DNA of 64,000 nt from positions 62,001 to 126,000 of the forward strand of contig DATNNM010000007.1 in the NCBI GenBank assembly GCA_035601835.1. The letters are read 5' to 3'. The notes beneath the pieces are model-generated. The model had not been told where the DNA came from and made no database searches. It saw only the letters and a list, made by a program, of their open reading frames with translations. Shown piece by piece: positions 1-64,000 of the stretch. How positions within the stretch are numbered: the first letter of the stretch is position 1; the number at the start of each line of letters is the position of its first letter. The position numbers were made by a program, and so were the translations under genes. Origin of the DNA: Candidatus Tumulicola sp. GTDB lineage: Bacteria > Vulcanimicrobiota > Vulcanimicrobiia > Eremiobacterales > Eremiobacteraceae.

Positions 1-298
1 ACTCGACATCGCGGCCTACATACCCGACCTCGGTGTATTTGGTGGCTTCCACTTTGATGAAGGGCGCGCCGACCAGGTTCGAAAGGCGGCGTGCTATCTC
101 GGTTTTGCCGACTCCGGTCGGCCCGATCATCAGGATGTTCTTCGGGATCACCTCGTCGCGCATCTCGCCGCCAAGCCGCTCGCGCCGATAGCGATTGCGC
201 AGCGCGATCGCGACGGCGCGCTTGGCTTGCGCCTGGCCGACGATGTAGCGGTCGAGTTCGGAGACGATGCGTTTAGGAGTGAGTTCGTTCGGGTCCAT
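1..298 (-). CDS. hslU: HslU, ATPase subunit of the HslVU protease (N-terminal 99 codons, cut by window edge)
   Basis: This is the start of the AAA+ unfoldase that feeds substrates to the HslV peptidase in the cytoplasm. The translation opens [18 protein letters not shown], the typical HslU/ClpX-like N-terminus. It has a Walker A motif GPTGVGKT at residues 59-66 and the substrate-gripping pore motif GYVG at 92-95. The ATG is at 298 and the gene runs off the left edge. It lies on the same strand as hslV (4668-5195), but a secreted protein, a GNAT gene and an opposed pnt operon separate the two; these genes are usually adjacent. Confidence 0.95.
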
Positions 299-337
299 GC
301 TGCATTGGTTCTTTTCCCAAGCCTACAGCATGACCTT

Positions 338-1174
338 TCACATGTTCCCCATATGACCCATCGCGCCAGGATTTTCTTCCGTGGCCCATACTTTCGACGG
401 ATCTTTTTCGAACGGCCACACATGCACCATCCAATTGTAGATGACCGGCTTGAACGTTCCGCCCGCTTTCTGACACGCGTCGGCCGTTGTGATGGTGCCC
501 GCCAAGCCGAACTGGGTGTGGGGTTGGAGCATCTCAGCCGTGCGATCGGACGGCGGCGCGCACAAATTCGTGTGCAGGTGCCAGGTGGCGATGCTCAGCG
601 GCACGCGCGCGTTCAGCTGCTCGTCGGTCGCTTTCTCAGCCGCCGTGTACATCGCGCCGATCAGTTCGTAGCCGCCGGCGGTCTTGCGATACATGAGCGA
701 GGTCGGCCGAGCTGGATCGAAGCTGAACACGTTTTGAAACGCGTTCGACCAGTTGGTGAAATGATACACGGGTTGCGGGATATTGGGCAGGAACTGTTTG
801 TAACCGGCCTGTTCCGCCGCGCGATAATCCTTGAACGGCTCGACGGCGCCGCGCAGCGCGGTCAAAATCGCGTCGGCGCGGGCGCGGTCGGCCGCGCTCG
901 CCGGACGCGACTTGGTCATGCTCATGTGCCCAGCGATGATGTGCGTGTCGTTCATCGCCTGCATCGCCTCGTCAGCCGCCTGGCCTTTCGGCTCGCCCCG
1001 CGGTTGCGGGTTGTCGGCGACCACCGCCCCGCCCATCGGCATGCCCGGCATCAGCATGTGGCTGGACACGGTACAACTCTTCGCGCAGTTGTTCGCGCTC
1101 TTGGCCGGGTGGGCGGCGAAAGCGAGCGCCGCGACGCCGAGCAACCCGATGGCGATGGCAAGTGCGGCCTTCAT
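338..1174 (-). CDS. Secreted Met/His-rich protein of unknown function
   Basis: I do not recognise a named family. The predicted protein is 278 aa from the ATG at 1174, which places a clean signal peptide (MKAALAIAIGLLGVAALAFA) at the N-terminus; an in-frame GTG at 1195 is the alternative. After the signal come a Cys pair (NCAKSC) and a Met/His-rich stretch (HMLMPGMPMGG). A second stretch (GAMGHMGNM) ends the protein, and a central WHLHTNLC segment carries more His/Cys. Such clusters are often copper ligands, so a periplasmic metal-binding role is possible but inferred. It sits 39 bp before hslU on the same strand. Confidence 0.75.
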   Translation of the reverse strand: MKAALAIAIGLLGVAALAFAAHPAKSANNCAKSCTVSSHMLMPGMPMGGAVVADNPQPRGEPKGQAADEAMQAMNDTHIIAGHMSMTKSRPASAADRARADAILTALRGAVEPFKDYRAAEQAGYKQFLPNIPQPVYHFTNWSNAFQNVFSFDPARPTSLMYRKTAGGYELIGAMYTAAEKATDEQLNARVPLSIATWHLHTNLCAPPSDRTAEMLQPHTQFGLAGTITTADACQKAGGTFKPVIYNWMVHVWPFEKDPSKVWATEENPGAMGHMGNM

Positions 1175-1293
1175 GGAATCAATTGTACGCCGCACCGAGC
1201 TTCCGAATACTGAGCAATTCGTGAGAGCATCGTGAAAGATTTCGACCTAGGCGCGCGAATAGTGGCCTGCTGTCCCATACGAGGAGGTCATAC

Positions 1294-2451
1294 TTGAACG
1301 TTGCCGTGCCCAAGGAGATCGCGCCGGGCGAACGCCGCGTCGCCGCGACGCCCGACATAGCCTCGCGCATGGTCGAGTCGGGTTGCACCGTGTTCGTCCA
1401 GCGCGGCGCGGGCGCAGCAGCGGGTTTTCTCGATCCGGCCTACGAGGCCGCCGGCGCCACCATGGCGGCGGACGCAGCCGCCGTGTACGCGCAGGCGGAC
1501 CTGAGCCTCAAGGTGCAAAGGCCATTTTCGGGCGACGGCGGGGCGAACGAAATCGCGATGCTGCGCGAAGGTTCGGCGCTCATCGCGTTCCTGCAGCCGC
1601 TGGTGACACCCGAAATCGCCGAGCAGCTCGCCGCGCGCAAGGTCACTGCTTTCTCCATGGAGCTGATCCCGCGCATATCGCGCGCCCAAAGCATGGACGC
1701 GCTGTCGTCGCAAGCCACCGTCTCCGGCTACAAGGCGGTCCTGGTGGCCGCCGACGCGCTGCCGAAATTTTTTCCGATGCTGATGACCGCCGCGGGCACG
1801 GTCGCCCCGGCCAAGGTGCTCGTGCTCGGCGCAGGCGTGGCCGGACTGCAGGCGATCGCGACCGCGCGCCGCTTGGGCGCAGTCGTCTCAGGCTTCGACG
1901 TGCGCGCCGCGGTCAAAGAACAAGTCGAGAGCCTCGGCGCGATCTTCGTGAGCACGCCGCACGAAGAGGCCGAGGGGACGGGCGGGTACGCAAAAGAGCT
2001 GTCATCCGACCAGCAGGAGCGCGACCGTCAGGTGATCGCCGCGGCGGCCGCGGACTCTGACGTCGTCATCACGACGGCGCTCATCCCCGGCAAGCGCGCC
2101 CCCATCTTGATGAAGGAGGCCGCGGTCGCGGCCATGCGTCCGGGGTCGGTGATCGTCGACCTGGCTGCCGAGATGGGCGGCAATTGCGAGCTCTCAGAAC
2201 CCGGATCGACGGTTGTCAAACACGACGTCACCATCATCGCCCCCCTCGATCTGCCGAGCAGCATGCCGCTGCACGCCAGTCAATTGTACGCCAGGAACGT
2301 CTTCGCGCTCTTCTCCCACCTCGTTCACGACGGCGCGCTGCAATTGGACATGAGCGACCAGATCACCAAAGAGACGTGCATCACGCGCGACGGCCAGATC
2401 ACGAACGATGCGATCCGCTCGCGCCTGCAAGGGCAAGGAGGCCGCGCCTAA
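1294..2451 (+). CDS. pntAA: NAD(P) transhydrogenase subunit alpha part 1 (PntAA)
   Basis: NAD(H)-binding domain I of proton-translocating transhydrogenase, which transfers hydride between NADH and NADP+ using the proton gradient. The 385 aa match the length of the separate alpha-1 subunit of three-subunit enzymes such as that of Rhodospirillum rubrum. Visible motifs are the hydride-transfer loop region (PRISRAQSMDALSSQ) and a Rossmann motif GAGVAGLQ near residue 175. The start is TTG at 1294, chosen because a full AGGAGG lies 6-7 bases upstream and the next residues (NVAVPKEIAPGERRVA) are the conserved N-terminus. The TAA stop shares one base with the next ATG. Confidence 0.96.
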   Translation: MNVAVPKEIAPGERRVAATPDIASRMVESGCTVFVQRGAGAAAGFLDPAYEAAGATMAADAAAVYAQADLSLKVQRPFSGDGGANEIAMLREGSALIAFLQPLVTPEIAEQLAARKVTAFSMELIPRISRAQSMDALSSQATVSGYKAVLVAADALPKFFPMLMTAAGTVAPAKVLVLGAGVAGLQAIATARRLGAVVSGFDVRAAVKEQVESLGAIFVSTPHEEAEGTGGYAKELSSDQQERDRQVIAAAAADSDVVITTALIPGKRAPILMKEAAVAAMRPGSVIVDLAAEMGGNCELSEPGSTVVKHDVTIIAPLDLPSSMPLHASQLYARNVFALFSHLVHDGALQLDMSDQITKETCITRDGQITNDAIRSRLQGQGGRA

Positions 2452-2747
2452 TGGAACATCTGATCATCGAGCTGACGGTGTTCGTGCTGGCGGTCTTCGT
2501 CGGCTTCGAAGTCATTTCGAAAGTGCCGTCGATGCTGCACACGCCGTTGATGTCGGCCACAAACGCGATCCACGGCATCGTCATCGTCGGCGCGATGCTG
2601 GTCGCGGGCGCCGCGATCGGCGGTCCGGCCGGCCGCGCGATCGGCCTAGCAGCCATGATTCTCGCGACGATCAATGTGGTCGGCGGCTTCGCGGTCACCG
2701 AGCGCATGCTGGAGATGTTCAAAGGAAGGGCGGGAACGCGTCCGTGA
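2451..2747 (+). CDS. pntAB: NAD(P) transhydrogenase subunit alpha part 2 (PntAB), membrane
   Basis: Small membrane subunit (98 aa) giving part of the proton channel (domain II). It has three hydrophobic helices, roughly residues 5-25, 35-60 and 63-85. The conserved HTPLMSATNAIHGI segment lines the membrane domain of this family. It overlaps pntAA (TAATG) and pntB (TGATG) by one base each, so the three genes are almost certainly translationally coupled. In E. coli this domain is fused to PntAA; here it is a separate gene. Confidence 0.95.
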   Translation: MEHLIIELTVFVLAVFVGFEVISKVPSMLHTPLMSATNAIHGIVIVGAMLVAGAAIGGPAGRAIGLAAMILATINVVGGFAVTERMLEMFKGRAGTRP

Positions 2748-4147
2748 TGACCGCCGAGCAGGCCGTGCTCGCGATCGCCTATCTGGTGAGCGCGGTATTG
2801 TTCATCTTGGGCCTCAAGTTCTTGAGCTCGCCGGCCAGGGCGCGGGTCGGCAACATCCTGGCGATGATCGGCATGTTCATCGCCGTGGTCGCGACCTGCT
2901 TCGACGCGCACATCTTGACGTGGACCGACATCGTCATCGGCGCGCTGATCGGGGCGCCCATCGGATTCGTCTCGGCGCGCCTCGTCAAGATGACCGCGAT
3001 GCCGCAGATGGTGGCGCTGTTCAACGGCGCGGGCGGCGGCGCCGCGGCGCTGGTCTCAGCCGGCGAGTTCCTGCGACTGACGAGCGGCGGCGCGGTTCCC
3101 ACCTGGGATCGGATGCTGCCGATCATGTTGAGCTCGATCATCGGCTCGGTGAGCTTCTCGGGCAGCGTCGTCGCTTTTGCGAAACTGCAGGAACTGATGA
3201 CCGGCCGGCCCGTCACCTATGCCGGTCAGCAGATCGTCAACGGGCTGGTGTTGGCGTCGATCCTCGGGCTGGCCGCCTGGCTGCTCATCGGCAACGTGAC
3301 GGCCGCCGCGTTCATCGGCTTGGTCGGCGCAGCGCTCTTGCTGGGCATTTTGGGCGTGCTGCCGATCGGCGGCGCCGACATGCCCGTCGTCATCTCACTC
3401 TTGAACTCGTTCACCGGCGTTGCGGTGGCGGTCACCGGTTTTGCGCTATCCAACAACGTGCTCATCATCAGCGGCACGCTGGTGGGCGCCTCGGGCACGC
3501 TGCTCACCACGCTGATGGCCACCGCGATGAACCGTTCGCTCGCCAACGTTCTGTTCGGCGCGTTCGGCAGCGTGAAGACGGCGGGCGCGGGGCCCGAAAC
3601 GGCCAGCGGCGGCGGCGCGGTGCGCACGGCTTCGGTTGAGGATGTGGCTACGCTGCTCGCCTACTCGCGCAGCGTCATCATCGTTCCCGGCTACGGCATG
3701 GCGGTGGCGCAGGCGCAGCACGCGGTGCGCGAACTCGCGCAAAATCTCGAAAAGCGCGGCGTGGACGTCAAATTCGCGATCCACCCCGTGGCCGGCCGCA
3801 TGCCCGGGCACATGAACGTGCTGCTGGCCGAGGCGAACGTGCCCTACGAGCAGCTGCACGAGATGGACGAGATCAATCCCCAATTCGAGGCGGCCGATGT
3901 GGCGCTCGTGATCGGGGCTAACGACGTCACCAACCCGGCCGCGCGCAGCGTGCAGAACAGCCCCATCTACGGCATGCCGATCCTGGACGTCGATAAGGCC
4001 AAGAACGTCGTCGTGCTCAAGCGCAGCATGAATCCAGGTTTCGCGGGCATCGACAACCCGCTTTACGAGAATCCCAAATGCATGATGCTCTTCGGCGATG
4101 CGAAAGACACGGTCCAAAAGCTTGTCGCCGAAGTGGCGCGCGTCTAG
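2747..4147 (+). CDS. pntB: NAD(P) transhydrogenase subunit beta (PntB)
   Basis: 466 aa, the usual PntB length. The N-terminal ~270 residues are a multi-helix membrane domain. The C-terminal part is the NADP(H)-binding domain III with VPGYGMAVAQAQ and the conserved AGRMPGHMNVLLAEA and GANDVTNPAA segments. The enzyme supplies NADPH from NADH at the expense of proton motive force. The ATG at 2747 overlaps the pntAB stop; a GTG one codon upstream is also possible. The stop TAG at 4145-4147 overlaps the convergent GNAT gene stop through a shared CTAG. Confidence 0.96.
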   Translation: MTAEQAVLAIAYLVSAVLFILGLKFLSSPARARVGNILAMIGMFIAVVATCFDAHILTWTDIVIGALIGAPIGFVSARLVKMTAMPQMVALFNGAGGGAAALVSAGEFLRLTSGGAVPTWDRMLPIMLSSIIGSVSFSGSVVAFAKLQELMTGRPVTYAGQQIVNGLVLASILGLAAWLLIGNVTAAAFIGLVGAALLLGILGVLPIGGADMPVVISLLNSFTGVAVAVTGFALSNNVLIISGTLVGASGTLLTTLMATAMNRSLANVLFGAFGSVKTAGAGPETASGGGAVRTASVEDVATLLAYSRSVIIVPGYGMAVAQAQHAVRELAQNLEKRGVDVKFAIHPVAGRMPGHMNVLLAEANVPYEQLHEMDEINPQFEAADVALVIGANDVTNPAARSVQNSPIYGMPILDVDKAKNVVVLKRSMNPGFAGIDNPLYENPKCMMLFGDAKDTVQKLVAEVARV

Positions 4148-4602
4148 TTTTTCGCAGCGTACTCGTAACGGTGATCGGTGTGGCCGCGCATGTCGTCGCT
4201 GGGTCCGGTTGACACGCGCGAGAAGCCCAGCGCTTCGAGCAGCTTGATCGAGGCGGCGTTCTCGACGTCCACCGTGGCCTCGACCACCCTCGTGGCGCAT
4301 TCGGCCACGAGAAAGCGCACCACCTCCGCGCATGCCTCGCGCGCGAAACCTCGTCTCCAAAACGGCGGAAAGAAATCATAGCCGATGAGCGCGCGCCGGC
4401 CTTCGAGCGTCGCTTGCACCAGCCCGACATACTCGCCGGCCCTCTGCCGAACCGCCCAATTGAGCCAGATCTGCGATCCGTCAGGCGATCGGCGTCTCGC
4501 GAGCAGCGCGTATCGAGCTTCAAGGAACGCGAGGCTCGCCGGCGCGGCCAGCGACTCGTAGGTATAGATGCGCGCGTCTTGCAGCGGCTCGAACAACTCC
4601 AC
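4144..4602 (-). CDS. GNAT family N-acetyltransferase (start uncertain)
   Basis: Cytoplasmic acetyl-CoA-dependent acetyltransferase of the RimJ/RimL-like type. The core includes a YVGLVQATLEGRRALIGYDF strand region, the acetyl-CoA pyrophosphate loop (FWRRGFAREA) and the C-terminal NAASIKLLEALGF motif. The substrate is unknown. GTG 4602 is the first standard start in frame. However, the frame is open upstream and reads LETSRLSLEPLTVAHAVELF, a typical GNAT N-terminus, with no ATG, GTG or TTG before it overlaps the hslV end. The true start may therefore be non-standard, or the start codon may be lost. It lies 65 bp after hslV on the same strand. Confidence 0.85.
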   Translation of the reverse strand: MELFEPLQDARIYTYESLAAPASLAFLEARYALLARRRSPDGSQIWLNWAVRQRAGEYVGLVQATLEGRRALIGYDFFPPFWRRGFAREACAEVVRFLVAECATRVVEATVDVENAASIKLLEALGFSRVSTGPSDDMRGHTDHRYEYAAKN

Positions 4603-4667
4603 CGCGTGCGCGACGGTGAGGGGCTCGAGCGAGAGCCTTGAGGTCTCAAGAGAGCGCTCGGCGTCGA

Positions 4668-5195
4668 CTAGGACAGAACTTCCACCGTGATCGCATCGTT
4701 GGTGTAGATGCAGATCTTCGCCGCGATCTGTAGGGCTTCCAGCACGATCTGTTCGGCCGTCAGATCCGTGTGCTCCACCATCGCCAACGCGGCCGCCTGA
4801 GCGTACGGTCCGCCGCTTCCGATGGCCGCCACGTTGTCATCGGGTTCGACGACGTCGCCGGTGCCGGAGATCGTGAACAGGTGCTCTTTGTCCCCGACGA
4901 TCATGAGCGCCTCGAGGCGGCGCAGGACGCGATCCTGGCGCCAATCCTTGGCGAGTTCAACGGCCGCGCGGGTGATGTTGCCGCGATATTCCGAGAGCTT
5001 GCTTTCGAACTTGTCGAGCAGCGTGATACCGTCTGCCGCCGATCCGGCGAAGCCGGCCAGCACCTTGCCGTCGGCGATGCGGCGTACTTTACGCGCGGTG
5101 TGCTTCATCACGACCTTGTCGAGCGTGACCTGGCCGTCGCCTGCGATCGCGAGCTGGCCGTTGCGAAGCACCGCGCAGATGGTCGTGGATCGCAT
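4668..5195 (-). CDS. hslV: HslV, peptidase subunit of the HslVU protease
   Basis: Proteasome-related threonine peptidase forming the core of the HslVU protease. The sequence [20 protein letters not shown] places the catalytic N-terminal Thr after a three-residue leader. [11 protein letters not shown] and [13 protein letters not shown] are strongly conserved, and the 175 aa fit the family. I chose the second ATG of an ATGATG pair (5195) because an AGG lies seven bases upstream; 5198 is equally workable. A GTG-started extension to 5255 would only read into trmFO and is unlikely. Third gene of topA-trmFO-hslV. Confidence 0.95.
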
Positions 5196-5230
5196 CATGC
5201 CGCCTGCTTCAGCGGACAACTTCCGCGGCC

Positions 5231-6616
5231 CTATACTCGGAGTGTCGCGCTCCACGGCATTTCAATCCGGTCGATAGCGGACAGGGCCCGCCCGGCAAGC
5301 GCGATCCGGCGCGCTCTCTTGTCCTTGACGGGCGGATCCAGAGGTGTGAAATACGCGTAGGTCACATTTTGCGGCTGGAAGTCGGGGCTCGTGCCGTCGC
5401 GCAGATACGCCAGCAACGCACCGAGCGCAGTGTGCGCCGGCGGCACGAAGGGACGTTGGTCACCCGAAACCCGGCGGGCTGCATTCACGGCGGCCACGAG
5501 TCCGGTCGCAGCCGCTTCGACGTAGCCTTCGCAGCCGGTGACTTGTCCGGCTAGAAACACGTTCGGGGCGGCGCGCAGCGAAAGATCCTCATTCAATACG
5601 CGAGGCGCGTCGACGAACGTGTTGCGATGCATCACGCCGAGGCGCAGCCACTCCGCGTTCTCGAGCCCCGGTAACTTGCCGAAGGCGTTTTTCTGGGCCG
5701 GCCACGTCAGCCGCGTCTGAAACCCCACGAGGTTGTACGCCGTGCCCGCGGCGTTCTCGCGACGCAATTGCACGACCGCGTGCGGGCGCTTGCCCGTGCG
5801 CGGATCGTCAAGGCCTACCGGCTTGAGCGGACCGAAGCGCAACGTGTCCACCCCGCGGCGGGCCATTTCTTCGACCGGCAGGCACGCTTCGAAATACGGC
5901 ACCTTGCCCGCGGCGGCGTCAAGCTCAAACCCGTGCGGCTCGTGTTTTTCGCCGCTCACCAAGTCGACGACCAACTGCTCGTACTGCGCCCGGTCCAGCG
6001 GCAGGTTCAGATAGTCCGCGCCGCCGCCTTTGCCGTAGCGCGATGCCTCATAGGTCTTCGAGCGGTCGATCGAGTCCGCCGCGACGATGGGCGAAGCGGC
6101 ATCGAAATAGTGGAGCTGCTCGCGACCGCAGAGCCGCGCCAGCTCGAGCGCAAGCGCTTCGGAAGCAAGCGGTCCGCACGCGACGATCATGACGACGTCG
6201 GCATCGAGCGCGGTGATTTCTTCGCGACGCACGTCGACAAGGGGATGATCGTGAAGCCGGCGCTCCACCAAGTCGGAAAACCGCTCGCGGTCGACGGCCA
6301 GCGCTCCGCCGGCCGGCACGGCGGTAGCCCGCGCTGCTTCGATTATCAGCGAACCGAGGCGCGCCATCTCTTCCTTTAATAGGCCGACGGCGTTCTCGAG
6401 CGAGAGCGCTCGCAGGCTATTGCTGCACACGAGTTCGGCCAGGCGGCCGGTTTGATGGGCCCCGGTCTGACGGCCGGGCCGCATCTCGAATAGGGTCACC
6501 GGAACGCCGGCTTGCGCGAGCTGCCAAGCCGCCTCGCTGCCTGCGAGACCGCCGCCGACGACGTTGACGCTGGGAGTCCGAGTTTCGCTCGGAACGCTAC
6601 ATTGGAGTCGAGTCAC
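5231..6616 (-). CDS. trmFO: TrmFO, folate-dependent tRNA uracil-54 C5-methyltransferase
   Basis: Flavoenzyme making 5-methyluridine at position 54 of tRNA, using methylenetetrahydrofolate as carbon donor. The 461 aa include an FAD-binding [11 protein letters not shown] at 21-31, the LVCSNSLR motif with a catalytic Cys at 64, and a C-terminal [16 protein letters not shown] flavin segment. The start is GTG at 6616: its last two bases form the TGA stop of topA (GTGA overlap), so translation is coupled. The reading frame stays open to 7162 only as a shadow of topA. The order topA-trmFO-hslV is conserved in many Gram-positive genomes. Confidence 0.96.
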
Positions 6617-8871
6617 GCGGACTGTTTGAAGTCGCTTGGCTCTTCTTCCTCGACGTCCACGTCGACTTCCTGACCGGCGCCCACCACGCCGTTGACCGCG
6701 ATCCCCCCTACGGGCTCGTAGCCGTGCTGGTGGTGCGCATCCGTGGCGCATACGATGCGCTCGCCGCCTCGGGCGCGCTTGCGCACGAGGAATGTTCCAC
6801 ACTCGCGGCAAGCCGACCCGACGATCGGCGGATCCCACGCGACGAAATCGCACGCCGGGTACTTCTCGCAACCCCAGAAGGTGCGGCCCCGGCGGCTGCG
6901 CCGTTCGAGCATGCGCCCGCCGTCGCGCGGGCACACCACCCCCGAGTCCTTGACGATCGGTTTGGTGGTCTTGCACTCGGGATATCCCGAGCACGCGATG
7001 AACTTGCCGAAGCGCCCGGTCTTGATCTTCATCGGCCGGCCGCATGCCGGACAGACCTCGTCGATCTCCTCTTCCACGATCTCGACCTTGGGGATGACCT
7101 CGTCCGCATGCGCAAGTTCCTTGGCGAACGGGCCATAGAATTCGCGCAGCAGCGAGACCCAATCGTCGTGCGCTTCCTCGACGCGGTCGAGGCGGCGCTC
7201 CATCTCCGAGGTGAAGTTGGGGTTGACGATCTCCGGGAAATACTCGGCCAGCATGTCGGTCACGACATAGCCGATCTCGTCCGGCACGAAGCGGCGCTGA
7301 TCCATGCGCACGTACCCGCGGTGCTGGATCGTGTCGACGATGGTCGCATAGGTGCTCGGCCGCCCGATGCCTTCGCCTTCGAGCGTCTTCACGAGGCTCG
7401 CTTCGGTGAAACGCGGCGGCGGCTGCGTCTCGTGCGGTTCGTTGAGGATCGCGCGCGGGTCAAGCGCCTGCCCCTGCTCGACCGGCGGCAGGTGGCGCTT
7501 GCGCTCGTCGGTCTCCTCTTCGTCTTCGTCACGGCTTTCTTCGTAGATGACGGTGTAGCCGGGGAACTTCAATGTGCTTCCGGTGGCGCGCAGCACGCAG
7601 CCCTTTGCCTCGACCTCGACCGTCGTTTGATCGTAGACCGCCGGCGACATCTGGCTCGCCACATAGCGCTGCCAGATCAGGCGATATACCTTCAACTGCT
7701 GCGCATCGAGGTACTGCGCCACAACCTCGGGCGTGCGATTGACGTCGGTCGGCCGGATGGCCTCGTGCGCGTCCTGCGCGTCTTCGGAGACCTTATATTG
7801 CTTGGGCCGGTGATAGTCGTCGCCGTACAGATTGTGGACGTACTCGCGCGCCATGCCCATGGCCACGTCCGAAAGGCGCGTCGAATCGGTGCGCATGTAG
7901 GTGATGAGACCGACCGTGCCTTCGGCGCCGACATCCACGCCTTCGTACAGGGCCTGCGCGATCTGCATGGTGCGGCGCACGCGCAGCTTCAGCTTGCGCG
8001 ATGCCTCCTGTTGCAGCGTGCTCGTGGTGAAGGGCGCAGCGGCGAAACTCTGGCGCTCCGTATGGGCGACGCTCTTGACGCCGAACTTCGACGCGCGCAG
8101 CCGCTTGGCCGCGGCTTCCGCGCTCTGCTCGTCGCCGAACGCCGCGATGGAGAGCTTCGGCATGCGCTCGTCCGTCGCGGCGTCGCCGGTCGGCGTGAGC
8201 TCCGGTTTGACGCCGTCGATGCTGACGAGGTCGGCGATGAAGGTGTGCGCCGCGTCGTGGTGACCGTGTGGCCACAGACGCGCCGCGACGGTCCAATACT
8301 TGCGCCGTCGGAAGCGTTCGATCTCGCGTTCGCGGTCGACGATCAATTTCACCGCGACGGACTGCACGCGGCCGGCGGAAAGCCCGCCGCGGATCTTGCG
8401 CCACAGCAGCGGCGAGATCTTATATCCGACGAGGCGGTCGAGGATGCGCCGGGCCTGCTGCGCGTTGACCCTATCGAGATTGATGGCGCTGGCATGCTTG
8501 AGCGCCTCTTGCGCGGCGCTCTTGGTGATTTCGTGCAGTTCGATCCGCTTCGGCTCCGGCAGTTTGAGCATCTCCGCCAAATGCCAGGCGATGGCCTCGC
8601 CCTCGCGATCCGGGTCGGTCGCGAGGTAGACGTGCTTGGCTTTTTTGGCCGCGCTGCGCAGCTCTTTGATGACGTCGCCCTTGCCTTTGATCGTGACGTA
8701 CGTCGGCGCGAAGCTGTCGTCGACGTCCACCCCCAGCCGGCTCTTCGGAAGATCGCGGACGTGCCCGACCGACGCCAATACCTGGTAGTGCGACCCTAGG
8801 AATTTCTTTAGGGTGCGCGCTTTCGCGGGGGACTCGACGATGATCAGCGATCTCGACAAACGGGGGTTCAC
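6613..8871 (-). CDS. topA: DNA topoisomerase I (type IA)
   Basis: Relaxes negatively supercoiled DNA. The 752 aa open with a Toprim domain ([10 protein letters not shown] near residue 10; [10 protein letters not shown] at 84-93). The active-site Tyr is in LITYMRTDS (Y325). The C-terminus carries zinc-ribbon modules: CPACG-19-CSGYPEC, CPRDGG-16-CEKYPAC and a third CRECG-14-C ending [10 protein letters not shown], with an acidic tail ([13 protein letters not shown]). GTG start at 8871. A near-consensus promoter lies about 50 bp upstream, and trmFO and hslV follow in the same direction. Confidence 0.97.
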
Positions 8872-8918
8872 CTATCCTGGGATTCGGGACGTACCGAACT
8901 TGTGTTCAAACGTCCCCT

Positions 8919-8947
8919 ACTATACACTAGCGCGTCAAGGGTGTCAA
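8919..8947 (-). promoter_or_regulatory. Sigma-70-type promoter of topA-trmFO-hslV
   Basis: On the minus strand TTGACA (8947-8942), a 17-base spacer, then TATAGT (8924-8919). This is a perfect -35 and a five-of-six -10 at optimal spacing. The start of transcription is expected near 8912, giving a leader of about 40 nt before the topA GTG. It is the best match to the housekeeping consensus that I found in the window. Confidence 0.8.
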
Positions 8948-8985
8948 AAGCGGGACAGACGGATAGCGGGCTTTTGGGGACGGAA

Positions 8986-10051
8986 TTACGCCGTTTTGGA
9001 GGCGGCTGCGGCGCCCGTGAACTTTGAGCGACCGGCTCTGATATCGGGCTGCTCACCGCCCAATTCCTGAACTTTGTGGCATGCCACGAAATGGCCCTTG
9101 TATTCGAGCAGCTCGGGCACTTCGGTCACGCAACGGTCGTACGCGATGGGGCAGCGCGTGTGGAAGCGGCAGCCGCTGGGCGGGTTGACGGGCGACGGTA
9201 TGTCGCCCTCGAGTATGATGCGTTCGCGGCGCGCTTCGATGCGCGGGTCGGGGATGGGGATCGCCGACAGCAGCGACTGCGTGTACGGATGCAGCGGTCG
9301 TTTGTAAAGCTCGTCGCGCGTGGCTATCTCCATGAGTTTGCCGACATACATCACCGCCACGCGATCGGAGATGTGGCGCACGACCGAAAGATCGTGGGCG
9401 ATGAAGAGGTACGTCAGGCTGAACTGCTCTTGCAGATCCTCGAGCAGATTGACGACCTGCGCTTGGATGGAGACGTCGAGCGCGGAGACCGGCTCGTCGG
9501 CGACGATGAACTTGGGGCTGACCGCGAGCGCGCGCGCCACGCCGATGCGCTGGCGCTGCCCACCGGAGAACTCGTGCGGATAGCGGTTGGCGTGATATGG
9601 CGCCAAGCCCACGGTCTTCAGCAGATCGTTGACCTTCTCGTCGACCTCTTTGCCCCGAGCCAAATGGTGGATCTTGAGCGGCTCAGAGATGATCTCGCCG
9701 ACCGTCATGCGCGGGTTCAGGCTGGCGTAGGGATCCTGAAAGATGATCTGCATCTCTCTGCGCAGCGCGCGCATCTCCTTGGGCTTGATGCGCGTGATGT
9801 CGTTGCCCTCGAAGAGGATCTCGCCTGCAGTGGGCTCGGTCAAGCGCAGGATGCAGCGCCCGATAGTCGTCTTGCCGGAGCCTGATTCGCCCACAAGTCC
9901 GAGCGTCTCGCCGCGCTTGATCGCGAAGGACACGTCGTCCACGGCCTTGACGTCTGCGACATGACGAGAGAACACGCCCGCGGTGATCGGGAAGTACTTC
10001 TTGACGTTGCGGACTTCGACGAGCGGGCTATCCGCCACGCGTGCGCCTTCG

Positions 10052-10059
<8 letters not shown>
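8986..10059 (-). CDS. dppF: Oligopeptide/dipeptide ABC transporter ATP-binding protein (DppF/OppF type)
   Basis: One of the two ATPases that power peptide import through a Dpp/Opp permease. It is 357 aa, with Walker A GESGSGKT at 57-64, signature [15 protein letters not shown] and Walker B FIVADEP. The C-terminal oligo/dipeptide extension has [14 protein letters not shown], the cysteine cluster typical of these subunits. It overlaps dppD by 8 bp. The permease and binding-protein genes are not in the window, so they must be elsewhere or this pair serves a distant permease. Confidence 0.93.
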
Positions 10060-11080
<1,021 letters not shown>

Positions 11081-11098
11081 GCGCGTCGATGATCTCTC

Positions 11099-11476
11099 TT
11101 AGCGGGTGAGGAACAGCAGGCAGATGGCGAGCACGATCCACGAGCCGGCGGCGAAATCGGTCGCGCGCTTGAGCTGCTGGTCGAGCCCGAGCCGTCCGCG
11201 GTAGGCCGCCTCAGCGCGACCGCCGATGCTTCCCGACAAGCCCTCGTTCTTGGTCGTCTGGATGGACATGAGCAAGATGACGGCCACGGTGAGGACGAGG
11301 AACAGCAGCTCGACCGAGGACGTCAGGAACGGGTGCTGTTGGCTGAAGGTCAGCGGCCGGAATATGGGACTTGTGGTCGCTATCTGGATCGGGGTCGGAA
11401 CCGCCACCGGCGTCACGCCCGGAGTGGCTGCGCCGCCTGCCGCAAAAGCGGCTGCTATACTAAGGAAAGTCAGCAA
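11099..11476 (-). CDS. secG: SecG, protein-export membrane protein
   Basis: Accessory subunit of the SecYEG translocon. The core is the family pattern: a helix (LLFLVLTVAVILLMS), the cytoplasmic loop ending GLSGSIGG, and a second helix (WIVLAICLLFL) at the very C-terminus. At 125 aa it is longer than most SecG (70-110 aa) because of a hydrophobic then Thr/Pro-rich N-terminal extension. The first in-frame start is TTG at 11476; an internal start nearer the core cannot be excluded. Confidence 0.85.
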   Translation of the reverse strand: MLTFLSIAAAFAAGGAATPGVTPVAVPTPIQIATTSPIFRPLTFSQQHPFLTSSVELLFLVLTVAVILLMSIQTTKNEGLSGSIGGRAEAAYRGRLGLDQQLKRATDFAAGSWIVLAICLLFLTR

Positions 11477-11556
11477 AAGATTACGTGCTCCATAAGGGGC
11501 GAAGCGGTTTTGGCGGAGGACAGGGTTCTGCCGTCCCGGTCAGGCTACCTGTGCGC

Positions 11557-12309
11557 CTATGTGGCATGCCGGACTTCAGTCCGGCTGTTCTCAGCTTCGA
11601 GGCGCTCGATAAACGCGCCGATCGCGGGCTCGATGAATCCGACGTAACGCGGACGCGTGAGCAGATGCAGGCCCTGCTTTATGATGTGCATGCTCCGGTC
11701 GCGACTGGCGACGCCGTCGTGGATCTGCTGCGCGTTCTTGACCGGGATGGTGGGGTCGTAGATGCTGTGCACGATCAGCAAAGGACAGGCGACGCGCTGC
11801 AGTCCGCTGCGCACGCGCTCGATGACGGATAGGAAGACGCCGACGGATGCCACCGGCACGTTGGCGTAGCCTTCATCGCCGGCAAGGCGCGCGCCGATGC
11901 GAGACGGAACCGGCAGGCCGGGCGCGAGGCGCTGCAGCAGCGGCACGCCCGACGCCACGAGCTGGGTCACGGAGAGCGGCGTGGAGATGGTGATCAGGCC
12001 GGCGAGCGCATGCGTGCCAGCCAAATGCAACCCGAGCGAGCCGCCCATCGAAAGCCCGACGACGTAGACGCGATCGTTGTCGCGAGCCGCGGCTTGGTAC
12101 GCGGATTCAGCCGCTTCGAAATAATCGTCCGGGGTCACGCCTCGCAAATCGCGCGAAGCGGTCGCATGACCTGGTAACGTCGGTGCGCGCACGCCCAGGC
12201 CGCGCTCTTCCAAGCGGCGGCCGAGCTCATGCATCTCGAACGGGCTCCCGGCAAATCCGTGGAGTAGGAGAACTGAGGCTCGCTTGCGCGCTTCGTGCAC
12301 TCGAGTCAC
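11557..12309 (-). CDS. Alpha/beta hydrolase, carboxylesterase/monoacylglycerol-lipase type
   Basis: Soluble serine hydrolase of the Est30-like family, 250 aa. The oxyanion segment LLLHGFAGSP and the nucleophile elbow GLSMGGS are clear. The likely acid is the Asp of HSIYDPTIPV and the likely His is in KQGLHLLTRP. The natural substrate is unknown; short acyl esters are usual for this family. GTG start at 12309, with GTG 12300 as alternative. The last codons (SRTEVRHAT) are encoded by a copy of the dispersed palindrome at 11568-11585. Confidence 0.9.
   Translation of the reverse strand: MTRVHEARKRASVLLLHGFAGSPFEMHELGRRLEERGLGVRAPTLPGHATASRDLRGVTPDDYFEAAESAYQAAARDNDRVYVVGLSMGGSLGLHLAGTHALAGLITISTPLSVTQLVASGVPLLQRLAPGLPVPSRIGARLAGDEGYANVPVASVGVFLSVIERVRSGLQRVACPLLIVHSIYDPTIPVKNAQQIHDGVASRDRSMHIIKQGLHLLTRPRYVGFIEPAIGAFIERLEAENSRTEVRHAT
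11568..11585. repeat. Dispersed palindrome copy A, forming the 3' end of the hydrolase gene
   Basis: GCCGGAC-TTCA-GTCCGGC, a perfect 7-bp stem with a 4-base loop. It lies inside the last codons of the hydrolase gene, just before its stop at 11557. There is no T-run, so it is not a standard terminator. Same family as the hairpins at 13007, 23245, 26143, 28433, 45560, 55442 and 55466. Confidence 0.8.
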
Positions 12310-12310
12310 T

Positions 12311-12339
12311 TTACAGACCGCCGCTCTGCCGGATATAAT
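12311..12339 (+). promoter_or_regulatory. Promoter of the PAP2-like gene, giving a near-leaderless mRNA
   Basis: TTACAG (12311-12316), a 17-base spacer and a perfect TATAAT (12334-12339). The gene's ATG is at 12348, only eight bases after the -10 box. Transcription should therefore begin at or within about two bases of the start codon, and there is no room for a Shine-Dalgarno. The -35 region also overlaps the start of the divergent hydrolase gene. Confidence 0.7.
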
Positions 12340-12347
12340 GGTACTCC

Positions 12348-13004
12348 ATGCACGATCCCTCGCGCATCGGCTCCGATCACGATCCGGCTCCCAAGATCGT
12401 GGTCATCCGGCAACACCGCGCCCTCGTGGAGTTCGCCAAGGCGCTCTCCACGATTTTCAATCCGTTCGTATGCGCGGCGATATTATTCGTCATCGTTTCG
12501 CACGCTTACTCCAAATCGACGCTCGAGTTCTGGGTGCTGTCCTCCACCAGCGTCTTTTGCTTCACCGTGCTTCCGTTGATATGCGTTCTGTATCTGTACG
12601 TCACCGGCCGCATCTCGGATTTCGAGATGTCCGATCGTTACGAACGCGAGCGCGTGTTCTTGGTCTTCGTCGCCGTGTATCTGCTCACCGCCATCGGCTT
12701 CACGTTGGTGGGCGTCAGACAGGAGCTCGTGGCCGTGGCATGGGGCTACTGGGGCACGGCGCTCGGCACGATGCTGATCACCCGCTATTGGAAGATCAGC
12801 ACGCACGCCTTCGGCATCACCGGACCGTTCGCCGTGTTGATCGCGCTCTTCCATGAGATCCCGCTGCCGTACGTGGCGCTCGTCCCCTTGGTATGCTGGT
12901 CGCGGGTCTATCTACGCAGTCACACGCTTGCGCAAGTCGTCGCCGGGGCCGTGCTCGCCATCGCGTCGTCGATTCTGTTCCTCAAACTATTCCACATCAT
13001 TTAG
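12348..13004 (+). CDS. PAP2-like integral membrane phosphatase family protein
   Basis: 218 aa with about six hydrophobic helices. The C-terminal part holds the family's landmarks: KISTHAFGITG (PAP2 motif 2, normally PSGH-like) and SRVYLRSHTLAQVVAGA (motif 3, SR-x5-H). The Asp that usually follows the motif 3 His is Gln here, and the KxxxxxxRP motif 1 is not obvious, so catalytic activity is uncertain. Family members dephosphorylate lipid phosphates such as undecaprenyl diphosphate. It faces murI, and the stop codons lie in a shared palindrome region. Confidence 0.75.
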   Translation: MHDPSRIGSDHDPAPKIVVIRQHRALVEFAKALSTIFNPFVCAAILFVIVSHAYSKSTLEFWVLSSTSVFCFTVLPLICVLYLYVTGRISDFEMSDRYERERVFLVFVAVYLLTAIGFTLVGVRQELVAVAWGYWGTALGTMLITRYWKISTHAFGITGPFAVLIALFHEIPLPYVALVPLVCWSRVYLRSHTLAQVVAGAVLAIASSILFLKLFHII

Positions 13005-13803
13005 GACCGGACCGAAGTCCGGCATAGGACACCAACTGCGTGATCGCAGGCGCGCCGAGGGCGGCTGCGTGCCGTGCGAAGCTGTGCGTGTCGCCGGTGA
13101 CCTCTACGATCAACCGGCCTTGGCCGGGCGGCGCGCCTTCGAGCATCTCCGCGCATTCGCGTGCGCATGCTTGTGCCGGGTCGACAAGCGCGACCTGAGG
13201 TCCGAGCGCCTGTGCGAACCACGCGCTCAAATGAGGGAAGTGCGTGCAGCCCAGGATGAGCGCGTCGCAAACGCCCGCCTTGATCGGCTCGCAAGCCTGC
13301 GCTACCGCGATGGCGGCGCGCTCGGTGCTCGAATCACCGGCTTCGACGATCGGCACGAGTGCAGGCGCGCCTAGCTCCACCGGCATAGCATCCGGACGCA
13401 AACGCCGGATGGCGCGTCCGAACACGCCGCTCTTCGCGGTGGCTTGCGTCGCGATGACGCCGATGCGCCCAGACCTGCTCGCCGCGACGGCGGCGCGCGC
13501 TCCGTGCTCCACGAGCCCGACGAGCGGAACCTGCGTGTCCGGCCAGCCGCGGGCGTCGAAGGCGGAACAACTGCTGCCGCACGCGATGAGGATGATCGCG
13601 GGGTCGTACTCCTGCAAGCGTTTGATGTTGCCGGCCGCGAGCTGAGCGATGTCTTCGAGCGTCCTATCGCCGTACGGCACGTGCGCCGTGTCTGCCAAGT
13701 AGACCACGTCGACCGACGGGACCAGCGCCCGCAACGCCGACAGCACGGTCAATCCTCCGAGGCCGGAGTCGAACATGGCGACCGGTCCGTGCGCCGTCTT
13801 CAT
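12997..13803 (-). CDS. murI: Glutamate racemase
   Basis: Makes D-glutamate for peptidoglycan. The 268 aa contain the N-terminal FDSGLGGLTV, PYGDR, and the second catalytic Cys in ILGCTHFPHL (C186). The first catalytic Cys (C75) sits in ACGSSCSA, where most racemases have CNT. The ATG at 13803 overlaps the amidase stop by four bases (ATGA). The C-terminal residues YAGLRSGPK are encoded by a copy of the dispersed palindrome. Third gene of the GerMN-amidase-murI operon. Confidence 0.94.
   Translation of the reverse strand: MKTAHGPVAMFDSGLGGLTVLSALRALVPSVDVVYLADTAHVPYGDRTLEDIAQLAAGNIKRLQEYDPAIILIACGSSCSAFDARGWPDTQVPLVGLVEHGARAAVAASRSGRIGVIATQATAKSGVFGRAIRRLRPDAMPVELGAPALVPIVEAGDSSTERAAIAVAQACEPIKAGVCDALILGCTHFPHLSAWFAQALGPQVALVDPAQACARECAEMLEGAPPGQGRLIVEVTGDTHSFARHAAALGAPAITQLVSYAGLRSGPK
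13007..13022. repeat. Dispersed palindrome copy B, forming the 3' end of murI
   Basis: CCGGAC-CGAA-GTCCGG, a 6-bp stem with a stable CGAA tetraloop, between the convergent PAP2-like and murI genes. It overlaps the last codons of murI and lies just past the PAP2-like stop at 13004. Related to the 11568 and 28433 copies by the CCGGAC/GTCCGG arms. Confidence 0.75.
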
Positions 13804-15851
13804 TGCGTGCCCGCGGGGATCGTCTGCGGTCCGCCGGTGTAGTCCATCACGCCCCGCGCGATGCCATGCGCGAGACGCGCGATGAACGAGCGCTGCGCCA
13901 ACAGCGCGGCGTCATGCGGATTGGAGAGGAATGCCGTCTCGACCAGCACCGCCGGCATGATCGTGTTCTTGACGACGTAGAACGCCTGACGCTTGACGCC
14001 GTCGTCGGCGATGCCGTCTGACGCGACGGTCGCCGCTTGGACGGCCTGCGCAAACGGTTTATCGCCGAGCCGGTAGTAGTACGTGGTCGTGCCGTTGAGA
14101 TACTGCGCGGTCGATGAGTTGACGTGGATGCTCAGGAAGAGGCGCGCGCCGGCCGCATTACCCACATCGCAGCGGGCCTGCAGTTCCTGACGGTCGGCGC
14201 CGCCGGGATCGCCGACTTCATTGTCTCCCTCGCGCGTCATGATGACCTTCCAACCCAGGTGCCGCAGCTCGTCGCGCACCTTCAGCGCGACTTCCAAGGC
14301 GATGTGGCTTTCCACCAAGCCGTAGCCGGTATTGATCGCGCCAGGATCGTTGCCGCCGTGCCCCGGATCGATGGCGATGAGGTCGTGTTGGAGCGGACCG
14401 CGAACCATCGGCGTCGGGCTGGGAGGCGTAAAACTGATTGTGCCGATGCCCGCATGCGGCGCATCCGGTCCGGGAGGGGTGCGTTGGATCTCGACGCCCA
14501 TCTGATTCGCCGACTGCGCGATCGGCCCCACCGCGACGTCGATCGGCTGCGTCGGCGTGATCGAGACGCGCACGACGTGCTCGGGGTCGACTTGGTTCTG
14601 GCTGACTTTGATCTCTTTGATGAATGGCAGCGTCGACGCGAGCGTCTGGGACGGCCCGATGAGCACAGCGCCCTTGATGTCCAGCCAGTAACGGTTATCG
14701 GGATCGGCAAGCCGGTGCCATTCGAAGCTCACCGGTCCCGAGAGCGTGAGCGTGATGCGCGTGCCCGTTGCGACGTCGTCGACCGTTAAAGCCGTGATGC
14801 GTTGGTCGCCTGGACTCGGCGAGACCTGCGGCGCCGGCGAAACGCCGTTGTCGGTCGGTTCGGCGGCCGGTGAAGCGGACCCGGTGACCATGGGCTGCGC
14901 GGTCGGCACGTTGCTCGGCATCGCAGCGGGTGTCTGCGTGGGTGTCGGCGACGCGGTCGGTGCGGGTGTGGCGGTCGGGGTCGGTGGCGGCGTTGCAGGT
15001 CGCGGTGTGGAAGCCGGCGCAGGCGTCTTGCGCTCGGTGCGACGCACGGTCCCGGTGGACGAAGCGACATCTTCGACGCGCAATGCCGCTTGGCTCTTGG
15101 CGACGATGAGTTCGACGCCCGCGTTGCCGGCCATGTGATGCGCCGCGAAGCGCTCGCCGCGCGCCACCGAGATCGCTACGGTCGTCGTCGGGAAACCGGG
15201 CGGACCAGCCATGCTCACCGCGGCGCGGGTGGCGGTGCGCGTGCCGAGCGCGATCGTCCCCTTCAGGTCGGTGCCGAATCCGGGGAAACTCATCACCAGC
15301 GTTCCCGCGCGCTGGTTGAAAGCCGTTTTGTACTCCGCGGGTGCGGAAGCGGTCATTTGCACGATCGTGCGATCGGATTCGGCGTGCCCGCGCACGCTAA
15401 GGATCTGCGGCACGAAGACGTAGCCGCCTTGGAAGCCGCGCACGCCGAGATTGAGCGCCTTGGCGAGCGGGATGAGCGGCAGATACATGTCCGAATCTCT
15501 AGAGAACGGCGCGAACGGCATCGCGGTCGGCGTGCCGTCGATCGAGACGGCCGTGCTGCCCAAAGTGAAGGTGACGAGTTTGCCGTCGGCGCGCGTGATG
15601 GCGGCGAAGCGCGTTCCCGGCTGCCACGTGAGCTGCGCGGCGACGAGACCCAACATGTCGCGCAAGCCGGCGTCTCCCGCGGGGGCGACCGGATCGCCGT
15701 ACGCGACGCCCAGATGTTGGAAATGAACCTGACGACCCGCGACGTAGACTTTCGCGCCCGTTTGCGTGAACGGGATGCCGGCGGCGCGCGTCGCGGCAGG
15801 CAGACCAAACGAGAGCGCTGCGCAGAGCAACGCGGTGACGCGAAGGGTCAT
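13800..15851 (-). CDS. N-acetylmuramoyl-L-alanine amidase with AMIN domain
   Basis: Secreted, zinc-dependent cell-wall hydrolase of 683 aa. Residues 1-23 are a signal peptide. Residues 25-150 resemble the copper-amine-oxidase-like N-terminal domain, and an AMIN-like region follows at about 155-255. A Thr/Pro linker fills 275-345, then a second AMIN domain (about 352-455), and Amidase_3 from 488. The zinc ligands are visible: H498 (DPGHGG), E514 (GLVES) and H576 (LSIHVNS); the catalytic Glu is E638 (VLVETAF). The stop overlaps murI and the start overlaps the GerMN gene, each by four bases. Confidence 0.95.
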   Translation of the reverse strand: MTLRVTALLCAALSFGLPAATRAAGIPFTQTGAKVYVAGRQVHFQHLGVAYGDPVAPAGDAGLRDMLGLVAAQLTWQPGTRFAAITRADGKLVTFTLGSTAVSIDGTPTAMPFAPFSRDSDMYLPLIPLAKALNLGVRGFQGGYVFVPQILSVRGHAESDRTIVQMTASAPAEYKTAFNQRAGTLVMSFPGFGTDLKGTIALGTRTATRAAVSMAGPPGFPTTTVAISVARGERFAAHHMAGNAGVELIVAKSQAALRVEDVASSTGTVRRTERKTPAPASTPRPATPPPTPTATPAPTASPTPTQTPAAMPSNVPTAQPMVTGSASPAAEPTDNGVSPAPQVSPSPGDQRITALTVDDVATGTRITLTLSGPVSFEWHRLADPDNRYWLDIKGAVLIGPSQTLASTLPFIKEIKVSQNQVDPEHVVRVSITPTQPIDVAVGPIAQSANQMGVEIQRTPPGPDAPHAGIGTISFTPPSPTPMVRGPLQHDLIAIDPGHGGNDPGAINTGYGLVESHIALEVALKVRDELRHLGWKVIMTREGDNEVGDPGGADRQELQARCDVGNAAGARLFLSIHVNSSTAQYLNGTTTYYYRLGDKPFAQAVQAATVASDGIADDGVKRQAFYVVKNTIMPAVLVETAFLSNPHDAALLAQRSFIARLAHGIARGVMDYTGGPQTIPAGTQ

Positions 15852-16372
15852 TGTGCGAACGTTTCGCGAGTCAGCGGCTGATCGAGCTCGAGATGTCCAC
15901 CGGGCAGCGCCGCGACCTTTTGGCCGCCGACGAGGACCTGGACTTCCTTGACGTTCGGCAGGCCGGTGAGCGTGTAGACAAGCGCCTTGAACATCGCCAC
16001 TTCGTCACTCGTGCCGACGCTCGAGGATTTTTGGATCGGGCCGATGAGGTTCACCGTCGCCGTGCCGCCGCTCAACGTGACGCTCGCTTGCGTGCCGATG
16101 GGGAAGAGCGCCACGGCATCACGGCCGACGGATGGACCGGCCAAGAGCTGGTCGGTCGCGTAGTTCGCCACCTGCGCGCCGTCCAAGGAAGCTTTCGCCG
16201 TATAGTCCACCGGCATCAGCTCCTCGGTTCCAGCCTTGCAATAGAAGACGGTGATCTTCAGGGGCTGCGATTGCGTTACTTCCGCTTTCTTGGTGCAGGC
16301 GGGCATAGACGCAACAATCGCCACCGCGAGGGCAGCGACGAGGACTGCACGAGACCGAGCGGGATTGATCAA
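15848..16372 (-). CDS. GerMN-domain lipoprotein
   Basis: 174 aa. A lipoprotein signal ends in SMPAC with the lipidated Cys at about residue 26. A single GerMN (sporulation/germination-type) domain fills about residues 40-155 (LKITVFYCKAG...VQVLVGG). GerMN domains are often found next to AMIN amidases and murI, as here, and are thought to bind the cell wall. No sporulation genes are seen, so a general envelope role is more likely. TTG start at 16372 with GGGGG upstream, beside a strong promoter. Confidence 0.88.
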   Translation of the reverse strand: MINPARSRAVLVAALAVAIVASMPACTKKAEVTQSQPLKITVFYCKAGTEELMPVDYTAKASLDGAQVANYATDQLLAGPSVGRDAVALFPIGTQASVTLSGGTATVNLIGPIQKSSSVGTSDEVAMFKALVYTLTGLPNVKEVQVLVGGQKVAALPGGHLELDQPLTRETFAQ

Positions 16373-16381
16373 TCGCCCCCT

Positions 16382-16410
16382 ATATTACACGATTGCGAGG
16401 GACCTGACAA
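16382..16410 (-). promoter_or_regulatory. Promoter of the GerMN-amidase-murI operon
   Basis: Minus strand: TTGTCA (16410-16405), 17-base spacer, TAATAT (16387-16382). The expected start of transcription (about 16375) is within three bases of the TTG start codon at 16372. The leader would thus be almost absent, as for the PAP2-like gene. Confidence 0.65.
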
Positions 16411-16501
16411 GAACGCCCGTTCGAGGCGCCAAGCTGCCCGGCAGTGAACGAATCGTGATGTGGTGGTGTCTTGAGTAGTAGATGAAAGCCGAGATCGATC
16501 C

Positions 16502-17044
16502 ATGAGCGCCGGAGCGGAGTCGTTTCCCCTTTCGGTCGCCGCGCGGACCGGCGTCGAAGAATTCGAGCGACAAATGGGCGAGGCGCAGCGCGTGGTGTAT
16601 GCCATCGCTCACGCGGTGCTTGGAAGCTGCGCTGACGCAGAGGACGTCACGCAGGATGTCTTCCTCACCGCTTTCCGCAGGCGCTCAGACCTTCGCGACC
16701 CGCAGGCGTTTCGCGCATGGGTGGCGCGCACGAGCTACCGCCTGGCGTTGAACAGCCGCCGGCGGCAGAGGCGCGCGCAAGCTCGCGATGAGGCTGCTGC
16801 GGTCATGCATCCGGCCGGGGCGATCGACGATCCGCACGGACTTGTGGCTGCGCGCATGGATGAAGGACGCCTGCGCGCTGCAATCCTTGGATTGCCCGAG
16901 AAATTGCGCGCAGTCGTCCTGCTGTGCGCTGTGAACGGACTCGCGGCGCGCACGGTCGGCGCGGCTCTGCGGATCCCCGAGGGGACCGTACGCTCGCGTC
17001 TGCATCTCGCCCGCAAACTATTGCTGAGGACGCTTTACCGATGA
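16502..17044 (+). CDS. ECF-type RNA polymerase sigma factor
   Basis: 180 aa with sigma region 2 (AHAVLGSCADAEDVTQDVFLTAFRR, about residues 38-62) and region 4 (LPEKLRAVVLLCAVNGLAARTVGAALRIPEGTVRSRL, 126-162), with no region 1 or 3. It directs polymerase to a stress regulon. The stop overlaps the next ATG (ATGA), which couples it to its likely anti-sigma factor. It diverges from the GerMN operon; the 129 bp between them should hold its promoter, but I see no certain ECF motif. Confidence 0.95.
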   Translation: MSAGAESFPLSVAARTGVEEFERQMGEAQRVVYAIAHAVLGSCADAEDVTQDVFLTAFRRRSDLRDPQAFRAWVARTSYRLALNSRRRQRRAQARDEAAAVMHPAGAIDDPHGLVAARMDEGRLRAAILGLPEKLRAVVLLCAVNGLAARTVGAALRIPEGTVRSRLHLARKLLLRTLYR

Positions 17045-17523
17045 ACGACTGCGAACACTATCTCGAACAGCTCGAGGAGCATGCGCTCGGACGGCCCCTT
17101 GGGGACTCGGCTCGACAGCATGTCGAAACCTGTCCGGATTGCGCGGGCACGCGAGAACGACTGCGTGCGCTGGCTGCTGCGATTGACGGGAGCCTCACTC
17201 GCTTGGGCGCAGCCGAGCCCGGCCCGAGCCTGCGCCCACGTCTCTCTGCGGCTCTTCAATCGGCCGGCGTCGGGCTATCGCCTAGCGGGCGGTTGCGGAT
17301 CGCCGTCGCGATGGCCGCGGGGATCGCTATCGTCGCAGCGGCGGCGACGCTGCAGTTGAGTCGACCCGCTGAGCGAGCGCAACACCAAGCCACGGCCGCG
17401 CTTGCCGCGGCGTCGGCCTTGTCGCACTGGCGATCACCTACTGACGTTCTTTTGACACCGACCCTGACGACGCGCACCGAGACGACCCCGTCGCGTGCGC
17501 AAGGAGGAAAACATGCGAGTTAA
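17041..17523 (+). CDS. Anti-sigma factor with zinc-finger N-terminus
   Basis: 160 aa. The N-terminus holds the anti-sigma zinc-binding pattern H-x3-C-x2-C (RQHVETCPDC, about residues 27-36). One transmembrane helix (IAVAMAAGIAIVAAAATLQL, about 88-107) follows, then a short outer segment. It should hold the ECF sigma factor at the membrane. It overlaps the sigma gene by four bases at its start and the CpxP-like gene by 11 bases at its end. Confidence 0.88.
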   Translation: MNDCEHYLEQLEEHALGRPLGDSARQHVETCPDCAGTRERLRALAAAIDGSLTRLGAAEPGPSLRPRLSAALQSAGVGLSPSGRLRIAVAMAAGIAIVAAAATLQLSRPAERAQHQATAALAAASALSHWRSPTDVLLTPTLTTRTETTPSRAQGGKHAS

Positions 17524-17962
17524 GATCTTCTACGCGATCGTGCTGGCTTTGATCGTGGCAGTGTCCAGTGCGAGCGCGGCGCCGATGCCGATGCAGCCGC
17601 CGGGCCCGGATCCAATCGGACAAAACCTGTTCCCGCCGGATTTCGTGATCGCGCACGGCGGCGCGATCGGTCTGAACGATACGCAGCGCAACGCCATCGA
17701 ATCCGCGGCGATCAACGCTCAGACGCAATCCATGAAGTTGCAGTTCCGCATACAAGAGTCGATGAGCGCGCTCGGCTCGCTGCTGGCGCAGCCGCGCGTC
17801 GATGAGTCCCGCGTCATGACGCAGCTCGATCAAGAGCTCGAGCTCGAGCGTCAGATGAAACACGCGCAGCTCGGGCTCATGATCCAGGTGAAGAACATTC
17901 TCACGGCCGAGCAGCAGGCGAAACTCCAACGGCTTAAACCTGGTCCGCCCATGCCGAATTGA
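17513..17962 (+). CDS. Periplasmic CpxP/Spy-like LTXXQ protein
   Basis: 149 aa from the ATG at 17513, with an AGGAGG seven bases upstream. A signal peptide (MRVKIFYAIVLALIVAVSSASA) is followed by a helical protein with an LNDTQR motif near residue 55 and an LTAEQQAKL motif near the end, the two LTxxQ-type repeats of the Spy/CpxP/metal-resistance family. These proteins act as periplasmic chaperones or stress sensors. Placed directly behind the sigma/anti-sigma pair, it is the probable sensor or main target of the module. Confidence 0.82.
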   Translation: MRVKIFYAIVLALIVAVSSASAAPMPMQPPGPDPIGQNLFPPDFVIAHGGAIGLNDTQRNAIESAAINAQTQSMKLQFRIQESMSALGSLLAQPRVDESRVMTQLDQELELERQMKHAQLGLMIQVKNILTAEQQAKLQRLKPGPPMPN

Positions 17963-17977
17963 GGTCGGGAAGGGAGA

Positions 17978-18330
17978 TGGTGGAGGCGACCGGAGTTGAA
18001 CCGGTGTCCGAGAAGACCCCCACGAAGGCGTCTACAAGCTTAGTCCGGTTTTTGATCTCGCAACCGCGTACTCGCCGAACTCGATTGCCGCGGCTGCCAG
18101 CTCCGATCAATTTCCCGCGCGCGTCGGAGCGCCCGTACGCGGTAGCCGTCTTGTTTGACATCTGCGGGCCCGTGCCGGCGCCGTTGCCCCGCGGACGTGA
18201 CTAGCCTAGATTAGGCTGCCAGTGCGTATTCGCTATTCGCGTGTATACGTTTTCCGATCGTTTAAGGAGGGCTCGGAACTCCGCTTGCTTCCTTCGCCTG
18301 GGCACAACCCGTCGAGACCGTGACGCCCCC
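17978..18330 (-). ncRNA. ssrA: tmRNA (ssrA)
   Basis: Transfer-messenger RNA, which rescues stalled ribosomes and tags the incomplete protein. The 5' end GGGGGCGTCACGG (18330 downwards) pairs with the 3' end CGCCTCC-ACCA (17978), with one G-U pair. The T-arm reads CCGG-TTCAACT-CCGG, and CCA is encoded. The tag reading frame is at 18240-18211: GCG resume codon, ANSEYALAA, then TAA inside the hairpin AGCCTA-ATC-TAGGCT. The length is 353 nt. A TATAAG -10-like box is at 18344-18339. It follows the holin-like gene on the same strand. Confidence 0.97.
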
Positions 18331-18372
18331 GCGACCTACTTATATTATCGTATTCCGTCCGGCCGCGCAACC

Positions 18373-18741
18373 TTAGCGGCGGGGGCTTTCGTCGGACTCC
18401 GGCTCGTGAATGACGAGCGAGATGGCCCACGAGATGATCGACATCAAGATCGCTCCCCAAATGGCGGCCCAGATGTCGGGGACGTGGAACCCCGGCACGA
18501 CGTACTTGATGAAATAGAAGATCAGCCCGTTGATCACAAACGTGAAGAGCCCAAGGCTCAAGATCATGAGCGGACAGCTGATCACGACGAGGATCGGCCG
18601 CACGATGGCGTTCGCGAGGCCGAGCACAAGCGCGACGATCAGCGCCGAGCCGACACCGTCCACGCTGATGTGGAACGCGTGCAGGTACGAAATCGCAAGC
18701 AGCGCCAGTGCGTTGATGATCAAGCGGATGACGAAATGCAT
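18373..18741 (-). CDS. Four-helix phage-holin-like membrane protein (PF04020-type)
   Basis: 122 aa, four transmembrane helices (about 5-22, 30-48, 54-77 and 88-110). It has the family pattern of small, chromosomally encoded holin superfamily IV proteins (LGLANAIVRPILVVISCPLMILSLGLFTFVINGLIFY). Despite the name, these are common non-phage membrane proteins of unknown role. ATG at 18741, 26 bp after uvrC on the same strand. Longer frames through this position only shadow uvrC. Confidence 0.85.
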   Translation of the reverse strand: MHFVIRLIINALALLAISYLHAFHISVDGVGSALIVALVLGLANAIVRPILVVISCPLMILSLGLFTFVINGLIFYFIKYVVPGFHVPDIWAAIWGAILMSIISWAISLVIHEPESDESPRR

Positions 18742-18767
18742 GCGCCAGCCCTTAGCGGGCGATGCGG

Positions 18768-20606
18768 CTAGTCCTTTTTCTGCAGGCTTGCGTGCACGGC
18801 GCGCGCGGCGGCCTGCGTCATCCCGGGAACCGCGGCCAGCTCGGTCGGGCTGGCCTGCTTGATCGCGGCGGCTGAGCCGAAGGCGCGGATGAGCGCGCGC
18901 TTGCGCGCGGGACCGATGCCCGGCACTCCGTCGAGCCCTGACGCGACCTGCCCCTTGCCGCGCAACTTCCGATGATACGCGACTGCGAAGCGGTGCGCCT
19001 CGTCGCGCACCCGCTGGATCAAGTGCAGCGCCGGCGAATTGCGCGCCAGCAGAATCGGCTCGCTCTCGTCCGCGAGATAGAGCTCTTCGAATTGTTTGGC
19101 GAGCGCCGCGACCGGGATAGCGATGAGATCCAACTCGCGCAGGATGTCGAGGACGGCGTTGAGCTGGCCGCGCCCGCCGTCGATGAGCAGCAGATTGGGG
19201 CGGCGCGAGAACTTCTTCTCCTTGCCGGAGGCGTCGACGTTGAGATAGCGCAGGCGGCGGCGCAGCATCTGCGCCATGTTCGCGAAATCGTCGTTCTTCT
19301 CGGCGCCTTGGATCTTGAAGCGCCGGTAGTCGCTCTTCTTGGGTTTGGCGTCTTCGAAGACCACCATCGAGCCGACGACGTTGGTGCCCTGGACGTGCGA
19401 GATGTCGTAGCACTCGATGCGCGACGGCAGACCGGGCAGGCTCAGGGCGGCCGCAAGCTCCTCCAACGCGACTGTTGCTCGCTCTTCTGCCACCGCGCTC
19501 TTGGACAGGTGATCGGCCAAGTGTTGCTCGGCGTTGCGCCGCACCTTGCGCATGTACTCTGCGCGCTGGCCTCGTTGCGGCACGATCAAGCGTACGCGAT
19601 TGCCGCGCAGCTCGGAAAATGCGCGCTCGACTTCGGCGGCATCCGGTATCTGCGTTTCGAGCATGATCTCCTTGGGGACCGATGGCGCTTGCGCGTAGTG
19701 CAGCTGCACGAACTCGGATAAGATCTCGTCCGGCCGGCGACCTTCGGTGCCCTCGACGATGAAGTGCTCCTGCCCGACGAGCTTGCCGGCCCGCACGAAG
19801 AATATCTCCATGCTCGAACAGCCCTGCCCGTGAGCCCCCGCGATCAAATCCATGTCGATGCGGCTGCGCCACACGACTTCTTGGCGCTCCATGACGCGCT
19901 TGATCTCGGCGATGCGATCGCGCAAGCGCGCCGCGTACTCGTACGAGAATTGATCGGCGGCGCCGCGCATCTGCGTTTCGAGGCGGCCCACCACCAGGTG
20001 CTGACGCCCCTCCAGGAAGAGGCGCACGTGGGCGACCGTGGCGAGATAATCTTCTCGGGTTTGGAGGAACGCGCACGGCGCGTTGCAGCGCTTGATGTGA
20101 TACTGCAGGCAGGGCCGATGATTCTTGACGCCGATGTCGGTGAGCTTGCACGTGCGCAACGGGAACACGCGCCGGATCAAGTTGATGGAATCGCGCAGCG
20201 CGGCCGCGTTGGTATAGGGACCGTAATAGCGGCCGCCGTCGTCCACGAGCTTGCGGGTGAAGATGACGCGCGGGAAGGGCTCGTTCGTCACCTTTAGATA
20301 CGGATATTTCTTGTCGTCCTTGAGCCGGACGTTATACGGCGGCTTGTGCTGCTTGATGAGGTTGCATTCGAGCAGCAGCGCTTCGGCTTCGTTCTTGACG
20401 ATGATGGTGCGGACGTCGGTGATGCGCTCGACCAAGGCGTCGGTGCGCACGTGATGGATGCGGCCCGGTTGGAAATACGAGCGCACGCGCGAGCGCAGCT
20501 CGATCGCCTTGCCCACGTAGAGCACCGCGCCCGCAGCGTCCAGCATTTCGTAGACGCCGGGTTCGGCCGGCAGGCGTTCGAGCTTCTGGCTCAGTGCGTC
20601 GGTCAT
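18768..20606 (-). CDS. uvrC: Excinuclease ABC subunit C
   Basis: Makes both incisions in nucleotide excision repair. The 612 aa contain an N-terminal GIY-YIG domain (GVYEMLDAAGAVLYVGKA), the LRTCKLTDIGVKNHRPCLQY cysteine segment, the UVR region, the UvrC endonuclease domain (CYDISHVQGTNVVGSMVVFED; LLIDGGRGQLNA) and C-terminal helix-hairpin-helix repeats (VPGIGPARKRALI, VPGMTQAAAR). I chose ATG 20606 (MTDALSQKLERLP), preceded by GAAGG; an upstream extension to 20699 is not family-like. Confidence 0.96.
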   Translation of the reverse strand: MTDALSQKLERLPAEPGVYEMLDAAGAVLYVGKAIELRSRVRSYFQPGRIHHVRTDALVERITDVRTIIVKNEAEALLLECNLIKQHKPPYNVRLKDDKKYPYLKVTNEPFPRVIFTRKLVDDGGRYYGPYTNAAALRDSINLIRRVFPLRTCKLTDIGVKNHRPCLQYHIKRCNAPCAFLQTREDYLATVAHVRLFLEGRQHLVVGRLETQMRGAADQFSYEYAARLRDRIAEIKRVMERQEVVWRSRIDMDLIAGAHGQGCSSMEIFFVRAGKLVGQEHFIVEGTEGRRPDEILSEFVQLHYAQAPSVPKEIMLETQIPDAAEVERAFSELRGNRVRLIVPQRGQRAEYMRKVRRNAEQHLADHLSKSAVAEERATVALEELAAALSLPGLPSRIECYDISHVQGTNVVGSMVVFEDAKPKKSDYRRFKIQGAEKNDDFANMAQMLRRRLRYLNVDASGKEKKFSRRPNLLLIDGGRGQLNAVLDILRELDLIAIPVAALAKQFEELYLADESEPILLARNSPALHLIQRVRDEAHRFAVAYHRKLRGKGQVASGLDGVPGIGPARKRALIRAFGSAAAIKQASPTELAAVPGMTQAAARAVHASLQKKD

Positions 20607-20647
20607 GGCGCCTTCATACTTCTGGGCGCCGGACGGGCTACCTTGGA

Positions 20648-21274
20648 TTAGCGGCGGGCTCGCGCCCTGGCGCGTTCGGCGAAATGCAGCACGAGCCACA
20701 CGATGACCGCCACCACGAGCAGCGCGAGCAGCGCGATGGAGATGGGCCGGAGATAGTGCGACACCCTATCCCAATGCTTGCCGAGCGTGAAGCCGATGAA
20801 CGCGAAGCCGGTGCACCAGATGATCGACGCGGCGAGCGTGTAGAGCACGAATTGGACCAGCGGCATGCGGGTGACGCCCGCCGGAAACGAGGCGAACGCG
20901 CGGATCCCTGGCAGCAGTTTGCAGACGAACACGGCTTTGACGCCGTGGCTTTCAAAAAACCGGTCCGCGCGGTCGATCTCGTGCTGGCGCACGAAGAAGA
21001 GGCGGCCGAAGCGCACGAGAAACGGCCGGCCGCCATAATAGCCGATGGCGTAGGCCGCCAGCGCTCCGGCCGTGTCCCCGAAGGTGCCGGCGGCGATCAC
21101 CAGCGGCAGCGTCAAGTCCCTCGCGAACGCGAGATAGCCCCCGAAGGACATCATGACTTCGCTCGGCAGCGGCACGCCGACCGCCTGGCCGAACATGCCG
21201 AGCGTCAAGCCTACGTATCCAAGCCGGTAGATGAAGTCGATGACCCAATGGGTCACCGCTTGGATGATGTGCAC
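20648..21274 (-). CDS. DedA family membrane protein
   Basis: 208 aa, five to six hydrophobic segments. DedA hallmarks are GQAVGVPLPSEVMMSFGGYLA near residue 30, FGDTAGALAAYAIGYYGGRPF near 70, and the basic KLLPGIRAFASFPAGVTRM motif near 125. Family members are involved in lipid scrambling or recycling (undecaprenyl phosphate, phosphatidylethanolamine) and membrane-potential maintenance. GTG start at 21274 directly abuts the stop of the Clp-N gene, implying coupling. Confidence 0.92.
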   Translation of the reverse strand: MHIIQAVTHWVIDFIYRLGYVGLTLGMFGQAVGVPLPSEVMMSFGGYLAFARDLTLPLVIAAGTFGDTAGALAAYAIGYYGGRPFLVRFGRLFFVRQHEIDRADRFFESHGVKAVFVCKLLPGIRAFASFPAGVTRMPLVQFVLYTLAASIIWCTGFAFIGFTLGKHWDRVSHYLRPISIALLALLVVAVIVWLVLHFAERARARARR

Positions 21275-21691
21275 CTAGTGGGAGTTCCAGTGCGCGAGCA
21301 CGCGCGCGGCGACGCCGCCGCCGTCGGTCACGATGCCGCACAAGATGTCGACCGGTTCGATCAGCGCTGACGCGCCTTTTTCCCGTGCGGCCCGCTCGAA
21401 GATCTCGCGCACCCGCGGCGTGATGATGACGCCCTCCCAGGGGTGTTCCGACGGTGCATCCATCGCTTCGCGCAGCGCCTGTTTGATCTCCCACGGCTCG
21501 GCGCCGATGCGGGCGAAATATGCGCGGGCGTCGGAGGGCGGATCGATCGCCATGGCGAGCAAGAGGTGCTCCGTTCCGAGGTAATAGTGGCTAGCGTTCC
21601 GGCATTCTTGCTCGGCAAGGTGGACGACGGCTTGCGCGGACTGACTAAATTGCGAAAACACGGTGTTCCGATGGGCTTGAAGGTGCGGCAT
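21275..21691 (-). CDS. Stand-alone Clp N-terminal (Clp R) domain protein
   Basis: 138 aa made of the double Clp-N repeat and no ATPase. The first repeat is FSQSAQAVVHLAEQE...YLGTEHLLLAM and the second ITPRVREIFERAA...PVDILCGIV. In ClpC/ClpA this domain binds adaptors and substrates; isolated copies may act as adaptors or inhibitors, but the role here is unknown. Start ATG 21691; anything longer would run into tRNA-Pro. Directly followed by DedA. Confidence 0.88.
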   Translation of the reverse strand: MPHLQAHRNTVFSQFSQSAQAVVHLAEQECRNASHYYLGTEHLLLAMAIDPPSDARAYFARIGAEPWEIKQALREAMDAPSEHPWEGVIITPRVREIFERAAREKGASALIEPVDILCGIVTDGGGVAARVLAHWNSH

Positions 21692-21706
21692 ACCACGGTG
21701 AACACA

Positions 21707-21781
<75 letters not shown>

Positions 21782-21914
21782 CAGTTGCCAGGCCGTGGTT
21801 TTCGCCCGCATGCTCGTGCGCTCCTTGACTTGCGCGTCACGGGTGAGGAGAGTGCGGCTCGCGCGACGAAGCGATGTCATGGTTGGCGGTCATCATTTTC
21901 GGAGTTTTTTTGGG

Positions 21915-22577
21915 ATGAAGTATCTTATCGTCGGGTGTGGGCGAGTAGGTTCCACGCTGGCGAAGCGTCTCGCGCGCGCGGGCCACGATGTCACCGTTGT
22001 CGACGAGAATTCCGCCTCTTTTCGGAGATTGGGACGAAATTTTCAAGGCAAGGTGGTGCTGGGCACCGGCATCGACGTCGATGTGCTGAAGCGCGCCGGC
22101 GCCGAGCAGGCGGACGGCTTTGCGACGGTCACCGAGGGCGACAACCGCAACATCATGGCGGCCCTGGTCGCGCAGCAGCATTTCAAGATCAAGCGCGTGG
22201 TAGCGCGCATCTACGATCCCGAGCGTTCGTCGATGTACCGCGACTTCGGCGTGGCGACGATCTGTCCGACCACCGTCGGGGCGCACCTGATGGCGAACGC
22301 GTTGGTGGAGCAGCCGTTTCGCATGCTGCCGTTCGAGCGGCACGACGTCGAGGTGATCGAATTCCTCGTGACCGCCAATCTTGCGGGCAAGAGCGTGGCG
22401 GACATGACCGTGGCCGGCAAGACGCAGGTCTGCGTGGTGGTGCGCAAGGAGCGAAGCCTGCTGCCGACGCCCGACATGCGGCTCGAGCTTGACGACAAGG
22501 TCGTGACCGTGGTGATTCCGGAGTACTTGGATCAGTTCCGCAAGACCGTGGAGCCGCAGCTCGCAGGCAAACGCTGA
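21915..22577 (+). CDS. TrkA-type potassium channel/transport regulator (first copy)
   Basis: 220 aa: an N-terminal RCK-N domain with nucleotide-binding GCGRVGSTLAKRL and acidic strand end VVDEN, and a C-terminal RCK-C (TrkA_C) domain from about residue 140. Such proteins gate TrkH/KtrB-type K+ uptake by binding NAD(H) or ATP. No K+ channel gene lies in the window. The start is ATG 21915 with a GGAG 10 bases upstream. Coupled (TGATG) to a second TrkA-type gene. Confidence 0.9.
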   Translation: MKYLIVGCGRVGSTLAKRLARAGHDVTVVDENSASFRRLGRNFQGKVVLGTGIDVDVLKRAGAEQADGFATVTEGDNRNIMAALVAQQHFKIKRVVARIYDPERSSMYRDFGVATICPTTVGAHLMANALVEQPFRMLPFERHDVEVIEFLVTANLAGKSVADMTVAGKTQVCVVVRKERSLLPTPDMRLELDDKVVTVVIPEYLDQFRKTVEPQLAGKR

Positions 22578-23242
22578 TGTTCATCATCGTCGTCGGCGGC
22601 GGCAAGCTCGGCACGTACCTCGCGCGCGAACTGCTCGAGGAGAAGCACGAAGTCGTCGTCATTGAGAAAAACGAGCGCAAGGCGCAGGCGCTCTCGCAAA
22701 CCCTCAACTGCGAGATCGCGCAAGTAGGCGACGGTTGCGACCCGCTGGTGCTCGAGGAGGCCGGCGCCAACCGGGCCGACGTGGTGGTCGCCGACACCGG
22801 GGACGACGAGGACAATCTCGTCATCTGTCTGGTCACCAAGAAGCGCTTCACGCGGCCGCGCACCATCGCGCGCGTCAACAATCCCAAGAACAAGGTCATC
22901 TTCGAGGAATTAGGCATCGATTCGGTGGTGAGCAGCACCGAGGTCGTCATGAAGATGGTGCAGCAGGAAGTCAACGTGCGCGATCTGGCCCCGCTCATGA
23001 GCTTCAAGGGCGGAAACCTGGAACTAGTGCGGCTTGCCGTTCCCTCTTCCTCGCCCGCGAACGAACGCAGGTTGGCGGAGCTATCGCTGCCGCGCCATTG
23101 CGTGATCGTGGCGCTCGAGCGCAACGGGGACGTCGTCGTGCCGGATGCGGACACCACCATCCACGCGGGCGACGCGATGCTGATCGTCACCCAGCCCGGC
23201 TCGACCGCGGAATTGCGCCGTCAATTGATCGGCGCGAACTGA
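22577..23242 (+). CDS. TrkA-type potassium channel/transport regulator (second copy)
   Basis: 221 aa with the same plan as its neighbour: GGGKLGTYLAREL, VIEKNE and GDGCDPLVLEEAGA in RCK-N, then a RCK-C domain (LAELSLPRHCVIVALERNGDVVVPDADTTI in outline). Tandem TrkA pairs are common in several phyla and may form hetero-oligomers. It ends 3 bp before a dispersed palindrome at 23245. Confidence 0.9.
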   Translation: MFIIVVGGGKLGTYLARELLEEKHEVVVIEKNERKAQALSQTLNCEIAQVGDGCDPLVLEEAGANRADVVVADTGDDEDNLVICLVTKKRFTRPRTIARVNNPKNKVIFEELGIDSVVSSTEVVMKMVQQEVNVRDLAPLMSFKGGNLELVRLAVPSSSPANERRLAELSLPRHCVIVALERNGDVVVPDADTTIHAGDAMLIVTQPGSTAELRRQLIGAN

Positions 23243-23244
23243 TA

Positions 23245-23262
23245 CCGGGGCTAAAGCCCCGG
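23245..23262. repeat. Dispersed palindrome copy C, between trkA-like and radical SAM genes
   Basis: CCGGGGC-TAAA-GCCCCGG, a perfect 7-bp stem. On the minus strand it follows the radical SAM stop as TAATGTAGTG then the hairpin, identical to the setting of the 45560 copy. It lies in a 27-bp gap between convergent genes. No T-run follows on either strand. Confidence 0.85.
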
Positions 23263-23269
23263 CACTACA

Positions 23270-24547
23270 TTACCCGAAGCCGCGTGTGAAATTGCCGACC
23301 CGCACGCGCGGAAACTCACTTCGCAGCCAAGCAAACCAAGCGCGCATGCCGACGGGCTTCTCTTTCGGACGCCCGACCGCTTGAAAATAAACTGACGGAT
23401 CGACGTTGAGCGTGCGCGACTGCACCATGTCCACCGGGTGGTCGCGCAGAAGCGCACCGAAGGCTTGCATCTCGTCTGGATCATCGGTCACGCCCGGATG
23501 CGTCAGCAGGTTCAGCGATACGGACGCGCCGACGCGGCGCGCCACCTCGAGCGATTGCACCACGTCGTCGAAACCGTAGCCGCGCGGCCGGTAGTACGCT
23601 GCATACGTCGCCGGCCTGGCGCTGTTCAGGCTCACGCGCACGGATTGGAGCCCTGCCTCCAAGAGCTGCGCAAGCGCAGCAGGCCGGCTGGCGTTGGTGT
23701 TGATGTGCAGCGTGCCGCGCTGCGTCGTTTTGCGGATCTTTCGGATGGCGGCGGCGATGCGCGGTGCGGCGAGCAAGGGTTCGCCCTCGCAACCTTGCCC
23801 AAAAGAGATGATGGGGTGCGTCGCGCTCTCGAGGTGCGCGACCGCGAGCCGTGCGATGTCATCGGCGGCCGCCGTTTCGCGCACGCGTTCTTGCGCGCTT
23901 GCGATGCCCGCTTCGGGTTCTTGTTCCGAGATGCAGCCGATGCAGCGCGCGTTGCAGGCGGGAGAGACCGTGATGGCCGCTTCGCCTTGGCGCAAGAACG
24001 TGTTTTGCGCGGTGTAGCATCCGTATTCGAGCGCGCAGCGCTCGAGCTGGCGCAGCTGCGGGCTGCCTGGAAACTCGAGCAGGCGCATGGCTACGGCGCG
24101 CCGCAGCGGCTCCGGATCGTGCGCGCTGCTCGACCACGTCTCGAGCTGATCGGTGAGCAGCCCGGCGACGCAGAGCCGGCCTTCGTGCCACGCCACGGCC
24201 GCGTACCCGTACAACGGCAGCGGCGGCGCATCGCGTCGGATTGCGAACGCCGGCAAGAGCGTTCGCGTGTAGCCCAGGGGCAGGGCGGCCGCGACGGCGT
24301 CGATCGGCGCGCCTTCGAAATCGTGAAGCGCTACGCGCTCGCCGGCATCGAACCCCAGCGGCGAGCGGCCCGGCAGCGTCAGCAACAGCGTGCCTTTGGG
24401 GATCGGGATGAAGTCTGCGGCGGCCGCGGTGAGAAGAACGCCGCCATCGGCGGCCGCCGCATACTGCGGGCAATCCAGAACGCTTCCATCGCCGCGTGCG
24501 AACACCGCGCGCGGCGCGCGCGAAGCGCCCTTACGTGCTCGTTGCAA
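23270..24547 (-). CDS. Radical SAM protein of unknown substrate
   Basis: 425 aa. A 190-residue N-terminal region of unknown type precedes a radical SAM domain with the [4Fe-4S] motif C198-x3-C202-x2-C205 (SPACNARCIGC). A GQGCEGEPLL motif and later TIM-barrel strands (LHINTNASRP, VRVSLNSARP) follow. An additional cysteine-rich segment (ERCALEYGC) precedes the cluster. The protein is not one of the well-known biosynthetic radical SAM types. TTG start at 24547, overlapping the dapF end by 17 bp. Confidence 0.8.
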   Translation of the reverse strand: MQRARKGASRAPRAVFARGDGSVLDCPQYAAAADGGVLLTAAAADFIPIPKGTLLLTLPGRSPLGFDAGERVALHDFEGAPIDAVAAALPLGYTRTLLPAFAIRRDAPPLPLYGYAAVAWHEGRLCVAGLLTDQLETWSSSAHDPEPLRRAVAMRLLEFPGSPQLRQLERCALEYGCYTAQNTFLRQGEAAITVSPACNARCIGCISEQEPEAGIASAQERVRETAAADDIARLAVAHLESATHPIISFGQGCEGEPLLAAPRIAAAIRKIRKTTQRGTLHINTNASRPAALAQLLEAGLQSVRVSLNSARPATYAAYYRPRGYGFDDVVQSLEVARRVGASVSLNLLTHPGVTDDPDEMQAFGALLRDHPVDMVQSRTLNVDPSVYFQAVGRPKEKPVGMRAWFAWLRSEFPRVRVGNFTRGFG

Positions 24548-25373
24548 CGCGGACGTCAGGAGCCAGAAGGCTCGCGGGCACCTCCACGATCGTCCGAAAC
24601 ACGACTTGCGCCGGCCCGGTCAGGAGGGCTGAACCGGCGGGCGCCGGCCACGCGACCGTCACCGTTCCGCCGCGCTGCGTCACCGACACGGGCGATGTGG
24701 CGCGGTTCGTCACGATTGCGGCCGCTGCCACAGCGCATGCGCCGGTGCCGCAGGCCCACGTCTCGCCCACGCCGCGCTCGCGCACGCGCACCTGCGCGAC
24801 GCCGCTGGCCATGCGCACCGCCTCGACGTTCACGCCGTCCGGAAATCGGCCGCTGCGATCGACGGCTTGCGCCAGCGCAGCGAGATCGATCGAGGCCACA
24901 TCTTCATCCACAAAGATGACGCAGTGCGGGTTGCCCACCGAAACGGCGTGACAGGTCAACGTTCTTCCGAGAGCTTCTACTTCTGACGCTGACGCTTCTA
25001 CCTTTGGCCTGCCCATGTCCACGCGCACGAGGTCACCGGGCAGCAAGTCCGCGCGCACGAGGCCGGCACTGGTGTCCATCGCGAGCGACCTGCTGTTATC
25101 ACCTCGCTCTTGTGCGAGATAGCGCGCGACGCAGCGAACGCCGTTGCCGCAGCTCTCGGCTTCGCTGCCGTCGGCGTTGAAGATGCGAAGCGTGATGTCG
25201 GCCTCGCCGTTAGGGGGCAGCAGCACGAGCAAACCGTCGGCGCCGATGCCGAAGCGCCGGTCGCATAGAAAGCGGGCGAGCGCCGGGTAGTCGTGGGACG
25301 CACCGCGGGGATTGTCGAGCAGGACGAAGTCGTTGCCCGTCCCTTGAACTTTAGTGACGGCGAGGGTCGGCAT
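24531..25373 (-). CDS. dapF: Diaminopimelate epimerase
   Basis: Converts LL- to meso-diaminopimelate for lysine and peptidoglycan. The 280 aa contain both catalytic cysteines: C75 in SEAESCGNG and C208 in TWACGTGACA. N-terminal KVQGTGNDFVLLD is conserved. It lies 16 bp after hfq on the same strand. A 10-residue stretch of alternating Glu/Ser (EASASEVEALG) is an unusual but harmless insertion. Confidence 0.96.
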   Translation of the reverse strand: MPTLAVTKVQGTGNDFVLLDNPRGASHDYPALARFLCDRRFGIGADGLLVLLPPNGEADITLRIFNADGSEAESCGNGVRCVARYLAQERGDNSRSLAMDTSAGLVRADLLPGDLVRVDMGRPKVEASASEVEALGRTLTCHAVSVGNPHCVIFVDEDVASIDLAALAQAVDRSGRFPDGVNVEAVRMASGVAQVRVRERGVGETWACGTGACAVAAAAIVTNRATSPVSVTQRGGTVTVAWPAPAGSALLTGPAQVVFRTIVEVPASLLAPDVRVATST

Positions 25374-25389
25374 TGTCGCCTAGGGGCGG

Positions 25390-25728
25390 TTAGTTCCCGA
25401 CGGGGTGAGTGGTCGCGCCATCGGCCGCGGGCGTCGGCGCGGCCGCCGGCGCAGACCCTGATGCGGATTCCGGCAGCGCTTGCGTTCGCTGGGCCGCGGC
25501 AAGCTCTCCACCCGTGAACTGCACGGGCGTTTGCGGCGATACCGTCGACACCGCGTGCTTGTACACCAGGTGCGGTTTGTTATCGTACTCTAAGATGATG
25601 GTGAAATTGTCAAAACCGCGGACGTGGCCGCGCAATTGAAAACCGTTGCGCAGATAGATGGTAACGGGAGCATTCTCTCGCTTGATAGCGAGAAGGTATG
25701 CGTCTTGCAAAGGGAAGTGCGTTTTCAC
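25390..25728 (-). CDS. hfq: RNA chaperone Hfq with long Ala/Pro tail
   Basis: Sm-like RNA chaperone pairing small RNAs with mRNAs. The Sm core is clear: LQDAYLLAI, IYLRNGFQLRGHVRGFDNF (Sm1), and YKHAVSTVSP (Sm2), with the RNA-binding Gln, Asp, Tyr, Lys and His in place. The tail after residue 72 is about 40 residues of Ala, Pro and Thr. GTG start at 25728 with GGAG eight bases upstream. It follows miaA by 44 bp, the classic miaA-hfq order. Confidence 0.94.
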   Translation of the reverse strand: MKTHFPLQDAYLLAIKRENAPVTIYLRNGFQLRGHVRGFDNFTIILEYDNKPHLVYKHAVSTVSPQTPVQFTGGELAAAQRTQALPESASGSAPAAAPTPAADGATTHPVGN

Positions 25729-25772
25729 GTGTTCGTCTCCAGTTCTCTCTCTAATGGAGAACGCTTCATCGT

Positions 25773-26699
25773 TCACGTCGATGTCGCGTTTTCCCTTGCC
25801 GCAGCTCGCAACGCGGAGAGCGCCGCGATTGGATCGTCCGCCTCGATGCGCAGCGCGTCCGACATCCGCCTGAACCACGTCTGCTGCCGCTTCGCATATT
25901 GACCCGTTCGCCGTATCGTCGCGCGGACGGCTTCTTCGTAGGTCGCGAGACCTTGCTGCCATGCCAGCGCCTCGGCGTAGCCAAGGCCGCTGAGCGCCGG
26001 CGAATCGGGCCAGCGCGCGGCGATGGCTTGCGCCTCTTGCGCCAGTCCTTTCTGGAACATGTCGCGCACGCGGGTGACGATTCTCCGGCGCAACACCTCT
26101 CGATCGACCTCCAAGACGACCACCTTCAGCGCAACAGGGACGCACGGAGCTAAAGCTCCGTGGCTACGACTATCACTACGGCGCGCGAGCGCGGACTCCA
26201 ACGCGCGCAGCGTCCGATACGCGTCGCGCGGCCGGACGCGCGCGCTTGCCTCCGGGTCGATCGCGGCGAGCCAAGCGCGCAAAGTCTCGTGCGGGTGCAC
26301 GGCCGCTTCCATGCGGACGCGCGCGCGCAGTTCGTCGTCCGCCACGGCTCGGTCTAGCGGCATCGTTCCGCTCAGCGCTTCGATGTAGAGCCCGGTGCCG
26401 CCGACAAGGATGGGCATTTTTCCCGAGCGCGCGATGCGTTCGCACGCGGCAGAGGCGTCGCTGACAAACCTGGCTGCGCTGTAGCGCTCGCCGGGGTCGA
26501 CGAATCCGTAGAGGTGATGTTGGGCGCGGGCGCGCGCTTGCTCGGACGGCCAACCGGTGCCGATGGGCATGCCCGCGTAGACCTGGCGCGAATCCGCGTT
26601 GACGATCTCAGCGCCGATCTCCGCGGCGAGCAGCGACGCGATCTCGGACTTGCCCGAAGCCGTAGGTCCGCAGACCGCGAGCGCGGTGATGGGTGACAT
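25773..26699 (-). CDS. miaA: tRNA dimethylallyltransferase
   Basis: Adds the isopentenyl group to A37 of UNN-reading tRNAs. The 308 aa contain the P-loop GPTASGKSE, NADSRQVYAGMPIGT, LVGGTGLYIEAL and GLGYAEALAW. The start is ATG 26699, five bases after the mutL stop; the longer frame to 26870 shadows mutL. Between RALESALARR and PVALKVVVLEV lies SDSRSHGALAPCV, encoded by a palindrome of the dispersed family (26143-26162) inserted in frame. MiaA and MiaB act in sequence on the same adenosine, and both are in this gene run. Confidence 0.95.
   Translation of the reverse strand: MSPITALAVCGPTASGKSEIASLLAAEIGAEIVNADSRQVYAGMPIGTGWPSEQARARAQHHLYGFVDPGERYSAARFVSDASAACERIARSGKMPILVGGTGLYIEALSGTMPLDRAVADDELRARVRMEAAVHPHETLRAWLAAIDPEASARVRPRDAYRTLRALESALARRSDSRSHGALAPCVPVALKVVVLEVDREVLRRRIVTRVRDMFQKGLAQEAQAIAARWPDSPALSGLGYAEALAWQQGLATYEEAVRATIRRTGQYAKRQQTWFRRMSDALRIEADDPIAALSALRAAARENATST
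26143..26162. repeat. Dispersed palindrome copy D, in frame inside miaA
   Basis: CACGGAGC-TAAA-GCTCCGTG, a perfect 8-bp stem. On the coding strand it reads GTAGC then CACGGAGCTTTAGCTCCGTG, sharing the GTAG lead-in and CTTTAG core with the intergenic copies. It encodes SHGALAPC within a variable part of MiaA and does not break the frame. Confidence 0.85.
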
Positions 26700-26704
26700 C
26701 GCGG

Positions 26705-28414
26705 CTACGTCCGGCGGAACGCTTTTGCCAGCGCCGATGCGTCCAGCCGAAGCATCGTCGGGCGGCCGTGCGGACACGTGTGCGGATCGTCGCAGCGCAG
26801 CAAGCGCTCGTACAGCGCCGCTTGCTCGAGCAGGCTCAACGGCTCGTGGGCACGCACGACGGAGTGACACGCGATCGTCGCCAGCAGCCTGTTGCGATGC
26901 GCGACGCCTTCCCGCGGCGCGTCATCGGCCACCAGATCTTCCAAGATGCCCGGCAGATCGAAGCGGCGACGCTCGTATCCGGCCGGAAGCGATGCGATCC
27001 GGTAAGCGCCGCTTTCGCCGAACTCCTCGATGACGACTCCGGCGGCCCGCAATTCGACGTCGTGCTCGTGCAGAATCGCGGCCTGCGCGGGCGTGAGCTC
27101 GACCACCATCGGAAACAACGTTTGCGCGGATCCGCTCTGTGCAGAGCCTGAGGCTTTGGCCCCGGTCTCCAGCAACGCTTCGTAGGCTATCCGCTCGTGC
27201 GCGGCGTGCTGATCGATGACGATCATGCCATCCGCATCGCCGGCCACGATGAACGTGCGATCGATCTGCCCGTAGACCCGCACCTCATTGCGCGACGATT
27301 CGGGAATCGAGGGCAATACGGAGATGAGGGGCGCCGCTTGGGGGCCGGCCGAACCCGGCAGCCCGGGGCCGCCGACTTCGAGCGTGCCTATCGGCAGAGC
27401 GCGAGCCGGCTCCACTGCGCGCAGCGTGCTCGCGATCGCCAAGCGCACGGCGTCGAAGACGGCGTTGCCGTACGCGAAGCGCACTTCGATCTTGGTGGGA
27501 TGCACGTTGACGTCGACGTCTTCGGGTGGCAAGCCGACCGCGAGCATGCCGAACGGGAAACGCCCGGTCATGCCGAACGCGCCGTAGCCCGCAAGCCACG
27601 CCGCGGCGAGCGCCGGGCTGCGCACCAGGCGTCCGTTCACGAAAAAGACTTGTTGCGCGCGATTGGTCCGGTCGTGACCCGGCGCGCTCACGTAGCCGGT
27701 GACCGCTTCCCGTCCGGCGACGTCGGGCGCGCTGATCGCCACCAGCGTTCCTCGCGCGCCTTTGCCGAACACCATCTCCAGCCGATCGACCGGATCGGAG
27801 ACGGCGGGCAGACTCCACACGTCGCGGCCGTCGTGCCGCAGGACGAACGTTACCCGCGGCCAGCCGAGCGACACCTGGCTCAAGTACCCGCTGATGCGGG
27901 CGAACTCAGCACGCGCGCTCTTGACGAATTCGCGCCGCGCGGGCGTGAGCGCGAACAGATCGCGAACCGTCACCTTGCTGCCCGGAGGCGCCGCGTGCGC
28001 CGCTGGCTTGCCGACGGAGACGCCTCGTGCCTCGATGCGCGCGCCGATCTCCACGCCGCGGGGACGGGAGATGATCTCGACGTTGCCGGCGGCGGCGATG
28101 CTGGCCAGGCCTTCGCCGCGAAAACCCAGCGTCCGGATCGCGAAGAGATCCGCGGCCGCCGCCAGCTTGCTCGTGGCGTGGCGTTGCAGGGCCAGCGCGA
28201 GCTGCTCGCGGGGGATCCCGGCGCCGTCATCCGCGACGGCGATAAGCGATCTGCCGCCGTCTTCGACGTCCACGGCGATGTGCGTCGCGCCGGCATCGAG
28301 GCTATTCTCGACGAGTTCCTTCACCACGGAGACGGGCCGTTCGATCACCTCGCCGGCCGCGATCTGCGCTATGGTCGCATCGTCGAGTTGGCGGATCGCG
28401 CCGCGGCCGTCCAT
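26705..28414 (-). CDS. mutL: DNA mismatch repair protein MutL (endonuclease type)
   Basis: 569 aa. GHKL ATPase N-terminus (AAGEVIERPVSVVKELVENSLDAG, DDGAGI, RHATSKL, GFRGEGLASI) and a C-terminal dimer domain carrying DQHAAHERIAYE, which fits the nicking motif DQHA-x2-E-x4-E. It should therefore be a MutH-independent MutL that nicks DNA itself. A Cys-rich end motif (CDDPHTCPHGRPT) matches the conserved zinc-site CPHGRP. ATG at 28414. Confidence 0.96.
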   Translation of the reverse strand: MDGRGAIRQLDDATIAQIAAGEVIERPVSVVKELVENSLDAGATHIAVDVEDGGRSLIAVADDGAGIPREQLALALQRHATSKLAAAADLFAIRTLGFRGEGLASIAAAGNVEIISRPRGVEIGARIEARGVSVGKPAAHAAPPGSKVTVRDLFALTPARREFVKSARAEFARISGYLSQVSLGWPRVTFVLRHDGRDVWSLPAVSDPVDRLEMVFGKGARGTLVAISAPDVAGREAVTGYVSAPGHDRTNRAQQVFFVNGRLVRSPALAAAWLAGYGAFGMTGRFPFGMLAVGLPPEDVDVNVHPTKIEVRFAYGNAVFDAVRLAIASTLRAVEPARALPIGTLEVGGPGLPGSAGPQAAPLISVLPSIPESSRNEVRVYGQIDRTFIVAGDADGMIVIDQHAAHERIAYEALLETGAKASGSAQSGSAQTLFPMVVELTPAQAAILHEHDVELRAAGVVIEEFGESGAYRIASLPAGYERRRFDLPGILEDLVADDAPREGVAHRNRLLATIACHSVVRAHEPLSLLEQAALYERLLRCDDPHTCPHGRPTMLRLDASALAKAFRRT

Positions 28415-28432
28415 GCGCCACGATTATGTCTT

Positions 28433-28450
28433 GCCGGACTAAAGTCCGGC
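28433..28450. repeat. Dispersed palindrome copy E, between the diguanylate cyclase gene and mutL
   Basis: GCCGGAC-TAAA-GTCCGGC, perfect 7-bp stem, in the 47-bp gap between the stop of the diguanylate cyclase gene and the start of mutL. On the minus strand it reads TATGCCGGACTTTAGTCCGG, sharing the TATGCCGGAC lead-in with the murI 3' end. Confidence 0.85.
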
Positions 28451-28461
28451 ATACCACAGAT

Positions 28462-30000
28462 CTAGGTGCGGACGGGAAGAACCATATCGGTTCGGCCGGC
28501 CAGCTTCACGTTGTTGCGTCCGGAACGCTTCGCCGCGTACATCGCCGAATCCGCAGCCTGCACGAGCGCGGCCTTCTCGGAGACGTCTTGCGGATAACCG
28601 GCGACCCCGATCGATGCTGTGATTTTGGCGACCTTCTCGCCCAAGGCGAAATCCATGTCCTCGATCGCCTCGCGCATGCGGGAGGCCACCATCGCCGCTT
28701 CAGCCTTGATCGTTCCGGGCATGAGCACGACGAATTCATCGCCGCCGTAGCGGCAGCAGATGTCGACCTTGCGGGCGTGCTGGCGGATGACTTCGCCTAC
28801 TTTGCGGAGCAGATCGTCACCCTGCGGGTGCCCGTACGTGTCGTTGACGCGCTTGAAGAAATCCACGTCGAGGATCAGCAGCGAAAGCGATTGACGCGTG
28901 GTGCGCGCGCATCGGAACTCCGTCTCGAGCCGCTCTTGGTATGCGCGGTTGGTCAGCAGACCCGTCATCGAGTCGGTTTCGGCGAGCTCCAGCGTCTTGG
29001 TGTGCAGGCGCGCGTTTTGAATGCCGACGGCGGCGAGGCGGACGAGCCGATCGATCAGCCGTTGATGATCGAACCCATAGATGCCGGCTTTCGTCGAGGT
29101 CAGGGCGATGCAGCCGATGGTCACGCGTTCGCTCACGATCGGAACCGCAAGGCAGCCGTGCACCGCTCGCGGCTTCGTGACATGCGTTTCGCGATAATCC
29201 TTTTGCAGATCGGCCACGATGATCGGACGCTGCTCCATCGCAGCGTGGCCGATGACGCCTTCACCGAAGCGCAGACTCGCGCCGCGATAGTAGTCCGCGT
29301 ACACCCCGTCCACCGCTTCGGCGTGCAGCATTTCTTCTTTGGCGTCCTCGTCGAAGCGCGCGATGAACACCACGACGTTGCTCCACGGCACCGACTCTCG
29401 GAATTGACGGATCATCTGCACGAGTTGGGTCAAGACCTCGGGCATCGTCACTTTGACGCCGAGATCCGAGCCGGCTTCGAGCACCTTGTTGATCGCGATG
29501 ATCTGATAGTCAGCGCGGCGCCTGCCGTACAGCCCGTATGCGGCGCCGACGTACGTCAGCAACGAGGTGCATAGCGGGAACATCAGCGCGCTTGCGAGAT
29601 CGGTGGAGCGCGCGAACAGCATCATCGCCGCGATGGCCATGGCGGCGAACAGCAAGGCCAGCAGCGCGGTCACGACGGGAAGGGCCGCCGCGTCGAGCCC
29701 GGCTAGCATGATCAGCGCGCTGAAACCGGAGTAGTACGCCACGGCGATGGCAGCCGCGATGTCGAGCAGCACCAAGAGCAGGAGCGTGGTTTTCGAAAGG
29801 TCTTCCGAGCGATCGGGGGCCCTGTTGAATACTTTGGGCCCAAGGGCGATGCCGCTCGTCAACAACCCGTAACCGACGAGGCTTGGGTACATCCAATAGG
29901 GGAGCGCGTCGCCAAGCGGCGCGATCAACGCTTGGACGATGGCAAGCCATCGCATCGCGGCGATGAGAACGGGAAATGTCAGTCCGCGCGCGGCGTTCAG
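28462..30000 (-). CDS. Diguanylate cyclase: membrane helices, GAF and GGDEF domains
   Basis: Makes cyclic di-GMP. It has five or six N-terminal helices, a GAF domain (about residues 185-330 of 512) and a C-terminal GGDEF domain. The active site is RYGGDEFVVL, and an inhibitory I-site RKVD lies five residues before it, so product feedback is likely. I place the start at CTG 30000 because AGGAG (30012-30008) lies exactly seven bases upstream and the extension (NAARGLTFPVLIAA) continues the first helix. The first standard start is ATG 29955, which gives 497 aa and has no ribosome site. Confidence 0.88.
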   Translation of the reverse strand: MNAARGLTFPVLIAAMRWLAIVQALIAPLGDALPYWMYPSLVGYGLLTSGIALGPKVFNRAPDRSEDLSKTTLLLLVLLDIAAAIAVAYYSGFSALIMLAGLDAAALPVVTALLALLFAAMAIAAMMLFARSTDLASALMFPLCTSLLTYVGAAYGLYGRRRADYQIIAINKVLEAGSDLGVKVTMPEVLTQLVQMIRQFRESVPWSNVVVFIARFDEDAKEEMLHAEAVDGVYADYYRGASLRFGEGVIGHAAMEQRPIIVADLQKDYRETHVTKPRAVHGCLAVPIVSERVTIGCIALTSTKAGIYGFDHQRLIDRLVRLAAVGIQNARLHTKTLELAETDSMTGLLTNRAYQERLETEFRCARTTRQSLSLLILDVDFFKRVNDTYGHPQGDDLLRKVGEVIRQHARKVDICCRYGGDEFVVLMPGTIKAEAAMVASRMREAIEDMDFALGEKVAKITASIGVAGYPQDVSEKAALVQAADSAMYAAKRSGRNNVKLAGRTDMVLPVRT

Positions 30001-30025
30001 GGCGATTCTCCTAAGAGGAGTGAAT

Positions 30026-32383
30026 TTAGACGAGTTTTAGCTGGGTATCGTCTGGTCCAGCGCCTTCCCGGCGGCGCCGCGGTGGGGGTCCGGAGCTCAC
30101 CGGCCTTTCCTCAATATCATCGGCAATTTCTTGCGCGCGGCGCACGACGTCCGCTGGCAGGCCGGCCATTTTGGCGACGGCGATCCCATATGAGCGGCTG
30201 CTCGAGCCATGCAGCAAGCGGTGCGAGAATACCGGCCCGCCGGGCTCCTCAGCGACCGCCACGTGCAAGTTCTGGACGACCGGGTAGGCGCTCGAGAGCT
30301 TTACGAGTTCGTGGAAATGCGTCGCGAAGAGCACCATGGGCATGCCCGCATCGAGACCAAGCAGGTGTTCGCACACCGCCTGCGCGATGGCCAGGCCGTC
30401 CGTCGTGCCGGTCCCTCGGCCGACCTCATCGATGAGCAGCAGACTCGCGCGCTGACTGCGGCGCAAGATCAGCGCCATCTCCGCCATCTCGACGTAGAAG
30501 GTCGAGCGGCCGGCTGCGATGTCGTCGCCCGCGCCGATGCGCGTGAACAAGCGCTCCACGATGCCGATGCGCGCGCTCTCCGCCGGCACGAAGGAGCCCA
30601 TTTGCGCGAGGATCGCGAGCAGCGCGGTTTGCCGCAGGTACGTGGACTTGCCGCCCATGTTCGGGCCGGTGATCAAGAGGAAGCGCTGCTCCGCGTCGAG
30701 ATGGCAATCATTGGGCACGAAGTCGACGCCGCCGTACGCCTCGACGATCGGATGGCGACCCGCGACCACGTGCACTTCATCGGCCTCGACGATCTCCGGC
30801 CGGACGTAGCGCCGCTCGCCGGCCACCTGCGCAAGCGAGCAATACACGTCGATCTCCGCGACGGCTTCGGCGAGCGAGAGCAGCGCATCGCGCGACGCCG
30901 CCACCGTTGCCACCAGTTCGTCGAACAGTTCGCGCTCCACGGCGATCTGGCGCGAGCGCGCGCTGAGGATCTCTGCCTCGAGCGCGCGCAGCTCTTCATT
31001 GACGAAGCGCTCGGCGTTGACCAGGGTTTGGCGCCGCACGAAATCGGCCGGCACGCTGTCGGCGTGCGCGCGCGTCACTTCGAAATAATAACCGAACGCC
31101 TGCGTATACTTGACTTTGAGCGATTTGATGCTCGTGCGCCGGCGCGTTCGTTCCTCGAGTGCCAGGAGATGCTCGCGCGTCTTGGTGCGCAACTCCACCA
31201 GCGCGAGCAATTCGGGCGAGTGTTCGGGCCGGATGGCGCCCCCATCCGCGAGGTTCGCCGGCGGATCATCGGCTAGCGCCGCCCGCAGCTGCCCCGCCAG
31301 CGGCCCTGCGACGGTCATGTAGCGTTCCGAGCGAAGCTCGGAGAGCCTTTGCGTCGCTTCCAGCGAGTCGCGCAGCGCCGCCAAGTCTTTCGGACCCGCG
31401 CGCAGCGCCGCAACTTTTTGAACGATGCGCTCGATGTCCGCGATGGAGGCGAGCGCTTCTTGAAGGCGCACGCGCAGCGCCGCCGCCAGGACCAGTTCTT
31501 CCACGCGATCGTGGCGGGCGCGGATGCGCTCGACATCCACGAGCGGCGCGCACAGCCAGCGCGCCAGCATGCGGCTGCCCATCGGCGTCTTGGTGCGCGA
31601 CAGCACGCCGAGCAGGGAGGCGCGCGAGTTCTCGCCGCTGCCGCTCGTGAGGTCCAGGTGACGGCGCGTCGCCGGATCAAGCATCATCGAGGCGCGCGCG
31701 GTCCGGGCCCGCGCCCGCGCGGTAATCGCCCTGCCGTCCAGCCGCAGATAGGTCAGGTACGACGAAAGCAGCTCGAGCGCCGAGTTCGCAGCCGGGCGTT
31801 CCGAGCGCGCGAATTCCTCGAGCTGGCTGCCGTCGAGCGTCGCCGCTTGATCTTCCACCTCCGCGACCGCGATGCGGCACTGCGCAGAGACGAAGGGGCG
31901 ATAGCGCGCGACGTCTGCATCGTCGGCGACCACGATCTCCGAGGGTGCGGTGCGATCGAACTCGGCCGCCAGTTCGTCGTCGTTTTCGACCACGCACACG
32001 CTCGCTGAGCCCGTGGAGACATCCGCAGATGCCACCGCGGTCACGCCGGCCTCGGTGGCGATCGCACACAGGTAATTGTTGCGCTCGGCGGCCAGCAGGT
32101 GCTCTTCGAGCACCGTCCCCGGCGTGATGACGCGAACGATTTCGCGGCGCACCAGGCGGTTGGGAGCCGGCGGCTCCATCTGCTCGGCGATCGCGACGAC
32201 GCGCGCCTGTCTGATCAGCCGCGCGAGGTAGATGTCGAGGTTGTGGTGCGGTACCCCGGCCATCGCGACGCGCCGGCCCTTGCCGGCTTCCTTCGAGGTG
32301 AGGATGATATGAACTGAAGCTGCCAGGTCTTCGGCGTCGGCGCCGTACGCTTCGTAGAAATCGCCGACGCGCGAGAGCATCAA
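30026..32383 (-). CDS. mutS: DNA mismatch repair protein MutS (5' end uncertain)
   Basis: Recognises mismatches. The 785 aa from TTG 32383 include the mismatch-contacting Phe-x-Glu (GDFYEAYG at about 8-14), connector, core and clamp domains, Walker A GPNMGGKS at 573-580 and LLIDEVGRGT. The C-terminus is short. The frame upstream of the TTG reads SSPLIAQYVALKAQYPEAL, the conserved MutS N-terminus, yet no ATG, GTG or TTG occurs in frame back to a stop within miaB. A CTG at 32464 is a candidate start. Translation from 32383 would lose about 25 conserved residues. Confidence 0.93.
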   Translation of the reverse strand: MMLSRVGDFYEAYGADAEDLAASVHIILTSKEAGKGRRVAMAGVPHHNLDIYLARLIRQARVVAIAEQMEPPAPNRLVRREIVRVITPGTVLEEHLLAAERNNYLCAIATEAGVTAVASADVSTGSASVCVVENDDELAAEFDRTAPSEIVVADDADVARYRPFVSAQCRIAVAEVEDQAATLDGSQLEEFARSERPAANSALELLSSYLTYLRLDGRAITARARARTARASMMLDPATRRHLDLTSGSGENSRASLLGVLSRTKTPMGSRMLARWLCAPLVDVERIRARHDRVEELVLAAALRVRLQEALASIADIERIVQKVAALRAGPKDLAALRDSLEATQRLSELRSERYMTVAGPLAGQLRAALADDPPANLADGGAIRPEHSPELLALVELRTKTREHLLALEERTRRRTSIKSLKVKYTQAFGYYFEVTRAHADSVPADFVRRQTLVNAERFVNEELRALEAEILSARSRQIAVERELFDELVATVAASRDALLSLAEAVAEIDVYCSLAQVAGERRYVRPEIVEADEVHVVAGRHPIVEAYGGVDFVPNDCHLDAEQRFLLITGPNMGGKSTYLRQTALLAILAQMGSFVPAESARIGIVERLFTRIGAGDDIAAGRSTFYVEMAEMALILRRSQRASLLLIDEVGRGTGTTDGLAIAQAVCEHLLGLDAGMPMVLFATHFHELVKLSSAYPVVQNLHVAVAEEPGGPVFSHRLLHGSSSRSYGIAVAKMAGLPADVVRRAQEIADDIEERPVSSGPPPRRRREGAGPDDTQLKLV

Positions 32384-32544
32384 GGCCTCGGGATACTGCG
32401 CTTTCAGCGCGACATATTGCGCGATGAGCGGTGAGCTGGCGGTCGCCTCTTCGGCCGCGACCAGCGCGTGGCCATTTTCCGCCGTGCCGGCGGCGTCGCG
32501 ATCTTGGTGCGGGGCCCGCGCACCGCGTGCGCTCTTGCGAACCT

Positions 32545-33867
32545 TTAGGCCACCTGTCCGGAGAGGCCCCAGTTGAAGGCGCGATCAATCGCGACGCGCG
32601 CGACCGGCGCGTGCGCGGTGGCGTCCGTTCGCGGATAGATGACCGTCACGTTGTGCCCGCTCTTGCCGGCCATGTTCGAAGGATCTTTCTTGGAGGGGCC
32701 TTGCGCCAGCACTTCGAGCGTCTCGCCGATGAACGACTCGTGGAAGCGCCGCGTGGCTTCGTTCTGCGCCGCGTTGACCGCCTGCAGGCGCCGGATCTTC
32801 TCTTCCGGCGGCACTTGCGGCGTCATGCTCGCAGCCGGCGTGCCCGCGCGCGGCGAGAACGCGAAGATGAACGCTTGCTCGAACGTGCCGCGCTGCACGA
32901 TGTCGAGCGTCTTGAGGAAATCATCCTCGCTTTCGGTGGGGTAGCCGACGATGAGGTCGGTGGTCAGCGCCCAGCCTGCGAGGCGCTCCCGGAAGTACGC
33001 GATCTTGTCCAAGTATTCTTCAATCGTATACAACCGCGCCATTGCAGCGAGCACGGAGTTGCTGCCGCATTGCACCGGCAGGTGCAGGCGCGGCGAGACG
33101 TTGGGCAATTGCGCCAGCGCGTCGACGACCTTCGGTCCGAAGTCCTTCGGATGCGAGGTGATGAAGGTGAGACGCTGGAGTCCTTCGATGGAGCCGATGC
33201 GCAGCAGCAGATCGCCGAAGTCGAGCCCCGTGGGTTCCCACAAGTACGAGTTGACGTTTTGGCCGAGCAGCGTGATCTCGCGAGCGCCGCAGCGGATCTC
33301 GCGGCGCACCTGCGCTTCGATCTCGTCGGGGTCGATGCTCTCAAGCGGGCCGCGCGTGTACGGCACGATGCAGTAGGTGCAGAATTTCTCGCAGCCGCGC
33401 GTGATGTTCACGAGCGCGCGCAGGTGCGCGAACTCAAGGGCGGCGTCGTGCGCCGGATCGTCCTCGGCGGAGGGCATGACGAAGTCGGTGCCGGGGGGCG
33501 GCGCGTCGGTGGGCACGCCCCATTCGCCGAGCAGCGCTTTGAAACGCTTGTATTCGCGCGGACCGAGCAGCGCGTCGACGAACGGCGCCTTCTTCTGCAT
33601 GATGTTGCGGTCTTTTTCCGCGAGGCAACCGGCGACGAGCAGTTTCGTCTGCGGATGCTGCTCTTTGAGGACCTTGAGCTGGCCGAGGCGACCGTAGACG
33701 CGCAGTTCAGCCTTTTCGCGGATGGCGCACGTGTTGATGATGATGATGTCGGCGTCTTCAGGCTGCTTGGCGAACGTGCAGCCCATCGACCAGGCCTGAT
33801 GGGCCAAGCCGTTTGAATCGGCGACGTTCATCTGGCAGCCGAATGTCTGCAGATAGATGGAAGCCAT
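32545..33867 (-). CDS. miaB: tRNA-2-methylthio-N6-dimethylallyladenosine synthase
   Basis: Radical SAM methylthiotransferase that completes ms2i6A37 on MiaA-modified tRNAs. The 440 aa contain the N-terminal cluster cysteines (YLQTFGCQMN C11, NTCAIRE, AGCLAEK), the radical SAM motif ITRGCEKFCTYCIVPYTRG and a C-terminal TRAM domain. ATG at 33867; the frame extension to 34047 has no family similarity. mutS follows immediately on the same strand. Confidence 0.96.
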   Translation of the reverse strand: MASIYLQTFGCQMNVADSNGLAHQAWSMGCTFAKQPEDADIIIINTCAIREKAELRVYGRLGQLKVLKEQHPQTKLLVAGCLAEKDRNIMQKKAPFVDALLGPREYKRFKALLGEWGVPTDAPPPGTDFVMPSAEDDPAHDAALEFAHLRALVNITRGCEKFCTYCIVPYTRGPLESIDPDEIEAQVRREIRCGAREITLLGQNVNSYLWEPTGLDFGDLLLRIGSIEGLQRLTFITSHPKDFGPKVVDALAQLPNVSPRLHLPVQCGSNSVLAAMARLYTIEEYLDKIAYFRERLAGWALTTDLIVGYPTESEDDFLKTLDIVQRGTFEQAFIFAFSPRAGTPAASMTPQVPPEEKIRRLQAVNAAQNEATRRFHESFIGETLEVLAQGPSKKDPSNMAGKSGHNVTVIYPRTDATAHAPVARVAIDRAFNWGLSGQVA

Positions 33868-33917
33868 TGGCCGGCCTGGTTCGCGCCGACCGCTTGAGGT
33901 TCCCCGCGTGGTGGCGC

Positions 33918-34748
33918 TCACTTCACGCCCTTGATCTTTTGCAGCAGCGATTGCGGCAGGTAGAGCTTGCCTGCGACGAGGGCCGGTGATATCTCGAGCG
34001 TACCGGCTTTGCCGTTGTAGGTGTAGGAGCGCGACCCGATCCTGCACTTGACCTGGACGCCGCGATAATGGATCGTGATCTGGTCGCCGGACCGCGCGAT
34101 CGCTTCCGGCGGCAAGAAGCTGCTTGCCGGCGCAAGGATCTCCTCCGCCTCGGGGTTGGAACGCGCGGACGCGAGGTTCACGGCGATCGAGGTCGTCGTA
34201 TCAGGATACACCTCCACCGCGCGCAGCAGGTGAGCGCCGCTCTTGGGCACGACCGACACGATATGAAACCCCGCCTTCACTTTCACGGCGCCGGCAACGG
34301 GCAGAGTTCCGATTTTCGAGCCGTCCACGAACACGCTCGCGCCCGCGGGTGAACCGCGAACGAAAAGCGCCCCTTCCCCCTTGCTCGCCTGCGCGGGCGC
34401 GCGCGTCGCCTTCTCGAGGACCAATGCGATCATGGTGACGTGCCCGACCGCGATGTCGGTCGATGCGGTCTGCGCTTGCCAACCCGTGCGCGAGACGGTG
34501 AAGGCATGTTTGCCGGGCGTCAGCAGATCGATGTACGTGGGCGAACGCCCGGCGTACTGACCATCCACCCACACCTCGGCGCCTTCCGGAAGCGTGGTGA
34601 CAAACGCGCCCCCGTGCGAAGGGAGTTGCGTCGCGGTGGGTGCGGCAGTGGGTGCCACGCTGACTGACGGAGCCGCTGTAGGCGAAGGGCTCGCGAACAA
34701 CATCGCAGAGCGTAGGGCGAGTGCGACCACGATCGCGAGTTGAAGCAT
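33918..34748 (-). CDS. Secreted protein with two PEGA domains
   Basis: 276 aa. A signal peptide of about 20 residues is followed by a Ser/Thr/Pro/Ala linker, then two PEGA repeats: about 46-110 (GAFVTTLPEGAEVWVDGQYAGRSP in outline) and about 125-190 (GALFVRGSPAGASVFVDGSKIGTLP). The C-terminal ~70 residues (KCRIGSRSYTYNGKAGTLEISPALVAGKLYLP in outline) resemble the copper-amine-oxidase-like surface domain also seen in the amidase at 13800. A cell-surface or cell-wall-binding role is inferred. It diverges from der. Confidence 0.8.
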   Translation of the reverse strand: MLQLAIVVALALRSAMLFASPSPTAAPSVSVAPTAAPTATQLPSHGGAFVTTLPEGAEVWVDGQYAGRSPTYIDLLTPGKHAFTVSRTGWQAQTASTDIAVGHVTMIALVLEKATRAPAQASKGEGALFVRGSPAGASVFVDGSKIGTLPVAGAVKVKAGFHIVSVVPKSGAHLLRAVEVYPDTTTSIAVNLASARSNPEAEEILAPASSFLPPEAIARSGDQITIHYRGVQVKCRIGSRSYTYNGKAGTLEISPALVAGKLYLPQSLLQKIKGVK

Positions 34749-34803
34749 GCACGAACCTCCCTGTGCCGGGAGATGCGACCCGCGTGCCGAATCAACCTAC
34801 ATC

Positions 34804-36189
34804 GTGTCCGCAACGCCTATCGTCGCGCTCGTTGGACGTCCCAACGTGGGCAAGTCCGCGCTGTTCAACCGCCTCGTCGGTCAACGTCAAGCGATCGTCG
34901 ACCCGACCCCCGGCGTGACGCGCGACCGCCTGTACGCGCCCGTGGAGTGGGCCGGCCGCACCTTCACGCTGGTGGACACGGGCGGGATCGAGACGGGGCG
35001 CGTCGAGGATCTGGCCGCGCAGACGCGCGTCCAAGCAGAGATCGCCATCCAAGAAGCAGACGCGATCGTTTTCGTCGTCGATGCGCAGACCGGGGTGATG
35101 CCGGGTGATGTCGACGTCGCCGCGCTGCTGCGCCCGCAGCGCGAGAAAGTGCTGCTGGTCGCCAACAAGGTCGAATCGCCCGCCACCGATGCGGCGATCT
35201 ACGAGTTCTGCGGGTTGGGCTTTGACGTGCCGTTCGGCGTCTCGGCGATCCATGGGCTGCAGAGCGGCGACCTGCTCGATGCCATCGCGGCGAAATTGCC
35301 GCCGGCGGGCGACGTCGAACCCGAAGGTGACGATCGCACGATTCATCTCGCGATCGTGGGCCAACCAAACGTCGGAAAGTCGTCGCTCGTGAATGCGCTG
35401 CTCGGCAGGCAGCGCGCCGTGGTATCGCCTGAACCGGGCACCACGCGCGATGCGACCGACACCGCCATCAGCCACGGCGAACGCGAGTATGTCCTGATCG
35501 ACACGGCCGGGCTGCGCCGGCACGACAACTATGGCGGCGCGCCGTTGGATTACTACAGCTCGCTGCGCGCGGTGGCGGCGATCGGCCGCAGCGACGTCGT
35601 GCTGCTGCTCATCGACGCTCAAGTCGGCGTGACCGCGCAGGATCGGCGCATCGCCGGTCTCGCGGTCGAGCAGGGCAAGGCGCTCGCGATTTTGGTGAAC
35701 AAGTGGGACCTCATCGATGCCGCGAAATTCGATCGCAAAGAGATCGAAGCGGCCCTGCGTCAAGACTTCGCATTCGCCCCCTACGCGCCGATCCTGTATG
35801 GCTCCGCGCTGACCAAAAAAGGGCTGCACAAGATCTGGGGGAGCGCAGCGTCGCTGTTCGACGAGCGGCGCAAGCGCGTCACGACCGCAAAACTCAATCA
35901 GGTCGTGCGCGATGTCTTCCGAGTGCATCCACCGGCCATGTTCCGCGGCCGCGAATTGAAGTTCTATTACGTGACGCAAGCGGGCGTAGCGCCGCCTGAA
36001 TTCGTGTTTTTCGTGAACGACCCGAGGCTGCTGCACTTCTCCTACCAGCGCCACATCGAAAACGCGCTGCGCGACGCGTTCGGGTTCGTGGGAACGCCGC
36101 TGAGTTTGGTGTTCCGGCCGCGCGTGCGGCAAGACGCCACCAAAGCGGAGGACGCGATCTTGGATAAGGCCGGGAGCGAGCGCGCGTGA
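34804..36189 (+). CDS. der: GTPase Der (EngA), ribosome assembly
   Basis: Double GTPase essential for 50S assembly. The 461 aa contain two G domains: GRPNVGKSALF near residue 11 with DTGG and NKVE, and GQPNVGKSSLV near 187 with DTAG and NKWD, then the KH-like C-terminal domain (PPEFVFFVNDPRLLHFSYQR in outline). The start is GTG 34804; the frame is open to 34747 but the extra codons (HEPPCAGRCDP) are not family-like. plsY overlaps the stop by four bases. Confidence 0.96.
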   Translation: MSATPIVALVGRPNVGKSALFNRLVGQRQAIVDPTPGVTRDRLYAPVEWAGRTFTLVDTGGIETGRVEDLAAQTRVQAEIAIQEADAIVFVVDAQTGVMPGDVDVAALLRPQREKVLLVANKVESPATDAAIYEFCGLGFDVPFGVSAIHGLQSGDLLDAIAAKLPPAGDVEPEGDDRTIHLAIVGQPNVGKSSLVNALLGRQRAVVSPEPGTTRDATDTAISHGEREYVLIDTAGLRRHDNYGGAPLDYYSSLRAVAAIGRSDVVLLLIDAQVGVTAQDRRIAGLAVEQGKALAILVNKWDLIDAAKFDRKEIEAALRQDFAFAPYAPILYGSALTKKGLHKIWGSAASLFDERRKRVTTAKLNQVVRDVFRVHPPAMFRGRELKFYYVTQAGVAPPEFVFFVNDPRLLHFSYQRHIENALRDAFGFVGTPLSLVFRPRVRQDATKAEDAILDKAGSERA

Positions 36190-36794
36190 CGATGCCCGCG
36201 CTTCTCGATGTCGCGCTGGTCGTCGGCGCGTACCTCGTCGGCTCGATCCCCATCGGGATTCTGGTGGGGCGCGGATTCTTCGGAGTCGATCCGCGTTCGG
36301 TCGGCAGCGGCAATATCGGCGCCGCCAATGCGCTGCGCGCGTTGGGCAAAGTCGGCGCGGTGCTGGTGCTGCTGGGTGATGTCGTCAAAGGCATCGCTCC
36401 CACCGCCGGCGCGCTTTTCTTGTTGCATCGCTCGCCGGCGGCCGTCGCTGCGGTAGGGCTTGCGACGATCGTCGGACACAACTGGTCCTGCTTTTTGAAA
36501 TTCTCGGGCGGGAAAGGCGTGGCGACCAGCTTGGGCGTAATCGTGATCCTGTCGTTCCCGGCCGCGCTGGTGTGGGCGGTCGTCTGGCTGGCAACGGCGC
36601 TCATCACCCGCTACTCGTCCTTGGCATCGCTGCTGGCCACCGTGTCGGTGCCCATCGCCCTCTTGGTCTTCGCACAGCCGCTCGCGTACGTCGCCTACGC
36701 CGTCGTGACGCTGATCCTCGTGGTGTGGCAGCACCGGGCGAATATCCACCGCCTTCTCGACGGCAGCGAACTGCGCATAGGAGCCAAAACGTAG
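36186..36794 (+). CDS. plsY: Glycerol-3-phosphate acyltransferase PlsY
   Basis: Membrane enzyme transferring acyl groups from acyl phosphate to glycerol-3-phosphate, the first step of phospholipid synthesis. The 202 aa have five helices and the three family motifs: GSGNIGAANALRALG, GHNWSCFLKFSGGKGVATSLG, and QHRANIHRLLDGSE. GTG start at 36186 overlapping the der stop (GTGA); ATG 36192 is possible. Confidence 0.96.
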   Translation: MTMPALLDVALVVGAYLVGSIPIGILVGRGFFGVDPRSVGSGNIGAANALRALGKVGAVLVLLGDVVKGIAPTAGALFLLHRSPAAVAAVGLATIVGHNWSCFLKFSGGKGVATSLGVIVILSFPAALVWAVVWLATALITRYSSLASLLATVSVPIALLVFAQPLAYVAYAVVTLILVVWQHRANIHRLLDGSELRIGAKT

Positions 36795-36798
36795 CCGC

Positions 36799-37356
36799 AT
36801 GATCTCTTCGAACGATTTTCGCACCGGCATCAGCATCATCGTCGATGGTCAGATCTGGACCGTGGTGGATTTCCAGCACGTGAAGCCCGGTAAGGGCTCG
36901 GCGTTCGTGCGCACGCGTTTGAAGAACGTGATCCGGGGCAACGTGCTCGAGAAGACCTTTCGCGCCGGTGAGATGCTGCAGCGCGCCATTATCGACACGC
37001 GCGACATGCAGTACTTGTATGGAAGCGGCGATGAGTTCCATCTGATGGATCAATCGAACTACGAGCAGGTCGTGCTCGCCCGCGACATGCTGGGGGAGGG
37101 CTCCGACCTGCTCAAAGAAGGCATGGTCGTCAGCGTTCAGTTCCACGACGGACGCGTGATCGGCGCAGAGCTGCCTAACCACATCGAGTTGGAAGTCGTC
37201 GAGACCGAGCCCGGCTTTCGCGGCGACACAGCGACCAACCTCACGAAGCCGGCGAAGGTCGAGACCGGGGCGACCGTCCAAGTGCCGATCTTCATCAAGG
37301 TCGGCGACCGCATCCGCATCGACACGCGCGACCGCAAATACATCTCCCGAATGTAG
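36799..37356 (+). CDS. efp: Elongation factor P
   Basis: Relieves ribosome stalling at polyproline stretches. The 185 aa give three beta-barrel domains. The loop VKPGKGSAFV carries a Lys at the position that is modified in many bacteria; no modification genes (epmA or ymfI types) are seen here. It starts 4 bp after plsY. The many Pro-rich proteins in this window (amidase linker, Hfq tail) are plausible clients. Confidence 0.97.
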   Translation: MISSNDFRTGISIIVDGQIWTVVDFQHVKPGKGSAFVRTRLKNVIRGNVLEKTFRAGEMLQRAIIDTRDMQYLYGSGDEFHLMDQSNYEQVVLARDMLGEGSDLLKEGMVVSVQFHDGRVIGAELPNHIELEVVETEPGFRGDTATNLTKPAKVETGATVQVPIFIKVGDRIRIDTRDRKYISRM

Positions 37357-37371
37357 AGCGCCCAGGACTCT

Positions 37372-38217
37372 ATGAGTAAAGAGGTCTACGCAAATCCCAA
37401 CGCGCTGGTCTCCGCGGATTGGCTCGCCGCGCATCGTGCCGATCCAGGCGTGCGCGTCGTCGAGGTCGACGTCAGTCCGAAGTCGTACGACGAAGGCCAT
37501 ATCCCCGGCGCAGTCTTTTGGGATATTTATAAGGCCCTGAAAGATCCGAAGTACCGGCTCGTCGACGATGTGGCGTGCGCGAGCCTCCTCAGCACATCAG
37601 GCATCACCCCGAGCACGAAGGTCGTGTTCTACGGGTATGGGCCTGCGCTGGGTTATTGGTTGCTGAAGTTGTACGGCCATGCCGACGCGAGCGTGCTGAA
37701 TCTCTCGAAACGGCAATGGCAAGAAGACGGCCGGCCGTGGACGACCGATCGGCCCGAGCCGATGGCAACGCACTACCCGCTACCCGAGCCGAATGGTGAG
37801 ATTCGAGCCCAGCAGCCGATGGTCGCAGCGTCGATCGGCGACGCGGAATGCGCGATTCTCGACGTGCGCAGTGAAGCAGAATTCCGTGGCGAGCGGTTCT
37901 GGCCGTCCGGCGCTACGGAGAATACGGGCAGAGCCGGGCACATCCCGGGCGCGCTCAACGTCACGCTTGACGCGGTCGTGAATGCCGACGGATCGTATGC
38001 GCCGGTTGATGTGCTGCGTCGGACGTTCCCCGCCCGGCTTGACGACGTCCGCGACCTCATCACCTATTGCACGATCGGCAATCGGGCAAGCGTCGCGTGG
38101 TTCGTGCTCTCGGAACTGCTGGGTCGTCGCGGCGTTAGCGTCTACGATGGCTCCTGGGCAGAATGGGGTTTCATGCCGGCCACTCCGATCGAGACGGAGA
38201 CACCGAAGCAGCGCTAG
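37372..38217 (+). CDS. Thiosulfate sulfurtransferase (tandem rhodanese)
   Basis: 281 aa with two rhodanese domains. The inactive N-terminal domain spans about 12-125 (VVEVDVSPKSYDEGHIPGAV). The catalytic C-terminal one spans about 155-275 with the active Cys in the loop TYCTIGNRAS. It transfers sulfur from thiosulfate or mercaptopyruvate to a thiophilic acceptor such as cyanide. ATG at 37372 with AGGA upstream, 15 bp after efp. Its stop overlaps that of the convergent retropepsin gene. Confidence 0.93.
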   Translation: MSKEVYANPNALVSADWLAAHRADPGVRVVEVDVSPKSYDEGHIPGAVFWDIYKALKDPKYRLVDDVACASLLSTSGITPSTKVVFYGYGPALGYWLLKLYGHADASVLNLSKRQWQEDGRPWTTDRPEPMATHYPLPEPNGEIRAQQPMVAASIGDAECAILDVRSEAEFRGERFWPSGATENTGRAGHIPGALNVTLDAVVNADGSYAPVDVLRRTFPARLDDVRDLITYCTIGNRASVAWFVLSELLGRRGVSVYDGSWAEWGFMPATPIETETPKQR

Positions 38218-39863
38218 CCGGTGTGCGTCACGCTCCGATAGAGGCCGTTCGGGGCCAAGATCATCCTGCTCCGATTGTAGTCGAAGTAGATGGTGAAGAG
38301 GCGCAAGAAGGTGTAGCCGATGAGTCCGTCGTGCTCGCCATCGTCGAGTCCCTCGTTCGGATCCGTCTTCTCGATCACCCAGTTGACGAAGTTCACCGGA
38401 CCAAAGCTGAACTTTTCGATCTCGGTCGGCCAGACGCGAAACGATCCGCCCACGCCACCGGCAAAGAGCAGATCACCGAACCCGAGTCCGTTGATGGCTT
38501 TGGCCTCGGCTCTACCTCGGCCCAAATCCGACGTCTCTTGCGGATGCGCGAGCGAGAATTTTGAGAAGACGACCACGTCCCCGGCACCCGTATCCACGAT
38601 GAAGTGGTCGTCGTACGCGCCGCCGATGCCGGCGCGGACTTCCGGAACGCTCGAGTCCAACGTGATCGGCATCTGACCGAGCGCGTCGGCGGGCATCTGA
38701 AACGCATCCGGTTTGATCGCCACCATCTTCTGCTTATCGTAGTCGATCTTGAGGACGCAATCGGCGATGAAGTCGAAGCCGACGAGCCCGTTGATCTTCG
38801 TATCCGCCCGCACGTTGCCGCGAAATGGAATGCCGTACACCGCGACGTTGCGCATCGTGAGGTCACCGAAATGGATCTCGGGGACGATCGAGCGCACCAA
38901 CTCGAACTGGCCCGCAGCCGTCGCGTTGATCCTCCCGTACCGCTTCAAGCCGAGGTCCGCCAGGAGACCGCGGTCGATGAAGATGCCGCCCGCTCCAGAG
39001 TCGAGCATGAAGTCGTAGCCTTTACCGTTGATGAACAGGCGCGTGATGATGTGACCGTCCACCACGCGCATCGGTAATTCGACCGATTCTTTCCCGACTG
39101 GGAATTCGACAAGGGCGCGGGCGTCTTGGCGGATGTTCAAATCGTTGAGCGATACCGGCACGTTGACGTCCAGTTTGGACACTTTCCAGTCCTCGTCGTT
39201 CGTCAGATCGCCGTCCGTGACGTGATAGTGCCACGCAAGCACCGCGCCCTTGGTGTCGCGGAAGTCGTCGTACGTCCGCACAGTGCGAAATCGTCCGTCG
39301 AAGGTCTCATCGCGCACCAGCAAGCCGGACTTGACGCCGTAAAAGCGCCATTCCAGGAGCCCTTCTTGCGGGTGCACTTCGACGACGTACGCCGCAACCG
39401 GCGAGCTCGTCTCGCCGAGGAGCCGCGCCGCATCGACGGTGGCGCCGCCCTCGAGCGCCTTGATCGCTAGTCTGTTCATATCCGCGCGGCCGCGCAATCC
39501 CGAAAGAGCTACCGTAAGGCCGTTCTCATTCTGAGTCCAATACTGGCCGTTGAGGCGCCCGGCGAGGTCGGTGAATGGGCCGTACGTGTCGGTGGTCAGA
39601 TAGTCGCGCCCGACCGCGATCGTGTCGGTCTTGCCCAAAAATCCGCCGGCCGAATACGAGTAGTCGAGCACGTAGCTCGTAAAAGTCTCAAGCGCCTTGC
39701 CTCGCGCATTGAGGTTGGCCGAGATGACGCCGCTCAGCGTTGCGGTGGTCGGCTTGATGCCGGGGGGCTGACTGCCGAGGCCGTCGGCCCAAGCGGCGCG
39801 CGCGATAGCGACGGCGCTCATCGCCATTAGTACCGTCACGAGGCATGCACGAAACGTCAGCAT
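38214..39863 (-). CDS. Secreted protein with two retropepsin-like aspartic protease domains
   Basis: 549 aa from ATG 39863 with a signal peptide (MLTFRACLVTVLMAMSAVAIARA). A 250-residue N-terminal region of LolA-like or unknown type (FTSYVLDYSYSAGG, WYH-rich beta strands) precedes two aspartyl-protease-like halves. Their active-site-type motifs are DFMLDSGAGGIFID (about residue 290) and HFIVDTGAGDVVVF (about 415). Two D-[ST]-G motifs in one chain could form an intramolecular pepsin-like pair, which is inference. Starts 4 bp after the AIM24-like gene. Confidence 0.82.
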   Translation of the reverse strand: MLTFRACLVTVLMAMSAVAIARAAWADGLGSQPPGIKPTTATLSGVISANLNARGKALETFTSYVLDYSYSAGGFLGKTDTIAVGRDYLTTDTYGPFTDLAGRLNGQYWTQNENGLTVALSGLRGRADMNRLAIKALEGGATVDAARLLGETSSPVAAYVVEVHPQEGLLEWRFYGVKSGLLVRDETFDGRFRTVRTYDDFRDTKGAVLAWHYHVTDGDLTNDEDWKVSKLDVNVPVSLNDLNIRQDARALVEFPVGKESVELPMRVVDGHIITRLFINGKGYDFMLDSGAGGIFIDRGLLADLGLKRYGRINATAAGQFELVRSIVPEIHFGDLTMRNVAVYGIPFRGNVRADTKINGLVGFDFIADCVLKIDYDKQKMVAIKPDAFQMPADALGQMPITLDSSVPEVRAGIGGAYDDHFIVDTGAGDVVVFSKFSLAHPQETSDLGRGRAEAKAINGLGFGDLLFAGGVGGSFRVWPTEIEKFSFGPVNFVNWVIEKTDPNEGLDDGEHDGLIGYTFLRLFTIYFDYNRSRMILAPNGLYRSVTHTG

Positions 39864-39867
39864 GGCT

Positions 39868-40617
39868 TCAGCCGCTGAGGCCCTTGAGCACCGCGCCGGC
39901 GATGCCGCCCGCCACGCCGGCACCCGCGGCTTCGCCGCCGATGTACTGGCCGATCGCATGTGCGAGATTGGGCAGCGTCAGCGACTGCAGCCATACTTTG
40001 CCGGGTCCGCTCAGTTGCGCGAGAAACACGCCGTCGCCGCCGAAGATGATGTTCTTGATGCCGCGGATCATCGTGATGTCGAACTTGACGCTCTCGTCGA
40101 ACATGCCCACATGGCCGGGATGCACCAGCAGCGTTTGGCCGGGCGCGAGCTCGTAGATCACGATCTCGCCGCCTAGTTCGATCCAGGCGCTGGCGGTGCC
40201 CGCGAGTTTCTGAAGGATGAAGCCGTTGCCGCCGAACACGCCGGCGCCAAGGGTGCGTTGAAAACCGATCGAAAGCTCGACGCCGGACGTGCCGCACACG
40301 AAGCCGTGTTTATGGATCATGTAGCCCTTGCCGGGTGTGACGTCGACCGGGAGGATCTGCCCGGGGATCTTGGCTGCGAACGCCACCATACCGGCCGCGT
40401 TTTGCGCGCTGTACTCGGTCATGAACAGACCGCCGCCTCCCAGCGCGCGCTTGAGCGCACCGAACAGACCGGCCGAGCCTGCCATTTGGGTCGAGGTGCG
40501 CATCTGCACGTTCGCCGACATCCACGACAGTTCGCCCGGCGTCGCCACGATGCTCTCACCAGCGCCAAGCGTCATCTCCAACACGGGCATCGTCGTGCCC
40601 AGAATGCGATGATCCAT
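39868..40617 (-). CDS. AIM24 family protein (TIGR00266-type)
   Basis: 249 aa, Gly-rich double-psi/tryptophan-RNA-attenuator-like beta-barrel family. Typical segments are VLEMTLGAGESIVATPGELSWMS near the N-terminus, KRALGGGGLFMTEY, and NIIFGGDGVFLAQLSGPGKVWLQSL near the C-terminus. The biochemical function is unknown; the eukaryotic namesake supports mitochondrial architecture. ATG 40617 overlaps the GIY-YIG stop (TAATG). Confidence 0.88.
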   Translation of the reverse strand: MDHRILGTTMPVLEMTLGAGESIVATPGELSWMSANVQMRTSTQMAGSAGLFGALKRALGGGGLFMTEYSAQNAAGMVAFAAKIPGQILPVDVTPGKGYMIHKHGFVCGTSGVELSIGFQRTLGAGVFGGNGFILQKLAGTASAWIELGGEIVIYELAPGQTLLVHPGHVGMFDESVKFDITMIRGIKNIIFGGDGVFLAQLSGPGKVWLQSLTLPNLAHAIGQYIGGEAAGAGVAGGIAGAVLKGLSG

Positions 40618-40886
40618 TATTTTCCTCTTCTGCGAGCGCGCCAACGCTTCGCGAGCGACTGCTTGAATGCGTGCGTCTGCTTCTTCAAGAAGATCTCGAA
40701 CTTCAACGCATCGCCCAGTGAAGCAAAGCTGCGCGCGTAGGCCAGCGTGACCGGCAATCGCCCGCGCAGCGACTTCGCCCCGGCGCCGGCGTTATGCCTC
40801 TCCACGCGTGCGCGCGGATCGAGCGCGTAACCGCAATAGTACGCGCCGTCCGCGGCGCGGGCGAGATATACGTAGTGCTTCTTAAT
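40617..40886 (-). CDS. GIY-YIG nuclease domain protein with an apparent ATT start
   Basis: Small single-domain (UPF0213-like) GIY-YIG protein, 89 aa. From ATT 40886 it reads [20 protein letters not shown], exactly the family N-terminus (usually MKKHYVYLLRC...YTGY), followed by [12 protein letters not shown] and a Lys/Arg-rich tail. No ATG, GTG or TTG lies between the in-frame upstream stop and GTG 40805, and starting there would delete the catalytic motif. The ATT overlaps the TAA stop of the DAHP synthase gene (ATTAA), so coupled re-initiation is likely. Function unknown, possibly nucleic-acid cleavage. Confidence 0.8.
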
Positions 40887-41727
40887 GGTCGGCCGGTACG
40901 GCGGGTTTTGCTAGGGACCCGTTCGACGCGGCGATGCGCGAACGCAATTCGATCCATGGTTGAAGGTCGTCGATGAGCCGCGACGCCTCTTCCAACGAGA
41001 GCGCCTGATCGGCGTCCGAGAGCGCAGCTTGCGGATTGGGGTGCACTTCGACCATGATGCCTTCCGCACCCAGGGCGACGCAGGCGCGCGCGAGCGGCAT
41101 CACGATGTCGGTTCGGCCGGTCGAGTGCGAAAGGTCCACGATCACCGGCAGATGGCTCATCTCATGCAACAACGCCACGCCGGCCAGATCGAGCATGTTG
41201 CGCGTCAGTCTTTCGAACGAGCGCACGCCCCGCTCGCACAAGATGACGCGGTCGTTCCCGTTGAGCACGTACTCGGCCGCCAGCAGCAGCTCTTCGATGG
41301 TCGCCGACATGCCGCGTTTGAGCAGGACCGGCTTGGGCTGCTTGGCGAGTTTCTTCAGCAGCGAAAAGTTTTGCATGTTGCGGGCGCCGACTTGCAGGAT
41401 GTCGATGTGCTCTGCGACCAGCGGCAGCGATTCTGTGTCCATCACCTCGGACACGGTGATCATGTCGTGTCGCCGCGCGGCGTCTGCAAGAAGGCGCAGG
41501 CCTTCTTCTTCAAGTCCCTGGAACGAGTACGGCGAGGTGCGCGGTTTGAACGCGCCGCCCCGGAGGATGCGAACGCCCTTGCCTGCAAGGTGAGCGGCGG
41601 TGGTCTCGATCTGCGCGGCCGATTCCACACTGCACGGCCCCGCGACCATATGGAAGCCGCGGTTCAGATTGACGCCGCCGACCGTGAGGCCGATATTGAA
41701 GCCCTTACGCGCGCTGTACAGCGCCAT
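40882..41727 (-). CDS. aroF: 3-deoxy-7-phosphoheptulonate (DAHP) synthase, type I-beta
   Basis: First step of the shikimate pathway: phosphoenolpyruvate plus erythrose 4-phosphate. The 281 aa lack the ACT/ferredoxin-like N-terminal domain of feedback-regulated members. The core is clear: [55 protein letters not shown], and [18 protein letters not shown] upstream. First gene of the run DAHP synthase, GIY-YIG, AIM24-like, retropepsin. Confidence 0.95.
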
Positions 41728-41825
41728 GAATCGCGACCCTCTGTGTGTGGCTGGCTGTTACCCGCCTCACTTCGCGTTTGGCGGCGCGCGCCCTCGCGTG
41801 TGGGTGCCACCGGTGTCGCAGGCCG

Positions 41826-42653
41826 ATGCCCTGGTATGAGTTCGTAGCCTTCGTCGCGCTCGGCCTGGTGGTCGGCACCTATGGCACGATGGTGGGCGTA
41901 GGCGGCGGGTTCTTGATGGTCCCGGTCTTCTTGTTCATGCACCAGCCTGCGAAGGTGGCTGCGGGCACGTCGCTTGCCGTCGTGTTGGTCAACTCGGTGT
42001 CCGGCACGTTCCAGTACCTTCGTCAGCGAAGGGTCGATCTCGTCAGCGGTTTGATTTTTTCGATCGCAGGGATCCCCGGCGCGCTGCTGGGCGCGTATGC
42101 AGACCAGTTCATACCGCATCGCGTGTTCACGCTTCTGTTCGGGGTGCTCTTGCTCGTCGTGGGCGCGCGCATCTTGCTGGTGCGCGAAAAAGCCGAGAGC
42201 CTATCTGACGATTCGACGCCGCCGCGAGGCGCGGCTTCGGCTTGGCACATGCGCCGCGATTTCGACGACGCGCGCGGCGTGCGGCATTCGTACCGCTACA
42301 GCTTGATCGGCGGTATCGCGGTCTCGGTCGCAACGGGATTTCTGGCGAGCTTGTTCGGGATCGGCGGCGGGGTCGTGCAGGTCCCCGCGATGGTGTATCT
42401 CTTCGGATTCCCGGCGCACGTCGCCACGGCCACGTCGCAATTCATCATCGCGGTGACGTCGTTTTTCGGAACCGCTTCGCATCTGTACTACGGCGACGTG
42501 CTTCCGCTGCCGGCGCTGGCGTTGGCGCTCGGGGCGATCGCCGGCGCGCCGCTCGGGGCGTTCTTGGCGTTGCGCATGAAGGCTGCGCCGCTGATGCGCT
42601 GGTTGTCGCTGGCGATACTTTTCGCGGCGATCTATTTGATCATCGCGAGATAG
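41826..42653 (+). CDS. TauE/SafE-family sulfite/organosulfonate exporter-like membrane protein
   Basis: 275 aa in two four-helix halves, each starting with the family motif: GTYGTMVGVGGGFLMVPVF near residue 15 and ASLFGIGGGVVQVPAMVY near 175. Members export sulfite, sulfoacetate or related anions, but the substrate here is unknown. The rhodanese upstream (37372) is a loose functional hint only. ATG 41826; earlier frame codons are not family-like. Convergent with ubiX. Confidence 0.9.
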   Translation: MPWYEFVAFVALGLVVGTYGTMVGVGGGFLMVPVFLFMHQPAKVAAGTSLAVVLVNSVSGTFQYLRQRRVDLVSGLIFSIAGIPGALLGAYADQFIPHRVFTLLFGVLLLVVGARILLVREKAESLSDDSTPPRGAASAWHMRRDFDDARGVRHSYRYSLIGGIAVSVATGFLASLFGIGGGVVQVPAMVYLFGFPAHVATATSQFIIAVTSFFGTASHLYYGDVLPLPALALALGAIAGAPLGAFLALRMKAAPLMRWLSLAILFAAIYLIIAR

Positions 42654-42656
42654 GCG

Positions 42657-43223
42657 CTACCTGGAGCCCTTCCAGCGGGCGAAGAGTTCGTGGGGGACGC
42701 CAAGCGCGTCGAGCGCTTTGCCGACGATGTGGTTCACGATGTCGTCCACGGACTTCGGCTTGTGGTAGAAGCCTGGCATCGGCGGAACGATCATGGCGCC
42801 GATCTCCGCCAGCCGCATCAGCGCGCGCAAGTGGCCGAGATGCAACGGCGTTTCGCGCACCACCAGCACGAGCCGGCGTTTCTCTTTGAGATGCACGTCC
42901 GCCGCGCGCACCAGCAGCGTGTCGTTTTGCGAATACGCGATCGCGGCAGCGGTCTTGATGGAGCAAGGGATGACGACCATCCCGTCGGTCTTGAACGAGC
43001 CGGAAGAGATCGCGGCCGCAAGGTTTCGCTCGTCATGCACGACGTGTGCGAGCTTGGCGACCTTCGCCGGCGTGTACGAGGTCTCGAGCCGCATCGTCAC
43101 CTTGGCCTGATCGGTCATCACCAAATGGACCTGCGCTCCTTTGACCGAGCGGAGCGCCTCGAGCGCGCGGATGCCGAGAATCGTGCCGCTCGCTCCGCTG
43201 ATGCCGACGACGTAGGTGGCCAT
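42657..43223 (-). CDS. ubiX: Flavin prenyltransferase UbiX
   Basis: Builds prenylated FMN, the cofactor of UbiD-type decarboxylases. The 188 aa contain the N-terminal VGISGASGTILGIRAL flavin site, VVHDERNLAAAISSGSFKTDGMVVIPCS and VRETPLHLGHL, and the C-terminal MPGFYHKPKSVDD. No ubiD gene is in the window. A UbiD could act in menaquinone synthesis or aromatic acid decarboxylation, relevant to the aromatic-acid ligase at 56.8 kb. Third gene after the SprT-like and methyltransferase genes. Confidence 0.95.
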   Translation of the reverse strand: MATYVVGISGASGTILGIRALEALRSVKGAQVHLVMTDQAKVTMRLETSYTPAKVAKLAHVVHDERNLAAAISSGSFKTDGMVVIPCSIKTAAAIAYSQNDTLLVRAADVHLKEKRRLVLVVRETPLHLGHLRALMRLAEIGAMIVPPMPGFYHKPKSVDDIVNHIVGKALDALGVPHELFARWKGSR

Positions 43224-43241
43224 GCGTCCGACTTCAGGGCG

Positions 43242-43970
43242 TTATCGGGTAGCCCCTTTGGATGAGCGGTTCGCCAGGTACTGCCACAAAAGGAACACGC
43301 CGACGATCGCGATCATGATCCAAGCGACGTACGACTGCCGATCGAGCGGCACCGCGACGATCGCGAAGTACAGCATCGCGAGCGTCATTCCCAAGAACGC
43401 GATCTCCGTGCGAAAGCCGAGCTCGAAAGAGGGCGCCGGGGCGTTCGAACTTTGCCTGATCGGCCAGAGATGCGGCAGCAAGCGCGGCACCTCGGCGCAG
43501 TATTGCCGATAGATCTCGCCATGCGTTGTCGCCATGAACTGTTCTTCCACCGCGCATAGCCAGTTGACGAAGACCAGGTTGCCGAGGAAGATCAGCACCG
43601 TGGTGACCGGTGGGCCCAGCAGCCCGATGCCGACCGACAAGAGGACATTGCCCACGTACAGCGGATTGCGCACGAAGCGATACGGACCGGCGATGGTCAA
43701 GCGGTCGGTGACCACGTCGTGTTTCATGACCACGCCGGGCACATGGTAACTCGATGCCCACAAGCGTATCAAGTATGTAGCCGCAACGAATGCAGCCGCC
43801 AGGAACGCCATAGCGATAGTGCCGCTGCCGCCCACGTATTGGCCGAGGAGCACATACGTCGGCGTGACGTCGTTCACCGCGTAACCTTGGACCAGGTAGC
43901 CGAAGAAGAAGCTAGCCGCATAGATCAGCGCGATCACGAGCGCGCGCTGGCGATACGCCCACGGGGTCAC
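43242..43970 (-). CDS. Isoprenylcysteine carboxyl methyltransferase-like membrane protein
   Basis: 242 aa, about six helices. The central GPYRFVRNPLYVGNVLLSVG and the downstream EEQFMATTHGEIYRQYCAEVPRLLP form the ICMT/phospholipid-methyltransferase pattern, with the EE and YxxY residues that bind S-adenosylmethionine. The substrate is unknown; bacterial members methylate lipids or small molecules. GTG start 43970 overlapping the SprT-like stop (GTGA), which fixes this start over the longer frame to 44087. Confidence 0.85.
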   Translation of the reverse strand: MTPWAYRQRALVIALIYAASFFFGYLVQGYAVNDVTPTYVLLGQYVGGSGTIAMAFLAAAFVAATYLIRLWASSYHVPGVVMKHDVVTDRLTIAGPYRFVRNPLYVGNVLLSVGIGLLGPPVTTVLIFLGNLVFVNWLCAVEEQFMATTHGEIYRQYCAEVPRLLPHLWPIRQSSNAPAPSFELGFRTEIAFLGMTLAMLYFAIVAVPLDRQSYVAWIMIAIVGVFLLWQYLANRSSKGATR

Positions 43971-44476
43971 AGCGCGCGCACCCTCATCTCCACCCGCGCA
44001 TCGAATCCGCGCGGCGAGCAGCGCGCACACGACACGCGCGACCCAGGACGCCGCCGGCGCAGCAGCGCGATCTTGCAGCGCGGACACTCGAGGACGTAAC
44101 GACGGGCGCTGCGGCGGGGCTGGGTCGGCAGGTAGTGGTAGATGCTCGTCAAGCCGACCTCGCGCATCTTCTTCTTGAAGGGAGCGCCGTGCCCGGAGGG
44201 CTGCCGGCGTACGTGCAGCCAGGCGTGGACCATCTCGTGGAGCAGGGTGGCTTGGATGTGTTCGGGGTGCGCGGCGAGCAGCCGCGTTGAGAGTTCGATG
44301 CGCGGCGGGCGGTGCGTGATTCGTCCGGTGACGGCCGTTAGCCGAGCGTTGAAGACGATCCGGTGACTTGGGAGTGAGCCGTCGAAGAGCGCCGTATTGA
44401 GGTGCGCGAAGAGCAATTGGAGGTCGGCTTCGCTCGGCAGTCCGCGAGGCGCGACGCTGGTCGAAAAATCGAGCAC
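43967..44476 (-). CDS. SprT-like metalloprotease-family protein
   Basis: 169 aa. The catalytic motif is ATLLHEMVHAWLHVRRQPSGHG (HExxH with a downstream His). A C-terminal zinc ribbon follows (CPRCKIALLRRRRPGSRVSCARC). SprT/Spartan-like proteins cut DNA-protein crosslinks in eukaryotes; the bacterial role is not settled. GTG start at 44476; a 12-bp palindrome lies immediately upstream. Confidence 0.9.
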   Translation of the reverse strand: MLDFSTSVAPRGLPSEADLQLLFAHLNTALFDGSLPSHRIVFNARLTAVTGRITHRPPRIELSTRLLAAHPEHIQATLLHEMVHAWLHVRRQPSGHGAPFKKKMREVGLTSIYHYLPTQPRRSARRYVLECPRCKIALLRRRRPGSRVSCARCSPRGFDARVEMRVRAL

Positions 44477-44477
44477 G

Positions 44478-44489
44478 TGAGAATTCTCA
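44478..44489. promoter_or_regulatory. Perfect palindrome in the SprT-like/dppA divergent region
   Basis: TGAGAATTCTCA, a 12-bp perfect inverted repeat beginning two bases before the SprT-like GTG start and 34 bp before the dppA ATG. Position and symmetry suit a dimeric repressor site controlling one or both genes. No regulator is identified. Confidence 0.35.
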
Positions 44490-44522
44490 TTCGGGACTCT
44501 CGTAGGAACGGACCTTCAAGGG

Positions 44523-45371
44523 ATGAACGGACCTCCGCAAGTGAAAGTTTACATCTCTGCGGATATGGAGGGCGTCGCCGGCATCACCGCCGTCGAGCAG
44601 ACGAATCCGGTCGGCCAGCCGGAGTATGCGTATTCGTGCCAGCTCATGACCGGCGAGGTGAGGGCCGCGTGCGAAGGCGCGTTGGCCGCCGGCGCGAGCG
44701 AGATCGTCGTCAACGATTCGCACTGGAACATGCGCAATATCATCCACGAGGAACTGCCGCATTCGGTGCGCCTCATCCGCGGCGCGCTCAAGCCGTTGTC
44801 GATGAACGAGGGTCTGGATCCGTCATTCACCGCGGCGGCGTTCGTGGGCTATCACGCGAGCATCGGCACGCAGGATGCCGTTCTCGATCACACCTATACC
44901 GACGAGACGCTCTACGACGTCAAGCTCAACGGCGTGCGCTGCAGCGAGGCGCGCATCAATGCGTTGGTGGCCGGCGCTTTCGGGGTGCCGATCGTGTTCC
45001 TGTCGGGCGATCAAAGCGCGTGCGCGGACGCGCGCTCTTTCTTGCCTTGGGCGGAGACGGTGCAAGTGAAGCAGGCGATCGGGCGCTATGCCGCGGCTTC
45101 GTTATCGCCGCACGAGGCTCGCGCCGCCATCAAAACGGGTCTGGCAAAAGCGCTAAAAGAGGCGCCAGGCCGCGGCGCCAAGGCCTATCGCATCGAACCG
45201 CCCCTCGTGTTGGAACTGTCGTTCACGTCGAGCGCCAAAGCGGACATCGCGGCGCTGCTCCCGGGCAGCGAACGCTTGTCCGCTCGAGATCTGCGCTTCA
45301 CTCACGCAGACATTTTGACGGTTTTTCGTGCTTTTCGCGCCATGGCGGCACTGGGTTCAGGCGTATCCTGA
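44523..45371 (+). CDS. dppA: M55 family D-aminopeptidase (DppA)
   Basis: Zinc-dependent peptidase for D-Ala-type dipeptides, often linked to cell-wall peptide recycling. The 282 aa contain the zinc-site motif SADMEGVAG (SxDxEG), the HWNMRNI segment, FVGYHASIG and FLSGDQSA. ATG at 44523. A structured RNA and a strong terminator follow within 190 bp. The Dpp-type ATPases at 9-11 kb could supply its substrates, but they are not adjacent. Confidence 0.93.
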   Translation: MNGPPQVKVYISADMEGVAGITAVEQTNPVGQPEYAYSCQLMTGEVRAACEGALAAGASEIVVNDSHWNMRNIIHEELPHSVRLIRGALKPLSMNEGLDPSFTAAAFVGYHASIGTQDAVLDHTYTDETLYDVKLNGVRCSEARINALVAGAFGVPIVFLSGDQSACADARSFLPWAETVQVKQAIGRYAAASLSPHEARAAIKTGLAKALKEAPGRGAKAYRIEPPLVLELSFTSSAKADIAALLPGSERLSARDLRFTHADILTVFRAFRAMAALGSGVS

Positions 45372-45433
45372 GAAAGCTCGGGCGCCGCAATGGCGACTGT
45401 AACGAAACCTGGCGGCGGCTAGTCATTTAGATA

Positions 45434-45556
45434 AGCCGGGTGACGCTCGTGCGGTCCCCCAAGGATAGGCGTCATTCGGCTACCCTCCAACGAGAAGCGC
45501 GCATAAGCGCATGGCACCAGACGCGGTCGTTGCCCCTTCGACCGCGTCTTTATTTT
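45434..45556 (+). ncRNA. Structured RNA candidate: long hairpin plus terminator
   Basis: AGCCGGGTGACGC (45434-45446) pairs with GCGTCATTCGGCT (45469-45481) in a 13-bp helix (two G-U pairs) capped by a 22-base loop containing CGGTCCCCCAAGG. 37 bases later comes the terminator hairpin. The 63-210 bp after dppA contain no gene. The next gene is on the other strand, so this is not a leader riboswitch. It is either a stable 3' end of the dppA mRNA or a small RNA. I do not recognise a known RNA family. Confidence 0.45.
45519..45556 (+). terminator. Rho-independent terminator after dppA / the structured RNA
   Basis: Stem AGACGCGGTCG / CGACCGCGTCT (11 bp, perfect) with a 9-base loop, followed by TTATTTT. 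It is the only textbook intrinsic terminator I found, and it points along the plus strand. Confidence 0.88.
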
Positions 45557-45559
45557 GGT

Positions 45560-45577
45560 CCGGGGCTAAAGCCCCGG
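45560..45577. repeat. Dispersed palindrome copy F, beside the UPF0158 stop
   Basis: CCGGGGC-TAAA-GCCCCGG. On the minus strand it follows the UPF0158-gene stop as TAATGTAGTG plus hairpin, the same 10-base lead-in as the copy at 23245. It directly abuts the terminator T-run. Confidence 0.85.
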
Positions 45578-45584
45578 CACTACA

Positions 45585-46511
45585 TTAGGCCGGCGTTTGC
45601 GCCTCGGCGGTGGCTTCGGCCGCGGTTTCAGCCACGGATTCAGCTGCGGCTTCGACGGGTGGAGCCTCTGCGGGCGTCGCCTCGGCCGCCGGTTCGGGCG
45701 CCGCCGCGACAGGCTCCGCCGGTTTTTCTTCAGCCTTCGGGGCTTCGCGCCGCGCCGGGGCCGGATGTTCCGGCTCCTTCGACGGCTCCCAATCGTAGTC
45801 GGCGGGGTTGAGGCCATCCGGCTTGAGCTCGTTGCGGTGCAGCCAATCCAAAGCTAGATGGTAGTGCCGCTTGGTGCGGTACCCGAGCCAGCGCCGGCGC
45901 AGCGTATCGTCCTCGTCCACGGTCTCGCGGAAGCGCCGAAACGCACCCTTGCCCGAGATCGCCGTGCGCAGCCGTCCTGCCACGTTGATGTCCTCGATCA
46001 GACTGATGAAGTCGGACATGATGCCGTAGCGCACGTCGGTCGTCACCGGCGTGATCTTCTTGAAGTCGGCATTGCCGTCCGCTTCCGCGATGCGCGCGTT
46101 CTCGACATCGCCGAGGTTGTGCATGAAATGCTCGACTGCGTGCGTCTTGGTGTTGTAAAACGACACGCTGTCAACGTCGCCGCCCGTGAGAGCGGTGCCG
46201 AGCTCGTCCAGCATGGGGTTGCGTTTCACGGGGCCCGGGCGCACCATGCGCGCCGCCGGCCGCGCCGGCGCAGGGTGCGCGTGCGCCTCCAGACCGAGCG
46301 CTTTGCGGATATCGGCCGGATTCACCGCGGGCAACCCGAGATTGGTCAGCCGTACGTGATGCCCGGCAAGCTCTACGAGCAGGTCTTCGAGTTTTCGGCG
46401 GGCGCCCGGGTCGGCCACCGCGTCCGCCGGCGATGCGCCGCCGAGATCGGCCTGGGGTCTGCGGATCCATTCCGCCGTGAGGTTCGTGTTGTTCGTCGTT
46501 GCGTCGCTCAT
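45585..46511 (-). CDS. UPF0158-domain protein with Ala/Glu/Pro-rich tail
   Basis: 308 aa. The middle (about 145-235) resembles the UPF0158 family: MSDFISLIEDINVAGRL, GKGAFRRFRETVDEDDTLRRRW, LALDWLHRNEL. An N-terminal 120 residues (LVELAGHHVRLTNLGLPAVNPADIRKALG) have no family I know. The last 70 residues are low-complexity Ala/Pro/Glu. Function unknown. It starts 12 bp after the HMGL-like synthase gene and ends 8 bp from a palindrome copy. Confidence 0.78.
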   Translation of the reverse strand: MSDATTNNTNLTAEWIRRPQADLGGASPADAVADPGARRKLEDLLVELAGHHVRLTNLGLPAVNPADIRKALGLEAHAHPAPARPAARMVRPGPVKRNPMLDELGTALTGGDVDSVSFYNTKTHAVEHFMHNLGDVENARIAEADGNADFKKITPVTTDVRYGIMSDFISLIEDINVAGRLRTAISGKGAFRRFRETVDEDDTLRRRWLGYRTKRHYHLALDWLHRNELKPDGLNPADYDWEPSKEPEHPAPARREAPKAEEKPAEPVAAAPEPAAEATPAEAPPVEAAAESVAETAAEATAEAQTPA

Positions 46512-46523
46512 GGTTTGTCGTCC

Positions 46524-47924
46524 TTATGCCGTCGCGCGTTCGCGCCCACCGATGCCTTCGGCGATCTTGACCACATCGTCCTCGGTCAATCCGAGGCCGT
46601 TCACGCCGTCGTAGTACTGCGCGATGATCTGTTGCGTGCGCCCACTTTTGGCGCGCTCCTCGCGCACCCTTTTCACTTCGTCGAGCACGCGTTTGGCCAG
46701 CTGGCCGTCGACCTGGACGCCGGCGCGTGCGAGGTCGCCCTCGCGCTTGCGCAGCGTCGCGTCAACGACCGAGAGCCCGCTATGCTTGCCGAAGATGAAA
46801 TGCATATGTCCGCCCACCAGGTCGGCCGGCACGGCCTCGTACATGCGCCGGTCGATGAGCATGGCGTGCGTATGGATGCCCGACTCGTGCGCGAACACGT
46901 TCGCGCCGATGATGGGCTCGTGCGCCTGGATCGGATAGCCGGAGACCTGTTCCATGAACCGCGCCAGCTCCCAGAGCTTGTCGTACTTGAAGCCTGGGAT
47001 CTCCACGCCGTACAGCACGCGCAGCGCGGTGACCACTTGATGCAGCGGCACGTTGCCGGCCCGCTCACCGTAGCCGTTCGCGGTGACCGTGAACGCCTTG
47101 AAGCCGCACGCCAACGAGGCGATGCAGTTGACCGTGGCCATGCCATAGTCGTTGTGGAAGTGATTGAGCAGGGTCACGTCCTTGGGCATGGCCGCTACGA
47201 TGCGGGAGCAGAACCAGCGCGTGGCCTCGGGGGTCAGGCAGCCCACGGTGTCGGGCCATGACGGTCGCGTGGCCCCGGCCTTCAGACCTTCTTTGAACAA
47301 CTCGATGAAATAGTCCACGTCGCCGCGGCTTCCGTCCTCGCCGCCGAACTCGACGCGCTCCACGCCCTTGCTGCGGCAATAGCGGATGGCGTCGCACTGC
47401 ATGCGGATATTCGCCTGCCGGTAGAACGACAGCGGCAGATCGAGCCACTCCGACTCGGGCTTGCCTTCGCGAGCCAGCAGTGACTTGCCGATCTTGTACT
47501 TCATGTGCAGATCGCTGCCGGAGGTGAAGACGAAGAACGTGACCTCGCGCGGCGCGACGTCGATGTCCTCGAGCGCGCCTAGAGTGGCGTCGATGTCCTT
47601 ATTGGTGCTGCGGCACATCACGACGACGTCGAGATCCGTGCGGATCTCGCCCTTGCGCTTGCCCTGCATGATGAGCTGCAGCGAACGGCGTTCGTCTTCT
47701 GAGACGGCGGGGAAGCCGACGTCCATGATGTGCACGCCGATATCGGACAAACGCTTGCAGATCTCGTATTTGGTCTCGGGCGTGTACGCGATGCCGCACA
47801 TCTGCTCGCCGTCGCGCAGCGAGGTGTCGTAGACGCGCAGCTCGGAAGCCGGCGGAAACTTGACGTCGCGCGTGAACTCGCGCGGATCGCGGATGAGCCG
47901 CTCGATGGGCTCGCGGAATTCCAT
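46524..47924 (-). CDS. HMGL-like carboxyltransferase (2-isopropylmalate/homocitrate synthase family)
   Basis: 466 aa acyl-CoA-dependent condensing enzyme. Metal and catalytic motifs are visible: DTSLRDGEQ near residue 33, VEFGGEDGSRGD, LLNHFHNDYGMATVNC and ANGYGERAGNVPL. It lacks the LeuA allosteric dimer domain; the tail after residue 420 is short. The family includes 2-isopropylmalate, homocitrate and citramalate synthases, and I cannot tell which 2-oxo acid it uses. Between a cupredoxin gene (4-bp gap) and UPF0158. Confidence 0.88.
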   Translation of the reverse strand: MEFREPIERLIRDPREFTRDVKFPPASELRVYDTSLRDGEQMCGIAYTPETKYEICKRLSDIGVHIMDVGFPAVSEDERRSLQLIMQGKRKGEIRTDLDVVVMCRSTNKDIDATLGALEDIDVAPREVTFFVFTSGSDLHMKYKIGKSLLAREGKPESEWLDLPLSFYRQANIRMQCDAIRYCRSKGVERVEFGGEDGSRGDVDYFIELFKEGLKAGATRPSWPDTVGCLTPEATRWFCSRIVAAMPKDVTLLNHFHNDYGMATVNCIASLACGFKAFTVTANGYGERAGNVPLHQVVTALRVLYGVEIPGFKYDKLWELARFMEQVSGYPIQAHEPIIGANVFAHESGIHTHAMLIDRRMYEAVPADLVGGHMHFIFGKHSGLSVVDATLRKREGDLARAGVQVDGQLAKRVLDEVKRVREERAKSGRTQQIIAQYYDGVNGLGLTEDDVVKIAEGIGGRERATA

Positions 47925-47928
47925 GGCG

Positions 47929-48393
47929 CTAGGGTTCGACGATTATCTCGCCACGCATTCCCGCCGTATAATGAAAGAAGCAGCCGTACAGGTACGTGCC
48001 GGGCTTCGCCGCCACGAGCGGAGCCGAGCGCGCGCCGGGCGCCAGGTCACCGGTGCTCCACGCCTCCGGACCGATCTGGCCGTAGGCTTTCAGCGACGCA
48101 TCGGTCCAGCGCGGGTCGTCGACAAACGCGCTCGCGCCTGTCAATCCCGTGGCGGTGTGATGTTGCTTCACGTCGTCATCCACGAAGACCACGCGATCGC
48201 CGACGTGCACCCTCAAGACTAGGGGTGCGATGCCCATCGCGTCGCCGGCTCTGATGTGCACCACTTTGCTGTTGCGGCTCATGCTCAGACTCACGTCCAG
48301 GTCCGCCGCCCCGGCTGAGGCGGATAGGATTCCGACCGCCAGGGCCGCGCATGCGACCGCGAGTGCAGCGAGCCGTCCCGTTCTGAAAGACAT
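47929..48393 (-). CDS. Secreted cupredoxin (plastocyanin-like)
   Basis: 154 aa from ATG 48393 (GAAAGG upstream), signal peptide to about residue 30. One cupredoxin domain with a complete type 1 copper site: His in KQHHTATG and the C-terminal loop Cys-x2-His-x4-Met (CFFHYTAGM), followed by RGEIIVEP. It probably carries electrons or copper in the periplasm. First gene of an operon with the HMGL-like synthase and UPF0158 genes. Confidence 0.9.
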   Translation of the reverse strand: MSFRTGRLAALAVACAALAVGILSASAGAADLDVSLSMSRNSKVVHIRAGDAMGIAPLVLRVHVGDRVVFVDDDVKQHHTATGLTGASAFVDDPRWTDASLKAYGQIGPEAWSTGDLAPGARSAPLVAAKPGTYLYGCFFHYTAGMRGEIIVEP

Positions 48394-48420
48394 AAGTACC
48401 CTTTCGATGGTGTCCTGCGT

Positions 48421-48449
48421 CATACTTTTCGTCCCTTAGGTAACGTCAA
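48421..48449 (-). promoter_or_regulatory. Promoter of the cupredoxin operon
   Basis: Minus strand TTGACG (48449-48444), 17-base spacer, AGTATG (48426-48421). The -35 is close to consensus and the -10 weak. Expected start of transcription near 48414, leaving about 20 bases including the GAAAGG ribosome site before ATG 48393. This supports 48393 over the longer frame to 48423. Confidence 0.45.
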
Positions 48450-48476
48450 ATCGGGCGCTATCGTCTTACATGCGAA

Positions 48477-49787
48477 ATGAGCCGCTTGCGGCTTCGCCGC
48501 GCATTGCTGGCGCCGCGGCCACCCATGCTCTCCGAATACGGCCCGCAGATCCTGATCGGGTTGGCGGGCGCCATTTTGTTGTGGGCCGTGCTCGCGGCCG
48601 TTCACCTCCCGAGCTTGCTTGCCGTCCTCGTCTTGTGCGCCGTGGTCCTCGAAGCGTTCGCCGGCGACGTCCTAAGACCGGGCCGGCGCGTCATCGGACC
48701 CTCGCTTGCGATCGTGGTGGCGGCCTTTGCGATCTACGGTGCGCCCGCGGCGGTACTCGTCGGCTTCACGCGCGGCGCCGCCCGGCTGCTCGTCAACCGC
48801 GTCACGTCCCTCAACGATGTCGCGATGACGCTCGGCACGTCGGTGCTCGGCCCGCTGGCCGGCGGACTTGCCGCGACAGGCGTGACGTCGATCGGCGCAT
48901 CCCCGTTGCTTGCGGACGCTTTGTACGCGGCCTTCGCCTACTTGGCCGAGGTGTCTGCGCTCCAAGCGCTCCTGCGGCGCATCGGCCTCCCGTCGCTCGC
49001 GCTGTCGATCGACGGCATGTCGCCGTTCACGGCGCTGCAATATTTCGCGATCTCCGCGCTCGGCTTTGTCGTCACGCCGGACCTGATCGATGGGCGCTGG
49101 ACGATCTTGCTCGCGCTGAGCGCACCGCTCATGATCGTGCGTTGGGCGCTCGCATCGCCGCGTGCGAACGCGGACCGCTACCTGAGCGCGCTCGAGCGTG
49201 AGAACAAAGAGTTCTTCGACCGCATCGGTCAGCTCGATCGCGTCAACGGCGATCTTGTGGAGGCGCTTGCACTCGCGGTCGACTACCGCGACGGCAGCGA
49301 CAGCGGCCGATCTCGGCGCGTGGCTTCGGTCGCGTTCAGCATCGGGTCGGTTCTCGGCATGGAGACCACGGAACTCGAGATCTTGCGCCGCGGCGCTCTC
49401 TTGCATGACATCGGGATGCTGGCTGAAGCGGGCGAGCGCACGCCGCGTCACATCGAACAGGGTGCTCGCTTAGTGGCGCGCTGGCGCGACTACCGCGCGG
49501 TGGCGGATATCGTCGAGCAGCACCGGGAGCGCATGGACGGCAGCGGCTATCCGCGCGGATTGGTGGGCGAAGAGATCAATGTGCTTGCGCGCATCGTCGC
49601 GGTCGCCGAAGAGTACGTCTCGCTGACCAGTCCGAAACCGCACGGCGAGGCGATGGCGAGCGAGGAAGCCCTCGCGCGCATCGCCATCAGCACCTACAAG
49701 AAATTCGACCCCGACGTCGTCCAAGCGCTCGATAGCGCCCTCACCGCGCATCCGGCCGTCGCCCAAAAACTTCGCGCTATTCCTTGA
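48477..49787 (+). CDS. Membrane protein with degenerate HD-GYP domain
   Basis: 436 aa. About 220 residues of transmembrane helices (MASE-like), a short coiled segment, then an HD-GYP-like domain (about 265-425). LLHDIG and QHRERMDGSGYPRGL are present. The first metal His, usually in a GHSxRVA motif, is Arg here (SGRSRRVAS). The D-A-x-T-S-x-R-P-Y motif is reduced to EEYVSLTSPKPH. Cyclic di-GMP phosphodiesterase activity is thus uncertain. Start ATG 48477; ATG 48525 also fits. Confidence 0.85.
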   Translation: MSRLRLRRALLAPRPPMLSEYGPQILIGLAGAILLWAVLAAVHLPSLLAVLVLCAVVLEAFAGDVLRPGRRVIGPSLAIVVAAFAIYGAPAAVLVGFTRGAARLLVNRVTSLNDVAMTLGTSVLGPLAGGLAATGVTSIGASPLLADALYAAFAYLAEVSALQALLRRIGLPSLALSIDGMSPFTALQYFAISALGFVVTPDLIDGRWTILLALSAPLMIVRWALASPRANADRYLSALERENKEFFDRIGQLDRVNGDLVEALALAVDYRDGSDSGRSRRVASVAFSIGSVLGMETTELEILRRGALLHDIGMLAEAGERTPRHIEQGARLVARWRDYRAVADIVEQHRERMDGSGYPRGLVGEEINVLARIVAVAEEYVSLTSPKPHGEAMASEEALARIAISTYKKFDPDVVQALDSALTAHPAVAQKLRAIP

Positions 49788-51204
49788 CCAGCGGCAGCTT
49801 GATCGTCACGCGCGTGCCTTTGCCGGCGCCGCTCGATAGCGTCGCAGTCCCGCCTGCGCGCTCGGCTGCCATTTTGACGATCGCCAGTCCAAGGCCCGAT
49901 CCCGGCACGTCTCGCGTCGCGCCGCGGTAGAATCGTTCGAACGCGTGCGTCTGTTCCTCGGCCGGCATGCCCGGGCCATCGTCGCGCACGTCGATGACCG
50001 CCGACGAATTGTCGCGCCGCGCCGAGACTTCGATGGCGGCGCCCGGCGCGTACTTCCGCGCGTTGTCGATCAAATTGCGCACGGCTTCGCGCAGTTCGTC
50101 CGTGTCGGCCCGTACCTTGAGCGGCACGTCTGCGCTCACCGTGAGCTTGTCACCGTTCACGAGCGGACGGGCGCTCTCCACGGCGTCGTGCACCACCTGC
50201 GAGACGTCGACGACGTCCAACGACGTGGGCGGCACGCTGTCCAGCCGCGAGAGCAGCATCAGCTTGTTGATCAATTGGCGCATGCGCTCGCACTCATCGG
50301 AGATCGTCGCGAGGATGTCCTCGGCCACGGCACGCTCTCCGACGGCGCCTCGCCGCAGCACCGATACGTAACCGGAGATCACCGTCAACGGGGTGCGCAG
50401 CTCGTGTCCGGCATCAGCTGAGAACTGACGCATGCGCTCTTCGGTGTGACGCCGCTCTTCGAGCGCGTTCGCCACGCGCTCCACTGCGGCGTTGTACGCT
50501 CCGGCAAGCGCGCCGGCTTCGTTTTTCTCCCCGCGAACGAAAGCCCGGCGCGAGAAATCGCCGCCGGCCAGACTGCGCAACGCGACGGTCACTTCGTCCA
50601 CAGGCTTAAGCGCTTGCCCCGCCAGCATCCGACCCGATACGAACGCCAAAACCAACGCGACCAGCACCAGGATCAAAAGCGTGACCCAGTATTGACCGAG
50701 GTTGAGGATGTCGAAGCCGCGCATGGGCGCGATGGTGAGGTACCCGCCCGGATACGGAAGGACGCGAAGCCCATCACTTTCTTCCACCCCGCCGGGCCCC
50801 GGCGGACGACCTGCAGGGCCCCATGCGTTGGCTTGCGGGGCGGTGGTCGGGCTACCCGGCGTCCCCCCCGCCGCGTGCTTGAGATGTGCGAACGCGGCGC
50901 CCGCTTGCTTCTGCGCGGGATCTCCGGCTAAAAAATTGCCTTGCGTGTCGAAGACGGCGCCGTCCACTCCGAGGTTTGCGAAGTCCTGCGCGATCGAGGG
51001 CGCCACCTCGCTGAGCGCTTTCACGTTCGAACCATACGCCTTGCCGAGCGCGACGACGTCGCCGACGCGGGCCAGGAGCCGTTCGCGCGTTTCGTGGGCG
51101 AGCCGGAAGTTGAGCATGAGAGAAGACACGCCGACCACGAGCAGCAACAGCAGCGCGAAGATGGCCGCGTACCACAGCCCGAGGCGCAGCGAGAGTGAGC
51201 TCAA
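49777..51204 (-). CDS. Sensor histidine kinase (two-component)
   Basis: 475 aa. Two helices (about 7-30 and 170-190) flank a periplasmic sensor with a Pro/Gly-rich segment (PTTAPQANAWGPAGRPPGPG). A HAMP domain, HisKA (FSADAGHELRTPL, phosphorylated H267) and HATPase (NLIDNARKYA, DDGPGMP, GSGLGLAIVK) follow. The signal is unknown. Its ATG overlaps the response regulator stop by four bases; the end overlaps the convergent HD-GYP gene by 11 bp. Confidence 0.96.
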   Translation of the reverse strand: MSSLSLRLGLWYAAIFALLLLLVVGVSSLMLNFRLAHETRERLLARVGDVVALGKAYGSNVKALSEVAPSIAQDFANLGVDGAVFDTQGNFLAGDPAQKQAGAAFAHLKHAAGGTPGSPTTAPQANAWGPAGRPPGPGGVEESDGLRVLPYPGGYLTIAPMRGFDILNLGQYWVTLLILVLVALVLAFVSGRMLAGQALKPVDEVTVALRSLAGGDFSRRAFVRGEKNEAGALAGAYNAAVERVANALEERRHTEERMRQFSADAGHELRTPLTVISGYVSVLRRGAVGERAVAEDILATISDECERMRQLINKLMLLSRLDSVPPTSLDVVDVSQVVHDAVESARPLVNGDKLTVSADVPLKVRADTDELREAVRNLIDNARKYAPGAAIEVSARRDNSSAVIDVRDDGPGMPAEEQTHAFERFYRGATRDVPGSGLGLAIVKMAAERAGGTATLSSGAGKGTRVTIKLPLVKE

Positions 51205-51902
51205 GCCGGCGCGTCCTCGCGCAGCGCGTAGCCGACGCCACGCACGGTATGGATGATCCGCTTAGGAGAACCCGCGTCGACTTTAGCGCGCAGATACGAG
51301 ATGTACGTCTCCACGATGCCTACTTCGCCCTCGAAGTCGTGGCCCCATACCTGCTGCAGGAGCTGTTCCTTCGTGAGGACCCTGCGCGGGGTGCGCGCGA
51401 GGGCGACGAGCAAGTCGAACTCGCGCGGCGTCAGACCGATCTGGCGCTCGCCGCGGGTCACTTCGCGCGTTTCGAGATTGATCGTCAGATCCACGTAACG
51501 CAAGATATCGCCGCCCGCGAGGCGCGGCCGGCGCAAAGCCGCGGTGAGCCGGGCGAGCAGCTCCTCGAACACGAACGGCTTTGCGAGATAGTCGTCCGCG
51601 CCGCGTACCAGCGCGGCGACCCTATCGGGGACGCCGCCTTTGGCGGTGAGCATGATGATCGGCGCTTCGGTCTTCTTGCGCAGCATCGGCAAGAGCGTGA
51701 CGCCGTCGATCTTCGGCAGCATCACGTCTAGGATGACGATGTCGGGTTGCCACTCGCCGACCAGGTCCAGCGCCTGCGCGCCGTCGGCCGCGCAGCGGAC
51801 GGCGTAACCCTCTCGCGCCAGCCCGAGTTCGAGCATTTCGCGCACGTGGCGCTCGTCGTCGACCACCGCGACTTTGGGCGGCGCCGCCATTTTGCCATTC
51901 AT
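51201..51902 (-). CDS. OmpR-family response regulator
   Basis: 233 aa: receiver domain with acidic pocket VVDDE and phosphorylated D59 (VILDVMLP), switch T and K in LTAK and AKPF, then a winged-helix DNA-binding domain (LTPREFDLLVAL, GIVETYISYLRAKVD, IHTVRGVGYAL). Cognate partner of the kinase coupled downstream. A TATAAG box lies about 75 bp upstream (51976-51971) but no matching -35 is evident. Confidence 0.96.
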   Translation of the reverse strand: MNGKMAAPPKVAVVDDERHVREMLELGLAREGYAVRCAADGAQALDLVGEWQPDIVILDVMLPKIDGVTLLPMLRKKTEAPIIMLTAKGGVPDRVAALVRGADDYLAKPFVFEELLARLTAALRRPRLAGGDILRYVDLTINLETREVTRGERQIGLTPREFDLLVALARTPRRVLTKEQLLQQVWGHDFEGEVGIVETYISYLRAKVDAGSPKRIIHTVRGVGYALREDAPA

Positions 51903-52214
51903 ATTTAGACCTTAGCGAGGGAGGCTGGGAAAGCCCTGGGTGCTGATGGATCGGGTGACCTTGGTGATCTAGCTTATAGGCTGTAGTGGACTAAGGAACG
52001 TCGTCAATCTCGGACCGCTGGGATTTAGGAACTGTCGCTCGCGCAGCCGACCTCACGAGCCTCAGGAAGAACAGAAGCGCGCCGACGATGAGACACCCCG
52101 GTATAAGCAGGATCCAAAGCCAAACCTCCATATGTCCAACAGATATTCGCTCCCTCAAGAAAAATTCCCACAATTCGGCGGATCAAGCGAGTGGGCGCTG
52201 ATTCGACTAGTGCG
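51903..52214. other. Intergenic region, 312 bp
   Basis: Between the response regulator and livF. It contains the upstream region of the response regulator and one possible small membrane-protein gene (51991-52131, listed separately). No repeat copy, RNA gene or terminator is seen. Confidence 0.6.
51991..52131 (-). CDS. Possible small single-helix membrane protein
   Basis: 46 aa from ATG 52131 (a longer frame reaches 52173). It has one hydrophobic helix (VWLWILLIPGCLIVGALLFFL) followed by a basic then acidic tail (RLVRSAARATVPKSQRSE). This is a believable small membrane-protein layout, but no family is recognised and coding is not certain. Confidence 0.35.
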   Translation of the reverse strand: MEVWLWILLIPGCLIVGALLFFLRLVRSAARATVPKSQRSEIDDVP

Positions 52215-52937
52215 TCACTGACCTCCGAGATAGGCAGCAACCACTGCCGGATCGCCGGCGAGTAGATGCGCGGGGCCCTCTCGCGCGATGCGGCCGCGCT
52301 CCATGACGTACGCGTAATCGGACACCGCGAGCGCCTGGCGCGCGTTCTGCTCGACCAGCAGAATCGATAGACCGTCGGCGCGCAGCTGTGCGACGATGCC
52401 GAAGACCTGGGCCACGAGCGTAGGCGCGAGACCCATGGAGGGCTCATCGAGCAACAAAAGCTTTGGTCTGCTCATCAATCCGCGCGCGATGGCAAGCAGC
52501 TGCTGTTCGCCGCCCGAAAGGGAGCCGGCGGCAACGCTCGAGCGCTCGCGCAGGATCGGAAAGCGCGCGAACATCTTGTCGAGATCCACGCGCGCCGCAG
52601 CGCGGTCGCGCCGCGTCCACGCGCCTAATTCCAAATTCTCGCGCACGCTCATGTGCGCGAGAATCGCGCGCCCTTCAGGCACGTGCATCAAGCCCCGTCC
52701 GACGAGGCGATGCGAGGGCTGCCCGTCGATGCGAGCGCCGCCAAACATGATACTGCCACCGCGCGGTCGCAGGACTCCCGACAGCGCGAGAAGCGTCGTC
52801 GTTTTGCCGGCGCCGTTGGCGCCGATGATGGTCGCCACGCGGCCTTCCTCGAGCCGCAAGGATACGCCGTGCACGACATCCACTTGACCATAAGCGACGC
52901 GCAGATCTTCGACCTCGAGCAGCGGCCTCGCGTTCAT
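52215..52937 (-). CDS. livF: Branched-chain-type ABC transporter ATPase LivF
   Basis: 240 aa: Walker A GANGAGKT near residue 37, LivF-type HVPEGRAIL, signature LSGGEQQLLAIARGL, Walker B LLLLDEPSMGLAP. ATG 52937 overlaps the livG stop (ATGA). Last gene of livH-M-G-F. With benzoate-CoA-ligase-like genes diverging upstream, the substrate may be an aromatic or other organic acid rather than leucine. Confidence 0.94.
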   Translation of the reverse strand: MNARPLLEVEDLRVAYGQVDVVHGVSLRLEEGRVATIIGANGAGKTTTLLALSGVLRPRGGSIMFGGARIDGQPSHRLVGRGLMHVPEGRAILAHMSVRENLELGAWTRRDRAAARVDLDKMFARFPILRERSSVAAGSLSGGEQQLLAIARGLMSRPKLLLLDEPSMGLAPTLVAQVFGIVAQLRADGLSILLVEQNARQALAVSDYAYVMERGRIAREGPAHLLAGDPAVVAAYLGGQ

Positions 52938-53698
52938 GCCGGCGCCTGCGCGCCGAGATACGCCTCGATGACGCGCGGATCGCTGCGCACCTGCGCCGGC
53001 GATCCTTCCGCGATCTTCTCGCCGAAGTTGAGGACCACGATGCGATCGCACGCCGACATCACGAGCGCCATGTCGTGCTCGACCAGCAGCACCGTGATGC
53101 CGCGCTCGCGCACAAGTCTTTTGATCTCGTCGCGCAGCGCAGCCGTTTCGTTCGGGTTGAGACCGGCCGCCGGCTCATCGAGGAGCAGCAGCGCGGCGCC
53201 GGTCGCGATGACGCGCGCGAGTTCGACGCGGCGCTGCTCTCCGTTGGCAAGATTGCGCGCCTCGATCTCCGCGCGCTCCGCCATGCCCAGCTCCGCCAAG
53301 TGTTCGCGCGCCGCGCGCCGCAGGCGCCGCACCTGGCGCAAGGTCGGCGGCCAACAGATCAGATGACCAAAAAGCGAATCTTCAGCCGCCAGATGCATGC
53401 CCGCCACGACGTTCTCCAGTGCCGTCATCCGCCCGAAAAGCCGCGTGGTCTGGTAGGTCCGCGCGACGCCGAGGGCGGCGATGCGATGCGGTCGCATGCG
53501 TTCGATGCGACGATCTTTGAACACCACGTGACCTGTGCTGGGGCGCGTCAGCCCGGTCATAAGGTTCAACACCGTGGTTTTGCCCGCGCCGTTCGGTCCG
53601 ATCAAACCGGTTAGCGACCCGGCCGCGACCGTCATCGACAGGCCTTTCACCGCGTGAACGCCGCCAAAATCCTTGCTGACCGAATCGAGGCTTATCAT
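52934..53698 (-). CDS. livG: Branched-chain-type ABC transporter ATPase LivG
   Basis: 254 aa: Walker A GPNGAGKT near 37, LivG-type GVARTYQTTRLF, signature LANGEQRRVELARVIATG, Walker B LLLLDEPAAGLNP. ATG 53698 overlaps the livM stop (ATGA), so the longer frame to 53734 is rejected. Partner of LivF on the cytoplasmic face. Confidence 0.94.
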   Translation of the reverse strand: MISLDSVSKDFGGVHAVKGLSMTVAAGSLTGLIGPNGAGKTTVLNLMTGLTRPSTGHVVFKDRRIERMRPHRIAALGVARTYQTTRLFGRMTALENVVAGMHLAAEDSLFGHLICWPPTLRQVRRLRRAAREHLAELGMAERAEIEARNLANGEQRRVELARVIATGAALLLLDEPAAGLNPNETAALRDEIKRLVRERGITVLLVEHDMALVMSACDRIVVLNFGEKIAEGSPAQVRSDPRVIEAYLGAQAPA

Positions 53699-54543
53699 GC
53701 CGCTCTCTTGTGCAGTAGGGAGAATGCCGACCACAACCCCGAGGGCAAGAACACGATGACGAGGAGCAGCACCAAACCGTTGGCGATGTCGCGGTAGTTC
53801 TGCAAAAAGCGAAGCACTTCGGGCAGGACCGTCAGCAGCGCAGCCCCGAGCACCGGCCCGCCCAGTGCGTCGATACCGCCTGCCACCGCGTACGTCAACA
53901 TGTCCACCGCTTTGCCGAAGCCGAAGTCGCTTGGCCCTATGAAATACGACGCGAACGCGGCGAGCGCGCCGCCGTAGCCGGCGACGAACGCGCCGAGGGT
54001 GAAGGCGGAGAGCTTGTACGCCGTCGTGTCGATGCCGAGGCCTTCGGCCGCGACTTCATCTTGCGCGATCGCAGCATATGCTCGCCCCGCGCGCGAGCAG
54101 CGCAGGCGCCACAGCAAGAACAGCGTCACGCCCAGCGAGCAATACACGATGAACGGCGTGGTCAGCGGCGGCACGCCGTTGATGCCTTCGGCGCCGCCGG
54201 TGATGTCGAGGTTGACCGCGAAAATGCGCACGATTTCGCCGAAGCCGATCGTGGCGATCGCTAAGAAAACGCCGCGCAGCCGCAGCACCGGCCAGCCGAG
54301 GATCAGTCCGGCGAGCGCCGCGGCGACGGACCCGACCAGCACGGCTGCGGCGAACGGCCAATGCGCGTCCTTGACGAGCAGTACCGACGAATACGCGGCG
54401 ATCGCCATGAAGCCCATGTTGCCGAGCGAGAGCTGCCCGCACGAAAGGGTCACCCAGATCGACAGCGCGAGCAGCGCGTTGATGCCGACTTGGTTGATGA
54501 GATTGGAGTGCGCGGCGTAGAAGGCGCCGAGTTCATGCATCAT
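53695..54543 (-). CDS. livM: Branched-chain-type ABC permease LivM
   Basis: 282 aa, eight or more helices. Permease landmarks: LSCGQLSLGNMGFMAIAAY and a cytoplasmic loop RAGRAYAAIAQDEVAAEGLGID (EAA-like contact to the ATPases). The start is one of two adjacent ATGs (54543 or 54540), four bases after livH. Confidence 0.93.
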   Translation of the reverse strand: MMHELGAFYAAHSNLINQVGINALLALSIWVTLSCGQLSLGNMGFMAIAAYSSVLLVKDAHWPFAAAVLVGSVAAALAGLILGWPVLRLRGVFLAIATIGFGEIVRIFAVNLDITGGAEGINGVPPLTTPFIVYCSLGVTLFLLWRLRCSRAGRAYAAIAQDEVAAEGLGIDTTAYKLSAFTLGAFVAGYGGALAAFASYFIGPSDFGFGKAVDMLTYAVAGGIDALGGPVLGAALLTVLPEVLRFLQNYRDIANGLVLLLVIVFLPSGLWSAFSLLHKRAA

Positions 54544-54547
54544 CTTG

Positions 54548-55426
54548 TCAGGCTGCGCGCAGCGTGCGGCGCCCCAGCAAGCCGCCGGGCCGCACGACGA
54601 GAACCACGAAGAGGATGGCGAACACGATCGCGTCGCGGTAGCCGGACGACAGCAGCGCCACCGAAAAGACTTCCGAAAGCCCGATGAGATAGCCGCCGAG
54701 CACCGAGCCGGGGATGGAGCCCATCCCGCCCAGGATGATGATGGCAAGGCCTTTGAGTTCGACCGACTCGCCCATCTGCGGACTGACCGCGTTGAAGTTG
54801 AGCCCGAACAAGATGCCCGCGACCGCGCCGAGCGCCGAAGCGATGAAAAACGTTTGCGCGATCACCCCTTCAAGATCGATGCCGAGCAGCTGCGCGGCGC
54901 GGGGATTCTCGGCTACGGCGCGGATGGCGGCGCCGAGGCGCGTTCGCTTCAGGAGGAACTGAAGGCCGAGCATCAGCGCGATGCACACCGCGACGATGAT
55001 GAGCTGCAAGTCGGTCACCGTGGCTGGACCGATGGCGAACGAACGCGTTTGCACGACATCTGCCGGAAAGCGCCGCATGTCTGGTCCGAACAGCCCATTG
55101 GCGGCGCTGACATAAATCATGCCGACGGCGATGCTCGAGATCAGCGGCGCAAGCGGCCCGGCTTGGCGCCGCCGCAGCGGCCAAAAAGCGACCCTATCGA
55201 GTATCACTCCCAGCAATCCGCCCACGACCGCGCCGCCGGCGATCGCCAGCCACAGCGGCGCGTGCAAGCCGACCAGCACCAGTGCGGCGAACGCGCCGAG
55301 CATGAAGATCGCGGCGTGCGCCAGATTGAGGATGTCGAGCACGCCGAAGATCAGCGTGTAGCCCAGCGCGAACAGGGCATAGACGCTGCCGAGAAACAGG
55401 CCGTTGACGAGCTGCTGTATCAGCAT
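54548..55426 (-). CDS. livH: Branched-chain-type ABC permease LivH
   Basis: 292 aa, eight helices: LFALGYTLIFGVLDILNLAHAAIFMLGAF (LivH-type N-terminal motif, in outline) and the EAA-like loop RTRLGAAIRAVAENPRAAQLLGID. First gene of livHMGF; a paired palindrome separates it from the binding-protein gene, which may uncouple their expression. Confidence 0.94.
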   Translation of the reverse strand: MLIQQLVNGLFLGSVYALFALGYTLIFGVLDILNLAHAAIFMLGAFAALVLVGLHAPLWLAIAGGAVVGGLLGVILDRVAFWPLRRRQAGPLAPLISSIAVGMIYVSAANGLFGPDMRRFPADVVQTRSFAIGPATVTDLQLIIVAVCIALMLGLQFLLKRTRLGAAIRAVAENPRAAQLLGIDLEGVIAQTFFIASALGAVAGILFGLNFNAVSPQMGESVELKGLAIIILGGMGSIPGSVLGGYLIGLSEVFSVALLSSGYRDAIVFAILFVVLVVRPGGLLGRRTLRAA

Positions 55427-55441
55427 ATTAAAACGTAGTGC

Positions 55442-55459
55442 CGAGGCTTTAGCCTCGGG
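55442..55459. repeat. Dispersed palindrome copy G1, between livK and livH
   Basis: CCGAGGC-TTTA-GCCTCGG, a 7-bp stem. It is the left member of an opposed pair with 55466-55483. On the plus strand GTAGTG precedes it and GGCACTAC follows its partner, so the whole 55437-55490 block is itself an inverted repeat. Confidence 0.85.
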
Positions 55460-55465
55460 CCTGAC

Positions 55466-55483
55466 CGGGGCTAAAGCCCCGGC
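55466..55483. repeat. Dispersed palindrome copy G2, between livK and livH
   Basis: CCGGGGC-TAAA-GCCCCGG, identical in core to the 23245 and 45560 copies. It lies in opposite orientation to copy G1, six bases away, and 20 bp after the livK stop on the minus strand. Confidence 0.85.
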
Positions 55484-55502
55484 ACTACATCAGATTCCTT
55501 GA

Positions 55503-56618
55503 CTAGAAGCCGACGAAGCGGCCGTTATGCACCACCAGGATGACGCCGTTGCCGACGGCATCCCGATTCGGATCGAACGAGAAATCTCCGAGGATCGTGT
55601 TCACGTGCTTGAGGCGGCTCAGCGCCACGCACACATCTTTAGGCGACGCGGACGCTGCGCCTGAGAGCGCCGCTTCCATGATCTGCGCGCCCGCAAAGGC
55701 CTGCGCTGCGAACTGATCGGGATCCTTGAGGTACTTGACGCGATAGTCGCGGACGAAATCGAGATTGCCGGGATTGGCCGCGCCGATCGCCCACGCCGCG
55801 CCGACGATCGTCCCCTCTGAAGCGCCGCCGGACAAGCCGAACACCTTGGGAGAATTCGCGCCGTTGCCGCCGACGATCTTCGCGCTGATCTGGAGCTTGT
55901 GCGCATCCGAGATGATGTGCGCCGCCTCTTCAGCCAGCGCGCCGACGAAGATCACGTTGGGTCCGGCCGCTTTGATCTTCGTCAACTGCGCGGAAAAATC
56001 GACGTCGCCCTTGGCGAACGTCTCCGTGTCCACGATCGTTATGTGCAGGTCGTCGAACGCTTTTTTGGCGACTTCGTAGTCGGTCTTCGTGAACGCGTCG
56101 TCGTTGCCGTAGATGATGGCGGCTTTCTTGACCTTATAGCGCTTGGCCACTTCAGCCAGCACGTGCGGCACGACCGCCGCTTCGGTGAGCGAGTCGCGAT
56201 ACACGCAGGGCCCCATGGCGGTGACGCCGTTCGCCGTGTTGGAGACGCCGAGCACCGGCACGCCCGCGGTGACGGCGATCGGATCCGCGGCGAACGCCTC
56301 GCTCGACAGCGTGGGACCTATGATCGCGGCGGCGCCGTTGGTGGTGTATTTCTGGAAAAGATTCACCACTTGCGTCTTTTGCGAAGCCGAGTCTTGGATG
56401 TCAAAATTAAGAAAGACGCGACCGTGTTTGTTGACATAGGTCTCGCCGAGCTTGAGTCCTTCGGTCTGGGAAGCCCCGTAGGCCCCGGCCGAACCTGAGA
56501 TGTCGAAGATGGCGCCGATCGTCGCGGTGTTGGGCGCCGCGAATGCAGGCGGGCATGCGATCGAGGCGCTCGCGCACAGCGCGGCGAGAGCCGAAAACGT
56601 TCGTACGAAGCTGCGCAT
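55503..56618 (-). CDS. livK: Branched-chain-type ABC substrate-binding protein LivK
   Basis: 371 aa, secreted (signal peptide to about 28: SALAALCASASIACPPAFA). Periplasmic-binding type I fold: TIGAIFDISGSAGAYGASQTEGLKLG (in outline), AAIIGPTLSSEA and YGNDDAFTK. It should capture the ligand for LivHMGF. ATG at 56618, SD GAGG. It diverges from the benzoate-CoA-ligase-like gene across 150 bp. That gap has a GTGCGCCGGCC direct repeat (56641 and 56658). Confidence 0.92.
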   Translation of the reverse strand: MRSFVRTFSALAALCASASIACPPAFAAPNTATIGAIFDISGSAGAYGASQTEGLKLGETYVNKHGRVFLNFDIQDSASQKTQVVNLFQKYTTNGAAAIIGPTLSSEAFAADPIAVTAGVPVLGVSNTANGVTAMGPCVYRDSLTEAAVVPHVLAEVAKRYKVKKAAIIYGNDDAFTKTDYEVAKKAFDDLHITIVDTETFAKGDVDFSAQLTKIKAAGPNVIFVGALAEEAAHIISDAHKLQISAKIVGGNGANSPKVFGLSGGASEGTIVGAAWAIGAANPGNLDFVRDYRVKYLKDPDQFAAQAFAGAQIMEAALSGAASASPKDVCVALSRLKHVNTILGDFSFDPNRDAVGNGVILVVHNGRFVGF

Positions 56619-56768
56619 AATGGAGCCTCATTTCGCTCATGTGCGCCGGCCCGGCAAGTGCGCCGGCCGGCTGGTGGAAAAATGTGAGCGTTGATTTTGC
56701 GGCGCTGGAGGAGCCGACCTCTTCGGGGTGGTAGGCGCTCGAACTCAGGCGAGAGGAGGACACCCCGG

Positions 56769-58355
56769 ATGGCGGACGTCACTGACGTTCCCGACGTCTT
56801 CAATGCGGCCACCTATTTCGTGGATCGCAACGTTGAGGAAGGCCGAGGCGGCAAGGTGGCCATCGAGTTCGGCGACCAGCGGCTGACGTACGATGCCGTG
56901 CGCAGGTCGGTGAACGCCTGCGCCAACGCGCTGCGCGAGATCGGCCTCGGGCTTGAGCAACGGGCGACCATCCTGCTGCCGGACTGCCCCGAATTCGTGT
57001 ACGCTTTCTTCGGCGCCATGAAGATCGGCGCCGTCGGTATTCCGACCAACACGCTGCTGCGCCCGCACGACTATCGCTACATGTTGGAGGACAGCCGCTC
57101 GCGCGTGCTGATCGTGTCGACCTCGCTCTGGCCCTCCGTCGAACCGATCCTGGGCGAACTGCATCACCTGAGCACCATCGCCGTGGTGGACGACGCCGGC
57201 ACCGGCATGCCCAAGACGGGCGAGGTCGCCTGCGTAGACCTGCGCGCCGCGCTGAGCGCGGCAGCGCCCGCAATCGAAACGTACGCGACCAGCAAAGATG
57301 ACGCCGCGTTCTGGCTGTACAGCTCGGGCACCACAGGCTTTCCGAAGGGCACGATCCACCTGCATCACGATATGGTGTTCTGCTGCGAGCACTTCGGCAA
57401 GCACGTGCTCGGGATCACCGAACGCGATCGGACCTTTTCCGTGGCGAAGCTCTTCTTCGCCTACGGGCTTGGCAACGCGCTGTATTTCCCGTTCGGGGTC
57501 GGCGCCACCACGATTCTGTACCCGGGGCGCTTCGCGCCTGACGTCATCTTAGAACTGGCGGCGCGGACCAAACCGACGATCTTCTTCGCCGTGCCCACGG
57601 CATACGCGGCGATGCTCGACTTGTCGGACGGCGCAAAACGCTTCGATCTCGGCTCGGTCCGCTTCGGCGTCTCCGCCGGAGAAGCGCTGCCGGCTGATAT
57701 CTTCCGCCGCTGGAAAGAGGCGTTCGGCTTCGACATCATCGATGGGATCGGCTCGACCGAAGCCGCCCACATGTTCATCAGCAACACGCCCAGCGACATC
57801 CGGCCGGGCTCGTCAGGCAAAGTCGTGGACGGCTATGCGGCGCGCATCGTGGACGGCGAAGGCAAGCCCGTGCCCGCCGGCGAGACCGGGCGACTGCAGA
57901 TCGCGGGCGACAGCGTCGCCGCGGGTTATTGGAATCGTCACGAAAAGACCAAAGCGACGTTCTTGGGCGAGTGGCTGGACACCGGCGATACCTATCGCAT
58001 CGACGAGGACGGTTACTATTGGTACGCGGGGCGCAGCGACGATATGCTGAAGGTAGGCGGTCAGTGGGTCTCGCCGGTCGAAGTCGAAAACACGTTGGTG
58101 GCGCACGAGGCCGTCTTGGAAGCCGCCGTGATCGGCGTCGCGGACGAAGCCGGGCTGACGAAACCGGTGGCGTACGTCGTGTTGCGACGCGGGCATACCG
58201 GATCTGATGATCTCGGCCGCGAGCTGCAAGCGTATGTGAAAGAGCGGCTCGCGCCGTACAAGTATCCGCGCAACGTCCTCTTCGTCGAAGAATTACCCAA
58301 GACGGCGACCGGGAAGATCCAGCGCTTCAAACTCCGCGAGCTGGCGGGGACTTAG
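56769..58355 (+). CDS. Benzoate-CoA ligase-family acyl-CoA synthetase
   Basis: 528 aa adenylate-forming ligase. ATP motif YSSGTTGFPKGTIH, the benzoate-ligase-like KLFFAYGLGNALYFPF, GSTEAAHMF and the C-terminal catalytic Lys in PKTATGKIQRFKL. The family activates benzoate and related aromatic acids with CoA; the exact acid is not predictable. ATG 56769 follows AGGAGG by about eight bases. The next ligase begins 1 bp after the stop. Confidence 0.9.
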   Translation: MADVTDVPDVFNAATYFVDRNVEEGRGGKVAIEFGDQRLTYDAVRRSVNACANALREIGLGLEQRATILLPDCPEFVYAFFGAMKIGAVGIPTNTLLRPHDYRYMLEDSRSRVLIVSTSLWPSVEPILGELHHLSTIAVVDDAGTGMPKTGEVACVDLRAALSAAAPAIETYATSKDDAAFWLYSSGTTGFPKGTIHLHHDMVFCCEHFGKHVLGITERDRTFSVAKLFFAYGLGNALYFPFGVGATTILYPGRFAPDVILELAARTKPTIFFAVPTAYAAMLDLSDGAKRFDLGSVRFGVSAGEALPADIFRRWKEAFGFDIIDGIGSTEAAHMFISNTPSDIRPGSSGKVVDGYAARIVDGEGKPVPAGETGRLQIAGDSVAAGYWNRHEKTKATFLGEWLDTGDTYRIDEDGYYWYAGRSDDMLKVGGQWVSPVEVENTLVAHEAVLEAAVIGVADEAGLTKPVAYVVLRRGHTGSDDLGRELQAYVKERLAPYKYPRNVLFVEELPKTATGKIQRFKLRELAGT

Positions 58356-58356
58356 A

Positions 58357-60021
58357 ATGCAGGACATCGAGAGGCTCACCATCGGGCAGCTGCTCGACCG
58401 TCAGGTCGAGCGCTTCGGCGATCGCGAATGTCTCGTGTACACGGACCGCGAGCTTCGTCTCACCTACCGGCAGTTCCGCGATCGCGTCGAACTGCTCGCA
58501 CGCGGCTTGATGGCGCTTGGCATCCGCAAGGGCGAACACGTCTCGATCTGGGCGTCGAACGTGCCCGAGTGGCTCTACCTGCAATACGCGACCGCCAAGA
58601 TCGGCGCGGTCCTCGTGACGGTGAACACCGCGTACCGCGAACGCGAGCTGGAGTATTTGCTGCGTCAGAGCGACACGACGACGTTATTCCTCATCGGCGG
58701 CTTCAAGGGCGTGGACTACGTCAAGACGCTGCGCGAGGTGTTGCCGGAATTGGACAACGCGCCGGTCGGGCATGCGTCCTTCGCGAAGCTGCCGCGTCTC
58801 AAGCGCATCGTGTTCATCGGCGATCAGCGCCGCCCCGGCATGCTGCTCTTCGAGGACGTCATGGATCTTGCGGTGCAGATGCACCCGGTCGAGCTGCGCG
58901 GCCGCGAGGATTCGCTCGAGCCGGGCGACGTCATCAACATGCAGTACACCAGCGGCACGACCGGCTTTCCCAAGGGCGTGATGCTCACACACCGCAACAT
59001 CGTGCTCAACGCCTACCACGTCAGCGGCTGCCAGAACTTCACCGAAAAAGACCGGCTGTGCTTTCCGGTGCCGTTGTTCCATTGCTTCGGCTGCGTCATG
59101 GCGAGTCTGGGCTGCATGACGCGCGGCGCATGCATGGTGCCGATCGAGGCCTTCGAGCCGCGCGCCGTCCTGCACGCCATCCACAAAGAACGCTGCACCG
59201 CCGTGTATGGAGTGCCGACGATGTTCATCGCCGAACTCGAGCATCCGGACTTCGCGTCGTTCGATCTGAGCAGCCTGCGCACGGGCATCATGGCCGGGGC
59301 GCCCTGCCCGATCGAAGTGATGCGAGCGGTGACCGAAAAAATGGGCGCTCGCGAGCTGACCATCGCTTACGGCTTGACCGAGACCTCGCCGGTGCTCACG
59401 CAAACTCGGCCCGAGGATTCGATCGAGCGGCGCGTCACCACGGTGGGTCGGGCGCTGCCCGGCGTCACCATTAAGATCGCCGATCCGGAAACCGGCCAAG
59501 CGCTGCCGGCCGACACGCCGGGCGAGTTGTGCTCGCGCGGCCATGGCACGATGAAGGGCTACTACAAGGATCCCGAGGCGACGGCCAAGGCGATCGACGA
59601 GGAGCGCTGGCAGCATTCGGGCGACCTCGCCACCAAAGATGAGGCCGGCTACGTCAAGATCGTCGGCCGGATCAAGGACATGATCATCCGCGGCGGCGAG
59701 AATGTCTACCCGCGCGAGGTCGAAGAGTATCTGTACGGCCATCCGAAGATCTCGGACGTGCAGGTCATCGGGGTCCCGAGCAAGCGCTACGGCGAGGAAG
59801 TCTGCGCCGTCGTCAAGGTGAAGCCGGACGAGACGCTGACGGCCGAGGAGGTCATCGGCTATTGCCAGGGCCACATCCAGCGCCAGAAGGTCCCAGCGTT
59901 CGTCATGTTCGTGGACTCCTATCCGATGACGGCGAGCGGCAAAGTCCAAAAATATAAGCTGCGCGAGATGGCGATCGAGCAGTTCGGGCGCCAAGCCGAC
60001 GCGATCATCCCAACCGCCTAA
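58357..60021 (+). CDS. AMP-dependent fatty acyl-CoA synthetase (FadD/AcsA-like)
   Basis: 554 aa: ATP motif YTSGTTGFPKGVMLTH, VPLFHCFGCV, YGLTETSPV, SGDLATKDEAGYVKIVGRIKD and the C-terminal Lys in MTASGKVQKYKL. Medium-chain or short-chain acyl acids are usual substrates. It starts one base after the preceding ligase stop. Two ligases next to a Liv importer suggest import followed by CoA activation of carboxylic acids. Confidence 0.92.
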   Translation: MQDIERLTIGQLLDRQVERFGDRECLVYTDRELRLTYRQFRDRVELLARGLMALGIRKGEHVSIWASNVPEWLYLQYATAKIGAVLVTVNTAYRERELEYLLRQSDTTTLFLIGGFKGVDYVKTLREVLPELDNAPVGHASFAKLPRLKRIVFIGDQRRPGMLLFEDVMDLAVQMHPVELRGREDSLEPGDVINMQYTSGTTGFPKGVMLTHRNIVLNAYHVSGCQNFTEKDRLCFPVPLFHCFGCVMASLGCMTRGACMVPIEAFEPRAVLHAIHKERCTAVYGVPTMFIAELEHPDFASFDLSSLRTGIMAGAPCPIEVMRAVTEKMGARELTIAYGLTETSPVLTQTRPEDSIERRVTTVGRALPGVTIKIADPETGQALPADTPGELCSRGHGTMKGYYKDPEATAKAIDEERWQHSGDLATKDEAGYVKIVGRIKDMIIRGGENVYPREVEEYLYGHPKISDVQVIGVPSKRYGEEVCAVVKVKPDETLTAEEVIGYCQGHIQRQKVPAFVMFVDSYPMTASGKVQKYKLREMAIEQFGRQADAIIPTA

Positions 60022-61319
60022 TCCAGCAAAGATCCTCTCAGAGCGGCGATCGTGCGGTCGATGTCCTCTTCCGTGTGGGCGGCGGTGAGGAACATGACCT
60101 CCATCTGCGAAGGCGCTAAGAACACGCCGCGCTCCATCATCCTCCAATAGTAGGCCGCGTACGCGCGCTCGTCCGCCTCACGCGCTTTTGCGTAGTCCCG
60201 ATGCGGCGGGCCGGTTCGGAACATGAAGTCCACGATCGACGCGACTTGTACCACCGGATAGTCGAGAGCGGCCTCCTTCAACGCTGCTCGCGCTCCCTCG
60301 GCGAGCCGGCGAGCTAACCCGTTCAGGCGCTCGTGCATGCCGGGGTCCGCCTCCAACTCGTCCAGGAAAGCGTGGGCGGCCGCCACGCTGACCGGATTGC
60401 CGGCGTGCGTGCCGCCGACGAACACGCCGCCGCCGGGCGCGAGCACGCCCATGATGTCCGCTCGCCCGCCGAACGCGGCGATCGGCAGACCGCCGCCGAG
60501 CGTTTTGCCGATGCACGTGAGGTCGGGTCGCACGCGCACGCGCGCTTGCGCGCCGCCGGCGTCCACGCGAAAGCCCGTGATCACCTCGTCGAAGATCAGC
60601 ACGCTGCCGTTGCGATCGCAAAGTTCGCGCAGGCGCTCTAGATAGCCGGGCGCGGGCAACACCAGTCCCATGTTGGCGACGATCGGTTCCAGCACGATCG
60701 CCGCGATCTCGCTGCCGCATTCCCGGATCGCCGCGGCGACGGCATCGGCATCGTTGTAAGGCAGCACCAGGGCGTTGGCGATAGCAGACGCCGGCACGCC
60801 GCATTCGAGCGACGGCGCCGATCGTGAGGACGCACCCGCCGAGAAAATCATCTCGTCGGAATGTCCGTGATAATTTCCGGCAAAGCGGATGAAGCGCTCG
60901 CGGCGCGTGAACGCGCGCGCCGTGCGGATCGCGCTCATGCACGCCTCGGTGCCGGTCGTCACGAGTCGAACGCGCTCCATCGAGGGGAAGCGCTCGCGGA
61001 TGCGCTGCGCGAGGCGTATCTCTTCCGCGTGCGTCACGCCGAAAACCGCGCCCCGCGCGAGCGCGCCCGTGACCGCACGCGCGATCCGCTCGGCCGCGTG
61101 TCCGAGCAGCGCCGCCCCGTAGGCGCACAGATAGTCGATGTATTCGCGGCCGGCGGTGTCGCGCAGCTTGCTGCCCCGTGCCGATGCGATCAGCGGCGAA
61201 GGGCCGCCCATGGGCGTGCCCGCGCGCACAGGCGAGTTGACGCCGCCCGCCAAAACCTCGAGCGCCCGGACCATCTGCCTTTCAGCGCCGGATTGTGGAG
61301 ATTCTCTAATGACTGACAC
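60018..61319 (-). CDS. hemL: Glutamate-1-semialdehyde 2,1-aminomutase
   Basis: PLP enzyme making 5-aminolevulinate for heme. GGVNSPVRAG near the N-terminus, VTTGTEACMSAIRTAR, FAGNYHGHSD, LIFDEVITGFRV and the PLP Lys in CIGKTLGGGLP are all present. I chose GTG 61319 (433 aa) because ERQMVRALEVLAGGVN continues the family N-terminus; ATG 61274 is the alternative. With 61319, the start overlaps the start of the divergent methyltransferase gene by 11 bases, which is unusual. Confidence 0.92.
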   Translation of the reverse strand: MSVIRESPQSGAERQMVRALEVLAGGVNSPVRAGTPMGGPSPLIASARGSKLRDTAGREYIDYLCAYGAALLGHAAERIARAVTGALARGAVFGVTHAEEIRLAQRIRERFPSMERVRLVTTGTEACMSAIRTARAFTRRERFIRFAGNYHGHSDEMIFSAGASSRSAPSLECGVPASAIANALVLPYNDADAVAAAIRECGSEIAAIVLEPIVANMGLVLPAPGYLERLRELCDRNGSVLIFDEVITGFRVDAGGAQARVRVRPDLTCIGKTLGGGLPIAAFGGRADIMGVLAPGGGVFVGGTHAGNPVSVAAAHAFLDELEADPGMHERLNGLARRLAEGARAALKEAALDYPVVQVASIVDFMFRTGPPHRDYAKAREADERAYAAYYWRMMERGVFLAPSQMEVMFLTAAHTEEDIDRTIAALRGSLLD

Positions 61320-62112
61320 GCATCGCGCCTTCACCGGCAGCATCCCCGAAAACTACGACCGCTACCTGCGTCCCTTGCTTTTCGAGCCCTACGCCGTCGA
61401 CCTGGCCGGCCGCCTTGACGTACGTGCGGGCATGCGCGTTTTGGAAATCGCGTGCGGCACCGGAATCGTGACCCGGCATCTGCGCGGAGAACTCGACTCC
61501 GCCTCAACGTTGATGGCGACCGATCTTAACCAGGCCATGCTCGATTGTGCGCGAGAGCGCTTGGGTTCCGATGGCATAAAATGGCAGCAGGCGGATGCGA
61601 CCTCACTTCCGTTTGCAGACGGCTCCTTCGATGCCGTCGTCTGTCAGTTCGGCTGGATGTTCTTCCCCGATAAGCCTCAGGCTGCGCGGGAGGCGCGGCG
61701 CGTGCTTGCACGCGGCGGCCGATGGCTTTTCAACGTATGGGACCGGATCGAGCGGAACGAGCTGGTTGTTGTCGTCCGCGATGCCGTGGCAAAAGTGCTC
61801 GGTTCGCCGCCTACCTTCTTCGACACGCCGTATGGGCACCACGATCCGCTCCGGCTACAGCGCGACGTGGAATCCAGCGGCTTTTCGCAGATCTTGGTCG
61901 AGCCGGTCTCGCTCGAGGGATCGTCGGCATCCGCCCTGGACGTCGCTCGCGGTTGGACGGACGGCAGCCCGCTGAGAAATGAATTCGCGGATCGGGGAGA
62001 GGCGGTCGTGAACGAAGTGCGCGAGGCTGTGCGAACCGCTATCCGACAAAGGTACGGTGACGGGCCGATCTCGGCGCGGCTCAACGCCTTCGTCTGCAGC
62101 GCGACCGCTTAG
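61309..62112 (+). CDS. Class I SAM-dependent methyltransferase
   Basis: 267 aa. SAM-binding motif I VLEIACGTGIVTRHL near residue 43, motif II acidic ATDLNQAML, and GIKWQQADATSLPFADGSFDAVVC typical of the UbiE/Methyltransf_11 fold. Substrate unknown. ATG 61309 with GGAG nine bases upstream. The stop overlaps that of the convergent pilin-like gene. Confidence 0.88.
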   Translation: MTDTHRAFTGSIPENYDRYLRPLLFEPYAVDLAGRLDVRAGMRVLEIACGTGIVTRHLRGELDSASTLMATDLNQAMLDCARERLGSDGIKWQQADATSLPFADGSFDAVVCQFGWMFFPDKPQAAREARRVLARGGRWLFNVWDRIERNELVVVVRDAVAKVLGSPPTFFDTPYGHHDPLRLQRDVESSGFSQILVEPVSLEGSSASALDVARGWTDGSPLRNEFADRGEAVVNEVREAVRTAIRQRYGDGPISARLNAFVCSATA

Positions 62113-63704
62113 ACGCCCTTGTCCTTCCAAGCGATGATCTTGTACTGTCCTGTGCGCGGATAGTACGGCGGCGCCGTGATCCGGAAGCGGTTGTCGTACA
62201 GATAGCTGTCGTTGTAGCCGCTCTGCATGCAGCCGCACCCCGGACTAAAGGTGCCGAAACTTCCGCCGATGTGCTGCACGGTGCTGCCGTACACGTGCAG
62301 GAAGCCGGCGATCGGGTGCGAGCCCGTATTGAAGTTCGCGGTGAAAGTGCCTTGCGTGTTCTGGGTGGTGACGTCATGCGAGTTGCCGGCGAAGAGCGCC
62401 GCTTCGATCGTGATGTTGTTCGGCGCGCCATTGTCCAGGTACAAGTTGTGGCCGTAGATGCCTAGGACATCCGTGCTCGTGCAGCCGCAGGATTGCGGGT
62501 CGTTCTGCATCAGCACGCTCCCGGAGAAATGGATGTCGTTCGCAAGTGACGCCGTATCGGGCACGGCGATCGTGTATTGGCCGTGCACGGTGCCGTTGAG
62601 CCCCGACACGTTGCCGTTGACAAAGACCGCACCATTGGCGCCCGAGCCCGTGGTCGACTCGCCCGACGGCACGCCGTTGAAGGTGAGCGTCGTCGACTTC
62701 TCGGTCACGGTCGTGGTGTTCGCGCTGAAATTCACCGTGACGGTCACAGGATTCGGGATGCTCGTGCCGCTGCCCGTCGGGGTGAATGCGAACGTCTGGG
62801 TCGTGGCGGTCGAGGACAGCGCGAGGTTCGTATCGCCTTGCACGAAGATGCCGGTCGTGAGATTTCCGCTGGTTCCGGCTTGGATCTCGTTCTGATCGAT
62901 ATAGACGCCCTTCGTGCTCGGGGAGGGGATCGTGCTGCCGCCGGTGCCGTTGAGCGCTTCTTGTGAGATAAGCGCGCTGGCTACGTCCGGCGGGAACGGC
63001 AGGAAGTTGCTCGGCTTGAACGCGACGCCGGGCTGCCCTAGGACGTCCATCGCCGTCCAATCCGTCGTGGAGCTCGGCGGCGTGTTGTTATAGTAGTCGT
63101 AGTTGCCGGAGACGATGGTGGTGTCCAGCGCGATTGAGGGCTTGCTGTCGATCCACTGGAAGTTCTCGGGGTGCGCGTTTCCCTCGAGGTATACCGGGCC
63201 GTTGAGCTGCGTGAGGCCCGAGACCCACCAACCGCCCGGCGTCGCATCTTTCTCCAGATAGTCGTAATACGAGAAGCTCACTTCTTGGACCACCGCGTCG
63301 ACGTTGCGATCCTGTCCCTTCGGCGCAACGCCCTTCGCGCTGACCCAGTACGTGCGCAGACCGGAGACGTACTTGCCTTCGTTGATCTTCACCGAATAGC
63401 TGGCTTGCGAGCCATCCGGTTCCGGCGCGTACGAATAGTTCGGGATATCGCTCGTGCTCGCCCACTTCGGCGACGTCTCCTCGATGCCCACGACCGCCGC
63501 TTCGATGCCTGAGTCGGCGATGTACAGCGCCCGGTTGTCGTATCCGGTGTACGCCACGCCGTGGACCTCACCGGTGATGAACTCGATCAGCGCCCCGACC
63601 AAGATCAGCAGCACCGCGACGATCATAAGCGCGGTGAGCAACGCCACCCCGCGCTGCTTGTTCGGATCGTATGGACTTCTCACGAAGATCTCCCTGGAGC
63701 TCAC
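62109..63704 (-). CDS. Type IV pilin-like (PilX-type) large surface protein
   Basis: 531 aa. After a short basic leader (YDPNKQRG) comes a pilin-like hydrophobic helix (VALLTALMIVAVLLILVGALIEFITGE), as in PilX/pseudopilin minor subunits, followed by an IADSGIEAAVVGIEE segment common in PilX proteins. The rest is a Ser/Thr/Asn/Gly-rich beta domain with two Cys pairs (SCGCTSTD and PGCGCMQSG). It probably sits at a pilus tip or surface. It overlaps the upstream gene by four bases. Confidence 0.82.
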   Translation of the reverse strand: MSSREIFVRSPYDPNKQRGVALLTALMIVAVLLILVGALIEFITGEVHGVAYTGYDNRALYIADSGIEAAVVGIEETSPKWASTSDIPNYSYAPEPDGSQASYSVKINEGKYVSGLRTYWVSAKGVAPKGQDRNVDAVVQEVSFSYYDYLEKDATPGGWWVSGLTQLNGPVYLEGNAHPENFQWIDSKPSIALDTTIVSGNYDYYNNTPPSSTTDWTAMDVLGQPGVAFKPSNFLPFPPDVASALISQEALNGTGGSTIPSPSTKGVYIDQNEIQAGTSGNLTTGIFVQGDTNLALSSTATTQTFAFTPTGSGTSIPNPVTVTVNFSANTTTVTEKSTTLTFNGVPSGESTTGSGANGAVFVNGNVSGLNGTVHGQYTIAVPDTASLANDIHFSGSVLMQNDPQSCGCTSTDVLGIYGHNLYLDNGAPNNITIEAALFAGNSHDVTTQNTQGTFTANFNTGSHPIAGFLHVYGSTVQHIGGSFGTFSPGCGCMQSGYNDSYLYDNRFRITAPPYYPRTGQYKIIAWKDKGV

Positions 63705-64000
63705 GAGTTGGTCTTATAGTAGCTGATGAACACGCGCGTGTTCAACGTGAAGTCTTTCACGGGCATGTCCGGCCGCATCGGCGGCGCCGTGGTGATCTGC
63801 ACGTCGTACACGGACTTGTAGACGCCCGTCACCGAAAAGAATTTGATGTCCTGACCGATCACGCTGTCCGTCGCGGTCACCCCGTTGTCGCGTGTCAAAA
63901 CCAGGTTCGGGTAGGTATGCCCAGGCGGCGGCGTTCCTTTGGGGGCGATCGTGATCGTGTCGAACTTCATCGTGGTATAGTCGGCGCCGGTGATATTCTC
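63701..64000 (-). CDS. C-terminal part of a pilus/pseudopilus-assembly gene (cut by window edge)
   Basis: The frame is open to the right edge (reading ENITGADYTT before MKFDTITIAP), so the gene begins outside the window. The visible 99 residues form a beta-rich tail ending TRVFISYYKTNS. By position directly before a PilX-like gene, with an ATGA overlap, it is likely a PilW/GspJ-type minor pilin, but no motif confirms this. Confidence 0.6.
   Translation of the reverse strand, partial: ENITGADYTTMKFDTITIAPKGTPPPGHTYPNLVLTRDNGVTATDSVIGQDIKFFSVTGVYKSVYDVQITTAPPMRPDMPVKDFTLNTRVFISYYKTNS

Follow-up and report, generated by a model that had tools for sequence, protein, structure and literature searches.

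A GTAG-type REP copy read in frame within a variable loop of MiaA in Candidatus Tumulicola sp.

A short palindrome lies inside miaA, the gene of tRNA dimethylallyltransferase, in the genome of Candidatus Tumulicola sp. (assembly GCA_035601835.1). Does it belong to a dispersed repeat that entered the gene, and has it lengthened the protein? The locus is part of a window of 64,000 nucleotides, which is the whole stretch of DNA analysed (contig DATNNM010000007.1, positions 62,001 to 126,000); its features are listed in Table 1. The only miaA copy of the genome is open from end to end, its product scores 227 bits against TIGR00174 (cutoff 148.65), and its neighbours include hfq-like, mutL and mutS genes, identified from their translations and, for mutS, by Pfam. 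The initial annotation described the palindrome as preceded by GTAGC and as encoding SHGALAPC, in frame, between two conserved segments of MiaA, and the sequence bears this out. GTAGC followed by CACGGAGCTTTAGCTCCGTG occupies the minus strand from 26167 to 26143, and the codons around it are GAT AGT CGT AGC CAC GGA GCT TTA GCT CCG TGC GTC CCT (D-S-R-S-H-G-A-L-A-P-C-V-P), those from CGT to TGC specifying residues 178-186.

Table 1. Coordinates of miaA, its repeat copy and related repeats in the window.
Feature	Positions	Strand	Remarks
miaA (tRNA dimethylallyltransferase, 308 aa), intact host gene of the repeat	25773..26699	-	TIGR00174 and PF01715 above cutoffs
Palindrome, 9-bp arms around TT	26143..26162	-	inside miaA
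GTAG-REP copy, subclass A2: GTAG head + CCACGGAGCTTTAGCTCCGTG + C	26142..26167	-	26 bases; encodes R178-C186 (RSHGALAPC)
Intergenic REP, subclass A1	23243..23268	-	
Intergenic REP, subclass A1	45558..45583	-	
Intergenic REP A1, left half of inverted REP doublet (BIME-like)	55435..55460	+	doublet forms one hairpin, -25 kcal/mol
Intergenic REP A1, right half of inverted doublet	55463..55488	-	
Class B GTAG repeat, 1 mismatch	6577..6600	-	
Class B GTAG repeat, in frame inside mutS (30026-32383, -)	31319..31342	+	

A 9-bp stem is by itself unremarkable in this gene. Stems of at least 9 bp appear in 32 of 200 synonymous-codon shuffles of miaA, yet a palindrome arisen by chance in a GC-rich gene can practically be dismissed, because the miaA copy is an exact member of a genomic family, GTAGCNNNGGAGCTTNAGCTCC having 20 exact matches in the 2.57-Mb genome and the reversed control pattern none.

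The miaA segment is a GTAG-type REP copy. Its GTAGC tag is unpaired and lies 5' of an 8-bp stem with a 4-nt loop, an arrangement conserved in 101 aligned copies of subclass A1 and 19 of subclass A2, and tag plus hairpin is the architecture of GTAG-REPs according to passages of earlier reports (PMC3733652, PMC2817692). The repeats are dispersed and numerous. Class A, the GTAG..GCTTNAGC family (pattern GTAGNNNCNNNGCTTNAGCNNNG), has 236 copies in the 2.57 Mb, with 1 match to the reversed-pattern control, and includes the 20 copies of subclass A2; for class B, a separate GTAG class (GTAGCGTTCCGAGCGAAGCTCGGA), 86 copies are counted when up to 2 mismatches are allowed. The units end sharply, at about (T)GTAG..CCGG(A) in A1 and GTAG..CCGTGC in A2 (the latter boundaries drawn from the 19 aligned copies), and are 25-27 nt long; a unit of exactly 27 nt, which may be the true length, would preserve any reading frame. 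The GTAGC tag had also been likened to that of the intergenic copies. The tag is indeed shared, but the exact subclass (GTAGCCAC..) is otherwise absent from the window, in which the intergenic copies belong to the sister subclass GTAGTGCCGGGGCTTTAGCCCCGG. The two subclasses differ in the bases after the tag, and a common origin is plausible from their sequences because A1 variants with a GGAGCTTTAGCTCC core exist. As single-stranded DNA the miaA copy has a hairpin of -8.8 kcal/mol (z -5.9), and it is a singlet. The sample has 19 pairs of closely neighbouring copies, of which only two are inverted (+-), so that the unit is not the inverted doublet of a REPIN.

The orientation of the REPs is nearly uniform within some contigs (18/0 in C8, 0/16 in C9 and 1/25 in C10 for the two orientations), while C3, C7 and C11 have fewer of them and in mixed orientation. 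It shows a weak relation to gene direction and no correlation with GC skew, and a replication-strand preference is possible. In C15, class B repeats are dense and nearly all on the minus strand.

One Y1_Tnp gene (L009:1417-1890) was detected in the genome. It matches the REP-associated tyrosine transposase model NF047646 with 109.5 bits (cutoff 80), its match among PDB sequences is TnpA-REP 4er8, and it is flanked by inverted REPs at 1331+, 1386+ and 1940-. This RAYT gene thus lies between inverted REPs as in the REPtrons described for RAYT/TnpA-REP (BMC Genomics 2010, 11:44; PMC2817692); in the present genome, however, the flanking repeats are A1 whereas the miaA copy is A2. REPINs (PLoS Genetics 2011; PMC3116915) likewise combine REP units with a RAYT, and the window holds one inverted doublet at 55435-55488, but most copies here are singlets or neighbours in the same orientation and inverted doublets are rare. 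Across 60 related genomes the GTAG..GCTTNAGC pattern is nearly absent (0-4 copies), and therefore the family expanded in the lineage of the present genome. The three genomes of genus g5 (G004, G011 and G013), among them the one with the best MiaA match, match neither the REP pattern nor Y1_Tnp. On these sequence comparisons, the miaA copy was probably gained in the same lineage.

In-frame GTAG-REPs inside genes are already known from other bacteria. Passages of a 2013 report (BMC Genomics 14:522; PMC3733652) describe them within open reading frames of several phyla, with REP-encoded amino acids, in DNA repair genes, tRNA synthetases and tRNA pseudouridine synthases, and suggest flexible linkers or loops as the sites of tolerated insertions. 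The present repeats agree with those passages in the GTAG-tagged hairpin, the high copy number, the RAYT association and the presence of some copies wholly within ORFs and in frame. They differ in host lineage, in stem sequence and in the lack of a net length gain in MiaA, and miaA is not among the hosts that the passages name. The initial annotation drew its parallel with the palindromic elements of Rickettsia (RPE; Ogata et al. 2002, cited in PMC3733652). The parallel holds for the outcome, since short palindromes encode in-frame peptides in unrelated proteins in both cases, but not for the family: as far as the same report's passages go, RPE-4 and RPE-6 belong to a different superfamily, the CGTC type, RPE-1 has longer units and none has an associated transposase, while the repeats studied here carry a GTAG tag and accompany a RAYT with flanking REPs. 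An element of the Rickettsia type is thus highly improbable, and the miaA copy does not belong to the RPEs.

An insertion of this kind was expected to add about 10-13 residues that relatives of MiaA lack. This expectation failed. Between the RALE helix motif and the conserved block that follows it, the loop has 29 aa, and the relatives have 26-41 (median 29); because the loop has the median length of the family, the simple insertion test fails, and the locus does not resemble an RPE-like coding insertion whose segment is missing from the homologues. The proteins compared came from 13 family genomes and additional genomes of the class, together with E. coli MiaA and other solved MiaA sequences, and no excess of length was found; the E. 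coli protein and the other solved ones align across the loop with small gaps only. The opposite outcome, relatives having the same length and similar residues, is true of the length but not of the residues, the loop being hypervariable in sequence and length across relatives. The ancestral loop may have been unusually short before an insertion, or an insertion may have been accompanied by local loss. The suggestion that the segment might form a surface loop agrees with an AlphaFold2 model (mean pLDDT 85.6, from a 7-sequence alignment), in which the segment falls in a loop predicted to be disordered: residues 177-182 have pLDDT below 50, within a coil between a helix (160-175) and a strand (189-197).

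Other repeats of the genome also lie inside genes. The coding survey covered 1.11 Mb in stretches (some 43% of the genome); the surroundings of the A2 copies were sampled additionally, and genes were called with a home-made codon-usage caller. In it 17 of 139 repeats (about 12%) are wholly intragenic; the remaining 122 are not wholly within a gene, in sequence of which 84% is coding, so that the family is mostly extragenic, as GTAG-REPs are. All seven same-strand class A copies in genes use their sole open frame and give SAGALAP, SHGALAP or near variants. Of the seven antisense copies, six use one or the other of two open frames and give GAKAPAL-type peptides; the seventh is located at a predicted start codon. 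Interior class A copies use only the frames that give (S)AGALAP/SHGALAP or SGAKAPALQ. The class A hosts include CysS, PheT, ImuB, a SucA/SucB fusion and penicillin amidase, and repeats also occur in a glycosyltransferase, an acyltransferase and an ETF-domain protein; wherever relatives were aligned, the in-gene copies sit in variable loops.

Some of these hosts show further peculiarities. In the SucA/SucB fusion, a fused E2/E1 2-oxoglutarate dehydrogenase (L066:10450-14421; G000:C8:70450-74421), two antisense REPs specify SGAKAPALQ twice in the flexible linker that follows the lipoyl domain. The penicillin amidase gene (L166:3638-6034) contains a joined A1 and class B pair in frame and its product is 4-11 residues longer there than in family relatives, MutS falls short of its relatives by roughly a dozen residues at the class B copy, and the REP loop of PheT is longer than in most relatives.

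The reading that we prefer, with a probability of roughly 0.86, is that a GTAG-REP copy landed in a tolerant, hypervariable loop of MiaA and persisted as a neutral passenger filtered by selection. The repeat would belong with the miniature non-autonomous elements whose mobilisation is attributed to a RAYT (TnpA-REP) single-strand transposase, and such mobilisation would lie in the past. A copy would have entered miaA in the loop that joins the helix ending near residue 175 to the strand starting at 189. In the forward orientation it offers one stop-free frame, which would supply the Ala/Gly/Pro-rich peptide S-H-G-A-L-A-P, and it would have been tolerated because the loop was already hypervariable in sequence and length and is predicted to be disordered. 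Its role in the protein would be that of a passenger spacer that survived selection; its function there is most likely nil, and we infer that it is neutral. The event itself is taken to be an insertion, although the genomes searched included no member of the same genus and no empty site was seen. Other observations also stand against this explanation. The RAYT is flanked by A1 repeats, whereas the miaA copy is an A2; and MiaA, which shows no net gain in length, would without the REP residues have a loop shorter than that of any relative, a remainder to be expected from plain insertion only if the ancestral loop had been unusually short.

That selection has favoured the segment for a function in MiaA or in its mRNA, for instance as a hairpin that modulates translation of the miaA-hfq transcript, is very unlikely. 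The miaA copy does retain a stem of 8-9 bp, and the hairpin is still predicted in its RNA context. However, the RNA fold of the surrounding 71 nt is ordinary (z -0.84), with no unusual structure found around the copy, and no known RNA element was matched there in Rfam. In addition, the same peptide occurs in unrelated proteins and the sequence of the loop is not conserved.

The alternative that survives best, although it is still an improbable one, is that acquisition of a REP replaces native loop residues, for example through repair or template switching at the hairpin, so that REPs act as exchangeable linker cassettes and loop length stays constant. When the REP residues are subtracted, the loop falls below that of every relative in five of seven genes (MiaA, CysS, ImuB, penicillin amidase and MutS), and the shortness of MutS at its class B copy points the same way. 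Control loops without REPs are nevertheless also short in this genome, 3 of 11 being below all relatives (mean rank 0.37), so that short linkers may be a general trait of it and the contrast of 5/7 with 3/11 is weak; the long REP loop of PheT also speaks against replacement. The comparison of addition with replacement, made on aligned sequences, is suggestive at most. Doubtful to a somewhat greater degree is the broader proposition that the in-gene REPs of this lineage replace loop residues without lengthening the loops, and that a mobile hairpin thereby furnishes core enzymes of unrelated kinds with standard linkers rich in Ala, Gly and Pro (SAGALAP in the forward and SGAKAPALQ in the reverse orientation), as cassettes shared by the tRNA-related MiaA, CysS and PheT and the DNA repair proteins ImuB and MutS (the latter with a class B copy).

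The miaA copy taken alone is an ordinary example, but with it the few coding REPs on record gain one lineage and one host gene. The reading frames permitted to REPs specify linker-like peptides, and this would explain which insertions survive. Genomes such as this one, with hundreds of REPs of which a dozen or more are coding, could reveal whether repeats of this kind are added to a protein or take the place of its own residues.

Follow-up and report, generated by a model that had tools for sequence, protein, structure and literature searches.

In the 64,000-nucleotide window analysed here, which belongs to genome G000, mutS follows miaB on the minus strand (Table 1). The mutS frame ended in a stop at 30026 and was long and stop-free; its product matched all five MutS domains (MutS_I to MutS_V) in Pfam, contained the GDFYE motif, and matched solved MutS structures in the PDB with a best E value of 1.3e-153. 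Judged from its sequence, mutS is a complete gene and not a broken one.

Table 1. Features of the miaB-mutS junction, with positions counted in the window
Feature	Position	Strand	Remark
miaB (tRNA methylthiotransferase)	32545..34047	-	ORF; UPF0004 and Radical_SAM Pfam matches; directly upstream of mutS
miaB stop TAA	32547-32545	-	
Shine-Dalgarno-like AGGTGG	32550..32555	-	within the miaB 3' end, 7 bases ahead of GTT 32542
GTT, proposed mutS start codon	32540..32542	-	2 bases past the miaB stop; conserved RTN column
mutS, 838 codons + stop, counted from GTT 32542	30026..32542	-	MutS_I to MutS_V Pfam matches; PDB MutS matches
MutS N-terminal extension, 36 residues in G000	32435..32542	-	present in 9/14 family genomes
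RAPHQD, conserved extension motif (APHE in the other eight genomes)	32501..32518	-	residues 9-14 from GTT
CTG 32464, start candidate of the preliminary description, rejected	32462..32464	-	3' of the APHE block; SD -5.0, spacing 13
TTG-ATG, earliest canonical codons in frame	32378..32383	-	resulting MutS without conserved residues

The preliminary description of this DNA had reported that the mutS frame holds no ATG, GTG or TTG back to an in-frame stop inside miaB, and this was confirmed: the stop was found to be TGA 32587-32585, and not one canonical codon lay between it and TTG 32383/ATG 32380. Ahead of TTG 32383 the frame encoded LIAQYVALKAQYPEAL, and the conserved SPLIAQYVALKAQYPEAL sat within the start-codon-free stretch. 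The conservation claimed for this region also held: in alignment A1, built from the family genomes other than G010 (13 of 14), S37-Y43, L46, K47, P51 and A53 were invariant in all 13 sequences. The Pfam MutS_I match started at residue 39 of the frame window:30029-32545, in which TTG 32383 is residue 55. Because these invariant residues lie upstream, a start at TTG 32383 or ATG 32380 would delete conserved sequence.

A match was found in all 61 genomes searched, 14 of which (G000-G013) make up the family of the window's genome (Eremiobacterota/Vulcanimicrobiota). A scan of genome contigs kept 80 of 343 loci that encode a relative, and none of these 80 was clearly a further member of the family. 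In nine of the 14 genomes (G000, with APHQ, and G001, G004, G005, G006, G007, G008, G011 and G013), an APHE extension preceded SPLIAQY. The other five (G002, G003, G009, G010 and G012) lacked the extension and had a GTG or TTG start overlapping the miaB TGA by four bases. Among the nine extension genomes, codon mismatches in APHED were 0.089, 0.078 and 0.556 at positions 1, 2 and 3, and in the control stretch from SPLIAQY onward they were 0.16, 0.093 and 0.489. Over an 18-codon block the mutS frame had a mean BLOSUM of 1.79 and the two alternative frames had 0.36 and 0.28, and the APH-SPLIAQY linker, which had four lengths between 24 and 29 codons, stayed in frame in 9/9. Since the third-position variation of APHED resembled that of the SPLIAQY control, the pattern of substitutions indicated that the APHE extension is translated in the mutS frame, which places the mutS start upstream of 32518-32501. 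The nine codons preceding APH in the extension genomes showed no codon periodicity (0.574, 0.515 and 0.586 at positions 1, 2 and 3); homology alone therefore places the start no more precisely than upstream of APH, and the case for any exact start is weaker.

Comparison with sister genomes, which the preliminary description had recommended, showed that other genera share the missing canonical start at the same position. On the sequences, G000, G006, G007 and G008 firmly lack a canonical start compatible with the translated N-terminus, and G008 (locus L052) had no canonical codon whatever ahead of RVGDFYE. G001 and G005 probably lack one also, each having a single weaker canonical alternative: a GTG two codons before APH in G001 (SD -5.0) and a TTG inside miaB in G005 (SD -4.7).

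Nine codons before APH, an RTN codon was present in seven of the nine extension genomes: GTT in G000 and G006, GTG in G011 and G013, and ATC in G001, G007 and G008. The remaining two had ATT at eight codons before APH (G005) and GTG at thirteen (G004). In the linker, RTN accounted for 15 of 230 codons (6.5%). The proposed start codon was non-canonical (GTT, ATC or ATT) in six of the nine extension genomes and GTG in the three of genus g5; GTG or TTG serves as start in the five genomes that lack the extension. In G008 the ATC, located right after the in-frame miaB TAG, was the sole one of 13 tested start-like codons, a list of canonical and near-cognate codons, to occur before APH. Relative to the miaB stop, the six non-canonical codons lay at -1 to +2 bases: immediately after an in-frame TAG in G001 and G008, overlapping the stop by one base in G007, and two bases behind it in G000, G005 and G006. 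In G006 the start may be GTT (SD -5.8), CTG at -19 (-5.8) or ATA at -11 (-5.3), which score alike. GTT differs from ATG by two bases, which counts against a GTT start.

The strength of the Shine-Dalgarno (SD) site varied with the type of start codon. Duplex energies, in kcal/mol throughout, were calculated against the canonical anti-SD, which was assumed, as the family's own 16S 3' end was not located: pattern searches found it in 0/1, 0/1 and 0/14 genomes, and an Rfam SSU search matched in 0/14, though controls matched in 9/14. With this assumed anti-SD, the AGGTGG of G000 scored -8.9, and the other non-canonical starts scored -8.6 (G001), -5.8 (G006), -8.6 (G008), -11.3 (G007) and -9.4 (G005). 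The GTG and TTG starts, scored under the same assumption, gave -1.7 (G004), -2.0 (G013), -0.7 (G011), -2.7 (G003), -2.7 (G010), -4.7 (G009), -3.5 (G002) and -3.5 (G012). The two ranges were disjoint, six non-canonical starts at -5.8 to -11.3 versus eight canonical starts at -0.7 to -4.7 (exact Mann-Whitney p 0.00033, kinship uncorrected). The SD energies of 67 outgroup canonical mutS starts had a median of -2.9, and 4.5% of them were at or under -8. MutS phylogeny placed genus g5, with its canonical starts, as sister to G000 and grouped the five extension-less genomes together (support 82/98); from this placement, the SD contrast stands on few independent changes. The mutS SD site, lying within miaB codons, may also in part simply reflect the coding of the MiaB C-terminus.

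These observations suggested that mutS starts at a near-cognate codon of the AUN/GUN type, GTT 32542-32540 in the window, reached by initiation or reinitiation at the miaB stop, a reading to which we assign a probability of roughly 70%. The reading follows from the lack of a canonical start taken together with the translated APHE extension and a start column with a free third base, and from the strong SD sites at the non-canonical codons and their adjacency to the miaB stop. Going by the sequences compared, a near-cognate mutS start appears to be common in kind to several genera of the family.

The best of the alternatives places the start at a codon overlapping the miaB end, namely CTG 32572 in G000, a CTG in G006 and G007, and a TTG in G005. 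In the four genomes with mutS in the -1 frame, such codons preceded the proposed start by 9-10 codons; in G006 this codon and GTT have the same SD energy (-5.8), and the G005 TTG is canonical, with -4.7. In G000, CTG 32572-32570 is open in the mutS frame, and the G000/G005 protein alignment extends to it, as overlapping MiaB codons would predict. We consider a start there unlikely: MiaB coding in the other reading frame dictates these codons, their SD sites are weak in G000 (-1.3) and reach -2.5 in G007, and in G001 and G008, where mutS is in the miaB frame, a stop intervenes.

The preliminary description had proposed that CTG 32464 or another rare start is used. Its second half agrees with the near-cognate start favoured here; CTG 32464 (residue 27), however, was set aside, as the conserved RAPHQD lies at least 12 codons upstream of it and, unless its conservation has some other origin, must be translated. 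CTG is a common near-cognate start, and linker GTG codons in G004, G005 and G011 would also allow a start between APHE and SPLIAQY, but upstream of CTG 32464 the APHE block is conserved in the mutS frame, its codons varying at the third position, and the SD of that CTG is poorly spaced (-5.0 at 13), so that a start in this interval seemed somewhat less probable still. In G001, G008, G011 and G013 mutS shares the miaB frame with one stop between them, and in G000, G005, G006 and G007 it is in the -1 frame; this would be compatible with MutS made fused to MiaB, through stop readthrough or a -1 frameshift where miaB ends. Such a fusion would, however, require two distinct recoding events in different genera, inspection of the miaB end by eye revealed no slippery heptamer, and G011 and G013 carry a plain GTG, which made a fusion very improbable.

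An assembly error hiding the start had also been suspected, and the window's genome is indeed a draft of 18 contigs. A canonical start was likewise missing at the same place in the separately assembled G006, G007 and G008 (firmly) and in G001 and G005 (probably), and the mutS domains are all intact without a stop, so that neither a sequencing or assembly error nor a decayed start in a mutator genome seemed credible. A truncated MutS from TTG 32383 or ATG 32380 was as improbable, for although these are the first canonical codons in frame and ATG 32380 has an SD of -5.9 at spacing 4, the product would lose residues invariant in 13/13 and the start of domain I, and G008 could not be read in this way; nothing was found pointing to the truncation or the raised mutation rate that the preliminary description had envisaged.

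Near-cognate initiation likely occurs elsewhere in the family, as the codons ATT AGC stood at the infC start position in all 14 genomes. The SD energies at the 12 infC ATT sites scored ranged from -0.5 to -7.4 (-0.5 in G000 and -1.0 in G005); as they were not uniformly strong, a general rule that a weak codon needs a strong SD was not borne out. A census of conserved N-termini drew on 795,055 bases from G000, a sample that took in the window, and 389,316 bases from G005, giving 167 non-overlapping ortholog pairs, of which 146 were evaluated and 21 dropped (cut ORF, below 40% identity or below 70 aa). A first rule flagged 16 pairs and a second 33, which were then judged by eye. Among the 146 G000/G005 pairs of this limited sample, infC was the one conserved N-terminus judged to lack a canonical codon. 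The mutS pair itself went unflagged because its alignment reached the region overlapping miaB, in which G005 carries a TTG; the sensitivity of the census was accordingly limited. Among the other flags, selD was picked up due to an in-frame TGA, and for recX the rule was indecisive, but canonical codons lay further upstream. The remaining flags reflected a canonical codon a few codons inside, internal alignments or wrong-frame alignments.

Outside the family, a canonical codon lay 23-31 codons upstream of RVGDFYE in 67 of 71 mutS loci (L055-L125). Of the others, L123 was cut by a contig end, and the closely similar L073, L074 and L077 had no canonical codon in that interval and a CTG at 25 codons before the motif; these sequences are perhaps a second, independent non-canonical mutS start. 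An alternative start, an ATG at -19, was also seen in these three loci.

Few bacterial genes are known to have near-cognate starts, according to two reports (PMC5472188, PMC13009471), and among titles in the open-licence PMC literature none was found on such a start in mutS. The closest parallel is sigR of Streptomyces, which has a GTC start behind a AGGAGGTG site (an extended RBS) and is repressed by IF3 (PMC5472188). Like mutS, sigR combines a GTN codon whose third base is not G with a strong RBS and with conservation inside a clade, and both are missed by gene callers restricted to ATG, GTG and TTG. Unlike mutS, sigR encodes a sigma factor and its start was demonstrated with Edman data, by stop scanning and in IF3 mutants, whereas the mutS start is proposed from sequence evidence and, unlike that of sigR, lies behind an upstream stop. 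The infC gene (AUU in E. coli, AUC in Streptomyces, AUA in S. aureus) shares the AUN type of near-cognate start; it autoregulates IF3, a loop absent from mutS, whose codon is variable (GTT, ATC, ATT or GTG).

Weak, yield-limiting starts comparable to that proposed for mutS are those of pcnB of E. coli (AUU) and of cvfC1 (AUU) and ccpN (AUA) of S. aureus, the latter two with an extended SD (PMC13009471). The S. aureus AUU and AUA starts carry extended SD sites, and in reporters the tested start sites gave about 10% of AUG output in poor medium (PMC13009471). The starts of these three genes differ from that of mutS in having been mapped experimentally, and none of the three is a repair gene behind another gene's stop. 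Termination-reinitiation pairs resemble miaB-mutS in lying on the same strand with a start -1 to +2 bases from the upstream stop, but in miaB-mutS the restart codon is other than AUG, GUG or UUG. Overproduction of IF3 reduces re-initiation in E. coli, according to a further study (PMC2268962).

By the proposed mechanism, ribosomes finishing miaB, or 30S subunits held at AGGTGG, would initiate at GTT with fMet-tRNA, the weakness of the codon being offset by the strong SD site. We infer the use of GTT, a termination-reinitiation coupling to miaB and a low yield, in that ribosomes leaving miaB would produce little MutS. By analogy with sigR and infC, IF3 would repress initiation at mutS. The MutS level may possibly be low or regulated. 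An extension of this reading, which we regard as speculative and on balance doubtful, is that mismatch repair is tied to translation fidelity: an IF3-repressed AUN/GUN start of mutS would be read by ribosomes finishing miaB, the supply of MutS and the mutation rate would follow the IF3-to-ribosome ratio and miaB translation, and selection would keep the weak codon while the SD balances its strength.

Genes with mapped near-cognate starts are under translational control. If the near-cognate start of mutS is real, gene callers restricted to ATG, GTG and TTG shorten mutS in these genomes, and the family offers a comparative set in which GTT, ATC, ATT and GTG occupy one position, with SD strength varying alongside. 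A repair gene with such a start in several genera would then provide a natural test of whether translation initiation sets MutS dosage.

No canonical mutS start was found near the conserved N-terminus in three closely similar outgroup loci from MAGs (L073, L074 and L077), each of which carries a CTG 25 codons upstream of the RVGDFYE motif, a position at which several other loci have GTG. Shine-Dalgarno duplex energies at these CTG codons were -7.5, -5.8 and -8.3 kcal/mol, respectively, with the anti-SD sequence assumed to be canonical.

At the opposite end of the window's protein, MutS terminates in DDTQLKLV, a sequence that may resemble a beta-clamp binding motif. Between mutS and mutL lies a GAF-GGDEF protein gene, and a GGDEF string was located 1.3-1.4 kb downstream of the mutS stop in 11 of the 14 family genomes. 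The other three are G013, whose mutS runs off its stretch, G011, whose sequence comprises only 687 bases, and G005, in which mutL-like motifs directly follow mutS.

Features downstream of the mutS start in the window
Feature	Coordinates	Strand	Pfam matches
GAF-GGDEF protein gene	28462-29955	-	GGDEF (E 2e-44), GAF_2 (E 1.1e-13)
MutS C-terminal residues	30029-30052	-	

An Rfam SSU search found no 16S rRNA in any of the 14 family genomes; the gene may be absent from these draft assemblies or from the part of them that was analysed. Separately, a selD-like gene, named by eye, carries an in-frame TGA both in the window's own genome (contig C11) and in G005 (contig C3). In both, the context reads ...SCAG-TGA-ASK..., and the TGA looks like a selenocysteine codon.
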